DNA from: Minwuia sp.
GTDB taxonomy: Bacteria; Pseudomonadota; Alphaproteobacteria; Minwuiales; Minwuiaceae
DNA length: 49,853 nucleotides
Assembly: GCA_029213165.1 (NCBI GenBank)
Contig: JARGNO010000027.1
Location: 1,711-51,563, forward strand
Direction: 5' to 3'
Below are positions 1 to 49,853 of the stretch, in pieces; position 1 is the stretch's first letter, and every line of letters starts with the position of its first letter. The notes under the pieces were generated by a model, which saw nothing but the letters and a program-made list of their open reading frames with translations, was not told where the DNA came from and made no database searches. The position numbers and the translations under genes are program-made.

Positions 1-249
1 CTCGGCCACCCAGACGCGCATTTCCAGCGGCGCGGCCTCGCTTTCCCCCGGCACCGGCCAGTGGGCAAGGTCGGGTTCGTGGTCGACAATCGCCGTCACC
101 CGCCAGCGCCCGTCCTCCGCCCTGAAGACGGAGGTGGAGAGCGGCAGGTCACCCAATGCCGCCTCCACCGCCTGCATCGTCGGCAGATCGGTCAGGGTAA
201 TGACCTGCCAGTAGGCAACATCCACGCTGTCGGTTGCGGCGCCGCTCAT
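1..249 (-). CDS. prmA: Probable ribosomal protein L11 methyltransferase, N-terminal part (cut by window edge)
   Basis: An 83-residue open frame starts with ATG at 249 and runs off the left edge. It reads MSGAATDSVDVAYWQVITLT and continues with a W-x-V segment (DGRWRVTAI) around residue 47, the pattern of the small N-terminal substrate-recognition domain of alphaproteobacterial PrmA, which trimethylates ribosomal protein L11. The catalytic SAM-binding domain would lie outside the window, so the call rests on the weakly conserved N-terminus only. It follows cysK with a 25-nt gap and is probably cotranscribed. Another short-domain protein cannot be excluded. Confidence 0.5.
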   Translation of the reverse strand, partial: MSGAATDSVDVAYWQVITLTDLPTMQAVEAALGDLPLSTSVFRAEDGRWRVTAIVDHEPDLAHWPVPGESEAAPLEMRVWVAE

Positions 250-274
250 CCTGCTTTCGTCCGGTTCCGCAATC

Positions 275-1240
275 TCACAGACCGTCGAACAGCGCGGTCG
301 AGAGATAGCGCTCGGCGAAGGACGGCAGGATCACGACAATCGTCTTGCCCGCCATGTCGGCCCGCTGCGCCACTTCCAGCGCCGCGGCGACGGCGGCGCC
401 GGAGGAGATGCCGACGGGAATGCCTTCCTCCCGCGCCAGACGGCGGGCGGTCTCGAAGGCGGTCTCATTGCCGATGGTCAGAACCTCGTCCACCAGGGCG
501 GTATCCAGATTCTCCGGCACGAAGCCGGCACCAATGCCCTGGATCTTGTGCGGGCCGGGATTGCCGCCGGACAGCACCGGGCTGTCCTCCGGCTCCACCA
601 CCACCAGCTTCATCGTCGGGTTGCGCTGCTTCAGCACCCGGCCGATGCCGGTGGCCGTGCCGCCGGTCCCGACGCCGGAGATCACCACATCCACCTTGCC
701 GCCCGTGTCGGCCCAGATCTCCTCCGCCGTCGTCGCGACATGGATCGCGGGGTTGGCCGGGTTGGCAAACTGCTGCGGCATCACCGCGCCCGGCGTCGCC
801 TCCACCATTTCCTTGGCCTTGGCGATGGCACCGGGCATCCCCTTTTCCGGCGGGGTCAGTTCCAGGGTGGCGCCCAGCAGTTTCAGCATCCGCCGCCGCT
901 CCACCGACATGCTTTCCGGCATCACCAGCGTCAGCGGATAGCCCTTTGCCGCCGCGACGAAGGCCAGGGCGATCCCGGTATTGCCGGAGGTCGGTTCGAT
1001 GATCTGACCGCCCGGCTTCAGGGTGCCATCGGCCTCCATTGCCTCGATCATGGCGACACCGATCCGGTCCTTGACGGAAGACAGCGGATTGAAGAACTCC
1101 AGCTTGGCCAGCACCTGCGCGCCCGCGGCAACGCCATCGGTGACACGGTTCAGGCGGACCAGCGGCGTCGAGCCGATGGTGTCGACAATGGAATCATAGA
1201 TGCGGCCGCGCGGGGCGGTGAAACGTTGGTCGGGGCTCAG
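275..1240 (-). CDS. cysK: Cysteine synthase A (O-acetylserine sulfhydrylase), start codon unusual
   Basis: PLP enzyme that makes L-cysteine from O-acetylserine and sulfide in the cytoplasm. Visible family motifs are [10 protein letters not shown] near the N-terminus, [11 protein letters not shown] with the Schiff-base Lys, [12 protein letters not shown] (substrate loop), the phosphate-binding [10 protein letters not shown] and the C-terminal GISSGAA. The homology clearly extends upstream to [13 protein letters not shown], but that frame has no ATG, GTG or TTG before an in-frame stop at about 1279. The only plausible initiator is a CTG at 1240, preceded by GGGGGAG at good spacing. The first GTG, at 1114, would remove the conserved N-terminus. 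A single missing G in the G5 run at 1252-1256 would instead join the frame to an ATG at 1266. The gene follows an Rrf2 regulator, a usual pairing for cysteine genes. Confidence 0.9.
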
Positions 1241-1278
1241 GAGGTGAGGCTCCCCCGGAGTTGCATGCTGGCTTGCTC

Positions 1279-1290
1279 ATCTGATCAGAT
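1279..1290. promoter_or_regulatory. 12-bp perfect palindrome between Rrf2 regulator and cysK
   Basis: ATCTGATCAGAT is a perfect palindrome in the 61-nt gap between the regulator stop codon (1302) and the cysK start (1240). Its position suggests an operator for the adjacent Rrf2-type regulator or another factor controlling cysK. No binding data can be seen from sequence. Confidence 0.35.
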
Positions 1291-1301
1291 AAGGCTGACC
1301 G

Positions 1302-1754
1302 TCAGATCGTGAAGTCCCGTGATGCGCGGGTGGCGCGCGCAACGCCCGCGTCCTGGGCGCGGCGGCAGAGATCTTCCAGCGTCACGGTCTCCAGACGCTC
1401 CATGATCTCGTCCTGAATCTCGCTCCAGAAGGGGCGGATGATTTCCTGCCCAAGCGGTGATCCGCCCTGGTCCTGTTCCTCGTCCTCGGCGGCGATGATG
1501 CGGATGATCTCCGCCACGCTGATACGGCGGCGTTCCCGCGCCAGGGTGTAGCCACCGCGCGGGCCGCGCACCCCCTTCAGGATGCCCGCGCGCACCAGCT
1601 GCTGCATCGCCTGCTCCAGATAACGCGGCGGAATCCCCTGCCGGTCGGTGATGTCCTTGGACTGCACCGGGTCGGGACGGGCGTTGTAGGCAATGTCCAC
1701 CACCGCATCCAGCGCGTAGAGGGTCTTCTTCGGCAGCCGCAGTGCGTCCTTCAT
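1302..1754 (-). CDS. Rrf2-family transcriptional regulator (CymR-like)
   Basis: A 150-residue protein with an N-terminal winged helix-turn-helix: [14 protein letters not shown], then [20 protein letters not shown] (recognition helix) and the wing [13 protein letters not shown]. It has only one Cys in the C-terminal part (DLCRRAQ), so the three-Cys Fe-S site of IscR is absent. This favours a CymR-like role that senses cysteine status, perhaps through CysK, over iron-sulfur sensing. Its ATG overlaps the dut stop by 4 nt, and it lies directly upstream of cysK in the coaBC-dut-rrf2-cysK run. A palindrome at 1279-1290 is a candidate target. Direct control of cysK is inferred from position. Confidence 0.85.
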
Positions 1755-2218
1755 GCGGATCGTCCCCCTGTTGAACCGAAACCGCCCGCACCGCGTGACG
1801 TTTCGACCAGCGCATCACGTTCCTGCCAGTTGCCGCGCGCGACCTTCGCCACCACCATCTGGGCGATCCGGTCGCCGTGACTGACCAGAAAAGCCTCCGA
1901 CCCGTGGTTGATCAGGATGACGCCCACCTCGCCCCGGTAATCGGCATCCACGGTGCCCGGGGTGTTCAGCACAGTCACGCCATGTTTCAGCGCCATGCCG
2001 GAACGGGGCCGGACCTGGGCCTCGTAGCCCGCAGGCAGCGCAATGGCAATTCCGGTCGGTACAAGCGCCCGCCCGCCCCCTGCGGCCAGGGTCAGCGTCC
2101 CGTCAGGCAGCGCCGCGCGCAGGTCCATGCCTGCCGCACCATCGGTTTCATAGGCAGGCAGGGGCAGGTCGGCACCATGGCCAAGCCGCCGGATCTCGAT
2201 GGAGACATCCTGTATCAT
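1751..2218 (-). CDS. dut: Deoxyuridine 5'-triphosphate nucleotidohydrolase (dUTPase)
   Basis: Homotrimeric Mg-dependent enzyme that hydrolyses dUTP to dUMP and PPi, keeping uracil out of DNA and feeding dTMP synthesis. The 155-residue length is standard. Conserved motifs appear in order: AGMDLRA (motif 1), [16 protein letters not shown] (motifs 2 and 3, with substrate-binding Ser), [17 protein letters not shown] (catalytic Asp and Tyr), GDRIAQMVV (motif 4) and the flexible C-terminal [10 protein letters not shown] (motif 5). The start overlaps the coaBC stop as ATGA, and its end overlaps the regulator start the same way, which implies translational coupling. The coaBC-dut pairing is common in proteobacteria. 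Confidence 0.97.
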
Positions 2219-3441
2219 GCGCGCCCCAGGTGTTCTGCGATGCGCTGGACCAGCCGGTCCGCCACCTGCTGCTTGCTGAGGGGGGGCCAGGTATCCGGCG
2301 CCGCGTCGGAGATCAGGGTGACGCTGTTGTTGTCGCCACCGAATGTGCCGGTGGCGGGGCTGACGTCATTGGCCAGGATCCAGTCGCAGCCCTTGCGTTC
2401 CCGCTTGGCGACGGCGTGTTCGATCACCTTCTCGGTCTCCGCCGCGAAGCCGATGACAAGGCCGGGACGGGCCTCCCGCCGACCGGAGAGCGTGGCCAGA
2501 ATGTCGGGATTTTCCGCGAAGGCCAGGCTGGGTGGGCCACCGCCCTTCTCCTTCTTCAGCTTCTCCCCCGCCTCCGTCGCGACCCGCCAGTCGGCGACCG
2601 CGGCGGCACAGACAGCGATGTCCGCCGGCAGGGCCGCCTCGCAGGCGTCCAGCATCTGACGCGCGGTCTCGATGCGGCGGACCTCCACACCTGCCGGATC
2701 GGGCTGGCTGGTGGGGCCGCTGACCAGCACCGTCTCCGCCCCCGCGCGGGCCAGTGCCGCGGCGATGGCATGGCCCTGCTTGCCCGACGACCGGTTGGCG
2801 ATGTAGCGGACGGGGTCGATCGGTTCATGCGTCGGGCCGGAGGTGACAAGCGCACGCAAGCCCTGCAGCGGGCGCGGGCCGAAATGCGCCTCCAGCGCCG
2901 CAACGATCTCCAGCGGTTCCGCCATGCGGCCCGGGCCGAACTCGCCGCAGGCCATGGCACCGTCATTCGGGCCAACCACCAGCACGCCATCCTGCTTCAG
3001 GATTGTCAGATTGCGCTGCGTCGCCGGGTGCAGCCACATTCGCACGTTCATGGCCGGGGCGAGCATGACCGGCTTGTCGGTGGCCAGCAGCAGTGTCGCG
3101 GCCAGGTCGGGCGCCATCCCGGCGGCCATGCGGCCCATCAGGTTGGCGGTCGCCGGGGCCACCAGCACGATGTCGGCCTGGCGCGAAAGCTGGATGTGCC
3201 CCATCTCGGATTCATCGGTCAGGTCGAACAGGTCCGTGAAGACCCGATCCTCCGACAGCGACGACAGCGCCAGTGGTGTGGTGAATTCATGGCCTGCCGC
3301 CGTCAGCACGCAGCGGACAGCGGCCCTCCTCTCCCGCAGCCGACGGATCAGATCCGGGGCCTTCACGGCGGCAATGCCGCCGCCCACGATCAGCAGGACG
3401 CGGCGACCGGCCAGCGGCGAGGCACCATTCGGGACCGTCAT
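2215..3441 (-). CDS. coaBC: Bifunctional phosphopantothenoylcysteine decarboxylase / phosphopantothenate-cysteine ligase
   Basis: Two-domain 408-residue enzyme of coenzyme A synthesis. The CoaC half (about 1-190) is a flavin decarboxylase with [14 protein letters not shown] at the start, the active-site His region [18 protein letters not shown] and the substrate clamp [16 protein letters not shown]. The CoaB half (about 195-408) has [27 protein letters not shown] and EKLKK, where CTP and phosphopantothenate bind. ATG at 3441 is chosen; an in-frame TTG two codons upstream is less likely. It heads a run with dut, the Rrf2 gene and cysK, and is divergent from sdhC. Confidence 0.97.
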
Positions 3442-3567
3442 GGGCAAATGTCCAATTCACGAAATGCGCGTGTGGATCGCATATAAACCCGAAAGCGTCG
3501 CACCGGCAACCGGAAGCGGCCGCGCGGCTGTCGCTTCGACACCGTCAGCAAGATTGACGACCATCAA

Positions 3568-3599
3568 CAAGTACTTGGTCAAGCGAAGCTTCGTTTGAC
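3568..3599. promoter_or_regulatory. Two abutting palindromes in the coaBC-sdhC divergent promoter region
   Basis: The 357-nt gap between divergent coaBC and sdhC holds a perfect 10-bp palindrome CAAGTACTTG (3568-3577). It is followed at once by a 22-bp inverted repeat (3578-3599) with arms GTCAAgCGAAG and CTTCGtTTGAC and a single mismatched pair. The right arm overlaps a TTGACA hexamer (3595-3600), a good -35 for the sdh direction, although no convincing -10 is visible 17 nt on. This looks like an operator for a dimeric regulator acting on sdh, coaBC or both. Nothing else is recognised in this gap; an open extension upstream of sdhC has no ribosome site. Confidence 0.45.
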
Positions 3600-3798
3600 A
3601 GGACTGCCGCGCAACCGCACACTGATGACCTGCGCGGTCGGGGGGCCGGAAACACATCATCTGTTCCCACCGGTCACGCTGAGGATTGGGGGATGGCACG
3701 GAACGCCCAGGGTCGGGCGGCGGGCCATCGTTTTTCCACGTGGTCTCCGTTGGACGCCTGTCGTCCGGGGCCCGTGGCAGGCAAGCAGGGGGTCAGAC

Positions 3799-4188
3799 AT
3801 GGCGAACACGAATCGCCCGTTGTCACCGCATCTACAGGTCTATCGTCCCCAGCTCACATCCATGCTGTCGATCCTGCATCGCGGTACGGGTGTTGCGCTG
3901 GCAGGTGGTCTTGTCCTGATGCTCTGGTGGCTGGTCGCATTGGCGAGCGGGCCGGAATACTACGATTATGTCATGGGGATCGCGGGCAGCATCATCGGCC
4001 GACTGGTCATGCTGGGCTTCACCTGGGCCCTGTTCTTCCACCTCTGCAACGGCCTGCGCCATCTCTACTGGGATGCCGGCTGGGGCTTCGAGATCGCGTC
4101 CGTCTACCGCAGTGGCTACATGGTGGTGATCGGGGCAACCGTCCTGACCGTACTTGCATGGATTGCCGCTTATGGATGGGGAGGCTGA
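3799..4188 (+). CDS. sdhC: Succinate dehydrogenase cytochrome b556 subunit
   Basis: Membrane anchor subunit of complex II that helps bind haem b and ubiquinone. The protein has 129 residues and opens [20 protein letters not shown], with the SILHRGTG signature near residue 28 where the Ser and Arg sit near quinone. Three membrane helices follow (about 30-52, 62-85, 105-127). The haem-ligand region is [14 protein letters not shown], with His in the second helix. ATG 3799 is preceded by CAGGGGG. First gene of sdhCDAB; 2 nt separate it from sdhD. Confidence 0.96.
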
Positions 4189-4190
4189 TC

Positions 4191-4580
4191 ATGCAGAAGT
4201 CACGTCTCAATACACCGCTGAAGAACGTCCGCGGCCTGGGTTCGGCCCGGGACGGGACCGAACACTGGTGGATGCAGCGGGTGACGGCGATCGCGCTGTT
4301 GCCGCTGGTCTTTGCCTTCGTCGTGCTGGCGATCCGCCTGACCACGGCTGACTACCTGACTGCCGATGGCGTCGTGGGCCACCCGGTTGTTGCCGGTGTG
4401 CTGCTGCTGCTGATCGTTGCCGTGTTCTGGCACCTGAAGCTGGGCATGCAGGTGGTGATCGAGGATTACGTGCACGGCCACGCGCCGAAGCTGTTCCTCA
4501 TGTTCGTCAATACGTTCGGCTGCTGGATCGGTGCCCTGATCTGCGCGCTTGCCGTCCTCAAGATTGCCTTCGGGGGTTGA
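4191..4580 (+). CDS. sdhD: Succinate dehydrogenase hydrophobic membrane anchor subunit
   Basis: Second membrane subunit of complex II, 129 residues. It begins [20 protein letters not shown] and contains the SdhD pattern [15 protein letters not shown], followed by three membrane helices. [16 protein letters not shown] in the middle is the region that carries the haem-ligand His and the quinone-site Asp-Tyr pair in the family. ATG 4191 lies 2 nt after the sdhC stop. The next gene, sdhA, starts 5 nt after its stop, so the whole set is one tight operon. Confidence 0.95.
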
Positions 4581-4585
4581 GCACG

Positions 4586-6379
4586 ATGTCAGATGCTTAC
4601 GAAATTACTGAGCACAAGTTCGATGTGGTGGTTGTCGGTGCCGGCGGTGCCGGGCTGCGCGCCGCCATGGGCTGTGCGGAGGCAGGGCTGAACACGGCCT
4701 GTGTCACCAAGGTGTTCCCGACGCGGTCGCATACGGTCGCGGCGCAGGGTGGCATCTCCGCCTCGCTGGGCAACATGGGCCCCGACAACTGGCGCTGGCA
4801 CATGTACGACACCGTCAAGGGGTCGGACTGGCTGGGTGACCAGGACGCCATCGAGTACATGGTCCGCGACGCGGTCAATGCGGTGCTGGAGCTGGAGCAC
4901 TTCGGCGTGCCCTTCAGCCGTACCGAGGAAGGCCGCATCTACCAGCGCGCCTTCGGCGGCATGACCACGGAGTTCGGTGAGGGGGCAGCCGCGCAGCGGA
5001 CCTGCGCCGCCGCCGACCGTACCGGTCACGCCATGCTGCACACGCTCTATGGCCAGTCGCTGAAGAACGACACGCATTTCTTCATCGAGTATTTCGCCAT
5101 CGACCTGATCATGGATGATGAAGGCGCCTGCACCGGCGTGCTCTGCTGGGACCTGTCAGACGGCTCCCTGCACCTGTTCCGGGCGCAGATGGTCATCCTG
5201 GCCACCGGCGGCTATGGCCGCGCCTACTTCTCCTGCACCTCGGCCCATACCTGCACCGGCGACGGTGGCGGCATGGTGCTGCGCGCGGGCCTGCCGCTGC
5301 AGGATCTGGAGTTCGTGCAGTTCCATCCCACCGGCATCTACGGCGCGGGCTGCCTGATCACCGAAGGCGTGCGTGGCGAGGGTGGTTATCTGGTCAATTC
5401 GGAGGGTGAACGCTTCATGGAGCGCTATGCCCCCTCCGCCAAGGACCTGGCCAGCCGGGACGTTGTTTCCCGCGCCATGACCATGGAAATCCGGGAAGGA
5501 CGCGGTGTCGGCAAGGATGCCGACCACATCTTCCTGCACCTGGATCACCTGGACAACGACATCATCGCGGAGCGTCTGCCGGGCATCTCGGAATCGGCGC
5601 ATATCTTCGCCGGTGTCGATGTGAACAAGGAACCGATCCCGGTGCTGCCGACCGTGCACTACAACATGGGCGGCATCCAGACGAACTACAAGGGCGAGGT
5701 GCTGACGCTGAGGGACGGCGACCCCGACGCGATCGTGCCGGGCCTGATGGCCGCGGGGGAGGCCGCCTGCGTCTCCGTCCATGGTGCCAACCGTCTCGGC
5801 TCCAACTCCCTGATCGACCTGGTCGTCTTCGGGCGGGCCTGTGCCAAGCGGTGTTCGGAGATCCTGGAACCCGGTGCCCAGCACAAGGACACCAACAAGG
5901 AATCGCTCAACAAGGCGCTGGACCGCTTCGACAAGATGCGCAACGCCAAGGGCGACATGCCGACGTCCCGCATCCGCAACAACATGCAGCGCGTGATGCA
6001 GAACAACTGCGCCGTCTTCCGCACCTCCGAGGTGCTGGCGGAGGGCAAGGGGCTGATCGACGAGGTCTATACGCAGATGCCGTCGATCGGTGTTCAGGAC
6101 CGCAGCCTGGTCTGGAACTCGGACCTGGTGGAGGCGCTGGAACTCGACAACCTGATCCGTCAGGCGGTCGTCACCATGCATTCCGCCGAGAACCGCAAGG
6201 AAAGCCGCGGCGCCCACGCGCATGAGGACTTCTCCGACCGCGACGACGAGAACTGGATGAAGCATACGCTGAGCTGGTTCGATGAGGACGGCAAGGTCAC
6301 CATCGACTACCGCCCGGTGCACACCTACACCCTCTCCAACGAGATGGAATATGTGAAGCCGAAGGCGCGCGTTTACTGA
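4586..6379 (+). CDS. sdhA: Succinate dehydrogenase flavoprotein subunit
   Basis: Catalytic subunit of complex II that oxidises succinate to fumarate through covalently bound FAD. The 597-residue length is typical. Motifs seen are the dinucleotide fold [14 protein letters not shown], the covalent FAD site [11 protein letters not shown] (His), the substrate loop [17 protein letters not shown], the catalytic arginine region [23 protein letters not shown], and [13 protein letters not shown] at the FAD domain end. ATG 4586 is preferred over an in-frame TTG at 4577 that overlaps the sdhD stop. A short hairpin lies between it and sdhB. Confidence 0.98.
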
Positions 6380-6397
6380 TCGAGCACCAGAATTCCC

Positions 6398-6420
6398 GGG
6401 CCGGATAGTATCTCCGGCCC
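6398..6420 (+). other. Intercistronic hairpin between sdhA and sdhB
   Basis: GGGCCGGA and TCCGGCCC pair perfectly around a 7-nt loop in the 59-nt gap between sdhA and sdhB. No U-tract follows, so it is more likely an mRNA-stability or processing element than a terminator. Confidence 0.4.
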
Positions 6421-6438
6421 CGGATTGGGGGACACGAC

Positions 6439-7224
6439 ATGGTCGAATTCAATCTACCGGCTAATTCCCGGATCAAGTCCAACGGCAAGACCTGGCCGAA
6501 GGTCGGGGATGGCAGCAATACCAAGAAGTTCAAGATCTACCGCTACGATCCGGACTCGGGCGAGAACCCGCGGGTCGACACCTACGAGGTCGATCTCGAC
6601 GACTGCGGCCCGATGATCCTGGACGCACTGATCCGCATCAAGGACGAGGTCGATCCGACCCTGACCTTCCGGCGGTCCTGCCGCGAAGGCATCTGCGGCT
6701 CCTGCGCCATGAACATCGACGGCACCAATACCCTGGCCTGCACCAAGGGCATTCAGGAAGTGAAGGGGGATGTGAAGATCTATCCCCTGCCGCATCTGGA
6801 GGTGATCAAGGATCTGGTCGGTGACCTGACCCACTTCTACGCCCAGTATGCCTCCATCGAACCCTGGATGCAGACCAAGACGCCGGCCCCGCCGGATCGG
6901 GAGCGGCTGCAGGATCGCGATGACCGCGTGAAGATCGACGGCCTGTACGAGTGCATCCTGTGCGCCTGCTGCGCCACGTCCTGCCCCAGCTACTGGTGGA
7001 ACGGCGACCGCTACCTCGGTCCCGCCGTGCTGCTGCAGGCCTACCGCTGGGTCATCGACAGCCGTGACGAGGCAACCGGCGACCGGCTCGACAAGCTGGA
7101 AGACCCGTTCAAGCTCTATCGCTGCCACACCATCATGAACTGCGCCAAGACCTGTCCGAAGGGCCTGAACCCCGGCCGGGCCATCGCTGAGCTGAAGAAG
7201 ATGATGGTGGAGCGCAAGCTCTGA
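6439..7224 (+). CDS. sdhB: Succinate dehydrogenase iron-sulfur subunit
   Basis: Electron-transfer subunit of complex II, 261 residues. The N-terminal 2Fe-2S domain has [18 protein letters not shown] and LACTKG. The C-terminal ferredoxin domain has [17 protein letters not shown] and [18 protein letters not shown], which supply the 4Fe-4S and 3Fe-4S ligands. The Trp and Tyr of the SYWWN region line the quinone pocket. ATG 6439 follows GGGGGA. Last gene of sdhCDAB; a strong hairpin at 7272-7302 probably ends the transcript. Confidence 0.98.
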
Positions 7225-7271
7225 CACGATGACAGCAGGCGCCCCGTGCCTGTTGGCGGAAAAGACCTGGA

Positions 7272-7302
7272 CGGCGCGCCTGATTGAATCGGGCGCGCCG
7301 TC
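7272..7302 (+). terminator. Probable terminator of the sdhCDAB operon
   Basis: A perfect 10-bp stem (ACGGCGCGCC with GGCGCGCCGT) closes an 11-nt loop 48 nt after the sdhB stop. It is followed by CTGTCGTTCCC, a short mixed U-containing tail. The very stable stem and its position support a terminator, with the weak tail as the doubt. Confidence 0.65.
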
Positions 7303-7335
7303 TGTCGTTCCCGCAGTTTCACCTCCGCCCCCACC

Positions 7336-7658
7336 GACGCCGTGCCCGGGAGTGCTGCGCAGACGTGGGAGAATGGGCTCTCGGGTCAAGCCCGAGAGCA
7401 TCGTGGAGAGGGCGGAGAAGGAGCACCAGACCATCCCCCACCACCACGCCGTGCCCGGGCTTGACCCGGGTACCCAGCAGTGCCGCGCAAACGTGGGAGA
7501 CCGGGCTCTCGGGTCAGGCCTGAAAGCATCGCGGGGGTTGGAACGCAACGCACATGTGCTTCCACCCCACCGACGCCGTGCCCGGGCTCGACCCGGGTAC
7601 CAAGGAGTGCCGCGCAGACGTGGGAGAATGGGCTCTCGGGTCAAGCCCGAGAGCATTG
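7336..7658. repeat. Three direct copies of a hairpin-forming intergenic repeat
   Basis: Three related units lie at 7336-7403, 7445-7531 and 7572-7658. Each begins with ACGCCGTGCCCGGG and carries GTGGGAGA and GGGCTCTCGGGTCA; each ends with GCAT(C/T)G. Units two and three contain a CCCGGG-CTTGA/CTCGA-CCCGGG hairpin that unit one has lost by a deletion of about 19 nt. Units one and three carry a second hairpin GCTCTCGGG/CCCGAGAGC; in unit two this arm is decayed. This resembles dispersed REP-like palindromic elements of alphaproteobacteria. No gene is visible in the 577-nt gap 7225-7802. Confidence 0.8.
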
Positions 7659-7802
7659 TGAGGGGAAGGTGGAGAGGGAGAACATGCCTCTCCCACCCCA
7701 CAGACGCCGCCAGACCGCTTCCAGAAACCTGACACCTGACCGTTCGGACAGGTACAGTTCCGCCTCCGGCTGCATCAGGATGGTGTCGATGGAGGGAACC
7801 GG

Positions 7803-8561
7803 ATGACAGAACAGGGACCGGACCTGGAATTCGAGCGGCAGATGGCGGATGCGATCTCGCTCGATGACCTCGGCGACGCGCTGGAATATCGGGTGCGGGC
7901 CATGGGCTATGCGGGCTTCGTCTATTACACCCACCGGCGGATGCCACTGGACGAGGTCGCGGCGGGCGAAGCCTTCGTGCTGTCCCGCGGCCCGGCGTTC
8001 CTGAAGGCGTTCGAGGCGATCTACTACAGCCGCCGGATGTTCCGCTTCGACCCGATGCTGCAACTGGTGTCGGAGCGCCACGCCCCCTTCACCACCCTGG
8101 CCGAGCGGTCGCAGATGGTGCTGACCCGGCGGCAGCGCTGGATCTGGGCGTTGGAGAAGCGGTTCGGCATCAAGTACGACCTGTTCATCCCGATGAACAC
8201 GCCGCTGCGGACCCAGGCGCTCTACCTGTTCATGCTCGGCGATCCCGCAGGCGCAGACGAAACCATCGCGGCGACCACCAATGAGATCCACCGGCTGGCA
8301 CTGCGCTTCACCGTCAGCATTGCCGACTATCTGGTACTGGGCGGGGAGAACGAACTGGCGGACATGGTCTTCTCCCGCCGCGAACAGGAATGCATGTTGT
8401 GGATGTCGAAGGGCCGCAGCAATGCGGAGATCGGCGATATTCTGGGTATCAGCGAGCGCACGGTGAAGTTCCATGTCGCCAATGTCATGAAGAAACTCAA
8501 CGCCGCCAACCGCACCGAAGCCATCGCCATCGCCGCCCGCTCCGGCTGGCTGACCAACTGA
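7803..8561 (+). CDS. LuxR-family regulator with autoinducer-binding-like domain
   Basis: A 252-residue protein. Residues about 20-165 resemble the acyl-homoserine-lactone domain, including the conserved FDPM (Asp-Pro of the ligand pocket) and a Trp-rich stretch RQRWIWALEKRFGI. The C-terminal LuxR helix-turn-helix is clear: FSRREQECMLWMSKGRSNAE, then IGDILGISERTVKFHVANVMKKL. No luxI-type synthase is in the window, so it is a LuxR solo here, and its ligand is unknown. ATG 7803 follows GGAGGG. Its last 53 nt are repeated 2 kb downstream (10517-10573). Confidence 0.88.
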   Translation: MTEQGPDLEFERQMADAISLDDLGDALEYRVRAMGYAGFVYYTHRRMPLDEVAAGEAFVLSRGPAFLKAFEAIYYSRRMFRFDPMLQLVSERHAPFTTLAERSQMVLTRRQRWIWALEKRFGIKYDLFIPMNTPLRTQALYLFMLGDPAGADETIAATTNEIHRLALRFTVSIADYLVLGGENELADMVFSRREQECMLWMSKGRSNAEIGDILGISERTVKFHVANVMKKLNAANRTEAIAIAARSGWLTN

Positions 8562-8565
8562 GCGG
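8509..8565 (+). repeat. 57-bp direct repeat, copy 1 (3' end of luxR gene)
   Basis: This segment covers the last 17 codons and stop of the LuxR gene plus 4 nt. It matches 10517-10573 at 56 of 57 positions (C to G at 8555). The repeat brackets the membrane-protein gene, with a repeat period of 2,008 bp. Confidence 0.97.
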
Positions 8566-8739
8566 GGCGTGATCACCCACGACCCGGGAAAAGCGTGACG
8601 AACCCGAAGAGTCGGGTCGCTCCCGCCTCAAGGCGTACAGGTGGTCGGCCCACATTGATGACAGTTGCTTATCGCCGGTTCCGAGGCATGCTCTGCTTGA
8701 CGCAACGTGCAGGAGGCCGAGCGGGGGCTGGACACACGC

Positions 8740-10500
8740 ATGACGTTGGGAATTGGCGAGATCATCGGGTTTCTGGGGCTGCTCGCCACGATCATCGGCG
8801 GCCTGATACTCCACTACGGGGACATGCTGAAGCACCGTGAGGGAAAAGCATTCCTACGGCTGCGTGCCAGCCTGCGCAAGGGCAGCACCACGGCAATGGT
8901 CTATGCCTGGAGCCTGCGCTGGCTGCTAGGGAGGGTCGACCAATTCTTCGAGGGCAAGCCGTTCGTCCCGGAAGATGACATCGACCCGGACACCCGTCGG
9001 GGCCGGTTCGCACGCTGGCTGTTCCGCCGTGCCCCAGACTACCGACGACCGGTCGAGGTAAGGGGCAAGTACTGGCAGGCCCCGGCCTGGAGCGCCGCGA
9101 GCTATTACCGCTGCCTGCTGCTGGCACTGGCCTACCCGGTTCTGTCAGCACTGCTGTCCTGGCTCATCGCGGGCCAGGCCGGGAGTTTCGGTCTGACGAT
9201 CAGTCTCGAAGACAACGTAGACCGCCTCTACCGTTTCCATGTCGGGGCGGTGCTCGCATTGGGAGTCGGTTCGCTGATTGCAGGGTTCCGTTTCAAAGGT
9301 AATAAGCGCTTGATTTTCATTCTTTCTGGGACTGCGATCATCCTGGGCGGCTCGTTCTTGACCAATTCATTCTTCGATTCGAAATTCCCAGTCGCATTCG
9401 CCGTCGCTTTCGCTTTCGCTGTCGCTGTCACTGCCACGGTCGCTTTCCCTGGCGCTGCCACTGTCACTTTCCCTGGCGCTGGCGCTTTCGCTGTCGCTTT
9501 CGCTGTCGCCTTCGCAGTCGCTTTCGTTTTCGCTGTCGCGGGCTCTGGCGCTCTGGCTCTCGCTCTCGGTGTTGCTTTCGGTGTCGCTTTCGCCGTCGCT
9601 GGCGCTTTCACTGGCGCTCTCGCTTATGCTTTCGGTGTCGCTGTCGCTGGAGCTGTCGCTGGCACTCTCGCTCTTGTTCTCGGTGTGGCTTTCGGTGTCG
9701 CTTTCGGCGTCACTGGCGCATTCGTCTTCGCTGTCGCTGGCGCTTCAGCTGTCTCTTGGTCAATGGCGCTCAACAGGCTGTGGTCGACCCTTGCCACCTT
9801 GTCGATCCTGTATTGCGTCGCGGCCTATCTTCTCGTGAGGCTGGCGGCGGCTCCGGAATTGTCCGCATCCGGTTTTGCACTTCTCCTGGCCCTGACGCTT
9901 CTGCCGCTAATCAATGCACCGTTCGACTGGTTGTCAGTCGGGCTGACCCGTTACCTGCTGCGGCTGGGGCTTCAGCGACGGCGGCTGCCGGAACGGATGA
10001 TCTGCTGGCTGGCGGACATCGGGGGGGCGGTCCTGCTGCTGTTGGGTCTCGCCATCAGCATAGTGGTCGCTCTGGAAGGGCTGAATGCCGTAGGCTTTGC
10101 GGGTGGCATGAGCGAGCCGATTGCGCCGGTGGCGGCGACGCTGCATGACATTCGTGCCGAGCCAGACGCAGCGCGGCATCTGTGGATTTACTTCGCACTA
10201 TTCTCAACCCTGATCCCGACCCTGGTCCACATGGCGATGATCCTGTTCAGTGTCCTGACTGCCAATGCGCCACCCCTGCAGCGGCGGATTGCACGGCTGA
10301 TCAGCTACGGCCCTGATACCGGGTATGACATGGAGATCGCAATTCTGCTCAGCATGCGCTGGGTAATTGCCATTGGAGCGACGGTAGCGCTGGCGGTGGG
10401 CATCTGGTGGATCCGGTCGGAGGTCGGTGACGTATGGGAAGATCTGCTCTGGCTGCTGATCGAGGTGCAGAAGCTGGCACGCGCCACCTTCGTCGGATAG
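8740..10500 (+). CDS. Large membrane protein with central Val-Ala-Phe-Ala repeat, function unknown
   Basis: About 586 residues; not recognised as a named family. The N-terminal helix (GIGEIIGFLGLLATIIGGLI) and a basic cytoplasmic stretch are followed by two or three helices. Then comes a region of about 120 residues (DNA 9391-9752) of alternating V, A, F and G with almost no charge, as in AVAFAVAFAVAFVFAVAG. At least four further membrane helices follow, including LLLLGLAISIVVALEGL and WVIAIGATVALAVGIWW. The repeat comes from degenerate 6-nt units (GCTTTC/GCTGTC). The stretch at 9295-9400 is richer in A and T than the neighbours, suggesting transfer. ATG 8740 is chosen with GGGGG 12 nt upstream; an in-frame GTG at 8707 is possible. 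The gene sits between two copies of the luxR 3' end. Confidence 0.8.
   Translation: MTLGIGEIIGFLGLLATIIGGLILHYGDMLKHREGKAFLRLRASLRKGSTTAMVYAWSLRWLLGRVDQFFEGKPFVPEDDIDPDTRRGRFARWLFRRAPDYRRPVEVRGKYWQAPAWSAASYYRCLLLALAYPVLSALLSWLIAGQAGSFGLTISLEDNVDRLYRFHVGAVLALGVGSLIAGFRFKGNKRLIFILSGTAIILGGSFLTNSFFDSKFPVAFAVAFAFAVAVTATVAFPGAATVTFPGAGAFAVAFAVAFAVAFVFAVAGSGALALALGVAFGVAFAVAGAFTGALAYAFGVAVAGAVAGTLALVLGVAFGVAFGVTGAFVFAVAGASAVSWSMALNRLWSTLATLSILYCVAAYLLVRLAAAPELSASGFALLLALTLLPLINAPFDWLSVGLTRYLLRLGLQRRRLPERMICWLADIGGAVLLLLGLAISIVVALEGLNAVGFAGGMSEPIAPVAATLHDIRAEPDAARHLWIYFALFSTLIPTLVHMAMILFSVLTANAPPLQRRIARLISYGPDTGYDMEIAILLSMRWVIAIGATVALAVGIWWIRSEVGDVWEDLLWLLIEVQKLARATFVG
9391..9752 (+). repeat. Degenerate 6-nt tandem repeat inside the membrane-protein gene
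   Basis: About 360 bp of imperfect hexamers built from GCTTTC, GCTGTC, GGCGCT and GGTGTC. Because the unit is a multiple of three, gain or loss of units keeps the frame. The coded peptide is a hydrophobic V/A/F/G ribbon. All other frames also stay open through it, giving Ser-Leu or Lys-Ala-Thr repeats that are by-products. Confidence 0.9.
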
Positions 10501-10516
10501 GCCGGGACCCTCTGCG

Positions 10517-10573
10517 ACCGCACCGAAGCCATCGCCATCGCCGCCCGCTCCGGCTGGCTGACGAACTGAGCGG
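10517..10573 (+). repeat. 57-bp direct repeat, copy 2 (orphan luxR 3' end)
   Basis: A near-identical copy of 8509-8565 that lies 16 nt after the membrane-protein stop. It still encodes RTEAIAIAARSGWLTN and a stop but has no start or upstream HTH, so it is a gene-end remnant or an attachment-like duplication. Confidence 0.95.
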
Positions 10574-10598
10574 ATTTCGAGAACCGGAGCCCAAACGA

Positions 10599-10631
10599 AA
10601 CGGGCACGCGGAAAATACCCGCGTGCCCGTT
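10599..10631 (-). terminator. Terminator, probably of thrS-infC
   Basis: A perfect 13-bp stem (AACGGGCACGCGG with CCGCGTGCCCGTT) closes a 7-nt loop. On the minus strand it follows the infC stop by about 60 nt and is trailed by TCGTTTGG. It may work in both directions, since the plus-strand membrane gene ends about 100 nt before it. Confidence 0.7.
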
Positions 10632-10691
10632 GGACTGGTCCATCGGAGGATTACAATCCAGAAGGAACGACTCCGTCAGCGCTGGTCGGGA

Positions 10692-11228
10692 TCAGCGGGG
10701 TGCGATCACCATGACCATCTGGCGGCCTTCGGTCTTCGGGTGCTGTTCGACCTTGGCGGTTTCCTTCATCTCTTCCTGCACGCGGATCATCACGTCCAGG
10801 CCGAGATTCTGGTGCGCCATCTCGCGGCCACGGAACCGCATGGTCACCTTGACCTTGTCGCCTTCATCAATGAATTCCACGACCTTCTTCATCTTGGTCT
10901 CGTAGTCGTGGTCATCGATGTTCGGGCGCATCTTGATTTCCTTCACCTCCTGCGTCTTCTGCTTCTTGCGGGCGGCGTTGGCTTTCTTCTGCGCTTCGTA
11001 CTTGAACTTGCCGAGGTCCATCAGCTTGCAGACCGGCGGGCGCATGTTCGGGGAGACCTCGACAAGGTCCAGTCCGATGGTGCGCGCAGCCTTCAGCGCG
11101 TCGACCGTCGCGACGACCCCGTGATTGTTCCCCTCGTGATCGATCAGGCGGATTTCCCGCACTTCGATACGTTCGTTGGCGCGCGGTCCGTCCCGGACGG
11201 GCGCGGCATTCATTGGCGGACGGGCTAT
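10692..11228 (-). CDS. infC: Translation initiation factor IF-3, probable AUA start
   Basis: IF-3 binds the 30S subunit, blocks premature 50S joining and checks start-codon pairing. The N-domain motif [38 protein letters not shown], the linker rich in Lys, and the C-domain [15 protein letters not shown] and RFRGREMAH are all present. An ATG at 11213 has no ribosome site. An in-frame ATA at 11228 lies 6 nt after AAGGGG and adds IARPP, an N-terminus expected for alphaproteobacterial IF-3. Rare starts in infC underlie known autoregulation, so I favour ATA (178 residues). It lies 89 nt downstream of thrS. Confidence 0.95.
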
Positions 11229-11317
11229 GGGTTTCCCCTTTCAGTCAGTGATCAACAGGTTACAGGTCTGGAGGTGGCGTCGGGCCGAAAATCACACGTC
11301 CCGAGGCAACGCGGCAG

Positions 11318-13264
11318 TTATACCGTACTGCCGGGCATTACCGCCTCCGCCTTAAGGATAGCAAGCGCGTCTTCAAGGGCAAGAACTTGTTGCCGCTTGT
11401 CGCCAAGTCGGCGGACGGAAACGGTGCCCTGTTCCGCCTCGTTCTTGCCGACCACCAGCATGACCGGCACCTTGGCAAGACTGTGCTCCCGGACCTTGTA
11501 GTTGATCTTCTCGTTGCGAAGGTCGCTCTCGACCCTCAGCCCCGCCTGCTTCGCCGCCGCCACGACGTCCGCCGCATAGGCATCCGCATCCTGCGTGATG
11601 GTGGCAACCATGGCCTGCACCGGGGAAAGCCAGAGCGGGAACCTGCCGGCGAAATTCTCGATCAGGATACCGGCAAAGCGCTCGAACGAGCCCAGGATGG
11701 CACGATGCAGCATGACCGGGCGGTGGCGGTCGCCATCCTCCCCGATGTAGCTGGCGTCCAGCCGTTCCGGCAGCACGAAATCCACCTGCAGCGTGCCGCA
11801 CTGCCAGTCACGGCCAATGGCGTCACGCAGCACGAACTCCAGCTTCGGGCCGTAGAAGGCGCCTTCGCCGGGGTTCATCTCGTAGGGCAGGCCCACTTCC
11901 TCGATGGCTTCGCGCAGCGCCGCCTCCGCCTTGTCCCAGGTCTCGTCGGACCCGGCGCGCACCGGCGGCCGGTCAGAGAACTTCACCCGCACGTCCTCGA
12001 AGCCGAAATCGCGGTAGATCGTGGTCAGCAGGTCGCAGAAGATCGCGCTCTCGCTGTTGATCTGGTCCTCGGCGCAGAAGATATGGGCGTCATCCTGGGT
12101 GAAGTTGCGCACCCGCATCAGCCCGTGCAGCGCGCCGGACGGCTCATAGCGGTGGCAGCAGCCGAATTCCGCCATGCGCATTGGCAGGTCGCGATAGCTC
12201 TTCAGCCCCTGGCGGAAGATCTGCACGTGGCCCGGACAGTTCATGGGCTTCAGCGCATAGTTCCGCTCATCGGCGTCGGAGGTGAACATGTGCTCGCGGA
12301 ACTTCTCCCAGTGGCCCGAAGCCTCCCAGAGCTTGCGGTCCACCAGTTGCGGCGTCTTCACTTCGCGATATCCGGCGGCATCCAGCCGCTGGCGCATGTA
12401 GCGTTCCAGCGCCAGATAGAAGGTCCAGCCCTTCGGATGCCAGAACGCCATGCCCGGCGCTTCCTCCTGCATGTGGAACAGCGACATCTCCCGGCCCAGG
12501 CGGCGGTGATCGCGTTTCTCCGCCTCCTCCAGCATGGTCAGATAGGCCTTCAGTTCCTTCTCCGTCCGCCAGCAGGTGCCATAGACCCGCTGCAGCATCG
12601 GGTTGCGGGAATCGCCGCGCCAGTAGGCCCCGGCCAGCTTGGTCAGCTTGAAGGCATGACCCAGCCGCGCGGTGGAGGCCAGATGCGGGCCGAGGCAGAG
12701 GTCCATCCAGTCACCCTGGGAATAGACCGAGATCGGATCCTCGACCGGCAGGTCCTCGATCAGCTCCGCCTTGTAGAGCTCGCCCTGTTCGCGGAAATGC
12801 CTGATCGCGTCATCACGGTCCCAGACGGAACGCTCGATGGGCAGGTCACGGTCCACGATCTCGTGCATCCGCTTCTCCATCGCCGCGACATCTTCGGGCG
12901 TGAAGGGCTCGTCGCGGGCAAAGTCATAGTAGAACCCGTTCTCGATGGCCGGGCCGATGGTGACCTGGGTATCGGGAAACAGTTCCTGCGCCGCCTGCGC
13001 CAGCACATGCGCCGCATCATGGCGCAGCAGCGGCAGGACAATATCGTCCGCCGACTTGGCGGTGATGATCTCGATCCGCGCATCCTGTTCGATGGGACGC
13101 TTCAGGTCGCGCAGTTCGCCGTCGATCTTCACGGCCAGGGCAGCCTTGGCCAGGCCCGGTCCGATGGCCGCCGCCACGTCCAGGCCAGTCGGCGTCCGCT
13201 CGAACGTCAATGCATTGCCATCCGGCAAGGTGACGTTGATCGCGGCCTGGGCCTGGGTGGTCAT
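11318..13264 (-). CDS. thrS: Threonyl-tRNA synthetase
   Basis: Class II aminoacyl-tRNA synthetase of 648 residues. Order of domains: TGS domain (about 7-67); editing domain with [11 protein letters not shown] and MDLCLGPH, whose His and Cys clear mischarged Ser; catalytic core with motif 2 [20 protein letters not shown]; and zinc ligands in MNCPGH (Cys near 343), DDAHIF and LHRAILGS, which also contains motif 3 surroundings. The C-terminal anticodon-binding domain begins near [14 protein letters not shown] 13264 is preceded by GGAGAG. The thrS-infC order is common. Confidence 0.98.
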
Positions 13265-13363
13265 CGGCTCTCTCCTTCAGTCAAAGAGCGGTTCAGAGTT
13301 ACCTGCGCTCTTTTAGAGTGGAGCCGTGAAAGGTCAAGCGAACAGGGCGAAGGGGCACATGCG

Positions 13364-13400
13364 AAAAAACCGGCCGCGACAGGTGTCGCGACCGGCTTTT
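13364..13400 (-). terminator. Rho-independent terminator of the acetolactate-synthase-like gene
   Basis: On the minus strand, GCCGG-T-CGCGACA and TGTCGCG-G-CCGG pair around CC and are followed by TTTTTT. The plus strand also has TTTT after the stem, so it can act in both directions. It lies about 60 nt beyond the stop codon at 13456. Confidence 0.9.
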
Positions 13401-13455
13401 CGTTGTTGTGGTGCCAAGAGGCGATGCCCGTGACACCGCCCCGACACGTATCGGA

Positions 13456-15120
13456 TCAGATGACGGCGTCGATCTCGCCCAGACGCTTGGTCATCTTCAC
13501 GTTCTCGGCGTAGTCGATCGGCAGCGCGATCAGGGCCGGGCCGTCCTGCTGGAAGGCTTCTTCCAGGGCCGGCTTCAGTTCCGCAGCCGACTTCAGGTTG
13601 CGGCCCCAGATGCCGAAGCTCTCGGCCATCTTGGCGAAGTCCGGATTGGTGAACTTCAGCTCCGAATGCTTGCCGCCGAACTGGTTCTGCTGCTTCCACT
13701 TGATCAGGCCGTATTCGCTGTCGCACCAGACCATCCAGACCACGTTCAGCTTCAGCCGCGCCGCGGTTTCGATGTCCTGCACGTTCATCATGAAGCCCGC
13801 ATCGCCGTTGATCGCCAGCACACGGCTGTTCGGTTTGGCGAACTTGGCGCCGATGGAGCCCGGCATGGCAAAGCCCATGGTGCAGAAGCCGTTGGAGATC
13901 AGGCAGGTGTTCGGCGTATCGCACTGGTAGTAGCGGCTGATCCACATCTTGTGGGCACCCACGTCCGACAGCAGGATGTCTTCCTCACCCATGACCTCGC
14001 GCACGTCCCAGAGAACCTTCTGCGGCTTCATCGGGAAGGCATCGGAGTCCTTCTCCATCGCGAAATCGTCCAGGATGCGCTGGCGCAGCGGCTGGACCTT
14101 GGCGATGTCGAACGGCGGCTTGGTGATCCCGCGATCATCCAGTTCCTTGTTCACCTGCCAGAGCGCGTCGGCGATATCGCCCTGCACGTCGACGGTGGCG
14201 TCATAGTCGGTATCGACCTCGGCCGGCCAGAAGTCGATATGAACGATCTTCTTGCCCTTGGTCTTGTTCCAGTGGCTGGGGCTGTATTCGACCAGGTCGT
14301 AGCCGACGGAGATGATCGTGTCGCAGGCGTCGATGGCGACGTTGGAGTGATCCTTGCCCTGCAGGCCCATGGTGAACAGGCAGTATTCCGACGACCGCGG
14401 CACCGCGCCCTTGCCCATGAAGGTATTGATGACACCGATACCCAGCTTCTCCGCCATGATGGCAAGCTGCGCCGCGGCGCGCTTCCGGATGGCGCCGTTA
14501 CCGGCCAGGATCATCGGGTTCTTCGCCGCCAGGATGACGTCCACGGCTTCCTTGATCGCCTTGTGATCGGCACCGGGGCGACGGGTCCGCACCGGCTTCA
14601 TCGGCTTGGCGACCGCATCCGGCACGTCGTTCTTGGCCAGATCCTCCGGCAGTTCGATTAGCACCGCGCCCGGCTTCTCCTGCTCCGCGACCTTGAACGC
14701 CTTGCGGACGATTTCGGGGATGGCACCGGCATTGGACACGGTCTGCGCCCACTTGGTGATCGGACGGAACATGGCGATGGAGTCCATGTTCTGATGGCTT
14801 TCCTTGTGCAGGCGATAGGTACCGGCCTGACCGATGATGCCGACCAGCGGCGCGCGGTCCATGTTGGCATCGGCGATACCGGTGACCAGGTTGGTCGCGC
14901 CCGGGCCCAGCGTGGCGAGGCAGACGCCCGACTTGCCGGTCAGACGGCCGTAGACGTCCGCCATGAAGGCTGCGGCCTGCTCATGCCGGCACAGGATGAA
15001 ATCGATCTTGCTGTCGAGCAGCGAGATCATGGTGTCCGCGTTTTCCTCACCCGGCACGCCGAAGATGCGCTCGACACCCTCTTCCTCCAGACAACGTACA
15101 AAAAGATCCGAAGCTTTCAT
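13456..15120 (-). CDS. Acetolactate synthase large-subunit-like ThDP enzyme
   Basis: A 554-residue member of the thiamine-diphosphate acetohydroxyacid synthase family. The N-terminal ThDP-activating Glu is in CRHEQAAAFMADVYGRLTG. The central FAD/nucleotide-like domain follows. The C-terminal ThDP-Mg motif begins NGDAGFMMNVQDIETAARL, but the second metal ligand, normally Asn in WND or NN, reads WCDSEYG (Cys). No small regulatory subunit gene is adjacent, so a catabolic or different carboligase role is as likely as branched-chain amino acid synthesis. The start ATG follows GGAGGG. It shares a run with an upstream DUF4169 gene (61-nt gap) and ends at a strong terminator. Confidence 0.85.
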   Translation of the reverse strand: MKASDLFVRCLEEEGVERIFGVPGEENADTMISLLDSKIDFILCRHEQAAAFMADVYGRLTGKSGVCLATLGPGATNLVTGIADANMDRAPLVGIIGQAGTYRLHKESHQNMDSIAMFRPITKWAQTVSNAGAIPEIVRKAFKVAEQEKPGAVLIELPEDLAKNDVPDAVAKPMKPVRTRRPGADHKAIKEAVDVILAAKNPMILAGNGAIRKRAAAQLAIMAEKLGIGVINTFMGKGAVPRSSEYCLFTMGLQGKDHSNVAIDACDTIISVGYDLVEYSPSHWNKTKGKKIVHIDFWPAEVDTDYDATVDVQGDIADALWQVNKELDDRGITKPPFDIAKVQPLRQRILDDFAMEKDSDAFPMKPQKVLWDVREVMGEEDILLSDVGAHKMWISRYYQCDTPNTCLISNGFCTMGFAMPGSIGAKFAKPNSRVLAINGDAGFMMNVQDIETAARLKLNVVWMVWCDSEYGLIKWKQQNQFGGKHSELKFTNPDFAKMAESFGIWGRNLKSAAELKPALEEAFQQDGPALIALPIDYAENVKMTKRLGEIDAVI

Positions 15121-15181
15121 TGTTCAACCCTCCAATGCGGCATCCCGTACCGCGAAACCCCAAGACCCGGAACTGGGCCGG

Positions 15182-15382
15182 TCAACCCTCGCCCTGTTCC
15201 GTTTCCCCTTCCGCCAGCCGCTTGCCATCCAGCAAGAGCCGACGCCTGTTGCTTTCGGTTTCATGACGCCGCCGCTCGGCATCGGTCCGTCCGAAAAGTA
15301 TCCTGTTTTCCGCGGCCCGTTCAGCCTTGGCCTTGCGGTCACGGTTCTTTCTCTCGCGACGGAGGTTGATCAGGTCTGCCAT
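15182..15382 (-). CDS. DUF4169-family small basic protein
   Basis: A 66-residue highly charged protein, MADLINLRRERKNRDRKAKA with AAENRILFGRTDAE and DGKRLAEGE. This matches the DUF4169 pattern (N-terminal NLRR, central ENR-x-x-x-GRT, C-terminal LDG-x-RL) found in alphaproteobacteria; function unknown. It is probably one long helix. ATG 15382 follows GGTGGAG. It lies upstream of the acetolactate-synthase-like gene on the same strand. Confidence 0.8.
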   Translation of the reverse strand: MADLINLRRERKNRDRKAKAERAAENRILFGRTDAERRRHETESNRRRLLLDGKRLAEGETEQGEG

Positions 15383-15721
15383 GGCTCCACCCCCTGTGAC
15401 CGTCGTGGCCTGGGTTCAACGCAAATCCACCCGGCACCGGACCAGTCCCGCAGCCCGGGCATCAACGCGATGAAACACACGTTCCGCGCATCCTGAATGC
15501 CAACCCCCTGTCATTCGGCAAAAAGCTTAGCTGAAAGTCCCGTTGACGCAAGGTCTGCAACCGGCATGGTGTCGATCATCACCATCAATGGCGCTGCAGG
15601 GACGCTAAGTCTCCGGTGCCGAGACAACCAGGAACGGACAGGCTGAATGGCGTATGGAAACGACCCGATGGTCGGCCACAGGGCGAAACAGGCATGAGGC
15701 ACCGGTCATGAGACACCGGTC
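15383..15721. other. Intergenic region between DUF4169 gene and asmA-like gene
   Basis: This 339-nt divergent gap must hold promoters for both directions, but I find no convincing -35/-10 pair. Its only clear structure is the 14-bp tandem repeat at its right end (15700-15727). Confidence 0.5.
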
Positions 15722-15727
15722 ATGAGA
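15700..15727 (+). repeat. 14-bp tandem duplication across the asmA-like start
   Basis: CACCGGTCATGAGA occurs twice in a row (15700-15713, 15714-15727). The first copy supplies an ATG at 15708 that is 8 nt after a GAGG ribosome site but out of frame; it opens a five-codon reading frame whose TGA overlaps the real ATG at 15722. Confidence 0.85.
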
Positions 15728-18700
15728 GTTCTGATTGCCGCATTTGTCGGACTTGCCGTGCTGGTCGTCGCCGGCCTGTTCGCCGCGCCCTTCCTGATCG
15801 ATGCGGAAAGCCATCGCGACACGATTGCCCGCCAGGCCCGCGCCCTGCTGGGGCAGCCGGTGACGCTGGACGGCCCCATCGGATTCCGCCTGCTGCCCAC
15901 GCCCCGGCTGCGGGCGGAGGCTGTGGCGGTGCAGTCGGCGGAACAGGACCTGCCGCCGGTCCTGCTGGCCCGCGCGGTGGATATCCGCCTGTCGATCGCC
16001 AGCCTGCTGCTGGGTGATGTGGTGGCAAACCGGGTCACCCTGATCAGCCCGCAGCTCAATCTGGTGACACTGGCGAACGGCAGGCGCAATCATGCGGGGA
16101 TCGGGCATCTGGCTGGGATGCTGGGTCAGCCGGGGGGCGGTGGCGGGGCCGGTGGCGGGGGCTTCGGCGATGCTGACGCCGATGCTCCGATCCGGCACCT
16201 GGACTTCGTTGGCGGCCTGATCAGCATGCGGAACGCCAGGAACGGCCTTGACCTCACCCTGGCGGAGATGACCGGAACCCTGGATGCCGCGCGGGACGGC
16301 AGGCCGCCGACCTTGCGCATGACAGGCCGCATGACAGGGTTGCCGCTGGCTGTGGAAATCAATGCGACCGCACCGGAGGCCGGGACCCGCCTGTCGGTCG
16401 TCCTGAACGATGAAACCGGCGGCACAGCAACATTCCGGGGCAAGGCATCGCCGGATGGACCGGGCCGGATGCGTGGCTCCCTGACTGCGGAGTCGCCCGA
16501 CCTGCTTGCCAGCCTGCGCCTGCTCGGTATCGACCTGACCGATGACCGGATACCCGATCCGGTACCCGGCACCGTCAATGGCGACATGACCGTCGCGGAC
16601 GATGCCTTGGTCCTGGAAAAGATGATCTTCGATTTCGCGGGTATCGAGGGACGGGGCCGGGTCACGGCCTCCCTGCCCGGCGGACAGGGGGGCTCGGACG
16701 CACCGGTGCTGGATGTCAGCATCGGTTTCGAGCAGTTGAACGGTGACGATCTGCTGCGCCGCGCCGCGCCGCTGCTGTCCGGCGACGGCGGCCCCGGTCC
16801 GGCCCTGCCGACCGGAGTCACGGCGGCACTGCGCCTGGATGTCGGCGTGGTGGCGCTGGGTGGCAGCCAGTTGCGCCAGTTCGCCTTTGACGCGGGCCTG
16901 TCACGGGGGGAACTGGCAATCGGGCGGCTCAGTGCCCTGCTGCCGGGCGGCTCCGACCTGGCCTTCACGGGCAAGCTGCGCACCCCGACCGGGCATCCGC
17001 GCCTTGACGGCACGCTGGAGGCCGCGACCGACAATCTGCGCGCGTTGCTCGACTGGACCGGACTGCCGGTCACGGATCAGGCCGCGGACCGGCTGCGCAA
17101 CGCCAGCATCACCGCGACCATCAGCGCCACCGACGACGTGATACAGGCCTATGGGCTGGACATGCGGCTGGACCGGTCACGGGTCAGCGGCGGTTTCGCC
17201 GTGGCCGTGCGCGAACGTCCTTCCTTCAGCCTCGACCTGCGCATCGACCAGCTGAACGCGGATGCCTACCTGCAGGCATTGGGATTGACGGGGCATCTGC
17301 GCCGCATCACCGGCAACAACGGCCCGCCCGATGTCGGCTTCCTGGGGGACCTGGATACCAACAGCAGGCTGGCGGTGGATCAGCTCTGGCTGAACGGGCG
17401 CACCTACAGCGACCTGACCCTGGACGCGAGCCTGATCGGCGGTCAGCTTTCCCTGAACGGCCTGCAACTCTACCTGCCGGGCGGGGCGCGACTGACGCTG
17501 GACGGATCACTGGACAATCCGGAAGACCCCCGCTTCGCCCTCAGCGGTACCGGCAGCGGCGACGACCTGCGCGCGGTGCTGCTGGCCTTCGGACTGCCGC
17601 TGGACAGCGTTGCCGCGCGCTTCGGGTCATTCGATGCCGGGTTCGGCCTGGAAGGCTCCTTCGAAGCCGTCCAGCTCACCAGCCGGATCGAACTGGCGGC
17701 TGCCCGGCTGGTGGTGGAGGGTCGTGCCGGCAACTGGCTGACTGATCCGCGCTTCGACCTGACCATTGCGGTGGACCGCGCGAGACTGCTTTCGGGTCTG
17801 GACCTGTTGTTCCCGAGACTGCGCTGGCCCGGCCACCTGGACGACACCATGGTCGCCAACCTGCGCCTCGACGGCACAGCCGCAGACTATCGCCTGCTGG
17901 GCCATGTCGATGCCCTGTCAGGCCGGATGGAACTGGATGGCAACATCAGCGGCCCGGCGGAGCAGCGCCGTTTCCGCGGCGGTGTGGCGCTGCGGCACCA
18001 GAACCTTTCGGCGCTGGCTGTGGCACTGTTGCCCGACCTGTCGCCGATGGTCGCCAGTACCGGCCCGGTGGAACTGCTGGGCACGCTGCTGATCGAACCG
18101 GGCGCACTGGAGATCAGCGGAATGGAACTGACATCCGCACCGCTCAGCCTGACGGGCGGACTGCGCTGGGACAATCGGGCCAGGCGTCTGACGGGCGCAC
18201 TGACGGCGGGCAATGTCGCACTTGACCCGCTGTTGCCGGCAGCGGACAGCGGCGCTGCGCTTGCCGCGCTGCAATCCGACACGGCACAGCGATGGTCGCG
18301 GGCTCCGCTGGACCTGCTCTGGATGACGCGGATGCAGGGCGCGCTGGACCTGCGCCTGGAGAGGCTGGAGGTCCGTGGCCTGACACTGCACGATCTCGCC
18401 GGATCGGCCAGTCTGGAGGCCGGATCACTCTCGATCTCCGGTCTCGGTGCCCGCATGGCGGATGGAGAGGTGAAGGGCAGCTTGCGGCTGACGGGTGGCG
18501 CCCGCCCGGAACTGGACCTGGATCTGGCTTGGCGGGACAGCGACATCGGTGCCCTGACGACGCTGGCAACCGCGACCGGCGTCATCACCGGACGCGGTGA
18601 TCTGGACCTCAGCCTGCGCGCACGCGGTGTGGCCCCCTTCGACATGGCCCGCGCGGCGGAGGGGGAGATGCGGCTCGCCATGCCGTCGGCAGCAGTTCAG

Positions 18701-19015
18701 GGCATTGATGTTCCGGCGTGGCTGCAGGTCACCAGTGATGACGCGGCCGAGGCCGCGCTGCGTGGCGGGCAGACCGTATTCTCCGGGTTCCAGGCGAACC
18801 TGGCCATCAGGGAAGGCATCATCTCGCCCGCCGAACCGGTCAGCATCGGTGCGGGCGCGGCCCGCAGCATCTGGCGCGGCAACGCCGATGTTGCGGACTG
18901 GACACTGGATCTGGAGGCCCTGTTGCAGTCTCCCGGCGAGAGTGCCCGGAGCACCCTGCTTTCCTTCACAGGCCCCCTGAATCAACCACGGCTGCGGATT
19001 GCGCCGCAGCCGTGA
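15722..19015 (+). CDS. AsmA-family envelope protein
   Basis: A 1,097-residue protein with an N-terminal membrane helix (about 3-25, LIAAFVGLAVLVVAGLFAAP) followed by the AsmA start pattern FLIDAESHRDTIARQARALL and the G-x-x-x-L-DGPIGFRLLPTPRL segment. The rest is repeated beta-rich sequence typical of the AsmA/TamB-like bridge proteins that span the periplasm and are thought to move lipids between membranes. A C-terminal AsmA_2-like section contains GDLDLSLRARG and PLNQPRLRI. A glycine-rich insert lies at about 138-147. It is monocistronic and convergent with the class II aldolase gene. The start has a duplicated segment, described separately. Confidence 0.88.
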   Translation: MRVLIAAFVGLAVLVVAGLFAAPFLIDAESHRDTIARQARALLGQPVTLDGPIGFRLLPTPRLRAEAVAVQSAEQDLPPVLLARAVDIRLSIASLLLGDVVANRVTLISPQLNLVTLANGRRNHAGIGHLAGMLGQPGGGGGAGGGGFGDADADAPIRHLDFVGGLISMRNARNGLDLTLAEMTGTLDAARDGRPPTLRMTGRMTGLPLAVEINATAPEAGTRLSVVLNDETGGTATFRGKASPDGPGRMRGSLTAESPDLLASLRLLGIDLTDDRIPDPVPGTVNGDMTVADDALVLEKMIFDFAGIEGRGRVTASLPGGQGGSDAPVLDVSIGFEQLNGDDLLRRAAPLLSGDGGPGPALPTGVTAALRLDVGVVALGGSQLRQFAFDAGLSRGELAIGRLSALLPGGSDLAFTGKLRTPTGHPRLDGTLEAATDNLRALLDWTGLPVTDQAADRLRNASITATISATDDVIQAYGLDMRLDRSRVSGGFAVAVRERPSFSLDLRIDQLNADAYLQALGLTGHLRRITGNNGPPDVGFLGDLDTNSRLAVDQLWLNGRTYSDLTLDASLIGGQLSLNGLQLYLPGGARLTLDGSLDNPEDPRFALSGTGSGDDLRAVLLAFGLPLDSVAARFGSFDAGFGLEGSFEAVQLTSRIELAAARLVVEGRAGNWLTDPRFDLTIAVDRARLLSGLDLLFPRLRWPGHLDDTMVANLRLDGTAADYRLLGHVDALSGRMELDGNISGPAEQRRFRGGVALRHQNLSALAVALLPDLSPMVASTGPVELLGTLLIEPGALEISGMELTSAPLSLTGGLRWDNRARRLTGALTAGNVALDPLLPAADSGAALAALQSDTAQRWSRAPLDLLWMTRMQGALDLRLERLEVRGLTLHDLAGSASLEAGSLSISGLGARMADGEVKGSLRLTGGARPELDLDLAWRDSDIGALTTLATATGVITGRGDLDLSLRARGVAPFDMARAAEGEMRLAMPSAAVQGIDVPAWLQVTSDDAAEAALRGGQTVFSGFQANLAIREGIISPAEPVSIGAGAARSIWRGNADVADWTLDLEALLQSPGESARSTLLSFTGPLNQPRLRIAPQP
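18987..19014 (+). terminator. Hairpin overlapping the 3' end of the AsmA-like gene
   Basis: An 11-bp perfect stem (CACGGCTGCGG with CCGCAGCCGTG) with loop ATTGCG covers the last codons of the gene and touches its TGA. A mixed tail ATGGTTCTGCTT follows. It may act as a terminator between two convergent genes. Confidence 0.5.
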
Positions 19016-19079
19016 TGGTTCTGCTTGCAGTCCAAGTCGTTCACTGACCCGGGTCAGCAGACGATCCCGCCTGACGACG

Positions 19080-19844
19080 TCAGTCGCGGAAGCTCGGGTC
19101 GATACGGTCGAGCTTGCGCAGCAGGCCCGGCCAGTCGCGATGACCGATGGGCGCGAACTTCTCGAACTGCTGCGCGGTATGCTCGCAGACTTCCTCGCTC
19201 GGCAGTTCCAGTTCGACACCGCCCGACAGGGCATCAAGCTGTGACTGGCAGGATTTCTCCAGATAGGCCAGCACGTTGAACGCTTCCGGCACCGTCTCGC
19301 CGACCGACAGCAGGCCGTGGTTACGCAGGATCATGGCCTTGTTGGTGCCCAGGTGACCGATCAGCCGATCACGCTCCGAATGATCCAGCGCCACGCCCTC
19401 ATAGGGGTGGTACGACAGTCGCTTGTAGAACCGCAGTGCGGTCTGGTTCAGCGGCAGCAACCCGTCCTTCTGCGCCGAGACAGCCATGCCGGCGCGGGTA
19501 TGGGTATGGGCCACGGAGAACACGTCCGGGCGGCCTGACAGGACAGCTGAATGGATCGTGAAGCCGGCCTGGTTGACCGGATAGTCACCCTGCATCAGCA
19601 CATTGCCGTCATAGTCCAGCTTGATCAGGCTGGAGGCCGTGATCTCGTCGAAGAACAGGCCATGCGGGTTCAGCAGGAAGGCATCCTCACCCGGCACACG
19701 GGCGGACAGATGCGTGGCGGTCAGGTCATCCCAGCCATACAGGGCGACCAGCCGATAGAATGCGGCCAGGTCAACGCGGACCGCCCATTCCTCTTCTGAG
19801 ACCTTCTTGCGGACTGATTTCACGATTGGTGCGGTATCCGGCAT
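19080..19844 (-). CDS. Class II aldolase/adducin-family protein
   Basis: A 254-residue protein of the zinc-dependent class II aldolase fold. Visible features are TATHLSARVPGEDAFLLNPHG near the N-terminus, the metal-ligand HTH in SVAHTHTRAGMA, and the third His in ILRNHGLL. Substrate is not predictable; relatives include fuculose-phosphate aldolase and many uncharacterised dehydratase-like or decarboxylase-like members. ATG 19844 sits 5 nt after GGAGG; a tandem ATG precedes it by one codon. It is divergent from the quinone-oxidoreductase-like gene at 20054. Confidence 0.87.
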   Translation of the reverse strand: MPDTAPIVKSVRKKVSEEEWAVRVDLAAFYRLVALYGWDDLTATHLSARVPGEDAFLLNPHGLFFDEITASSLIKLDYDGNVLMQGDYPVNQAGFTIHSAVLSGRPDVFSVAHTHTRAGMAVSAQKDGLLPLNQTALRFYKRLSYHPYEGVALDHSERDRLIGHLGTNKAMILRNHGLLSVGETVPEAFNVLAYLEKSCQSQLDALSGGVELELPSEEVCEHTAQQFEKFAPIGHRDWPGLLRKLDRIDPSFRD

Positions 19845-20053
19845 CATTTCCTCCCGGGTTCGCTGGGTTTTCTGGCGATCCGCCGACCATCCCCGACGGC
19901 CGGTTGCCCCATCTGCAAGGGGGCTGTTGCCCGCAAACTGACGCAAGGAAAGCCCCCAGACAAGTACCTATGCTGCACGATGACCATCCACCTGTCGCAA
20001 TCCTCGCCCGTGCGGTTATTGTTTCCGGAATCATTTCGGGGAGGGTTTTCATC

Positions 20054-21037
20054 ATGAAGGTCATGCAGTTCTCACGCTTTGGCGTGCCGCATGAGGTTGT
20101 CGAGCTTGTGGAGGCCGATGCGCCGGGGGCACCGGGACCAGGCCAGGTCAATGTCCAGGTGCTGGCCAGCCCGATCAATCCGGCGGATCTGCTGAACATG
20201 GAAGGCCGCTATGGTGCGGAACTGCCGCCCTTGCCCATGACACAGGGGGCCGAGGGTGTCGGGCGCGTCACCGCCGTCGGCGAAGGCGTCGACAACGTGA
20301 AGGTCGGCGATCTGGTGACACCACCGGCGCGCGGGCTCTGGCGCGAACAGGTGCAGGGACCGGCCCGCGGGCTGGTCGCCCTGCCGGCGGAGGCTGACCT
20401 GCTGCAACTCGCCATGCTGCGCGCCAATCCGGCCACTGCCTGGCTGATGCTGACGAAATACGTGACGCTGGAAGCGGGTGACCACGTGATCCAGAACGCG
20501 GCGAATTCCGCCGTGGGCCGCCATCTGATCCGGCTGGCGCAGGCGTCCGGCTGGAAATCGGTCAATGTCGTGCGCCGCCCCGAGCTGGTGGCGGAGCTGA
20601 CCGACCTTGGCGCCGATGTGGTACTGGTCGATGGCCCCGACCTGGCCGAGCGCGTGTCAGAAGCAACCGGCGGCAACCTGCCGAAACTGGCCATCGATGC
20701 CATTGGCGGCAGTGCGGTGCAGCGGCTGGCCCAAGCCACCGCCGACAAGGGCACGGTGGTCAATTACGGGCTGCTGTCGGGTGAGCCGCTGATGATCGAC
20801 GCGCGGGAAACCGTGTTCCGCGACATCACCGTGCGCGGTTTCTGGCTGGCACCCTGGTTCGCGGAGGCAACACCGCAGGAGATCGGCGAAACCTACCGCT
20901 TCCTGTCGGAGAAGGTCGCAAGCGGCGACCTGTTCGTACCGGTAGAGGCGACCTATGACCTCAGCAATGTCGCAGACGCCCTGCGCCACGCCGCGAAGGA
21001 AGGCCGCAACGGCAAGATCGTCATCACGATGGGGTAG
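20054..21037 (+). CDS. Zinc-free MDR oxidoreductase (quinone or enoyl reductase type)
   Basis: A 327-residue medium-chain dehydrogenase/reductase. The GroES-like N-domain has PINPADLLNMEGRYG and TQGAEGVGRVTAVGEGV; catalytic-zinc ligands are absent. The NADPH fold has NAANSAVGRHLIRLAQ, in place of the usual G-x-G-x-x-G. The arrangement is closest to 2-enoyl thioester reductase/MECR-like and quinone oxidoreductase members. Start ATG 20054 follows GGGAGGG. A gap with a strong 32-bp inverted repeat follows the gene. Confidence 0.87.
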   Translation: MKVMQFSRFGVPHEVVELVEADAPGAPGPGQVNVQVLASPINPADLLNMEGRYGAELPPLPMTQGAEGVGRVTAVGEGVDNVKVGDLVTPPARGLWREQVQGPARGLVALPAEADLLQLAMLRANPATAWLMLTKYVTLEAGDHVIQNAANSAVGRHLIRLAQASGWKSVNVVRRPELVAELTDLGADVVLVDGPDLAERVSEATGGNLPKLAIDAIGGSAVQRLAQATADKGTVVNYGLLSGEPLMIDARETVFRDITVRGFWLAPWFAEATPQEIGETYRFLSEKVASGDLFVPVEATYDLSNVADALRHAAKEGRNGKIVITMG

Positions 21038-21080
21038 GGTGAACCTGCGCTGGGCAGACATTGTCTGAGTCGTTTGCCGA

Positions 21081-21162
21081 CCCCGGCCTGCCCTCTCCCC
21101 CTCCCGACCACCCATCAGGATACTCGCGTCGGTGGTCGGGAGGGGGAGAGGGCAGGCCGGGG
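21081..21162. repeat. 32-bp perfect inverted repeat with 18-nt loop
   Basis: The arms 21081-21112 and 21131-21162 are exact reverse complements. The left arm begins CCCCGGCCTG and ends CCCGACCACC. It has no poly-T tail and is more regular than a terminator needs to be. The core is a pyrimidine-only run on one strand. It looks like a REP-type palindromic element in the gap between the oxidoreductase and the amidotransferase genes, and could also cut transcription between them. Confidence 0.95.
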
Positions 21163-21229
21163 ACCACCATTGAATTGCAACAGCACCGAAGCATCTTGCG
21201 CTTGATTGCTGCACGCGCGAACATTGCGG

Positions 21230-22003
21230 ATGCCTGATCCGGATCTGCCGCCCGCATCGTCGCCTGACACGGTCCTGCTGGTCGTGCACCAGCGCCATTC
21301 CGACCCCGGTCGGGTTGGCCTGCGCCTGCGCACCATGGGCTATCGCGTCGATATCTGCCGTCACGCCTGTGGCGAGCCACTGCCGACCGATTTCGACCGT
21401 TACGCCGGTGTGACCGTCTTCGGCGGACCGATGAGCGCCAATGACGTGCATGAGGACTATATCCGCAACGAGATCGCCTGGATCCCGGATGTGGTGGAGA
21501 GCGGCACGCCGTTTCTCGGCATCTGCCTTGGCGCGCAATTGCTGGCCCGCGCGGCGGGCGGCACGGTCGCCGAGCACCCTGAAGGGCGGGTGGAGATCGG
21601 ATATTATCCGGTGCGCGCGACCGAGCCGGGCAAGGCGTTCTTCCCGGACGAGATGCGGATATTCCAGTGGCATCGCGAGGGTTTCACGACACCTGAAAGC
21701 GGCACCCTGCTCGCCACCGGCGACTGCTTTCCGGAGCAGGCCTTCGCCATGAACGGCAACGCCCTGGCAATCCAGTTTCATCCGGAGGTGACGGAGCAGA
21801 TGAACCGGCGCTGGCTGATCGGCGGTGCCGCGCGGCTGGTGTGCCCGGGCGCGCAGCAGCCGGAGGAACACATCGTCGGCCGCCGCAACCATGATCCGCA
21901 TGTCGATGGCTGGGTCGACGGGTTCCTGCAACGCTGGCTGGCCTTGGACCAACGTGAACGGAACGGGATCGGGGCCCCGGCTGCGGCAGCCGCCGGGGGT
22001 TGA
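21230..22003 (+). CDS. Class I glutamine amidotransferase (GMP-synthase-like GATase)
   Basis: A 257-residue free-standing GATase domain. The nucleophile is in GICLGAQLLARAAGG (Cys), the oxyanion region is FGGPMSANDV, and the His-Glu pair is in IQFHPEVTEQM. It has no synthetase domain. Such proteins hydrolyse glutamine or gamma-glutamyl compounds; the acceptor is unknown. ATG 21230 gives the best start, although only a weak GCGG precedes it; longer TTG-started versions are possible. C-terminal tail is Ala-rich and ends at 22003. Confidence 0.88.
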   Translation: MPDPDLPPASSPDTVLLVVHQRHSDPGRVGLRLRTMGYRVDICRHACGEPLPTDFDRYAGVTVFGGPMSANDVHEDYIRNEIAWIPDVVESGTPFLGICLGAQLLARAAGGTVAEHPEGRVEIGYYPVRATEPGKAFFPDEMRIFQWHREGFTTPESGTLLATGDCFPEQAFAMNGNALAIQFHPEVTEQMNRRWLIGGAARLVCPGAQQPEEHIVGRRNHDPHVDGWVDGFLQRWLALDQRERNGIGAPAAAAAGG

Positions 22004-22063
22004 AACTTGACTCTGTTGACCGGAACAGACGCGAACGAAATCGGAAAATACGAATAATCAAGA

Positions 22064-22075
22064 CGAATCGATTCG
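22064..22075. promoter_or_regulatory. 12-bp perfect palindrome upstream of acyl-CoA dehydrogenase
   Basis: CGAATCGATTCG is a perfect palindrome 40 nt before the acyl-CoA dehydrogenase ATG, within a locally AT-richer stretch. It could be an operator for a fatty-acid or acyl-CoA regulator; no specific family is recognised. Confidence 0.3.
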
Positions 22076-22115
22076 CCACTCCGCGAATCATGCGGGTCGG
22101 GGAGGGCCTGAGCAG

Positions 22116-23267
22116 ATGATCTTTCGTGATCCTTCACAGATGACCGAGGAACTGGGGATGCTGCGCGATACCGTGCAGCGCTTCGTGGCGGAGGCCGTCA
22201 CACCACATGGTGACGCCTGGGAGGCGGAGGGCCGCAGCCCGAAGTCGGTGCTGAAACAGATGGGCGAGCTTGGCCTGCTGGGGGTGCGCTATCCGGAAAG
22301 CTACGGCGGCTCCGCCCTCGACACCCGGGCGACGGTGACCCTGCACGAGGAGCTGGGCCGCGCCACCTTCGGCGGCTTCAACGCCATGGTGGCGGTGCAT
22401 ACCGACATGGCCTCCCCGCATCTGGCGCGCTATGGCACCGATGCGCAGAAGGACCGGCTGATGCCCGGGATCGTGGCGGGTGACATCCTGACAGCGGTTG
22501 CGGTGACGGAGCCCGGCGCCGGATCGGACGTCGCAGGCATCACCACGAAGGCGGTGCGTGACGGCAATGGCTGGCGGCTGAACGGCACCAAGGTGTTCAT
22601 CACCAACGGGGCCACGGCTGAAGTGCTGTTCGTCGGTGCCAAGACCGACACCAACGTCAAGGGCAGCCGCGGCATCTCCATCTTCATCGTGCCACGCGAC
22701 ACGCCGGGCTTCAGCGTGGCCCGCACGCTGGACAAGACCGGCTGGCGGTCGTCCGACACGGCGGAGCTGGTGTTCGAGGATGCGTATCTGCCCGCTGACG
22801 CCCTGCTGGGGGAGGAGAACCGTGGTTTCTACGCCATCATGGACAACTTCCAGAACGAGCGGCTGACCCTGGGCGCCATGTCGGTCGGCATGGCGATGGC
22901 GGGGATCGAACTGACGCTCGACTGGGTCAAGCAGCGCCAGGCCTTCGGCAACACGCTGTGGGACATCGGTGCGATCCGCCAGCGCCTGTCCATGGCGGCG
23001 GCGGAAGTGGAGGCATCGCGCCAGTTGCTCTGGCACGCCGCCTGGCTTGATTCGCAGGGGCAGGACTGTGTCCGCGAGGTCTCCATGGTCAAGGCATTGA
23101 CCGGGGAGATGGTGAACAAGGTGCTCTACGACTGCACCCAGTTCTTCGGCGGCATGGGTTTCATGCGGGAGAACCCGGTGGAACGCCTCTATCGCGACGC
23201 CCGCGTCATGTCCATCGGCGGCGGCGCGACGGAGGTGATGCTGGAGGAAGTGGCCAAGCGGCTGTAG
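22116..23267 (+). CDS. Acyl-CoA dehydrogenase
   Basis: A 383-residue FAD enzyme that introduces a 2,3-double bond into acyl-CoA and passes electrons to ETF. Motifs: VAVTEPGAGSDVAGI (FAD/substrate binding), FITNGATAEV, QAFGNTLWDIGAIRQRLSMAA, the FGGMGFMRENPVERLYRDAR signature and the C-terminal IGGGATEVML with the usual catalytic Glu. Chain-length specificity cannot be read from the sequence. ATG 22116 follows GGAGGG. The next gene is convergent. Confidence 0.95.
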   Translation: MIFRDPSQMTEELGMLRDTVQRFVAEAVTPHGDAWEAEGRSPKSVLKQMGELGLLGVRYPESYGGSALDTRATVTLHEELGRATFGGFNAMVAVHTDMASPHLARYGTDAQKDRLMPGIVAGDILTAVAVTEPGAGSDVAGITTKAVRDGNGWRLNGTKVFITNGATAEVLFVGAKTDTNVKGSRGISIFIVPRDTPGFSVARTLDKTGWRSSDTAELVFEDAYLPADALLGEENRGFYAIMDNFQNERLTLGAMSVGMAMAGIELTLDWVKQRQAFGNTLWDIGAIRQRLSMAAAEVEASRQLLWHAAWLDSQGQDCVREVSMVKALTGEMVNKVLYDCTQFFGGMGFMRENPVERLYRDARVMSIGGGATEVMLEEVAKRL

Positions 23268-23315
23268 CGGACGCAGCCGCCGGAAACCTCCCCCAGCGCC
23301 CGCGACTCAGCCCCG

Positions 23316-23333
23316 TTCCATCAAATGATGGAA
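23316..23333. terminator. Candidate hairpin terminator between convergent genes
   Basis: TTCCATC and GATGGAA pair around AAAT in the 99-nt gap between the acyl-CoA dehydrogenase and PCuAC stops. No T-run follows. The position between convergent genes is the main support. Confidence 0.4.
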
Positions 23334-23366
23334 TCGCACCGGCCCGCAATCAAACAGTGGAACAGT

Positions 23367-23822
23367 CTAGTCCCGTTCCACCACGGTGAACTGAACCGGC
23401 ACCCGCCCAGCGTCGCGGAAGATCAGTACCAGATCGCGGGACTGGTTCAGTTTCAGTGCGGATTCCAGACCCATCAGCATGATGTGGTCACCACCGGGCT
23501 GCAGGTTCGCCTCGCCCTGAGCCGGAACCATGATCTGTTCCACCGGACGCATCTTCATGGTGCCGTTCTCGTGCTTGTGGGTATGCAGTTCGGCGCGCGC
23601 CGAGCCGTCGAATTCCACACCCAGCAACGCGTCATCCCTGGCCCCGCCATTGCGCAGGGTGACAAAGACGGCACCGGCCCGTGCCACGCCGATGGAGGCA
23701 TAGGCGTAGGGGTGAATGATGCTCAGGTCACCCTTCTGGTAGTCGTGTGCCGATGCGCCCTGCAGTCCCAGGCCAAGCATCAGTGCCAGCAGGGGGATGA
23801 TGCGTTTCATGCGTCTGTACAT
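23367..23822 (-). CDS. Periplasmic copper chaperone, PCu(A)C family
   Basis: A 151-residue secreted protein. A signal peptide of about 25 residues ends QGASA before HDYQKGDL. The Cu(I) site H-(M)-x10-M-x21-H-x-M is visible: ELHTHKHENGTMKMRPVEQI, then GGDHIMLMGL. PCu(A)C proteins hand copper to the CuA centre of cytochrome oxidase together with Sco1. ATG 23822 follows GGAG by 7 nt; a second ATG (MKRII) lies four codons in. Its start overlaps the previous small gene by 16 nt, so the two are coupled. Confidence 0.93.
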   Translation of the reverse strand: MYRRMKRIIPLLALMLGLGLQGASAHDYQKGDLSIIHPYAYASIGVARAGAVFVTLRNGGARDDALLGVEFDGSARAELHTHKHENGTMKMRPVEQIMVPAQGEANLQPGGDHIMLMGLESALKLNQSRDLVLIFRDAGRVPVQFTVVERD

Positions 23823-24016
23823 TGTGTTTCTCCTTCTTCCTCAAGAATTCCGACAAGCCCGGTGAGCCTGTCCGGTCGAGAGAGATGTGCCGCATCATGA
23901 GCCGCAGGCGGCGTGGCCATCATCTTCCCGTGTGCTTCCGTGGGACTGGAGAGCGCCAGCACGGCCACCCCCAGGGCGGCGAGCATGTGGCTCGCCGCGA
24001 ATACTGCTGTTCGCAT
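23807..24016 (-). CDS. Small secreted His/Met-containing peptide in copper cluster
   Basis: A 69-residue protein with a clear signal peptide (MRTAVFAASHMLAALGVAVL, cleavage likely after SSPTEA). The mature part of about 40 residues starts HGKMMATPPAAHDAAH, rich in His and Met, and ends with EEEGETQCTDA. I do not recognise a family. ATG 24016 has GAGG 6 nt upstream. The stop lies within the start of the PCu(A)C gene. Position and His/Met content suggest a periplasmic copper role, as inference only. Confidence 0.7.
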   Translation of the reverse strand: MRTAVFAASHMLAALGVAVLALSSPTEAHGKMMATPPAAHDAAHLSRPDRLTGLVGILEEEGETQCTDA

Positions 24017-24117
24017 GAATTTCCTCGCATCCAGCGCGATCACGGACTGCCTTTCCGGCCCCGGCAGGGTCGGCGAACGTCGGACGTGCCGCTGCTGACA
24101 GTTTCCGAATGTCGAAA

Positions 24118-24522
24118 TCAGGTGATGTCGATGCCGGAAACCGGCGGCGCGCGGGGGCGCGACCGGGCAAGGATGAAGGAAGGTCGGACCGGTTCGGCGG
24201 CAAGCCGTTCCGCCAGAACAAGTTCCGCGACCGTTGCCGGATGCAGCGTCTGGATCGAAGGCGCCACCGCACTACCACCGCACATCTGGCTGCATTCCGG
24301 GCACGTCTCACTGGATGGTGCCCGGGTCGTTCCATCGGCCAGCACTGTCTGCTGCAGCCCTTGCGGCGTACAGATCAGGATACCGAGATCTGCGGTCGGA
24401 GACCCGGTCGCCTGATGGGTCGTCTGCACGGCGCAGGCCACCCAGAACCAGGCATGAAACGCCAGCGCCAGCACTGCAAAGGCGCAGACAACAGGCTGGA
24501 TCACGTACATTCGGGCGTGCAT
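24118..24522 (-). CDS. DUF2946-like protein
   Basis: A 134-residue protein with one N-terminal membrane helix or signal (VVCAFAVLALAFHAWFWVAC). It then has an ICTPQG motif and a CPECSQMCGG cysteine cluster, and a C-terminus RSRPRAPPVSG. This layout fits the DUF2946 family often found next to copper uptake genes. Metal binding by the CxxCxxxC group is plausible. It is the first of three genes with the small secreted peptide and PCu(A)C. A start at the second Met (24510) is possible. Confidence 0.65.
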   Translation of the reverse strand: MHARMYVIQPVVCAFAVLALAFHAWFWVACAVQTTHQATGSPTADLGILICTPQGLQQTVLADGTTRAPSSETCPECSQMCGGSAVAPSIQTLHPATVAELVLAERLAAEPVRPSFILARSRPRAPPVSGIDIT

Positions 24523-24637
24523 CAGATGGCGTCCGGTTCCGATGGCGGATGCGGCACAATAGACCAGGCCGCCCCCGGCACGGGATGCGGCGGAATGGCA
24601 TCGGCGATCAGCAGCCCGGCGGATCAGGCCCGGCGGA

Positions 24638-25075
24638 TCACGATTTCCGCATGCGCCGCAAAACGGCGGAACAGGTCAGGATGACACGCTCATCGGTGTA
24701 GATCTCGCCGCGCATGAAGACCATCTGGCCGGTGCGACGCACCACCTCGGCCCGCGCCTTGATGATCTCGCCACGGTTGCCGCTGGCCATGAATTCCGCA
24801 TTGAAGGACACGGTGAAGACACCGTTGTCGTCCGTGCCCTCGGTGCCTGTGGCGCACATCATCAGATCGGCGAAGGTCATCAGCAGCCCGCCGTGGACGA
24901 TGCCGCCGGAGTTGCAATGCTTCTCCTCCGCCTCGAAGGCAAAGCGCAGCCGCCCGTCCCGCTTCCGCCAGAAGAACGGACCGGTATTGGTTTCGTGCGG
25001 ATCCTTCGGATCGAAGACCTTGTAGCGATCGCCGGGATTGCGCTTCGCGGCGAAGTAATCGGTGTCCCTGTCCAC
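24638..25075 (-). CDS. PaaI-type hotdog thioesterase
   Basis: A single-hotdog acyl-CoA thioesterase-like protein of 145 residues. The catalytic-region motif is NSGGIVHGGLLMTFADLMM, followed by VSFNAEFMASGNRGE and a typical final strand pair. GTG 25075 is preferred because GGGAG lies 6 nt upstream; a TTG at 25096 overlapping the amidase end has no ribosome site. It follows the amidase gene by 13 nt on the same strand, suggesting co-transcription. Substrate unknown. Confidence 0.85.
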   Translation of the reverse strand: MDRDTDYFAAKRNPGDRYKVFDPKDPHETNTGPFFWRKRDGRLRFAFEAEEKHCNSGGIVHGGLLMTFADLMMCATGTEGTDDNGVFTVSFNAEFMASGNRGEIIKARAEVVRRTGQMVFMRGEIYTDERVILTCSAVLRRMRKS

Positions 25076-25088
25076 GGCGCTCTCCCGG

Positions 25089-26543
25089 TCAGTCAAAGCC
25101 GGCCGGAGCCTGAAAGCCCCCGGTCAGGCTTTCGATCACCCGCGCCACGGCCAGGGTGCGGCGATCCCCCATCTCCGGCCCGACGACCTGGATCCCGACC
25201 GGCAGCCGGTCCTCCGTCATGCCGCCGGGCACGACCGTACCGGGCAGATAGCTGACGCCGGTCATGCCAGCCCAGAACAACTGGTCGAAATAGGGCACGG
25301 TCCTGCCGTTCACCGTCAGGGTGCGCGCGTTCATGTCTTCCGATTCGTCGTGCGGGAAGGATGGCACGGAGGCCACGGGGCAGAGCAGCACGTCAAACCT
25401 CTCGAAGAAGTCCGCCCAGGCATACCGCATCCGGGTGCGCGCCTCATTGGCGGTGGCCCAGTCACGATGGCGGATCGTCTGCGCCCGCAGCACTTTGGCC
25501 CCATCGGACATGTCATCGGGCGAAAGACCCTCCAGCCGCCGGATGCCCTGTTCGAACTGCGCCTGCGGCTGCCGTGCCGCCATCGCGGAGAACAGCAGGG
25601 TCCGATAGGTGTCCATGCAGTGCTGCGGTGTGAAGTCGGGCCGGGCCTGGTCATCGACGATGGCCCCCGCCTCCGCCAGTGCCTCGGCTGCATGACGCAG
25701 CACCTTCTGCACGCGGTCGTCGACCGCGGCGATGGGGTCATCGCACCAGAGTGCGACCCGGAGGCCCTCCGCCCCCTCCATGTCGGATGGCGGCAGGTCC
25801 AGTTTCCAGCCGGGTTCATGCAACCGGTCCGAACCAGCAGTCAGTTCCAGCGCCAGTTCCAGATCATCGATGCTGCGGGCCAGCGGGCCGACGACGGAAA
25901 TGTCGGTCGGGGTCAGCGCGCCGGTCAGCGCATGGCCGCGCATCGGCACGATGCCCCAGGTCGGCTTGTGGCCGCAGACACCGGAATAATGCGCCGGATT
26001 GCGGATGGAACCACCGATGTCGGAGCCATACTCCAGCGCCGTGAAGCCTGCGGCCAGCGCGGCAGCGCCACCCCCTGACGACCCCCCCGGCGTATGGCCC
26101 TGCCGGTGCGGATTGTGCGTGGTGCCATAGACGGCGTTGTAGCTCTGGAAGTCGGCCAGCATCAGCGGCACGTTGGTCTTGCCGAAGATCACCGCCCCGG
26201 CATCCTTCAGCCGTTGCGGCACGACGCCGTCGCGGGCGGCGATATTGTCCTTCATCTCCGGCACGCCCCAGGTGGTCGGCAGCCCGGCGAGATCGAAGCT
26301 TTCCTTCACCGTCATCGGCACGCCATGCAGCGGACCATGGGACACGCCGCGCCGGGTTGCGGCATCGGCCTCATCCGCCGCCGCCCGCGCACGATCGAAA
26401 TCGCGCACGACAACGGCGTTGACCTGATCGTCGTGACGCTCCACCCGTTCGATCAGGTGGTCCAGCAGCTCGCGGGAGCCAAGGCGCCGCGCGCGGATCA
26501 GACCGGCAAGCTCTGTTGCCGATTTCCAGGCAATCTCGGACAT
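25089..26543 (-). CDS. Amidase (amidase-signature family)
   Basis: A 484-residue amidase. The Ser-cisSer-Lys triad is visible: Lys in PMTVKESFDLAG, cis-Ser in TPGGSSGGGAAALAAG, and the nucleophile Ser in GSDIGGSIRNPA. The family splits many amides and includes GatA; no GatB or GatC is nearby and the loops differ, so it is a general amidase. ATG 26543 follows GGGGAG. It lies between a TauD-type dioxygenase gene and a thioesterase gene on the same strand. Confidence 0.93.
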   Translation of the reverse strand: MSEIAWKSATELAGLIRARRLGSRELLDHLIERVERHDDQVNAVVVRDFDRARAAADEADAATRRGVSHGPLHGVPMTVKESFDLAGLPTTWGVPEMKDNIAARDGVVPQRLKDAGAVIFGKTNVPLMLADFQSYNAVYGTTHNPHRQGHTPGGSSGGGAAALAAGFTALEYGSDIGGSIRNPAHYSGVCGHKPTWGIVPMRGHALTGALTPTDISVVGPLARSIDDLELALELTAGSDRLHEPGWKLDLPPSDMEGAEGLRVALWCDDPIAAVDDRVQKVLRHAAEALAEAGAIVDDQARPDFTPQHCMDTYRTLLFSAMAARQPQAQFEQGIRRLEGLSPDDMSDGAKVLRAQTIRHRDWATANEARTRMRYAWADFFERFDVLLCPVASVPSFPHDESEDMNARTLTVNGRTVPYFDQLFWAGMTGVSYLPGTVVPGGMTEDRLPVGIQVVGPEMGDRRTLAVARVIESLTGGFQAPAGFD

Positions 26544-26614
26544 GGAACTTATCTCCCCCCAACAGACATTACCGCAGGAGGATAGCGCCAAATCGCCCGG
26601 CGGCAATGTCGCGA

Positions 26615-27511
26615 TCAGGCGGCCAGCGCGGCTTCCGTTTCCGGGCTGCCTGCAATGCGGCTGTGCCACATGCGCCGCGCCTGGGTGAAGGGCCAGGGCG
26701 TGGCCTGATGCATCAGGCGCCGATTGTCCCAGATCACCACATCCCCCGCTTCCCAGTCGTGGTGATAGATACGCGGCGGCTGGCAGGCGAAATCCACCAG
26801 TTCCTGCAGCAGTTTCTCGGATTCGTCCGATGCCATGCCGATGATGTCATAGGCATGGCGGCCCACCAGCAGGTTCCGACGACCGGTCTCCGGATGCACC
26901 TTCACCAGCGGGCGGACGGAAACGGGACCCTCGTGAAAGCCGTAGCCGCCATAGGTCTTGCCGGAATTGTCGTCCGGATTGACGCTGGAATCCTTTACCG
27001 GCGCGGCCTGGTGCCCGACCTTGGCCTGCGAATGATAGAGTGAGTGGTGACACCGCAACCCCTCGATCCGCGCCTTCATGGCATCGTCCAGGGCATCGTA
27101 GGCGTGGCGCATGTCGGCGAAGCCGGTGGCACCGCCCTCCTGCGGCACGATCTCCGCCGTGAAGACCGCGCCCTTGGCCTGGACCGGCATGTAGGTGCTA
27201 TCATGATGCCAGCCCATGTTGCCGCGGTTGATCTTCATCATGTCGTCGGAGCCGTCGTCCGGGCGCAGGGTTCCGTCCTTGCGCATGTTGCCGATCTCGG
27301 CAATGTCGAACTCCAGATCGCCGAACCGCTTCGCGAAGGCGACCTGCTGTCCCCTGTCAAGGAACTGCCCGCCGACGACCAGCAGGCCATATTCCAGCCA
27401 CTGGTCATAGAACGCACGGAAACTGTCGGCATCCATGTCCGCCAGTTTCACACCAGATACCCGCGCGCCGAAGCAGACGCCGCTCAAGGGTTCGAAGGTC
27501 ATGCCGCTCAT
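26615..27511 (-). CDS. TauD/TfdA-family Fe(II)/2-oxoglutarate dioxygenase
   Basis: A 298-residue dioxygenase. The iron ligands are the H-x-D in GWHHDSTYMP and the distal His in DNRRLMHQATPW; the Arg that grips 2-oxoglutarate lies in RRMWHSRIAG. Substrate could be a sulfonate, herbicide-like ether or another small acid. ATG 27511 sits after GGGAGG; longer ATG-started versions exist but lack a ribosome site. It precedes the amidase gene by 71 nt. Confidence 0.92.
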   Translation of the reverse strand: MSGMTFEPLSGVCFGARVSGVKLADMDADSFRAFYDQWLEYGLLVVGGQFLDRGQQVAFAKRFGDLEFDIAEIGNMRKDGTLRPDDGSDDMMKINRGNMGWHHDSTYMPVQAKGAVFTAEIVPQEGGATGFADMRHAYDALDDAMKARIEGLRCHHSLYHSQAKVGHQAAPVKDSSVNPDDNSGKTYGGYGFHEGPVSVRPLVKVHPETGRRNLLVGRHAYDIIGMASDESEKLLQELVDFACQPPRIYHHDWEAGDVVIWDNRRLMHQATPWPFTQARRMWHSRIAGSPETEAALAA

Positions 27512-27631
27512 GTCATCCTCCCACAAATGCACGCGCATCATTGTCGCCAATTGTGCCGCGCCCCGCGCCGCGTGCCAAGCGATACGGCGCAGGGCTGCTG
27601 CGCGTTTGCCGATGTGTCGGGGCATCGCCTT

Positions 27632-28360
27632 TCACCGGGTCTTGCGGCCTGCTTCACCGATCTGGCGCGCGATATCCGGGTGTGTCCTGGGATCAGGCCA
27701 TGTTTCGCTGGTGTCCGGATCACAGATATCAGTGTCATTGTCATGGCCGAAGGTCTTCAGACCACGCCGTTCGGGATGGTGTGGCGTCACTCTGCGCGTG
27801 GCCGGTCCCCGGACCAGCGGCCTGCCATTGCGGACAAGCACGGCAGTCACGGCCATGTCCCAGGTCTCGCCGCTGGCCCAGTTCCTCACAACGACAGGAA
27901 CGGGTTCGGAGAGTTCGTATGCGGCATTCACATGCCGATCCCGCTCCCGCTGGTCCAGCCAATCAAGCAGTCTGGGTCCGACGGGAACGCGCTGGCCGTC
28001 CGCATCCACCGCAACGTCAATGTTCGCCACCCTGAAATGACGGTAATCGCGGCGCAGCCAGCAGTATGCATGAAGGTACTTCGGAAACCTGTCTCCATGC
28101 AGCGACAGCACCAGAACCGTACGTTCCGTCCAGACACCATTCCGGTCCGAATACTGGATGCGCCAGGTCTCGTTCATTCCCTGTCGCAGGGCCGGTCCGG
28201 GGTCAAATCCGTTGTCCGCGACCGGCCCGGAACCATGACGGGACATCGGGGCCTGCCTGTCACCGCGTGCCGCTGCACGGGAGTGGCCTCGACCTCTTCG
28301 TGCCCGCGTTACCAGGGCCCAGCAAACCCCGGCGATCAGCATGATGACGATGAGGGTCAT
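27632..28360 (-). CDS. Membrane-anchored WYL-like domain protein
   Basis: A 242-residue protein: N-terminal membrane helix (MTLIVIMLIAGVCWALV), a basic linker, then a domain at about 60-125 with WRIQYSDRNGVWTERTVLVL, YLHAYCWLRRDYRHFRVANI. This matches the WYL-domain pattern (Y-D-x-x-G, Y-x-x-A-x-C-x-x-R, R-x-F-R). There is no helix-turn-helix. Usual WYL proteins are ligand-sensing DNA-binding regulators, so a membrane-tethered version without HTH is unusual. The C-terminal third resembles no family I know. ATG 28360 is the natural start. Confidence 0.7.
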   Translation of the reverse strand: MTLIVIMLIAGVCWALVTRARRGRGHSRAAARGDRQAPMSRHGSGPVADNGFDPGPALRQGMNETWRIQYSDRNGVWTERTVLVLSLHGDRFPKYLHAYCWLRRDYRHFRVANIDVAVDADGQRVPVGPRLLDWLDQRERDRHVNAAYELSEPVPVVVRNWASGETWDMAVTAVLVRNGRPLVRGPATRRVTPHHPERRGLKTFGHDNDTDICDPDTSETWPDPRTHPDIARQIGEAGRKTR

Positions 28361-28831
28361 GAAACGGCACCTGCAGCGGCCTGAACGGCCAAGTCTGTCA
28401 GGCCATGGCGCTCCGGTCGAGGGGGCGCGGCAATCAGGGGGTCACGCGGAACCGTGTTCGTGACCCCCCGACCGCAGAACGGGCACTAGGCTTGGCCCGG
28501 CCGATTGACGGCCCGTCCGCAGGTTTCGGCCACGTCATGGCTCAGGGCTGCCATGTCCGTGTCCGAACGCCCCCGACCCCACCAGGTGGCGGCGCCTCTT
28601 TCACCCTTGCCGCGCAGGAGGACACGGCAGGGGCGATCTCTTTTCCGGTTCCGGGCGGGGTTTCGGGAACCCCGGGAAGGGCAGCCGGAACCGGCAACTT
28701 CAGCGACCCAGGTCAGGGCAGTTTACGGGCTCACCAACGATATGCGGTATCATGATGCCGCATGATTGGTGATTTCGTTCGTGCCCCCGACCGGTCTTCG
28801 TTAGACTTGCCTGAACAACACACCGGACCGG
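28361..28831. other. Intergenic region upstream of the sigma factor gene
   Basis: A 471-nt divergent gap without a supportable gene. It contains a 10-bp perfect hairpin (GGGGGTCACG, 28437-28446, with CGTGACCCCC, 28459-28468) and a 22-bp near-perfect palindrome at 28742-28763. Short open frames here lack ribosome sites and protein-like composition. Confidence 0.6.
28742..28763. promoter_or_regulatory. 22-bp near-perfect palindrome upstream of sigma factor gene
   Basis: The arms ATGCGGtATCA and TGATgCCGCAT pair at all but one position. The element lies about 70 nt before the GTG start of the ECF-like sigma factor gene and is the strongest regulatory candidate in this gap. Confidence 0.4.
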
Positions 28832-29392
28832 GTGCTTATTCATATCGTCATGACGGATGCCGATCACGAAACTGTGAGAGATGGGTTGGAAGCCCATCTG
28901 CCCCGCCTCTGGCGGTATGGCCTTTCCCTCAGCCGCAACCCGTCCGTGGCGGAGGAGCTGGTGCAGTCCACCTGTGTGCGGGCCCTTGAAAGACAGGCAC
29001 AATTCCGCCAGGGCACCAACCTGCGCGCGTGGTTGTTCACCATCCTCTCATCCATCTGGAAGAACCATCTGCGGGCCGAGAAGGTCCGAACCGGGGGTGG
29101 CTTTGCCGACCCGGAGACCGAGCTTGTGTTCGACGGATCCGACAGCATGGAAACGAATAATTTGTTTCAACGCGTGTTGAGTGAGGTGTCGGAACTGCCG
29201 GAAGCGCAGCGACAGGCTGTGATGCTCGTCTACGTGGAGGAATTTACCTACCGTGAGGCGGCACACATTCTGGAAGTTCCTATCGGTACTATCATGAGCA
29301 GGCTGTCTGCCGCGCGGGGCAAACTGGCCGGGCTTGATCCCAGCGCAACTCCTGCGCGTAGAACCCGCGACGGTGAGGTCGAGAAAAACTGA
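28832..29392 (+). CDS. ECF-type RNA polymerase sigma factor
   Basis: Up to 186 residues. Region 2 is LPRLWRYGLSLSRNPSVAEE then LVQSTCVRALERQ, with NLRAWLFTILSSIWKNHLR (core and -10 recognition). Region 4 is LPEAQRQAVMLVYVEEFTYR, EAAHILEVPIGTIMSRLSAA (HTH for the -35). GTG 28832 and ATG 28850 are both possible; neither has a clear ribosome site. Its stop overlaps the ATG of the next gene (TGATG), which encodes a membrane anti-sigma-like protein. Confidence 0.9.
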   Translation: MLIHIVMTDADHETVRDGLEAHLPRLWRYGLSLSRNPSVAEELVQSTCVRALERQAQFRQGTNLRAWLFTILSSIWKNHLRAEKVRTGGGFADPETELVFDGSDSMETNNLFQRVLSEVSELPEAQRQAVMLVYVEEFTYREAAHILEVPIGTIMSRLSAARGKLAGLDPSATPARRTRDGEVEKN

Positions 29393-30282
29393 TGTCATCC
29401 GCCGGCACGGCAGATCATCCGAGAGACGAGGACCTGGTCGCATACCTGGACGGGGAGCTTTCGCTGTCCGACCGCCAGGCGCTCGACCAGGCACTCTCGG
29501 ATTCCGCCCCGCTGCGGCAGAGGCTGGAACTGTTGCGCCAGGGCGACCGCCCCTTCCGTGCGGCGTTCGACACCTTGCTCGACCAGGCCCCCATGGATCG
29601 CCTGATGGCGGCATTGCCGGAACCGACATTGAGTGCTTCGGTCATCGCCACCAGCAATGCGCCGGCGCCTCGTCCGGCGAATGACTGGCACTCGATCGGT
29701 GTCGCGGCCATGTTGCTGCTGACGCTGGGCATCGGCTTTGCCGTGGGCTTCGGGACCAGCTCGGACCAGGCCGGCAAGCGGGAAGTCGCGCTGCTGGCAG
29801 AACTGGACGAGATGGAGGCAGAGCTGGAGGAGGCAGAGGCCGCCGCCGACGCCGCTCCGGTGGTCGCCGCAAAGGGCTGGCGCCAGGCGGTTGCCGACTA
29901 CCAGATGCTGTTCACCACCGAATCCCTGACACCGGATCAGGGCGGCGCCGCCGCGCTGGCGCTGGCATCGGAACGGGTCGGGCTGCCGCTGGACCCGGCA
30001 ACGCGGGCGGCAAGCGGACTGCAGTTCCGCCGCGCCCAGCTTCTCGCCTTCAATGAGAAGCCGCTGGTCCAGCTTGCCTACCTGGGGGATGACGGCGTGC
30101 CCGTCGCCTTCTGCATCATCGCCTCCAACAAGCCGGAGGCGGATACGCAGTATGAGGTTCGCAACGGTCTGGGGATCGTGCACTGGATCATCGGCGGCTA
30201 CGGCCTGATGGTGATCGGCGACCTGCCGGAGGACCGCCTGTCCCGCATCGCCAGCGACCTGCGCAAGAGCATCAACCTGTAG
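29392..30282 (+). CDS. Membrane anti-sigma factor
   Basis: A 296-residue protein. The N-terminal part has DEDLVAYLDGELSLSDRQAL, the usual opening of the anti-sigma helical domain, but the zinc-binding Cys pair is missing. A single membrane helix follows at about 101-119 (IGVAAMLLLTLGIGFAVGF), then an acidic coiled segment (ALLAELDEMEAELEEAEAAA) and a periplasmic domain of about 140 residues. Overlap with the sigma gene implies that it holds that sigma factor at the membrane until a signal arrives. Confidence 0.88.
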   Translation: MSSAGTADHPRDEDLVAYLDGELSLSDRQALDQALSDSAPLRQRLELLRQGDRPFRAAFDTLLDQAPMDRLMAALPEPTLSASVIATSNAPAPRPANDWHSIGVAAMLLLTLGIGFAVGFGTSSDQAGKREVALLAELDEMEAELEEAEAAADAAPVVAAKGWRQAVADYQMLFTTESLTPDQGGAAALALASERVGLPLDPATRAASGLQFRRAQLLAFNEKPLVQLAYLGDDGVPVAFCIIASNKPEADTQYEVRNGLGIVHWIIGGYGLMVIGDLPEDRLSRIASDLRKSINL

Positions 30283-30405
30283 CCCTGCCCCGACAAGCTG
30301 TCCCGATTAAGAAAGTGTTCAGCTTGCTCAACTACATACGGGATTTCTCGCCCATCATGCGGAGGCAATGCGTTCCCGACAACGGGCGCAGGATATGAGC
30401 TGACG

Positions 30406-32376
30406 ATGACCGATGATCGCCCATCAGCGAAGCCGGTGCCCGGAGCCGAAAGGCAGGAATCCGCATTCCGGAGGACCGGAACCAGCAACGCGCGTCAGCG
30501 CAAGCGTGGTTTCGCGATGCTGGCGGGCATCTTCATGTGCCTGCTGCTGGTCTCGCTCGCCGCCAGCTATGCCGCCATCGAGGTTGTCGATGCGACCCGC
30601 GCCTATGCCACGGGTGAGGGGCGGTATTCCAAGGCGCAGAAACTCGCGGTGCTGCACCTCTACCGCCTGGCCCTTACAGGGCAGGAGCGACATTACGAGG
30701 CGTTTCAGAAAGTCATCGCGGTGCCGCGCGGTGACCGGGCGGCCCGCATCGCGCTGGAAGCCGGGGAAGTGAACCTGCGCGCGGCAAGGGAGGGTTTCCT
30801 GAACGGGGAGAACCATCCCGACGACATCAACGGCATGATCAGGCTGTTCCGGCTGTTCAGCTGGTGGGGACCATTCGCCGCCGCGGTGGACGATTGGCGC
30901 ACCGGCGATGAGCTGGTGGCTGAACTGCTGGACCTGGGCGGTGAACTGCGGACCCGCATGGACGATCCCGATTTCAGCACCGGCGAGAGTGCGGCGATCC
31001 TGCGCCGCCTGGACGCGATTGACGGCGAACTGACCCATCTGGAGGACACCTTCTCCACGCACATGGGCGAGGCAGCGCGCAGCGCGGCATTGCTGGTGGT
31101 GCTTGGCCTTGGTGGCACGACCATCCTGCTGTGGGGCATCGGCATGCTGTTCGCCTCCCGGCTGCTGCGCGGTCAACTGGCACTTGATCACAAGCTCGCG
31201 GTCAGCGAGAGCCGGTTCCGTGACTATGCCGAGGTCGCGTCCGACTGGTACTGGGAAACCGACAGGCAGCATCGCCTGACCTATCTGTCGGACCGTTTCT
31301 TCGACAGTGTCGATATGACCCCGGATGCCGTTCTCGGCCACTCGGTGCCGGACCTCCTGCGCGCCAGCCACGACACCGAGATACCCGACGGCACGCTTCC
31401 CGCATTTGATGGCCGCAAGCCGTTCAGGGACGTGAGGATCCGTTTGCCGCGACGCGGCGATGACCACGGATACTGGTCGCTGGCCGGTAAGCCGCGGATC
31501 GACGCAGAGGGCAACTACCTGGGCTATCGCGGCATCGGGACCGACATAACAGCCACGGTCAGCAATGCGATGGCGCTTCGGCTTGCCCGCGACCAGGCGA
31601 CCCTTGCAAACCGGGCCAAGTCCGAGTTCCTGGCCAACATGAGCCATGAACTTCGGACGCCGCTGAACGCGATCCTCGGTTTCTCGGAGATCATCAGGGA
31701 CCGGGTACTGGGTACTTCAGCCGTCCAGCGACATTCCGAATATGCGGGCGACATTCATGCGTCGGGGGCGCACCTGCTCGCCATCATCGACGAGATTCTG
31801 GACCTGTCGAAGATCGAGTCGGGGAACGCGGAACTGGACGAGTCGGAAGTGACGGTCGGCGCGGTGCTGGACGGAACCCTGCTGCTGCTGGGCGAGGAGG
31901 ACGGTCGCGCGCAGCTCCTGCTGGCAGTCGATGATGCCCAGAGAAGCATCGGCCTGCGGATCGACGAGCGGAAGTTCAAGCAGGCGCTCGTCAATCTGCT
32001 CACCAATGCACTCAAGTTCACGCGGCCGGGCGGGTCGGTCGAACTGTTCACGGTAACAGGCCAGACATGTGCATTCGGCATCGGGGTGCGCGACACGGGC
32101 ATCGGCATGACTGCGGAGGGTATCGAGACCGCACTGACCGCATTCGGGCAGGTGGCGAGCGCCTATAACCGCGGTCATTCCGGCACCGGCCTCGGCCTGC
32201 CCCTGACGCGGGCGCTCATCGAACTGCATGGCGGCAGGCTGAGCCTGGAGAGCCGTGTCGGCATCGGCACGACCGCCACACTCTGGCTGCCGCCTGAACG
32301 CCTGGTCACGCAGACCCGCGGCAGCGACCGTGCAGGTCACCGCCAGCGGGTGAGCGTGGTACCCGGCAACGGCTGA
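30406..32376 (+). CDS. Membrane sensor histidine kinase with PAS domain
   Basis: A 656-residue kinase. Membrane helices at about 36-58 and 225-247 flank a mostly helical periplasmic domain. A PAS domain follows (ASDWYWETDRQHRLTYLSDR to GYRGIGTDIT). The HisKA dimerisation domain has NMSHELRTPLNAILGFSEII with phospho-acceptor His near 414, and the ATPase domain has LVNLLTNALKFT (N box), DTGIGM and GTGLGLPL. No response regulator gene is adjacent and there is no receiver domain. It follows the anti-sigma gene by 123 nt. Confidence 0.94.
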   Translation: MTDDRPSAKPVPGAERQESAFRRTGTSNARQRKRGFAMLAGIFMCLLLVSLAASYAAIEVVDATRAYATGEGRYSKAQKLAVLHLYRLALTGQERHYEAFQKVIAVPRGDRAARIALEAGEVNLRAAREGFLNGENHPDDINGMIRLFRLFSWWGPFAAAVDDWRTGDELVAELLDLGGELRTRMDDPDFSTGESAAILRRLDAIDGELTHLEDTFSTHMGEAARSAALLVVLGLGGTTILLWGIGMLFASRLLRGQLALDHKLAVSESRFRDYAEVASDWYWETDRQHRLTYLSDRFFDSVDMTPDAVLGHSVPDLLRASHDTEIPDGTLPAFDGRKPFRDVRIRLPRRGDDHGYWSLAGKPRIDAEGNYLGYRGIGTDITATVSNAMALRLARDQATLANRAKSEFLANMSHELRTPLNAILGFSEIIRDRVLGTSAVQRHSEYAGDIHASGAHLLAIIDEILDLSKIESGNAELDESEVTVGAVLDGTLLLLGEEDGRAQLLLAVDDAQRSIGLRIDERKFKQALVNLLTNALKFTRPGGSVELFTVTGQTCAFGIGVRDTGIGMTAEGIETALTAFGQVASAYNRGHSGTGLGLPLTRALIELHGGRLSLESRVGIGTTATLWLPPERLVTQTRGSDRAGHRQRVSVVPGNG

Positions 32377-32422
32377 AGGTGCCCTTGCCCGAGTAGGCCT
32401 GAGCTGGCCGGAGTGGGTCTGG

Positions 32423-33442
32423 TCAGGACGGGTCGGGGCCGAGGCGGACGATCTGCTTGCCGAAGTTCTCGCCCTTCAGCATGCCGATGAAGGCGGCAGG
32501 CGCATTGTCGATGCCTTCGGCGACGGTCTCGCGGTACTTCAGCTTGCCGTCGCGCATCCAGCCGGTCATGTCGGCGATGAACTGCGGCAGACCGTCGAAA
32601 TGCTCGGAGATGATGAAGCCACGGATCATGGCGCGGTTGATCAGCAGGGACTGCAGATTGCTGATCCCCTCCGGCTGGGTCAGGTTGTACTGGCTGATCA
32701 TGCCGCACAGCGCGATGCGGGCGTAGGGATTGATGTTGGCCAGCACCGCATCCATCATCGCGCCGCCGACATTCTCGAAGTAGATGTCGATGCCGTCCGG
32801 GCAGTGCTCACTGAGTGCCGCGCTGTAGGAATCGACCTTCTTGTAGTTGAAGCAGACGTCGTAGCCGCAGGACTCCATGGCCCAGGCGCATTTCTCGTCA
32901 TCACCGGCGGAGCCGACAACGCGACACCCCTTGATCTTCGCCACCTGGCCGACGACCTGGCCCACGGCCCCGGATGCCGCGGAGACATAGACCGTCTCGC
33001 CCGGTTTCGGCTCACCGATGTTCAGCAGCCCGTAGTAACCGGTGAAGCCCGGCATGCCGAGAATGCCGAGGTAATAGGACAGCGGGGCGGCCTTGGCATC
33101 CACCGGCATCAGGCCCTCGCCGCCCTTCACCAGTGAGTGCGTCTCCCAGCCCAGCCTGCCGCTGACCACCGTGCCGACGGGGACATTGTTGTTCTTCGAG
33201 GCAATGACCTCACCGACCGCACCGCCATTCAGGGTCTCGCCCAGCGTGAAACCGGCGGCATAGGACTTCCGGTCCGACATGCGGCCGCGCATGTAGGGAT
33301 CGACCGACATGACGATGTTGCGGGTCAGCACGTCGCCGTCTGCCAGCTCCGGGATCGGCGCATCCTCGATGCGGAAGCAGTCCGGCGTCACCCAGCCCTC
33401 GGGCCGTTTGGCAAAGATCACGCGGCGGTTGGTGTCGGTCAT
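32423..33442 (-). CDS. NADP-dependent MDR oxidoreductase (CurA / leukotriene B4 reductase type)
   Basis: A 339-residue alkenal/enone reductase-like enzyme without zinc. Motifs: MSVDPYMRGRMSDRKSY near the N-terminus, GGAVGEVIAS, the pocket GMPGFTGYYGLLNIGEPKPG, the NADPH fold VSAASGAVGQVVGQVAKIKG, and FENVGGAMMDAVL. The family reduces C=C bonds of reactive enones, for detoxification or curcumin-type substrates. The gene is monocistronic and convergent with the sensor kinase gene. Confidence 0.93.
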   Translation of the reverse strand: MTDTNRRVIFAKRPEGWVTPDCFRIEDAPIPELADGDVLTRNIVMSVDPYMRGRMSDRKSYAAGFTLGETLNGGAVGEVIASKNNNVPVGTVVSGRLGWETHSLVKGGEGLMPVDAKAAPLSYYLGILGMPGFTGYYGLLNIGEPKPGETVYVSAASGAVGQVVGQVAKIKGCRVVGSAGDDEKCAWAMESCGYDVCFNYKKVDSYSAALSEHCPDGIDIYFENVGGAMMDAVLANINPYARIALCGMISQYNLTQPEGISNLQSLLINRAMIRGFIISEHFDGLPQFIADMTGWMRDGKLKYRETVAEGIDNAPAAFIGMLKGENFGKQIVRLGPDPS

Positions 33443-33545
33443 GTCGGATGCTCCCTCTGAATTTTCTGTTGGCCTGTAGATAAGGCAGAGCGGCCAGATT
33501 GGAACGCTGACAGCGACGATACCGCGACGACCGGAGCGCGAACGC

Positions 33546-34286
33546 TCAGTTCACCGTCCGCGATGCCTTGGCAATCTCGTCGGCGGCGATCCAGAGGCCG
33601 TTGCCGTCGAACTGCGGCATCACGGCCTGGATGAAGCCTTCCATGATCTCCTCCGGCGCGGGCAGGGTCGTCGGATCCTCGCCGGGGAAGGCACCGGCCC
33701 GCATCGCGGTGCGGGTGGGCCCGGGGTTGATGACGTTGACCCGGACCCGGGTCTGTTTCATCTCGACCGCGTAGGTCTCCGCGATCTTCTCCAGCGCCGC
33801 CTTGGTCGCGCCGTAGAGGCCCCAGAAGGGTGAGGCGACACGGGTGATGCCGCTGGTGACGAACAGCACCCGTCCGGCATCGGATGCCCGCAGCAACGGA
33901 TCGAGTGCCCGGATCAGACGCCAGTTGGCGTGGACATTCAGCTTGAAGGCCTGTTCCCAGACATCGGGCGGAAAGTGTCCCATCGGCGAAAGCTGCCCCA
34001 GCATCCCGGCATTGCCCACCAGCGCATCCAGCTTGCCATAGCGTTCAAGCAGCGGCGCGGCGAGCCCGTCGATGGCGGCCCACTCCATCAGGTCCATCGG
34101 CACCAGGGTGGCGGAGCCACCGAGGCCGTTGATCGCGTCGTCCAGACTCTCCAGCCCGGCAGTGTCGCGGGCGATGGCGATGATATGCGCGCCCTCCGCC
34201 GCATAGGCCATGGCGATGGCGCGGCCGATCCCCTTGGAGGCGCCGGTGACCAGGGCGATGCGGCCTTCAAGACGTTTCAGGCTCAT
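33546..34286 (-). CDS. Short-chain dehydrogenase/reductase
   Basis: A 246-residue classical SDR. Cofactor motif TGASKGIGRAIAMAYAAEG; NAG motif in VGNAGML; catalytic Ser in VTSGITRVAS; Y-x-x-x-K in YGATKAALEK. Substrate unknown. The ATG overlaps the purF stop by 4 nt, so it is translated together with purF, an arrangement conserved in related alphaproteobacteria. Confidence 0.94.
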   Translation of the reverse strand: MSLKRLEGRIALVTGASKGIGRAIAMAYAAEGAHIIAIARDTAGLESLDDAINGLGGSATLVPMDLMEWAAIDGLAAPLLERYGKLDALVGNAGMLGQLSPMGHFPPDVWEQAFKLNVHANWRLIRALDPLLRASDAGRVLFVTSGITRVASPFWGLYGATKAALEKIAETYAVEMKQTRVRVNVINPGPTRTAMRAGAFPGEDPTTLPAPEEIMEGFIQAVMPQFDGNGLWIAADEIAKASRTVN

Positions 34287-35782
34287 CGCTGGCCCTCGCG
34301 GAACAGACTGCCCTGATCGGCCTCGACGCCCTTGTCGTTCTCGTCCAGCAGCGGAATGGCGTAGTCACCGCTGAAACAGGCGTCGCAATATCCGGCCTCC
34401 ATGCTGCGCCCGCTCTCGCCCACCGCGCGGTAAAGCCCGTCGATGGACAGATAGGCCAGGCTGTCGACCTTGATCGCGTTCCGCACCTGATCCAGTGATT
34501 CGAACTGGTTGTAGATCAGTTCGGACTTGGAGGGGGTATCGACCCCGTAGAAACAGGGGCTGACCGTCGGCGGGCTGGCGATGCGCAGATGCACCTCCGT
34601 CGCGCCGGCATCACGCACCATCTCGACGATCCGCTTCGATGTGGTGCCGCGCACGATGGAATCATCCACCAGCACCACCCGCTTGCCCCGCAGCAGTCCA
34701 CGGTTGGCGTTCAGTTTCCGCAAGACGGCGAGGTCACGATGCTGCTGGTCCGGTTCGATGAAGCTGCGGCCCACGTAGTGATTGCGGGTGATCGCCAGTT
34801 CGAACGGGATATCCAGAACTTCGGCATAGCCCAGCGCCGACGGTGTGCCGGAATCGGGCACCGGCACCACCATGTCGGCGGAAACCACTTCCTCCCGCGC
34901 CAGTTCGCGCCCGATGTTGCGGCGGATCGAATAGACATCCTTGCCATTGACCTTCGAATCCGGCCGCGAGAAGTAGACATATTCGAAGATGCAGAAATGC
35001 GACGGCTCCTCGGCGAGCGGGAAATGGCTTTCCATCCCGTTCTCGTCGATGACGATCATCTCGCCCGGTTTCACGTCGCGCACGAAATCGGCGCCGATGA
35101 TGTCCAGACCACAGGTTTCCGACGACACCACCCAGGCCTCGTCCAGCCGCCCCAGCACCAGCGGGCGCACCCCTGCCGGATCACGGGCGGCGATCAGTTT
35201 CTTCTTCGACAGGGCAACCAGGGAATAGGCCCCGACGATGCGTTTCATGGCACTGACCAGCCGCTTGACCAGCTGACGCTCGTCACTGCGGGCCACCAGA
35301 TCCAGAATGACTTCCGTATCGGTGGTCGACTGGAACCGCCGGCCCTCCGCCCGCAGTTCCTTCTTGATCTGGCGGGCGTTGGTCAGATTGCCGTTGTGGG
35401 CCAGCGCGAAGCCGCCGGATTCGTCCAGATCGGTCCACAGCGGCTGGATATTGCGGATCATGGTCCGCCCCGAGGTGGCATAGCGGGTGTGACCGATGGC
35501 GGCGCGCCCGGTCAGCCGCGCGATCGGGCTGTTGCTGTCGCTGTCCGCCGAGCCCTTGCCGAACACGTCGCCGACCAGCCCCAACGCGCGATGCACGTTG
35601 AAATGGCCGCTGTCGAAAGCGACGATGCCGCAGGCTTCCTGCCCGCGATGCTGCAGGGCATGCAGGCCAAGGGCCGTCAGTCCGGCGGCGCCTTCGGCAC
35701 CCCAGACGCCGAAGACGGCGCATTCCTCGTGGAAATGATCGTCGTCAAAAGGGAGGGTCGTCCCGGAAGAGAGGGTGCTCAT
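34283..35782 (-). CDS. purF: Amidophosphoribosyltransferase
   Basis: First committed enzyme of purine synthesis: PRPP plus glutamine gives phosphoribosylamine. At 499 residues it has an N-terminal propeptide of about 20 residues before the catalytic Cys in EECAVFGVWG, the GATase motifs HNGNLTNAR and GIVAFDSG, and the PRPP motif VVLVDDSIVRGTTSKR. Cysteines in SPCFYGVD and GYCDACFSGDY match the 4Fe-4S ligands of the Bacillus-type enzyme. It is preceded by cvpA (ATGA overlap) and followed by an SDR. Confidence 0.98.
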   Translation of the reverse strand: MSTLSSGTTLPFDDDHFHEECAVFGVWGAEGAAGLTALGLHALQHRGQEACGIVAFDSGHFNVHRALGLVGDVFGKGSADSDSNSPIARLTGRAAIGHTRYATSGRTMIRNIQPLWTDLDESGGFALAHNGNLTNARQIKKELRAEGRRFQSTTDTEVILDLVARSDERQLVKRLVSAMKRIVGAYSLVALSKKKLIAARDPAGVRPLVLGRLDEAWVVSSETCGLDIIGADFVRDVKPGEMIVIDENGMESHFPLAEEPSHFCIFEYVYFSRPDSKVNGKDVYSIRRNIGRELAREEVVSADMVVPVPDSGTPSALGYAEVLDIPFELAITRNHYVGRSFIEPDQQHRDLAVLRKLNANRGLLRGKRVVLVDDSIVRGTTSKRIVEMVRDAGATEVHLRIASPPTVSPCFYGVDTPSKSELIYNQFESLDQVRNAIKVDSLAYLSIDGLYRAVGESGRSMEAGYCDACFSGDYAIPLLDENDKGVEADQGSLFREGQR

Positions 35783-36483
35783 TCGCGCTCCGTAACGGAA
35801 TCCATCAGGCGTTCGAGGTCTCGTTTCTGCTGCTTCGTATACCCCTTCTCGGGCGCCACGTCCTGTGCTTCCCCGTCGCGGCTGTCATTTGCGTCATCCG
35901 CGTCCCGCTGACTGTCCAGCAGGGGACGGAGAACGCGGGCGGCCCGGTTGGCATCCTCCGCCGCGCCACGCGCGTCATCCGCGGTCCCGCGCGTCTGGTC
36001 CCGGACCCGGCGCGGGATGACGGAGGTGACATAATCCGTCGCCATGATGACATAGGGCAGGGAGCGTGAATCCCGCACGGTCTTTGGCGGGTTGTCCGGC
36101 ATCAGGTAATCGATCACCAGCCAGGCGGCGATGATCACCAGCGCCCCGCGTCCGACACCGAACAGGATGCCCAGCGACCGGTCCAGCGTGCCGATGGCGC
36201 GGCTGTCGCGCACCCGGCTGGCAATCCTGTGGGTGATCAGGATCAGCACGATCAGCGCGCCGAGGAAGATGACCAGGGCGGAGACAATGTCGGCAGCGGT
36301 GGGGTCGCCGATCTGCTCCAGCGCCAGCGGACGCAGCAGGGGCTGGCCATACCAGGCGGCAACACCGGCACCGACCCAGCTGCCCAGCGACAGGACTTCG
36401 CGGGTGAAACCACGCATCAGGCCGAAGACGGCAGACAGTGTGATGACACCCAGGACTATCAGGTCGGCAAAGGTAAGGGTCAT
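35779..36483 (-). CDS. cvpA: CvpA-family inner-membrane protein
   Basis: A 234-residue membrane protein with four helices in the first 130 residues and the CvpA opening FADLIVLGVITLSAVFGLMR-GFTREVLSL. The C-terminal half is charged and probably cytoplasmic, with many Asp and Arg. CvpA is needed for envelope-stress survival in enterobacteria and is typically found beside purF. ATG 36483 lies 1 nt after the radA stop and has GAGGGG upstream; an ATG five codons earlier overlaps radA. Confidence 0.92.
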   Translation of the reverse strand: MTLTFADLIVLGVITLSAVFGLMRGFTREVLSLGSWVGAGVAAWYGQPLLRPLALEQIGDPTAADIVSALVIFLGALIVLILITHRIASRVRDSRAIGTLDRSLGILFGVGRGALVIIAAWLVIDYLMPDNPPKTVRDSRSLPYVIMATDYVTSVIPRRVRDQTRGTADDARGAAEDANRAARVLRPLLDSQRDADDANDSRDGEAQDVAPEKGYTKQQKRDLERLMDSVTERE

Positions 36484-36484
36484 C

Positions 36485-37855
36485 TCAACGCCCCTCATCC
36501 AGCGGGAACAGCGCCGCCAGCGCGTCGAGGCGATCGATCTCCGTCACCCGCAGCAGGTCCCGCCCCTCCGACCCCGCAGGGGCAATGGCGTTGCGGAACC
36601 CGAGCTTGGAGGCTTCCTTCATGCGTGCCTCCGCCCGCGCCACCCGGCGGACTTCTCCCGACAGGCCGATCTCTCCGAACACCACCGTCGCCGCGCGTAC
36701 CGGATCATCGGAAAGCGACGACAGCAGCGCCGCCGCCACGGCCAGATCGGCGGCGGGTTCATTGATCCGCAGGCCACCGGCGACATTCAGATAGACCTCG
36801 TTCTGGCCCAGCGACAGGCCCAGCCGGGTATCCAGCACGGCCAGGATCATGGCCAGCCGGCCGGCGTCCCAGCCCACCACGGCCCGGCGCGGCGTGGCCA
36901 GCGGCGACGGCGCGACCAGCGCCTGGATCTCCACCAGGATCGGGCGACTGCCCTCCATCCCCGCGAAGACGGCGGCCCCGGCCACCGGTTCCTCCCGCTC
37001 CCCCAGGAACAGGGCGGACGGATTCGGGGTCTCGATCAGCCCGGCCTCCGCCATCTCGAAGACGCCGATCTCGTCGGCGGCCCCGAAGCGGTTCTTCACC
37101 GCGCGCAGGATGCGGAACTGGTGGCTGCGGTCGCCTTCGAAATACAGCACCGTATCCACCATGTGCTCCAGCACCCGCGGTCCGGCGATCTGGCCGTCCT
37201 TCGTCACGTGACCGACCAGCACCACCGCCGTGCCCGACTTCTTGGCGTGCTGGATCAGTTCATGCGCCGTGGCGCGGACCTGGGCCACCGTGCCCGGCGC
37301 ACTCTCCAGCGCCTCCGAGAACACGGTCTGGATGGAATCGATGATCACCAGATCCGTGTCGGCGTGTTCCTGCAGGGTGGCGAGGATCTCCCCTAGCCCA
37401 TTGGCGTTGGTCACCTGCACCGGGGCGCCATCGACGCCCAGCCTGCGCGCGCGCATGGCGATCTGGGTCGTCGCCTCCTCCCCCGAGACATAGATGATCT
37501 TCGCGCCCGTCGCGGCCATGGCGGTTGCCGTCTGCAGCAACAGGGTCGACTTGCCGATGCCGGGATCGCCGCCGATCAGGATGGCGGAACCGCGCACCAG
37601 TCCGCCGCCGAGCACGCGATCCAGCTCCCCGATGCCGGTCCCGCGTCTCGGTTCGTCCAGTGTCTGCACCGAAAGGTCGGTCAGCACGGCGGGTCGACTG
37701 CGACTGCCGCCGACGACGCCGAAGGCACGCGGGCGCGGGGTCACCGTCTCTTCCTCCACGGAGGACGCGGTGCCACAGGCATCGCAGATGCCGCGCCACT
37801 TGGGGTAGCTGGCACCGCAATCGCGGCAGACAGATCGGATGCTCGCCTTGGCCAT
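36485..37855 (-). CDS. radA: DNA repair protein RadA
   Basis: A 456-residue RecA-like branch-migration helicase. The N-terminal C4 zinc finger is CRDCGASYPKWRGICDACG. The ATPase core has Walker A GGDPGIGKSTLLLQ, Walker B DLVIIDSIQ, and the RadA-specific KNRFG motif in RAVKNRFGAADEIG. The C-terminal Lon-protease-like domain has the inactive site region NVAGGLRINEPAADLA. ATG 37855 gives the zinc finger at the N-terminus. The radA-cvpA-purF order is typical here. Confidence 0.97.
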   Translation of the reverse strand: MAKASIRSVCRDCGASYPKWRGICDACGTASSVEEETVTPRPRAFGVVGGSRSRPAVLTDLSVQTLDEPRRGTGIGELDRVLGGGLVRGSAILIGGDPGIGKSTLLLQTATAMAATGAKIIYVSGEEATTQIAMRARRLGVDGAPVQVTNANGLGEILATLQEHADTDLVIIDSIQTVFSEALESAPGTVAQVRATAHELIQHAKKSGTAVVLVGHVTKDGQIAGPRVLEHMVDTVLYFEGDRSHQFRILRAVKNRFGAADEIGVFEMAEAGLIETPNPSALFLGEREEPVAGAAVFAGMEGSRPILVEIQALVAPSPLATPRRAVVGWDAGRLAMILAVLDTRLGLSLGQNEVYLNVAGGLRINEPAADLAVAAALLSSLSDDPVRAATVVFGEIGLSGEVRRVARAEARMKEASKLGFRNAIAPAGSEGRDLLRVTEIDRLDALAALFPLDEGR

Positions 37856-37958
37856 CGTTTCCGGTTCAAGCCCTGTATCGGATGGGCGGGTCAGGTGCGG
37901 TCTGCACCGGGAATCAGTTTCTGCCCCAAGCCATGCCACGCCGGGGCCGCGGACGGAA

Positions 37959-38753
37959 TCACAATTTCCGGATCTGCATCTGGATCGGCCCCTCGGCACG
38001 GCCATTGATGAACTGGTCCACATGGTCATTGCCGGAGTGATCCACATCCCCCGCCATGCCGTGCCAGATGATCCGGCCCTCGTAGATCATGGCCACGCGG
38101 TCGGCGATCTTGCGGGCGGAGGCCATGTCATGGGTGATCGACATGGTGGTCGCGCCCAGTTCCTTGACGCATTTCACGATCAGGTCGTTGATCACGTCGC
38201 CCATGATCGGGTCCAGACCCGTTGTCGGCTCGTCGAAGAAGATGATCTCCGGATCCGTGGCAATGGCACGGGCCAGGCCGACGCGCTTCTGCATGCCGCC
38301 CGAAAGTTCCGCCGGCGACAGTTCACCGACGTCGGCACCCAGGCCGACCTGGGCCAGCTTGGCCATCGCGATGTCGCGGGCCTTGTCACGTGGCATCCCC
38401 TTGCCCTGGATCAGGCCGAAGGCAACGTTTTCCCAGACCTTCAGGCTGTCGAACAGGGCACCGCCCTGGAACAGCATGCCCATCCGTGACATGACCGCTT
38501 CCTGGTCACGCCCATTCAGATGGGTCACGTCCTGGCCGTCGATGTGGATGGTGCCGCCGTCCGGATGCAGCAGGCCCAGGATGCACTTCAGCATCACCGA
38601 CTTGCCGGTGCCGGAACCCCCGATGATCACCAGCGACTGGCCACGCTGCACGTCCAGATCGATCCCGCGCAGGACCTGTTTCGGTCCGAAGTGCTTGGTC
38701 ACGCCCTTCAGGCTGATCTTGGGGTGTCCGGTGCTGGTGGCTGCGGTGCTCAT
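37959..38753 (-). CDS. mlaF: ABC transporter ATPase, MlaF-type phospholipid trafficking
   Basis: A 264-residue ATPase. Walker A IGGSGTGKSVMLKCI, Q-loop LFQGGALFDSLKVWENV, signature LSGGMQKRVGLARA, Walker B EIIFFDEPTTGLDP and H-loop ITHDMASA. The sequence pattern is that of MlaF, which powers lipid movement between the outer and inner membranes. The start overlaps the mlaE stop by 4 nt. No mlaD substrate-binding gene lies next to it; the next gene is radA. Confidence 0.93.
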   Translation of the reverse strand: MSTAATSTGHPKISLKGVTKHFGPKQVLRGIDLDVQRGQSLVIIGGSGTGKSVMLKCILGLLHPDGGTIHIDGQDVTHLNGRDQEAVMSRMGMLFQGGALFDSLKVWENVAFGLIQGKGMPRDKARDIAMAKLAQVGLGADVGELSPAELSGGMQKRVGLARAIATDPEIIFFDEPTTGLDPIMGDVINDLIVKCVKELGATTMSITHDMASARKIADRVAMIYEGRIIWHGMAGDVDHSGNDHVDQFINGRAEGPIQMQIRKL

Positions 38754-39529
38754 TGGGCGAAGAACAGTTCGGTGATGATGTAATTGGCGGTCAGGATCAT
38801 GATGGAGGCGGAGACAACGGCATTGGTGGTCGCGCGTCCGACACCCTGCGCCCCGCCCCGGCTCATGAAGCCGTGGTAGCAGCCCATAAGCGAGATCAGG
38901 AACCCGAAGATGGAGGCCTTCACGAGGCCGGAAATGACGTCATCCATATGCAGGAAATCGATGGTGTTCTGCAGGTAGATGCCGACGTTGAAGCCCAGTT
39001 TCTCCGTGCCGACGACAAAGCCGCCGAAGACCCCGATGACATCGGCCACCAGCACCAGCAGCGGCAACATGGTCGCGCCCGCGATAAGGCGCGGCGCCAC
39101 CAGATACTTGAACGGGTTGGTGGACAGCGTGGTCAGCGCGTCGATCTGTTCGGTCACCCGCATGGTGCCGATTTCCGCCGCCATCGCCGCCGAGACCCGG
39201 CCTGCGACCATCAGGCCGCCGATCACCGGCCCCAGCTCGCGGGTGATGCCCAGCACGACGATGGAGGAGACCAGGCTCTCCGCATTGAAGCGCGCACCGC
39301 CGATGTAGATCTGCAGCGCCAGAACCGCGCCGGTGAAGAAGGCCGTCAGCCCGATCACCGGCAGCGAGTAATAGCCGATCTGCAGCATCTGCCGCAGCAG
39401 GATGCGTGGATAGAACGGCGGCGTCACGCAATGCAGCAGGCCCTTGCCGGTGAACATCGCCAGACGTCCGACGGCGCCGAAGAACTGAAGGATCACGCTG
39501 CCGATCAGGGCAAGGAAGTTCCAGCGCAT
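38750..39529 (-). CDS. mlaE: ABC transporter permease, MlaE family
   Basis: A 259-residue integral membrane protein with about five helices. The MlaE signatures are VLGITRELGPVIGGLMVAGR and AAEIGTMRVTEQIDALTTL, with FKYLVAPRLIAG. It forms the lipid-transport channel with MlaF. It starts 3 nt after the alr stop, so alr, mlaE and mlaF form one transcript. Confidence 0.95.
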   Translation of the reverse strand: MRWNFLALIGSVILQFFGAVGRLAMFTGKGLLHCVTPPFYPRILLRQMLQIGYYSLPVIGLTAFFTGAVLALQIYIGGARFNAESLVSSIVVLGITRELGPVIGGLMVAGRVSAAMAAEIGTMRVTEQIDALTTLSTNPFKYLVAPRLIAGATMLPLLVLVADVIGVFGGFVVGTEKLGFNVGIYLQNTIDFLHMDDVISGLVKASIFGFLISLMGCYHGFMSRGGAQGVGRATTNAVVSASIMILTANYIITELFFAQ

Positions 39530-39532
39530 GGC

Positions 39533-40630
39533 TCAGACTGCCCCCCGGCCAGTATAGACACGGGCATAGCGCGGACCCAGTCCGGCCAGCAGCTCATAGG
39601 CAATGGTGCCACCGGCTTCCGCCAGCGCATCGACATCCACGCCGCCGCCGATCAGGGAAATCTCCGCGCCCGCGCGCGACAGATCCTCCGGCACTGCTGA
39701 GACATCAAATGTCGAAAGGTCCATCGAAACGCGCCCCACCAAAGGCACCACATGGTCGCCGATCCGACCGACTGCCTGGCCACTGAGTGAACGGGGATAC
39801 CCATCCGCATAGCCGACACCAACGGTCGCGATCCTGGCAGGCCCGGCCACCGGATGGGTCGCACCGTAGCCAACGGTCCGGGGGGTGTCAACGCGATGGG
39901 TCTGCAGGATTCTTGCTTTCAAATGAATGACTTCCTGCATTCTGACCTTCGCGGCTGGCGTCGGGTTGGCACCATAGAGGGCTACACCGGGCCGGATCAG
40001 GTCGAAATGCCAGTCCGGTCCCAGATGCAGGGCGGGTGAATTGCAGAATGATGCGGGTGCGGGCGGCAGCATCGCCAGCCGCGCCCGGAACCGGTCCAGC
40101 TGCGTCAGGTTCAGCGGGTGATCGGGCAGGTCGGCACAGGCCGGATGGGTCAGCCAGAGCACCACCTGCACCCCCTGCAACCGGGTCAGTTCCGCCGCCA
40201 GGCGTTCCGTATCCGGCCCGCGCAGGCCGAGCCGCGTCATGCCGGTATCGAGCTGGATCGCGGCAGGCAGCACGGTTTCCTGCCGCGCCGCCCAGGCCTG
40301 CCAGCGTTCGATATCCGCCAGATCGTTCAGCACCGGGATCAGGTCATGTGATGTGAAGGTGGCTTCGCTGCCCGGCAGCAACCCGTTCAGCACGAAGATG
40401 CGCGCCTGGCCGTTCGCGCGACGCAGCCGCAGGGCCTCGTCGATCGTCGCGGTGAAGAAGGTCCGGCATCCGGCCCCTGCGAACGCACGCACCGCCGGTT
40501 CCAGACCGACACCATAGGCATTGGCCTTCACCACCGCCGCGGTCTCCGCCGTCGGCGACAGTGCAGCCAGCCTGCGCCAGTTGGCCGCCAGCGCATCCAG
40601 ATCAATGTGAAGGCTCGCCGCCGCCGTCAT
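39533..40630 (-). CDS. alr: Alanine racemase
   Basis: A 365-residue PLP enzyme that supplies D-alanine for peptidoglycan. The PLP Lys is in AAVVKANAYGVGLEP; the second catalytic Tyr region is GVGYADGYPRSLSG, followed by VPLVGRVSMDLSTFDV. The beta-barrel C-domain ends GPRYARVYTGRG. ATG 40630 is the start that gives the family N-terminus (SLHIDLDALAANWRRL); an open upstream extension runs through hairpin repeats and is unlikely to be coding. Confidence 0.94.
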   Translation of the reverse strand: MTAAASLHIDLDALAANWRRLAALSPTAETAAVVKANAYGVGLEPAVRAFAGAGCRTFFTATIDEALRLRRANGQARIFVLNGLLPGSEATFTSHDLIPVLNDLADIERWQAWAARQETVLPAAIQLDTGMTRLGLRGPDTERLAAELTRLQGVQVVLWLTHPACADLPDHPLNLTQLDRFRARLAMLPPAPASFCNSPALHLGPDWHFDLIRPGVALYGANPTPAAKVRMQEVIHLKARILQTHRVDTPRTVGYGATHPVAGPARIATVGVGYADGYPRSLSGQAVGRIGDHVVPLVGRVSMDLSTFDVSAVPEDLSRAGAEISLIGGGVDVDALAEAGGTIAYELLAGLGPRYARVYTGRGAV

Positions 40631-40677
40631 GCCTGCCGGACATCCGAGAAGATGGCTGATGCCATGCCGCCTGCGCC

Positions 40678-40798
40678 CCTTCCCCCTCGACGGGGGAAGG
40701 TCGGGAAGGGGGTGCGCGGCGGCTGTTTCCGATTCAGGTGATGGACCTGAAACACCGGGCTTCCCCCCCACCTCGATCCTCCCCCGCCAGGGGGGAGG
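40678..40798. repeat. Pair of C/G-run hairpins in the dnaB-alr gap
   Basis: Two hairpins are seen. CCTTCCCCC with GGGGGAAGG (40678-40700) is followed by CCTCCCCC with GGGGGAGG (about 40778-40798). Such elements are typical of dispersed REP-like repeats. They may also attenuate transcription from dnaB into alr. No gene is visible in the 195-nt gap. Confidence 0.7.
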
Positions 40799-40825
40799 AG
40801 AAGCGATGCGGTGCAGCCGGATGCC

Positions 40826-42337
40826 TCAGTGCACATCGCGCGGATCGTGGATGCGGTCGTAGTCCTTGAAGGTCGTGTATTCCGGTTCGAAGAACAGCTC
40901 GATGGTACCGGTCGGGCCATGGCGCTGCTTGCTGATGATGACCTCGGTCTTGTTGTAGATGCGGCTCATCTTCTCCTGCCACTCCTCCATCGCCACCTGG
41001 TCGGTCTCGTCGGGCTTGTTCTTCTGCTCGTAGTAGGACTCGCGATAGATGAACATGACCACATCCGCGTCCTGTTCGATGGACCCCGATTCACGCAGGT
41101 CGGAAAGCTGGGGCCGCTTGTCGTCGCGCTGTTCGACGGCGCGCGACAACTGCGAAAGCGCCACCACCGGCACCGCCAGTTCCTTGGCCACGGCCTTCAG
41201 GCCCTGGGTGATCTCGGTGATTTCCTGCACCCGGTTCTCGGTGCGCTTGGCCCCGGAGGGGCGCATGAGCTGGATGTAGTCGATGATGATCAGGCCCAGC
41301 CCGTGCTGGCGCTTCAGCCGCCGGGCGCGGGACCGGAGCTGCGAGATCGAGATGGCTGGCGTGTCATCGATGTAGAACGGCAGGTCCACCAGTTGCTGCG
41401 TCGCCGGAACCACCGTGTTCAGATAGGTCTCCCGGTCGATGGTGCCCTTGCGCAGATCGTTGGAGCGGATGCGGGTCTGTTCGGAAACCACACGCGTGGC
41501 CAACTGTTCGCGCGACATTTCCAGGCTGAAGAAGCCGACCACCGCCCCCTCCGTATCCACCACATTGCCCGTGTCGTCGCGGATCTGCCGGTAGGCGCGG
41601 GCGGCATTCAGGCCGATGGTGACAGCCAGCGAGGTCTTGCCCATGCCCGGTCGGGCGGCCAGCACCAGCATGTCGGTGCGATGCAGGCCCCCCAGCCAGT
41701 TGTCCAGATCACGCAGACCGGTGGTGACGCCCACCAGTTGCCCGACCCGGCGATAGGCGGCTTCGATGCTTTCCAGGCTCTCGGTCACGGCCTGGCGGAA
41801 CGGGCGCAGGTCGTTCTGCGCCTCACCGGCCTCTGCCAGCGAATAGAGACTCGCCTCCGCCGCCTCGATCTGCTTCTCCGCCGTGTCGGACAGGTCGGCA
41901 CCGTGACTGCGCTCCGACATCTCGTCCGACAGCAGGATGATCTGACGCCTGAGATAGAGGTCATAGAGGATGCGGGCATATTCCTCGGCCCGGATCGCGT
42001 TCACCGCGCGGGCGCTCAGGTCCACCAGATAGCCCGCGCCGCCCAGTTCCCGGATTGCCGCGTCCTGTTCAAAGCGGGTCTTCAGGGTCACCGGATTGGC
42101 CAGTTCACCGCGATCGACCAGCGTCAGGATGGCGTCGTAGATGCGCCCGTGCAGCGGCTGGAAGAAATGCTCCGCACGGAGGAAATCCAGCAAGCGCGCC
42201 GCCGCATCATTGTTGTAGAGCAGGGCGCCCAGCAGTTGCTGCTCCGCCTCCAGATTATGCGGCAGTTCCCGGGGTGCGTCCTCCTGCACGGAGGGCTCGT
42301 CCCGGTCGATCAAGCGTGCGTCGATGATGTCAGCCAT
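40826..42337 (-). CDS. dnaB: Replicative DNA helicase
   Basis: Hexameric 5'-3' helicase of the replication fork, 503 residues. N-terminal domain (PHNLEAEQQLLGALL, about 27-130), linker, then the RecA-like motor. Walker A is in AARPGMGKTSLAVTIGLNAA, H1a is FFSLEMSREQLATRV, Walker B is LIIIDYIQLM, and DnaB-specific QLSRAVEQRDDKRPQLSDLR follows, with the arginine finger region QRHGPTGTIEL. No intein is present. Confidence 0.98.
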   Translation of the reverse strand: MADIIDARLIDRDEPSVQEDAPRELPHNLEAEQQLLGALLYNNDAAARLLDFLRAEHFFQPLHGRIYDAILTLVDRGELANPVTLKTRFEQDAAIRELGGAGYLVDLSARAVNAIRAEEYARILYDLYLRRQIILLSDEMSERSHGADLSDTAEKQIEAAEASLYSLAEAGEAQNDLRPFRQAVTESLESIEAAYRRVGQLVGVTTGLRDLDNWLGGLHRTDMLVLAARPGMGKTSLAVTIGLNAARAYRQIRDDTGNVVDTEGAVVGFFSLEMSREQLATRVVSEQTRIRSNDLRKGTIDRETYLNTVVPATQQLVDLPFYIDDTPAISISQLRSRARRLKRQHGLGLIIIDYIQLMRPSGAKRTENRVQEITEITQGLKAVAKELAVPVVALSQLSRAVEQRDDKRPQLSDLRESGSIEQDADVVMFIYRESYYEQKNKPDETDQVAMEEWQEKMSRIYNKTEVIISKQRHGPTGTIELFFEPEYTTFKDYDRIHDPRDVH

Positions 42338-42498
42338 GATCCGCAGAACCTATCATTCCGGTGCCCGGACCGCAGGCGTCGCACACGGTCCCCGCCCCAC
42401 TTTCCTGTGGATTCAATTATCCACAGGCAGTCGAGAAGCGGGGATAGCCTGAAAATCCGGCTGTTTCGTGGCGGGTTGGAGCCGCGTCGGCCTGTGAT

Positions 42499-42984
42499 CT
42501 ATTCATGCTCCAGGATGACAAATGGCGCCCGCATCCGCACACCCCAGAATTCGTAGATCACATAATAGCGCCGCCCGGTTTCCAGCAGGCCGCGGTTCAG
42601 CAGCAGGCTGTTGGTGGCATAGATCGTTTCCCCCGGAGCCAGCTTCAGCACGGATTCGCTCGGCTCGCAGTCGGTGTCGCCGCGGGTCGCGATCAGGTCA
42701 TTGTTGGGATAGACGATATGGTAATTGTGCACATCGCAGATGCTGGGGGCCTTGATCACCAGCGGGTCCGGTCCGGTGTTCGTCAGTTCGATGTTCACCG
42801 GAATGCGGGCTGCGGCACCGCCCTGCGGCAGGCGAACCCGGCGATCAACTGTGATGCGGCCTTCCAGGAACTCATCCGTTTCAGCGGTCTTCAGTTGCGC
42901 CTGCGCAGTTGTGGTGACGGAGAACATCGCCACGAAGGTGGACGCAAGCAGCGCAAGGCCGGTGACAAGTGCAGGTCGAAGCAT
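42499..42984 (-). CDS. Secreted protein of unknown function
   Basis: About 161 residues with a signal peptide (LRPALVTGLALLASTFVAMF..., cleavage near AQA). The mature domain looks beta-rich, with GRITVDRRVRLPQG, VNIELTNTGPDPLVIKAPSI and two Cys that could pair (SICDVHN, DTDCEPSE). The pattern ELTNTGPDPL resembles Ig-like or proteinase-inhibitor-like folds, but I do not assign a family. ATG 42984 gives the best signal peptide; a longer start at 43020 is possible. It sits between bpt and dnaB on the same strand. Confidence 0.75.
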   Translation of the reverse strand: MLRPALVTGLALLASTFVAMFSVTTTAQAQLKTAETDEFLEGRITVDRRVRLPQGGAAARIPVNIELTNTGPDPLVIKAPSICDVHNYHIVYPNNDLIATRGDTDCEPSESVLKLAPGETIYATNSLLLNRGLLETGRRYYVIYEFWGVRMRAPFVILEHE

Positions 42985-43059
42985 TCTCTCGGTACTCCAG
43001 GGAAACTGTCGCTGTCTCAAGTGTGGTGAACCCGTTGGAACACGACAACCCTGCAGCCG

Positions 43060-43833
43060 TCACGTTCCCTGATCTTCGCCGGTCTCCGCCATCAGATCCC
43101 GATCGTCGGCCATCGCAGGCGGCAGGTCCATCCAGCCATCCGGTGTCAGTTGTTCCAGCGGGCGGAAGGCCGACTTGTAGGCCATCTTGCGGCTGCCCGG
43201 AATCCAGTAGCCGAGATAGACGTTGGTCAGATCTTCCGACAGGGCATGCCAGACATGCCATTGCAGGACATAGACACCCAGGCTGCGCCGCTCGTCCTCC
43301 GTGTCGAAGAAGCTGTAGACGAGGGAGAAGCCGTCCTGCATCCGGTCGGTCAGACAGACCGCGTGCAGCTTCAGGTCCGCATCCCGGAACTCGACCAGGA
43401 AGGTATCGACGGGCGTATCCTCCACCATCGCGCGGTAATCGCCGAAGCGCATGTCGGCCATCCCGCCCTCCGCATGGCGGGTGGTGAGATACTGGCGGAA
43501 CAGCATGTAGTGCTCGCGGGTGGCCAGCGCCGGCACGATGCGGGCACTCAGATCCTGGTTGCGCCGCCAGTTGCGCCGCTGCGTGCGGTTCGGCTGGAAC
43601 CGGGCGACCGGCACACGTACCGGAATGCAGGCATTGCAGTTGTCGCAGGCCGGACGGTAGGCGAGATCCTGGCTGCGCCGGAAACCGGCAGCCGAAAGCG
43701 CGCTGTGCAACTGGTCCGGTTCCTCCCCCGACAACAGGGTCACGACCTTCCGCTCCATGCGACCGGCCAGGTACGGGCAGGGGGTTGGTGGCGTGGCAAA
43801 GAAATGCCGCAGCGGGATCTGAACGCGCTTCAT
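43060..43833 (-). CDS. bpt: Leucyl/aspartate-glutamate tRNA-protein transferase (N-end rule)
   Basis: Bpt adds Leu from Leu-tRNA to N-terminal Asp or Glu so that ClpS/ClpAP can degrade the protein. At 257 residues it has the family layout: CPYLAGRMERKVVTLLSG, then CDNCNACIPVRVPV with the Cys group, NRTQRRNWRRNQD, and the GNAT-like C-domain with YSFFDTEDERRSLGVYVLQW and YLGYWIPGSRKMAYKSAFRP. ATG 43833 is chosen; the open frame continues upstream without a plausible start. It is divergent from the guanidine operon. Confidence 0.93.
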   Translation of the reverse strand: MKRVQIPLRHFFATPPTPCPYLAGRMERKVVTLLSGEEPDQLHSALSAAGFRRSQDLAYRPACDNCNACIPVRVPVARFQPNRTQRRNWRRNQDLSARIVPALATREHYMLFRQYLTTRHAEGGMADMRFGDYRAMVEDTPVDTFLVEFRDADLKLHAVCLTDRMQDGFSLVYSFFDTEDERRSLGVYVLQWHVWHALSEDLTNVYLGYWIPGSRKMAYKSAFRPLEQLTPDGWMDLPPAMADDRDLMAETGEDQGT

Positions 43834-44024
43834 GCGCAAAAGCGTAATCCAGCATGACGCGGCTTGCAGCAAATTCTTGCAGCGGATTTTGGGCAATTTG
43901 TCGATATGCCCGAACAAGCGGCGAAAAATGCGCCATTGCCCAGTTTTCAGGCAATCTCCGGTCAGCCCGAATACCTCGTCCCGGCAAGCGGCTGATTCCA
44001 ATGGAGAAACCGGAATGCGCCTGC

Positions 44025-44039
44025 TGGCACACGGCTTGC
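44025..44039 (+). promoter_or_regulatory. Sigma-54 (RpoN) promoter motif upstream of guanidine operon
   Basis: TGGCAC, five bases, then TTGC: the -24/-12 elements of a sigma-54 promoter with exact spacing. The predicted transcript start is near 44051, five bases before the first paired base of the riboswitch. This suggests control by a nitrogen regulator such as NtrC. No NtrC site was recognised with confidence. Confidence 0.8.
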
Positions 44040-44050
44040 GCAGGTATCGC

Positions 44051-44158
44051 CAACAGGTGACTAGGGTTCCGGCAGGCCGCAAGGCAGGCGTCTGGTCCGA
44101 GAGTTGCCATCCTGCCGAGCACACGGCGGGACACACGGCGGGCCAAAATCCCGGGAGA
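44051..44158 (+). ncRNA. Guanidine-I riboswitch (ykkC-yxkD leader)
   Basis: The conserved blocks appear in order: CTAGGGTTCCG at 44061, CTGGTCCGAGAG at 44092-44103, ACACGGCGGG at 44133-44142, and AAAATCCCGGGAGA at 44145-44158. Pairing supports the fold: GGTGAC (44056-44061) with GTTGCC (44103-44108), a small hairpin GCC-GCAA-GGC with a GNRA loop (44076-44085), and TCCTGCCG with CGGCGGGA (44110-44131) around AGCACA. The ligand is free guanidinium. One consensus base differs (AAAAT for AAAAG before CCC). It lies about 90 nt before the binding-protein gene. Confidence 0.95.
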
Positions 44159-44177
44159 TCTTGCGCGGCGTTGAACG

Positions 44178-44250
44178 CCTGACGAGGTCTTTGTCCGACC
44201 TCCCAGGTCCGGTGGACAGCGTCAGGAACTGACGATCGAGGAGGGTTTGA
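44178..44250 (+). promoter_or_regulatory. Putative riboswitch expression platform and ribosome site
   Basis: CGTCAGG (44220-44226) can pair either upstream with CCTGACG (44178-44184), enclosing hairpins GAGGTC/GACCTC and GTCC/GGAC, or downstream with CTGACG (44229-44234) around GAA. The second hairpin ends a few bases before the ribosome site GAGGAGGG (44238-44245) and ATG 44250. No T-run is present, so control at translation is more likely than termination. Confidence 0.5.
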
Positions 44251-45314
44251 TGAAACGAATCGCTGCATTGATGACGGGACTGGCGCTGTTGGGCGCTGTC
44301 TCCCTTTCCCCGGCCGAGGCCGCGAAGAAGGACAGCTTTCGCGTGGCATGGTCGATCTATGTCGGCTGGATGCCCTGGGGCTACATGTCCGACTCCGGCA
44401 TCATGAAGAAATGGGCCGACAAGTACGGCATCGAAGTCGAGATCGTGCAGATCAACGACTATATCGAGTCCATCAACCAGTACACGGCAGGCGCCTTCGA
44501 CGGCGTCTCCGCCACCAACATGGACACCCTGTCGATCCCGTCGGGCGGCGGTGTCGACACGACCGCGCTGATCGTCGGTGACTTTTCCAACGGCAATGAT
44601 GCGGTCCTGGTGAAGGGCGATGGCGGCTTCGCGGCGCTGGCGGGCAAGCCGGTCAACCTGGTGGAGCTTTCGGTGTCGCATTACCTTCTGGCCCGCGGGC
44701 TGGAAAGCGCGGGGATGCGGGAGGCCGACATCAGTGTCGTGAACACCTCGGACGCCGACATGGTTGCCGCCTTCGCCACACCGGACGTGCAGGCGGCGGT
44801 GACCTGGAACCCGCTGGTCTCCACAATCATGGAGATGCCGGGGGTCACGAAGATCTACGACAGTGCCGACATCCCGGGCGAGATCATCGACCTGATGGTG
44901 GTGAATACCGAAACGCTGGCCGACAACCCGGCCTTCGGCAAGGCGCTGGTTGGGGCCTGGTACGAGGCCATGCAGGTCATGTCCTCCGACACGCCTGCCG
45001 GGATCGCGGCGCGCGAAGGCATGGCCTCCGCATCAGGCACGGACCTGGCCGGCTATGACGCCCAGCTCGCCACCACCCAGATGTTCTACGATCCCGCCGC
45101 CGCCGTCGCCTTCACACAGGACGCGAAGCTGATCCAGACCATGGACTTCGTGCGCAAGTTCCTGTTCGAGCATGGGATCCTGGGTGAGGGCGCGCAGTCG
45201 GTGGATGACATCGGCATCGCCTTTCCCGGTGGCAAGACCCTGGGCGACAAGGGCAATGTCACCTTCCGCTTCGACCCGGCCTACATGCAGATGGCTGCCG
45301 ACGGCGCCCTCTGA
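44250..45314 (+). CDS. Guanidine ABC transporter, periplasmic binding protein (predicted)
   Basis: A 354-residue SsuA/TauA/NMT1-like binding protein. Signal peptide KRIAALMTGLALLGAVSLSP with cleavage likely after AEA. The mature part opens with RVAWSIYVGWMPWGYMSDSG and has aromatic residues that could hold a planar cation, and later VNLVELSVSHYLLARGLESA. Family membership alone would suggest nitrate, sulfonate or similar; guanidine is inferred from the guanidine-I riboswitch just upstream and from the guanidine-hydrolase-like enzyme in the same operon. ATG 44250 follows GAGGAGGG; a TTG precedes it by one codon. Confidence 0.88.
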   Translation: MKRIAALMTGLALLGAVSLSPAEAAKKDSFRVAWSIYVGWMPWGYMSDSGIMKKWADKYGIEVEIVQINDYIESINQYTAGAFDGVSATNMDTLSIPSGGGVDTTALIVGDFSNGNDAVLVKGDGGFAALAGKPVNLVELSVSHYLLARGLESAGMREADISVVNTSDADMVAAFATPDVQAAVTWNPLVSTIMEMPGVTKIYDSADIPGEIIDLMVVNTETLADNPAFGKALVGAWYEAMQVMSSDTPAGIAAREGMASASGTDLAGYDAQLATTQMFYDPAAAVAFTQDAKLIQTMDFVRKFLFEHGILGEGAQSVDDIGIAFPGGKTLGDKGNVTFRFDPAYMQMAADGAL

Positions 45315-45405
45315 CACCACCGCGATGATGCTGACCGTTGCGCCGGGCCTCACCTGAGCCCGGCGTGACAGTCGGCGGCGGTCACCCTCCAGGCGGAAAG
45401 AACAG

Positions 45406-46227
45406 ATGCGCTGGATCAACAGACGCCCCGGACGCCCCCTGCTGTTCGTGCTCGCGGCCCTGCCGTTCGTGCTGACCCTGCTGGCCTATGTCATCGGTTC
45501 CGACATCCGCCGCACGGCCAATCCGAACGACAAGCTGCTGCCCGCGCTGGAGAAGGTGATCGACCGCGCCCAGGCGCTGGCGACGGAGCCGGATCGCCGC
45601 TCCGGCGAGATCCTGTTGTGGATGGACACGGCGGCAAGCCTGCAGCGTCTGGCCATCGGTGTGGCCTGCGCCGCTGCCGTCGGGGTGTTCTTCGGGCTGC
45701 TGATCGGCCTGTTCCCGCTGGCCCGGTCTACCCTGGCATCCTATGTCGCCGTGCTGTCACTGATCCCGCCACTGGCGCTGCTGCCGGTCCTGTTCCTGGT
45801 CTTCGGCCTGGGGGAAACGGCAAAGATCGTGCTGATCGTGGTCGGCATCACCCCGTTCCTGATCCGCGACCTGGGCCAGCGGGTGCTGGAGATTCCGCTG
45901 GAACAACTGGTGAAGGCGCAGACGCTGGGCGCATCGTCGTGGCAGATCGTGACCCGTGTGGCGCTGCCGCAACTCGCGCCGCGCCTGATCCAGGCCGTAC
46001 GCCTGTCGCTCGGTCCCGCCTGGCTGTTCCTGATCGCGTCGGAGGCCATCGCCGCACAGGCCGGTCTCGGCTACCGCATCTTCCTGGTCCGTCGTTATCT
46101 GGCCATGGACATCATCATTCCCTACGTCCTGTGGATCACGGTCCTGGCCTTCCTGATCGACTGGTCGCTGCGCCTGACGTCCCGGCGCGCCTTCCGCTGG
46201 GCACATGTGCAGGGGGAAAGCCTGTGA
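45406..46227 (+). CDS. Guanidine ABC transporter, permease (predicted)
   Basis: A 273-residue inner-membrane permease of the SsuC/TauC type with about six helices. The ATPase-coupling EAA loop is EQLVKAQTLGASSWQIVTRVALPQLAPRLI. The first helix is followed by an unusually long periplasmic stretch (SDIRRTANPNDKLLPALEKV). ATG 45406 follows GGCGGAAAG. The stop overlaps the ATPase GTG as GTGA. Substrate is inferred from riboswitch and operon. Confidence 0.92.
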   Translation: MRWINRRPGRPLLFVLAALPFVLTLLAYVIGSDIRRTANPNDKLLPALEKVIDRAQALATEPDRRSGEILLWMDTAASLQRLAIGVACAAAVGVFFGLLIGLFPLARSTLASYVAVLSLIPPLALLPVLFLVFGLGETAKIVLIVVGITPFLIRDLGQRVLEIPLEQLVKAQTLGASSWQIVTRVALPQLAPRLIQAVRLSLGPAWLFLIASEAIAAQAGLGYRIFLVRRYLAMDIIIPYVLWITVLAFLIDWSLRLTSRRAFRWAHVQGESL

Positions 46228-47060
46228 GTGCCGTGACCGTCCGAGATGTCTTCAAGAGCTATGGCGATGCACCGGTGCTGGAGCGGGTGAACCTGGAAGT
46301 GGCGGACGGCGACTTCTGCGCCATCGTCGGCGCCTCCGGCTGCGGCAAGTCCACGTTCCTGCGCATGTTGCTGGCGCAGGAGCTGCCGACCCGTGGCCGC
46401 ATCCACATCGGCGATGCGCGGCCCGCGCGCGAACCCGGCCCGGACCGGGGCGTGGTCTTCCAGCGCTATTCCGTCTTTCCGCACCTCAGCGTGCGCGACA
46501 ACCTGATCCTGCCGGTATCGTTCCGCGATGCACCGATCCTGGGACGGCTGTTCGGATCCGCGCTGCGCAAGGCGGAGGCGGAGGCCAATGCGACGCTGGA
46601 GCGGGTTGGCCTGGCCCATGTCGCCGATGCCTGGCCGAGCCAGCTTTCCGGCGGCATGCAGCAGCGGCTGGCGATTGCACAGGCGCTGGTGCGCCGCCCC
46701 AGCGTGCTGCTGCTGGACGAACCCTTCGGCGCACTGGACCCGGGCACGCGGCTGTCCATGCACGACTTCCTGCTCGACCTCTGGCGCGACAGCGGCATGA
46801 CCGTCTTCATGGTCAGCCATGATCTGTCGGAGGCTTTCAAGCTCGGCACCCGCGTCGTCGTCTTCGACAAGCCGCGCTGGGACCCCCAGGATCCCAGCCG
46901 CTATGGCGCGACCATCACCCATGATTTCAGACTTGGCGACAAGAAGGGGGAGACAACCAATGACCCGACCCATGAATCCGACCGAGAGACGGCAGCAGCG
47001 GCAATCCGTGGTGCCGATGCGGCAAGGCCCGGCGGAAACCCGGCGGCACCACCATCCTGA
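46224..47060 (+). CDS. Guanidine ABC transporter, ATP-binding protein (predicted)
   Basis: A 278-residue ATPase of the SsuB/TauB group. Walker A VGASGCGKSTFLRM, Q-loop VVFQRYSVFPHLSV, signature LSGGMQQRLAIAQA, Walker B VLLLDEPFGALDP, H-loop MVSHDLSEA. GTG 46224 overlaps the permease stop and follows AGGGGGAAAG. The last 33 codons overlap the next gene by 101 bp in another frame; the tail after GDKKGE is low-complexity and may be dispensable. Confidence 0.93.
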   Translation: MSAVTVRDVFKSYGDAPVLERVNLEVADGDFCAIVGASGCGKSTFLRMLLAQELPTRGRIHIGDARPAREPGPDRGVVFQRYSVFPHLSVRDNLILPVSFRDAPILGRLFGSALRKAEAEANATLERVGLAHVADAWPSQLSGGMQQRLAIAQALVRRPSVLLLDEPFGALDPGTRLSMHDFLLDLWRDSGMTVFMVSHDLSEAFKLGTRVVVFDKPRWDPQDPSRYGATITHDFRLGDKKGETTNDPTHESDRETAAAAIRGADAARPGGNPAAPPS

Positions 47061-48243
47061 CCTGACGAAGCTGCTTGGCTGGAAGGCGGCACGGGCGGAG
47101 GCGGAACTGCCCTCCGGCGAATGGGACAAGGAACGCCAATGGGCGCTGCGCATGGGGCTGACCGCCGCCGACAGCGTGCAGGACCGGTCCATCCCCACCT
47201 TCGCGCGGGGCGAACTGCCCCATTACGCCGGCATCAACACCTTCCTGAAGGCACCCTATGCGGAAGATGTGACGGACGTCGGCCATTTCGACGCCACCGT
47301 GCTGGGCGCGCCCTTCGATGGCGGCACCACCTATCGCCCCGGCACCCGCTTCGGACCGCAGGGCATCCGCAAGATCTCGGCGCTCTATACCCCCTACAAC
47401 TACGAACTGGGCGTCGATCTGCGCGAACAGATGACCCTGTGTGACGCGGGCGACATCTTCACGATTCCGGCGAATATCGAGAAGACCTTCGACCAGATCT
47501 CGCGGGCCTGCTCGCATGTCTTCTCCAGTGGTTCCATGCCCATCATCCTGGGCGGCGACCACTCCATCGGTTTCCCCACCGTGCGCGGCATTGCCGAATG
47601 CACGTCGAAGACCATCGGCATCATCCATTTCGACCGTCACGCCGATATCCAGGAAAAGGACCTGGACGAGCGGATGCATACCACGCCCTGGTTCCATGCC
47701 ACCAACCTGCCCAATGTCCCGGCGAAGAACCTGGTGCAGATCGGCATCGGTGGGTGGCAGGTACCGCGCGAGGCGGTGGCCGTGGCGCGGGAGCGCAATA
47801 CCAACATCATCACCATGTCCGACGTCGAACAGCTCGGCCTCGACCGGGTTGCCGACATGGCGCTGGAGATGGCCTGGGACGGGGCCGACATGGTCTATCT
47901 CTCGTTCGACATCGACTGCGTCGACTGCGGCTTTGTCCCCGGCACCGGCTGGCCCGAACCCGGCGGCTTCCTGCCGCGCGAGGTGCTGCATCTGGTCTCC
48001 CGCGTCGCGGCGGAGGGGCTCTGCGGCATGGAGATCGTGGAGGTCTCGCCGCCCTATGACACCTCCGACATCACCGCGCTGTTCGGAACCCGGGTGATCG
48101 TCGACGCGCTGGGGTCGATGGTCGCGGCCGGAAAGCTGGGGGCGCACAAGGGCCATATCGACAAGCCCGTGACAGTGCCGATGGGCGACTATGACGCCGC
48201 CCGCGACGGTCATCGCTGGTCGAACAAGCCGAAGGGAGCCTGA
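46960..48243 (+). CDS. gdmH: Guanidine hydrolase (GdmH-like, Ni-dependent ureohydrolase)
   Basis: A 427-residue ureohydrolase-fold enzyme. Metal ligands are complete: GGDHS (His201), D225-R-H227-A-D229 and D317-I-D319. Agmatinases normally have GTGTPEPGG; here Trp331 replaces Thr (GTGWPEPGGF), and Thr123-Thr124 lie in FDGGTTYRPG. A Trp and a Thr at such positions mark guanidine hydrolases, which convert guanidine to ammonia and urea and need nickel. An N-terminal extension of about 100 residues is also typical of that group. ATG 46960 follows GGGGGAG. It lies between an ABC importer and a His-rich protein, under a guanidine-I riboswitch. Agmatinase or guanidinobutyrase is less likely. Confidence 0.88.
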   Translation: MTRPMNPTERRQQRQSVVPMRQGPAETRRHHHPDLTKLLGWKAARAEAELPSGEWDKERQWALRMGLTAADSVQDRSIPTFARGELPHYAGINTFLKAPYAEDVTDVGHFDATVLGAPFDGGTTYRPGTRFGPQGIRKISALYTPYNYELGVDLREQMTLCDAGDIFTIPANIEKTFDQISRACSHVFSSGSMPIILGGDHSIGFPTVRGIAECTSKTIGIIHFDRHADIQEKDLDERMHTTPWFHATNLPNVPAKNLVQIGIGGWQVPREAVAVARERNTNIITMSDVEQLGLDRVADMALEMAWDGADMVYLSFDIDCVDCGFVPGTGWPEPGGFLPREVLHLVSRVAAEGLCGMEIVEVSPPYDTSDITALFGTRVIVDALGSMVAAGKLGAHKGHIDKPVTVPMGDYDAARDGHRWSNKPKGA

Positions 48244-48246
48244 GCC

Positions 48247-48702
48247 ATGCCGCATGACCATCATTCACACGCGCCTGACCATGATCATGGTCATCCCCAC
48301 GGTTCCGGTCACAACCACGCCGCCGACGCGCCGCTGCACCTGCATTCCCACATGGAGGAAGAGGACGCGGCCACCGAGATCGGGATGCTCTGCGATCAGT
48401 TCATCGAGGGCTTTCGCGACGCCACCGACAAGGCCACCTTCCTGCGTCTGGCGGGCGTGGCCTTCGAGGTGCCGGGCAATGCAGGCGGGCCGTCACTGAA
48501 ACTGGTGGACGTGAAGGTGGAGACCGCCTGGCAGGTCGGCGCGGCCTCCCCCGCCTTCGGCAGCGCGGAGCTGTCCTACCTGCCGTTCCCCGGCGCAATG
48601 ATCCGCGAACGGACCAACTGCGCCCTGGTCTATGTCTCGAAGCAGGAACGCCGCGATCTCGACCTGCGGGAGTTCATGCAGCAGAGGCGGGCGACGATGT
48701 AA
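48247..48702 (+). CDS. His-rich small protein, candidate metal (Ni) delivery factor
   Basis: A 151-residue cytoplasmic protein in two parts. Residues 1-36 are a metal-binding-like tail with 13 His (MPHDHHSHAPDHDHGHPHGS, then HNH and HLHSH). Residues about 38-151 form a compact domain I do not recognise: ATEIGMLCDQFIEGFRDATD, SLKLVDVKVETAWQVGAASP, and RTNCALVYVSKQERRDLDLR. No HypA zinc finger or HypB GTPase motif is present. It starts 3 nt after the guanidine hydrolase stop, so a role in supplying nickel to that enzyme is a reasonable inference. Confidence 0.8.
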   Translation: MPHDHHSHAPDHDHGHPHGSGHNHAADAPLHLHSHMEEEDAATEIGMLCDQFIEGFRDATDKATFLRLAGVAFEVPGNAGGPSLKLVDVKVETAWQVGAASPAFGSAELSYLPFPGAMIRERTNCALVYVSKQERRDLDLREFMQQRRATM

Positions 48703-48739
48703 ACCGCCGCCCGGTGAACGTCGCTCAGGGAAGCACCGC

Positions 48740-49759
48740 TCAGGCGGCGTCTTCCAGACCGGCTTCCCATTCACCGCGGGCGGCGAGCCAGTTCATGCGG
48801 GCGCGGTGCAGGTAGGCGGCCTGGGCGGCGGCGACATTGCCGGTCTGGCCGACCCATGCCTTCAGGGCCGACTGCTGCAGGGCGCGTCCATAGGAGAAGC
48901 TGAGCGCCCAGGGCAGCGGTCCCATGCGGTTCATCGCATCCAGATGCGCCGTTGCCTCGACCTCGGTCTGGCCGCCGGACAGGAAGACGATGCCCGGAAC
49001 GGCGGAGGGCACGCAACGCTTCAGGGTGGCGACAGTCGCGGCGGCCACGGCCTGCACATCGGCGCGATTGGCGGCGTCCTGACCGGAAATCACCATGTTC
49101 GGCTTCAGCAGGATGCCTTCCAGCTCCACGCGCTGGGCGTAGAGTTCGCTGAAGACGGCATCCAGCGTGTCCTCGGTGACCTTCTGGCAGCGGGCCAGGT
49201 CGTGGTCGCCGTCCATCAGCACCTCGGGCTCCACGATGGGCACGATGCCGGCTTCCTGCGACAGCTTCGCGTAGCGGGCCAGCGCATGGGCATTGGTGTC
49301 GATGCAATAGGCAGACGGGATCTCGTTGGTGATCTTGATGACCGCGCGCCACTTGGCGAAATCGGCACCAAGCTGGCGGTATTCGGCGAAGCGTTCGCGC
49401 AGGCCGTCCAGCCCCTCGGTCACGGTCTCGCCCTCGGCACCGGCCAGCGGCTTGGCGCCCATGTCGACCTTGATGCCCGGCGCCACGTTCTCGGACCGGA
49501 TCAGGTCGACCAGCGTGGTGCCATCGGCTGCCTTCTGGCGCAGGGTCTCGTCGTACAGGATGACGCCGCCGACATGCTTGCCGTGGCCCGCGGTGCGGAA
49601 CATCAGCTCCCGATAGTCGCGGCGGTTGTCTTCCGTATTCTCGACCCCGATGGAATCGAAACGCTTCTTGATGGTGCCGGTCGATTCGTCGGCGGCAAGC
49701 ACACCCTTGCCATCCTCGACAATCCCGCGGGCAATGGCATTCAGGTCACGGTCAGACAT
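48740..49759 (-). CDS. Class I fructose-bisphosphate aldolase
   Basis: A 339-residue Schiff-base aldolase of the eukaryotic-like class I type. Visible: GKGVLAADESTGTIKKRF near the N-terminus, ILYDETLRQ, KWRAVIKITNEIPS, IVPIVEPEVLMDGDH and the Schiff-base Lys in EGILLKPNMVISGQ, then FLSGGQTEVEATAHLDAMNR and SFSYGRALQQSALKAW. It cleaves fructose 1,6-bisphosphate in glycolysis and runs the reverse step in gluconeogenesis. ATG 49759 follows GGAGG; a GTG-started extension is possible. Convergent with the guanidine operon (37-nt gap). Confidence 0.96.
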   Translation of the reverse strand: MSDRDLNAIARGIVEDGKGVLAADESTGTIKKRFDSIGVENTEDNRRDYRELMFRTAGHGKHVGGVILYDETLRQKAADGTTLVDLIRSENVAPGIKVDMGAKPLAGAEGETVTEGLDGLRERFAEYRQLGADFAKWRAVIKITNEIPSAYCIDTNAHALARYAKLSQEAGIVPIVEPEVLMDGDHDLARCQKVTEDTLDAVFSELYAQRVELEGILLKPNMVISGQDAANRADVQAVAAATVATLKRCVPSAVPGIVFLSGGQTEVEATAHLDAMNRMGPLPWALSFSYGRALQQSALKAWVGQTGNVAAAQAAYLHRARMNWLAARGEWEAGLEDAA

Positions 49760-49826
49760 CGGTTCCTCCACACTCACTCACATACGTCCCGGCGGCGACG
49801 CCAAGCGCGCCCGCCGCCAATCTGGT

Positions 49827-49853
49827 TCAGTCGTCCTGGTTCATCAGCACGGC
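49827..49853 (-). CDS. Possible 3' end of another gene (cut by window edge)
   Basis: The last 27 nt read AVLMNQDD and a TGA on the minus strand. This may be the C-terminus of a gene upstream of the aldolase. It is too short to identify, and chance is possible. Confidence 0.25.
   Translation of the reverse strand, partial: AVLMNQDD

Follow-up and report, generated by a model that had tools for sequence, protein, structure and literature searches.

A guanidine-I riboswitch operon of Minwuia sp. ends in a histidine-rich protein that may deliver nickel to a guanidine hydrolase

Background

How does nickel reach a guanidinase whose operon encodes none of the known nickel loaders? A 2024 comammox study describes the nickel route to its guanidinase as unclear, since a chaperone was not found (PMC11410670). 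The question is raised again by a locus of Minwuia sp., in which a guanidine-I riboswitch precedes an ABC importer, a ureohydrolase (GdmH) and a histidine-rich protein (HISR). An operon combining the riboswitch, the importer and a nickel guanidinase is of an already known kind; the new part is HISR, the last gene, which the initial annotation had listed without interpretation. We analyzed this operon, which lies in a stretch of 49,853 nucleotides (the window), and compared it with the best-scoring 80 of 567 loci, hereafter the named loci, a selection that leans toward close relatives.

Operon organization and leader

Riboswitch, three-part importer, ureohydrolase and His-rich protein are all present, as initially listed, and all lie on the forward strand (Table 1). 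The tight spacing ascribed to them holds for the operon in general, where the 3' end of the ATPase gene and gdmH even overlap by 101 bases, but not between the SBP and permease genes, which are 91 bases apart.

Table 1. Features of the guanidine operon in the Minwuia sp. window
Feature	Position	Strand	Basis
Guanidine-I (ykkC) riboswitch aptamer	44050..44159	+	Rfam RF00442 covariance model
Leader, aptamer end to start codon	44160..44249	+	Sequence, folding
SBP of ABC importer, NMT1-like, TIGR03427	44250..45314	+	Profile matches
ABC permease, BPD_transp_1, TauC/SsuC-like	45406..46227	+	Profile matches
ABC ATPase, NtrD/SsuB-like, GTG start	46224..47060	+	ORF call, ABC_tran profile
gdmH, putative guanidine hydrolase of ureohydrolase family, 427 aa	46960..48243	+	Pfam, PDB matches, residues
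HISR, 151 aa; candidate nickel-delivery protein	48247..48702	+	Profiles, predicted structure, co-occurrence

The guanidine-I riboswitch claimed upstream of the operon was recovered by the Rfam covariance-model search that the initial annotation had proposed as a check: the match to RF00442 is full-length and reaches 80.9 bits (E 6.3e-13), above the gathering score of 63. In the leader, a Shine-Dalgarno-like GAGGAGGG lies directly 5' of the SBP ATG, and most of it is base-paired upon folding, whether the aptamer is included or left out; inspection of the leader sequence 3' of the aptamer found no T run longer than three. A two-part pattern detects a riboswitch just upstream of the SBP gene in 71 of the 80 named loci (best 80 of 567). 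These 71 are pattern matches; Rfam, run on eight of the nine other loci (L053 was left out), added four riboswitches, for a total of 75 out of 80. Pattern and Rfam search in turn found no riboswitch in L014 and L066, and L015, L024 and L053 are each cut off by a contig end that falls at the operon or within it.

The three-part ABC importer of the initial annotation is confirmed by the families of its SBP, permease and ATPase, and is of the NitT/TauT type. Pfam domains are BPD_transp_1 in the permease and ABC_tran in the ATPase, while the SBP scores 535.3 bits against the NCBIfam model TIGR03427 (cut-off 333.9) and qualifies as an equivalog. Because the name of this model says urea, guanidine as the importer substrate is what we infer. 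The order SBP-permease-ATPase-GdmH-HISR is found in 78 of the best 80 of 567 loci; the remaining two, L050 and L053, are cut by contig ends.

The guanidine hydrolase

GdmH belongs to the Pfam Arginase family (PF00491, E 6.8e-79). Among PDB entries, 7esr/7oi1 (E 7.9e-168) and 9fek (E 3.6e-162) match it best. Proclavaminate amidinohydrolase (6.3e-50) and guanidinobutyrase (4.8e-48) come next; no agmatinase does better than 4.9e-37, and the score against the NCBIfam agmatinase model, 166.1 bits, is below the cut-off of 174.3. From these comparisons, GdmH is identified as an orthologue of two structure-solved guanidinases.

The guanidinase-type ureohydrolase that had been proposed from Trp331 in a GTGWPEPGG motif is upheld: residue and motif are present in the 427-aa protein, and in addition to the orthology seen in the PDB matches, 10 out of 10 published active-site positions (PMC11410670) match after mapping by hand onto the GdmH/9fek alignment. 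The substrate positions T105, H222 and W313 of the Nitrospira inopinata enzyme correspond to T124, H240 and W331 of GdmH, and the metal ligands H182, D207, H209, D211, D299 and D301 to H201, D225, H227, D229, D317 and D319. All of these GdmH residues, together with E361, are also found in 80 of 80 relatives (best 80 of 567). Guanidine specificity has been tied to the residues corresponding to T124 and W331 (PMC11410670), and guanidine is the probable substrate in Minwuia sp. The N-terminal arm of GdmH contains the sequence RRHHHPD (H31, H32, P33, D34); a 60-residue query for this arm matched no PDB chain, a weak test given the short length.

Urea and nickel loaders in the genome

The ORFs of positions 42000-49853 include no urease. 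The fate of urea, initially left open, finds its answer outside the window: the Minwuia sp. genome has a ureDABCEFG cluster on another contig (C47). Urease alpha is encoded in 12 out of 12 genomes containing both GdmH and HISR, a count that covers GdmH carriers only and has no baseline.

A search of the Minwuia sp. genome found no HypA, which is known as a nickel loader. It is present in 4 of the same 12 genomes and absent from 7 of the 11 besides Minwuia sp. In the 80 named loci (best 80 of 567), tblastn with two HypA proteins and with this genome's UreG, in HypB's place, found nothing. UreE and UreG are both encoded in the Minwuia sp. genome and could supply nickel to GdmH, which would count against a need for HISR.

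HISR, a histidine-rich protein

HISR consists of a His-rich N-terminal tail (residues 1-37) and a folded core (38-151) predicted with high confidence in the structure model. An alignment of 75 HISR sequences, in which each count includes only sequences with the residue present, reveals near-invariant His and Asp residues in the tail: H3 and D4 (73/75 each), H22 (73/73), H31 (70/73), H33 (72/74) and H35 (73/74). The motifs MPHD, HN and HLHSH are near-invariant throughout the alignment. The core is conserved as well, with no conserved Cys or His in it. The median number of His residues before the core is 16, and one member (L074) has 16 within 44 residues. The HISRs of genomes G126 (L011) and G148 (L009) have only one and four, respectively, suggesting that some members can do without a long His tail.

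No Pfam family matches the window HISR at E ≤ 1, and for seven members at E ≤ 10 the sole family is Zip, in one member. Neither the window protein nor these seven match the HypA family (PF01155), and there is no Pfam match of HISR to UreE_N or UreE_C, in a library that detects this genome's UreE. NCBIfam assigns no family; its weak match to a nickel/cobalt efflux transporter (E 0.018, one of seven members) probably reflects the His run. A likeness of the core to a family of zinc-operon proteins was considered but is unsupported by Pfam and NCBIfam at E ≤ 10 for seven members, with ZrgA at only E 2.1 in one member. PHROGs and PADLOC returned nothing usable, the PDB sequence search nothing significant, and Foldseek against the PDB nothing at E ≤ 0.001 for the whole model or the core. 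The best VIA-align results have Z 3.4, with 70 aligned at rmsd 5.0, and Z 3.1, with 69 aligned at rmsd 3.7; COMMD-like and tudor chains recur at Z of about 2 to 3, within the chance range, and are not trustworthy as fold relatives. Both of the annotated plasmid records examined label HISR a 'hypothetical protein'. Our literature search, which covered titles, the first lines of abstracts and selected passages, showed no His-rich guanidinase partner; a 2022 article in Nature on GdmH and a 2017 article in Mol Cell, both outside its coverage, may mention HISR.

HISR as a candidate nickel-delivery protein

We propose that the operon constitutes a self-contained guanidine-assimilation module and that HISR is probably the dedicated nickel-delivery protein of GdmH. 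Guanidinium binding to the riboswitch would switch the operon on, the ABC importer would carry guanidine into the cell, and Ni-dependent GdmH would cleave it to urea and ammonia, with the genomic urease freeing the remaining nitrogen from urea. HISR would take the place of the HypA/HypB-type pair of Synechocystis as nickel supplier to GdmH: its flexible His-rich tail may hold nickel while its folded core docks on the enzyme. We infer metal binding by HISR, docking on GdmH and nickel transfer. A bolder version, which we put forward tentatively and hold to be doubtful, sees in HISR a new NTPase-free class of single-protein nickel insertion, with a processed N-terminal X-His-Asp site, similar to the M-H-E site of HypA but of separate evolutionary origin, fed by the His tail, and GdmH as its one client, perhaps contacted via the invariant HHPD arm.

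The proposal builds on a close association of the two genes. HISR lies downstream of gdmH in 79 of the 80 named loci (best 80 of 567); in the 80th, L050, the contig ends before the gdmH stop. In a class sample of 289 genomes, GdmH is found in 7, and HISR in these 7 and as one broken remnant; in a phylum sample of 398 genomes, both are found in an identical set of 7. Eleven plasmid records carry a GdmH relative, and HISR accompanies it in 7 out of 7 alphaproteobacterial and 0 out of 4 actinobacterial records; one of the latter, from Embleya, encodes Thr instead of the key Trp. HISR is near-exclusive to the company of GdmH in the samples searched. Distances among HISRs and among GdmHs correlate (r 0.70 over 76 loci; best of 500 permutations 0.31), which shows co-inheritance only and is not evidence of contact.

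Co-occurrence alone does not separate nickel delivery from storage. HISR might store or buffer nickel, for the protection of the cell or as a reserve, with no insertion into GdmH. The His-rich protein Hpn and the tail of SlyD would be parallels for such a role. The variable tail, very His-rich in most members, would suit it, and for SlyD a review mentions that nickel may come from its His-rich tail (PMC7055735). However, a general store would be expected without GdmH too, whereas HISR occurs only with GdmH in the two genome samples, bar the remnant, and conservation extends to the folded core; we consider this role unlikely. The confidently predicted core free of conserved Cys and His, and the two members whose tails are short or contain few His, could also indicate a non-metal stabilizing or regulatory subunit of GdmH in which the His tail is secondary. 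We give this possibility little credence, given the near-invariance of the MPHD, HN and HLHSH motifs and the orthology of GdmH to nickel enzymes.

A further alternative concerns the substrate: this GdmH clade might prefer a guanidino acid or a substituted guanidine such as methyl- or dimethylguanidine, as metformin and dimethylguanidine are substrates of related ureohydrolases (PMC11399263). This seems improbable in view of T124 and W331 in 80 of 80 relatives (best 80 of 567) and of a riboswitch that belongs to the guanidine class. Finally, that HISR is a passenger gene beside gdmH, an idea with operon linkage and nothing more in its favor, was rejected as highly implausible: HISR is retained in 79 of the best 80 of 567 loci despite non-conserved flanks (187 crudely called 3' ORFs from 72 loci fall into 167 clusters, the largest present in 6 loci), occurs in the same genomes as GdmH in both samples, and remains paired with gdmH in L032, where the ATPase gene and gdmH lie some 2.2 kb apart with other genes in between. 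L014 was dropped as a second such split with HISR kept: its SBP shows 44 percent against at least 62 elsewhere, it has no riboswitch at the Rfam threshold, and its importer may be a different one.

Nickel delivery by HISR, our preferred reading, would give a function to a family of 'hypothetical proteins', and with two genes the nickel loading of a ureohydrolase becomes directly testable. A large group of guanidinases has operons devoid of known loaders and a single specific HISR in 79 of 80 loci (best 80 of 567), making HISR a marker of this guanidine route in Alphaproteobacteria.

Comparison with known systems

In Synechocystis, riboswitch, ABC importer and nickel guanidinase are found in one operon (PMC12186494, PMC8390497). 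The Minwuia sp. operon resembles this sll1077 operon (importer sll1080-1082) in its guanidine-I riboswitch, ABC importer and orthologous guanidinase. However, the Synechocystis operon has HypA/HypB-type loaders, which are lacking in Minwuia sp.; here the operon ends in the His-rich, family-less HISR, and GdmH has an N-terminal HHPD arm.

The Nitrospira inopinata locus likewise combines a guanidine-I riboswitch and a guanidinase, with no nickel chaperone gene of a known type nearby, but has an APC permease in place of the ABC importer (PMC11410670). This guanidinase is not known to have a chaperone (PMC11410670). A helper may therefore not be universal.

Importers of the TIGR03427 type are associated with guanidine-carboxylase operons. 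The Minwuia sp. SBP, above the TIGR03427 cut-off, is akin to these, whereas its operon takes the hydrolase route.

The expected mature first residue of HISR rests on the Met-removal rule. Following this residue, HISR has a near-invariant His (P-H-D, A-H-D, M-H-D) that recalls the M-H-E motif forming the nickel site of HypA (PMC7055735). Unlike HypA, HISR has no PF01155 match and no conserved Cys in its core, and the likeness is one of functional analogy only.

The guanidine operon

A full-length guanidine-I riboswitch is followed by five genes in the window. The initial annotation had proposed this riboswitch from the sequence, and a covariance-model search bears it out (RF00442, 80.9 bits against an Rfam threshold of 63); the three-part ABC importer, ureohydrolase and His-rich protein that it described also proved to lie on one strand. 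The substrate-binding protein scores 535.3 bits (cut-off 333.9) against NCBIfam TIGR03427, a putative urea importer family associated with urea (now guanidine) carboxylase operons. The 3' end of the ATPase gene overlaps the 5' end of gdmH, the ureohydrolase gene, by 101 bases, and three bases separate the gdmH stop from the start of HISR, the His-rich protein. This long ATPase 3' end recurs in a close relative (L006); in the annotated relative L118 the overlap is 20 bases. At another locus, L014, the importer is distant (substrate-binding protein at 44 percent identity) and possibly a different one, no riboswitch exceeds the Rfam threshold, and about 3 kb of ORFs, presumably dehydrogenase-like and deacetylase-like, lie ahead of gdmH-HISR.

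Coordinates of the operon and of features in related loci
Feature	Location	Strand
Riboswitch, substrate-binding protein, permease, ATPase, ureohydrolase, His-rich protein	44050-48702	+
gdmH	46960-48243	+
ATPase/gdmH overlap	46960-47060	+
HISR	48247-48702	+
Broken HISR, genome G125	L010:1489-1764; L103:7079-7360	
Locus with distant importer	L014:1233-7000	
HISR with C-terminal His-rich stretch	L024:3885-4493	
GdmH relative, Embleya plasmid	L117:8001-9071	
Urease alpha matches, sister genome G197	C1:788166; 2849189	

GdmH matches 74 PDB sequences, of which 7esr/7oi1 (E 7.9e-168) and 9fek (E 3.6e-162) are far ahead of the third (E 6.3e-50). According to excerpts of PMC11410670, 7OI1 is the Synechocystis guanidinase; 9fek, labelled 'putative agmatinase 2' in the PDB listing, we regard as the N. 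inopinata enzyme, since its residues match the numbering in those excerpts. Ten of ten published metal or substrate positions, transferred by hand mapping, are kept in the window's GdmH and in 80/80 relatives (best-scoring 80 of 567 loci). Three further, more distant ureohydrolases encoded in the genome (29 to 36 percent identity) are alternative candidates for agmatinase-like activity. Riboswitch, importer family, guanidinase orthology and active-site positions together argue for the guanidine-assimilation operon originally suggested. This operon type is already known; the novelty is the pairing of HISR with GdmH.

Because Thr replaces the key Trp in the Embleya relative, this protein is perhaps not a guanidinase, and it offers a natural outgroup for specificity.

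Fate of urea

The initial annotation had left open what becomes of urea. An answer comes from the genome to which the window belongs (4.12 Mb; completeness 99.86 percent), which carries ureD, ureA, ureB, ureC, ureE, ureF and ureG on another contig, C47. Urease alpha is present in 12/12 genomes with GdmH and HISR, a count that covers such genomes only and has no comparison group. The sister genome G197 has two strong urease alpha matches, against one here.

Association of HISR with GdmH

Searches of Pfam, NCBIfam and the PDB sequences found no match for HISR (E 0.41 at best in the PDB), and its relatives in two annotated plasmids are labelled 'hypothetical protein'. Among 289 genomes sampled from the class, GdmH occurs in 7 (E up to 1e-100), all of which also have HISR, and HISR is found in one more, G125; among 398 from the phylum, both occur in the same 7 (Fisher tests 2.6e-13 and 3.4e-15, relatedness ignored). 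In G125, where GdmH was not found, HISR is broken and its remnant follows a permease ORF that we take to be FtsX-like; that a broken HISR remains without GdmH suggests that this lineage lost the operon. The genomes with both genes number 12 in total, the window's genome and G107 being common to both samples; each of them has HISR on the gdmH strand, no more than about 350 bases downstream of gdmH. The same order holds at 79/80 loci (best-scoring 80 of 567, all apparently alphaproteobacterial by record titles); at the exception, L050, the contig ends ahead of the gdmH stop. These loci and the sampled genomes share at least one member (L013/G197). Among plasmid records with GdmH, HISR is found in 7/7 alphaproteobacterial and 0/4 actinobacterial ones.

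That HISR is a passenger gene can be rejected from its unconserved flanks and from locus L032. Within 4 kb past HISR, 72 loci with enough sequence gave 187 ORFs in 167 clusters (crudely called; spurious ORFs raise the cluster count), the largest in 6 loci, nothing approaching HISR's own 79/80 retention. At L032, gdmH and HISR still adjoin although the ATPase is set apart from gdmH by about 2.2 kb containing two further long ORFs.

Proposed nickel loading by HISR and a candidate metal site

HISR's partner GdmH is, by sequence comparison, an orthologue of nickel enzymes. Excerpts of PMC12186494 and PMC8390497 place two accessory loaders in the Synechocystis guanidinase operon, whereas the window's operon has no HypA match and ends in HISR. 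Related metformin hydrolases require HypA and HypB, as stated in part of PMC11399263. HypA was not found in 8/12 genomes with GdmH and HISR, the window's genome included, and tblastn of the 80 loci (best 80 of 567) with two HypA proteins and UreG gave no match. Near the GdmH N-terminus, HHPD is present at 80/80 loci with HISR operons (best 80 of 567); HHPN replaces it in 3 of the 12 sampled genomes with GdmH and HISR. Aligned columns in four actinobacterial sequences never hold it, one having HHHPE nearby. The N-terminal arm of GdmH that bears HHPD might serve HISR for docking or hand-over.

AlphaFold predicts a confident HISR core (residues 38-151; pLDDT 91.6, whole model 83.5) of two helices, five strands and a C-terminal helix, and a low-confidence tail; the model has no significant PDB match, which is not proof of a new fold. 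The N-terminal tail holds a median of 16 His, and three short motifs are fixed amid its variable sequence: an initial MPHD (H3 and D4 in 73/75), HN (H22 in 73/73 with a residue there) and HLHSH (H33 in 72/74). Two counter-examples are G126, with MPHD and otherwise no His ahead of the core, and G148, with four. L024 carries an additional His-rich stretch at the C-terminus.

With start positions of our choosing, MPHD or MAHD falls within the first 14 residues in 75/78 members, at the very start in 72; the other three have MPHT, MAPHD and, from an alternative GTG start, M-H-N. Divergent members start M-H-D or M-H-R; L007 and L039 are exceptions, their chosen or likely starts having no His in this position. 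Initiator Met is generally cleaved off when Pro or Ala comes next and retained when His does. If this rule applies, most mature HISRs would start X-His, which we hypothesize to be a metal site. The part of PMC7055735 on HypA describes nickel binding by the N-terminal amine and His2 of M-H-E; the predicted HISR site would then resemble that of HypA by convergent chemistry, not by homology.
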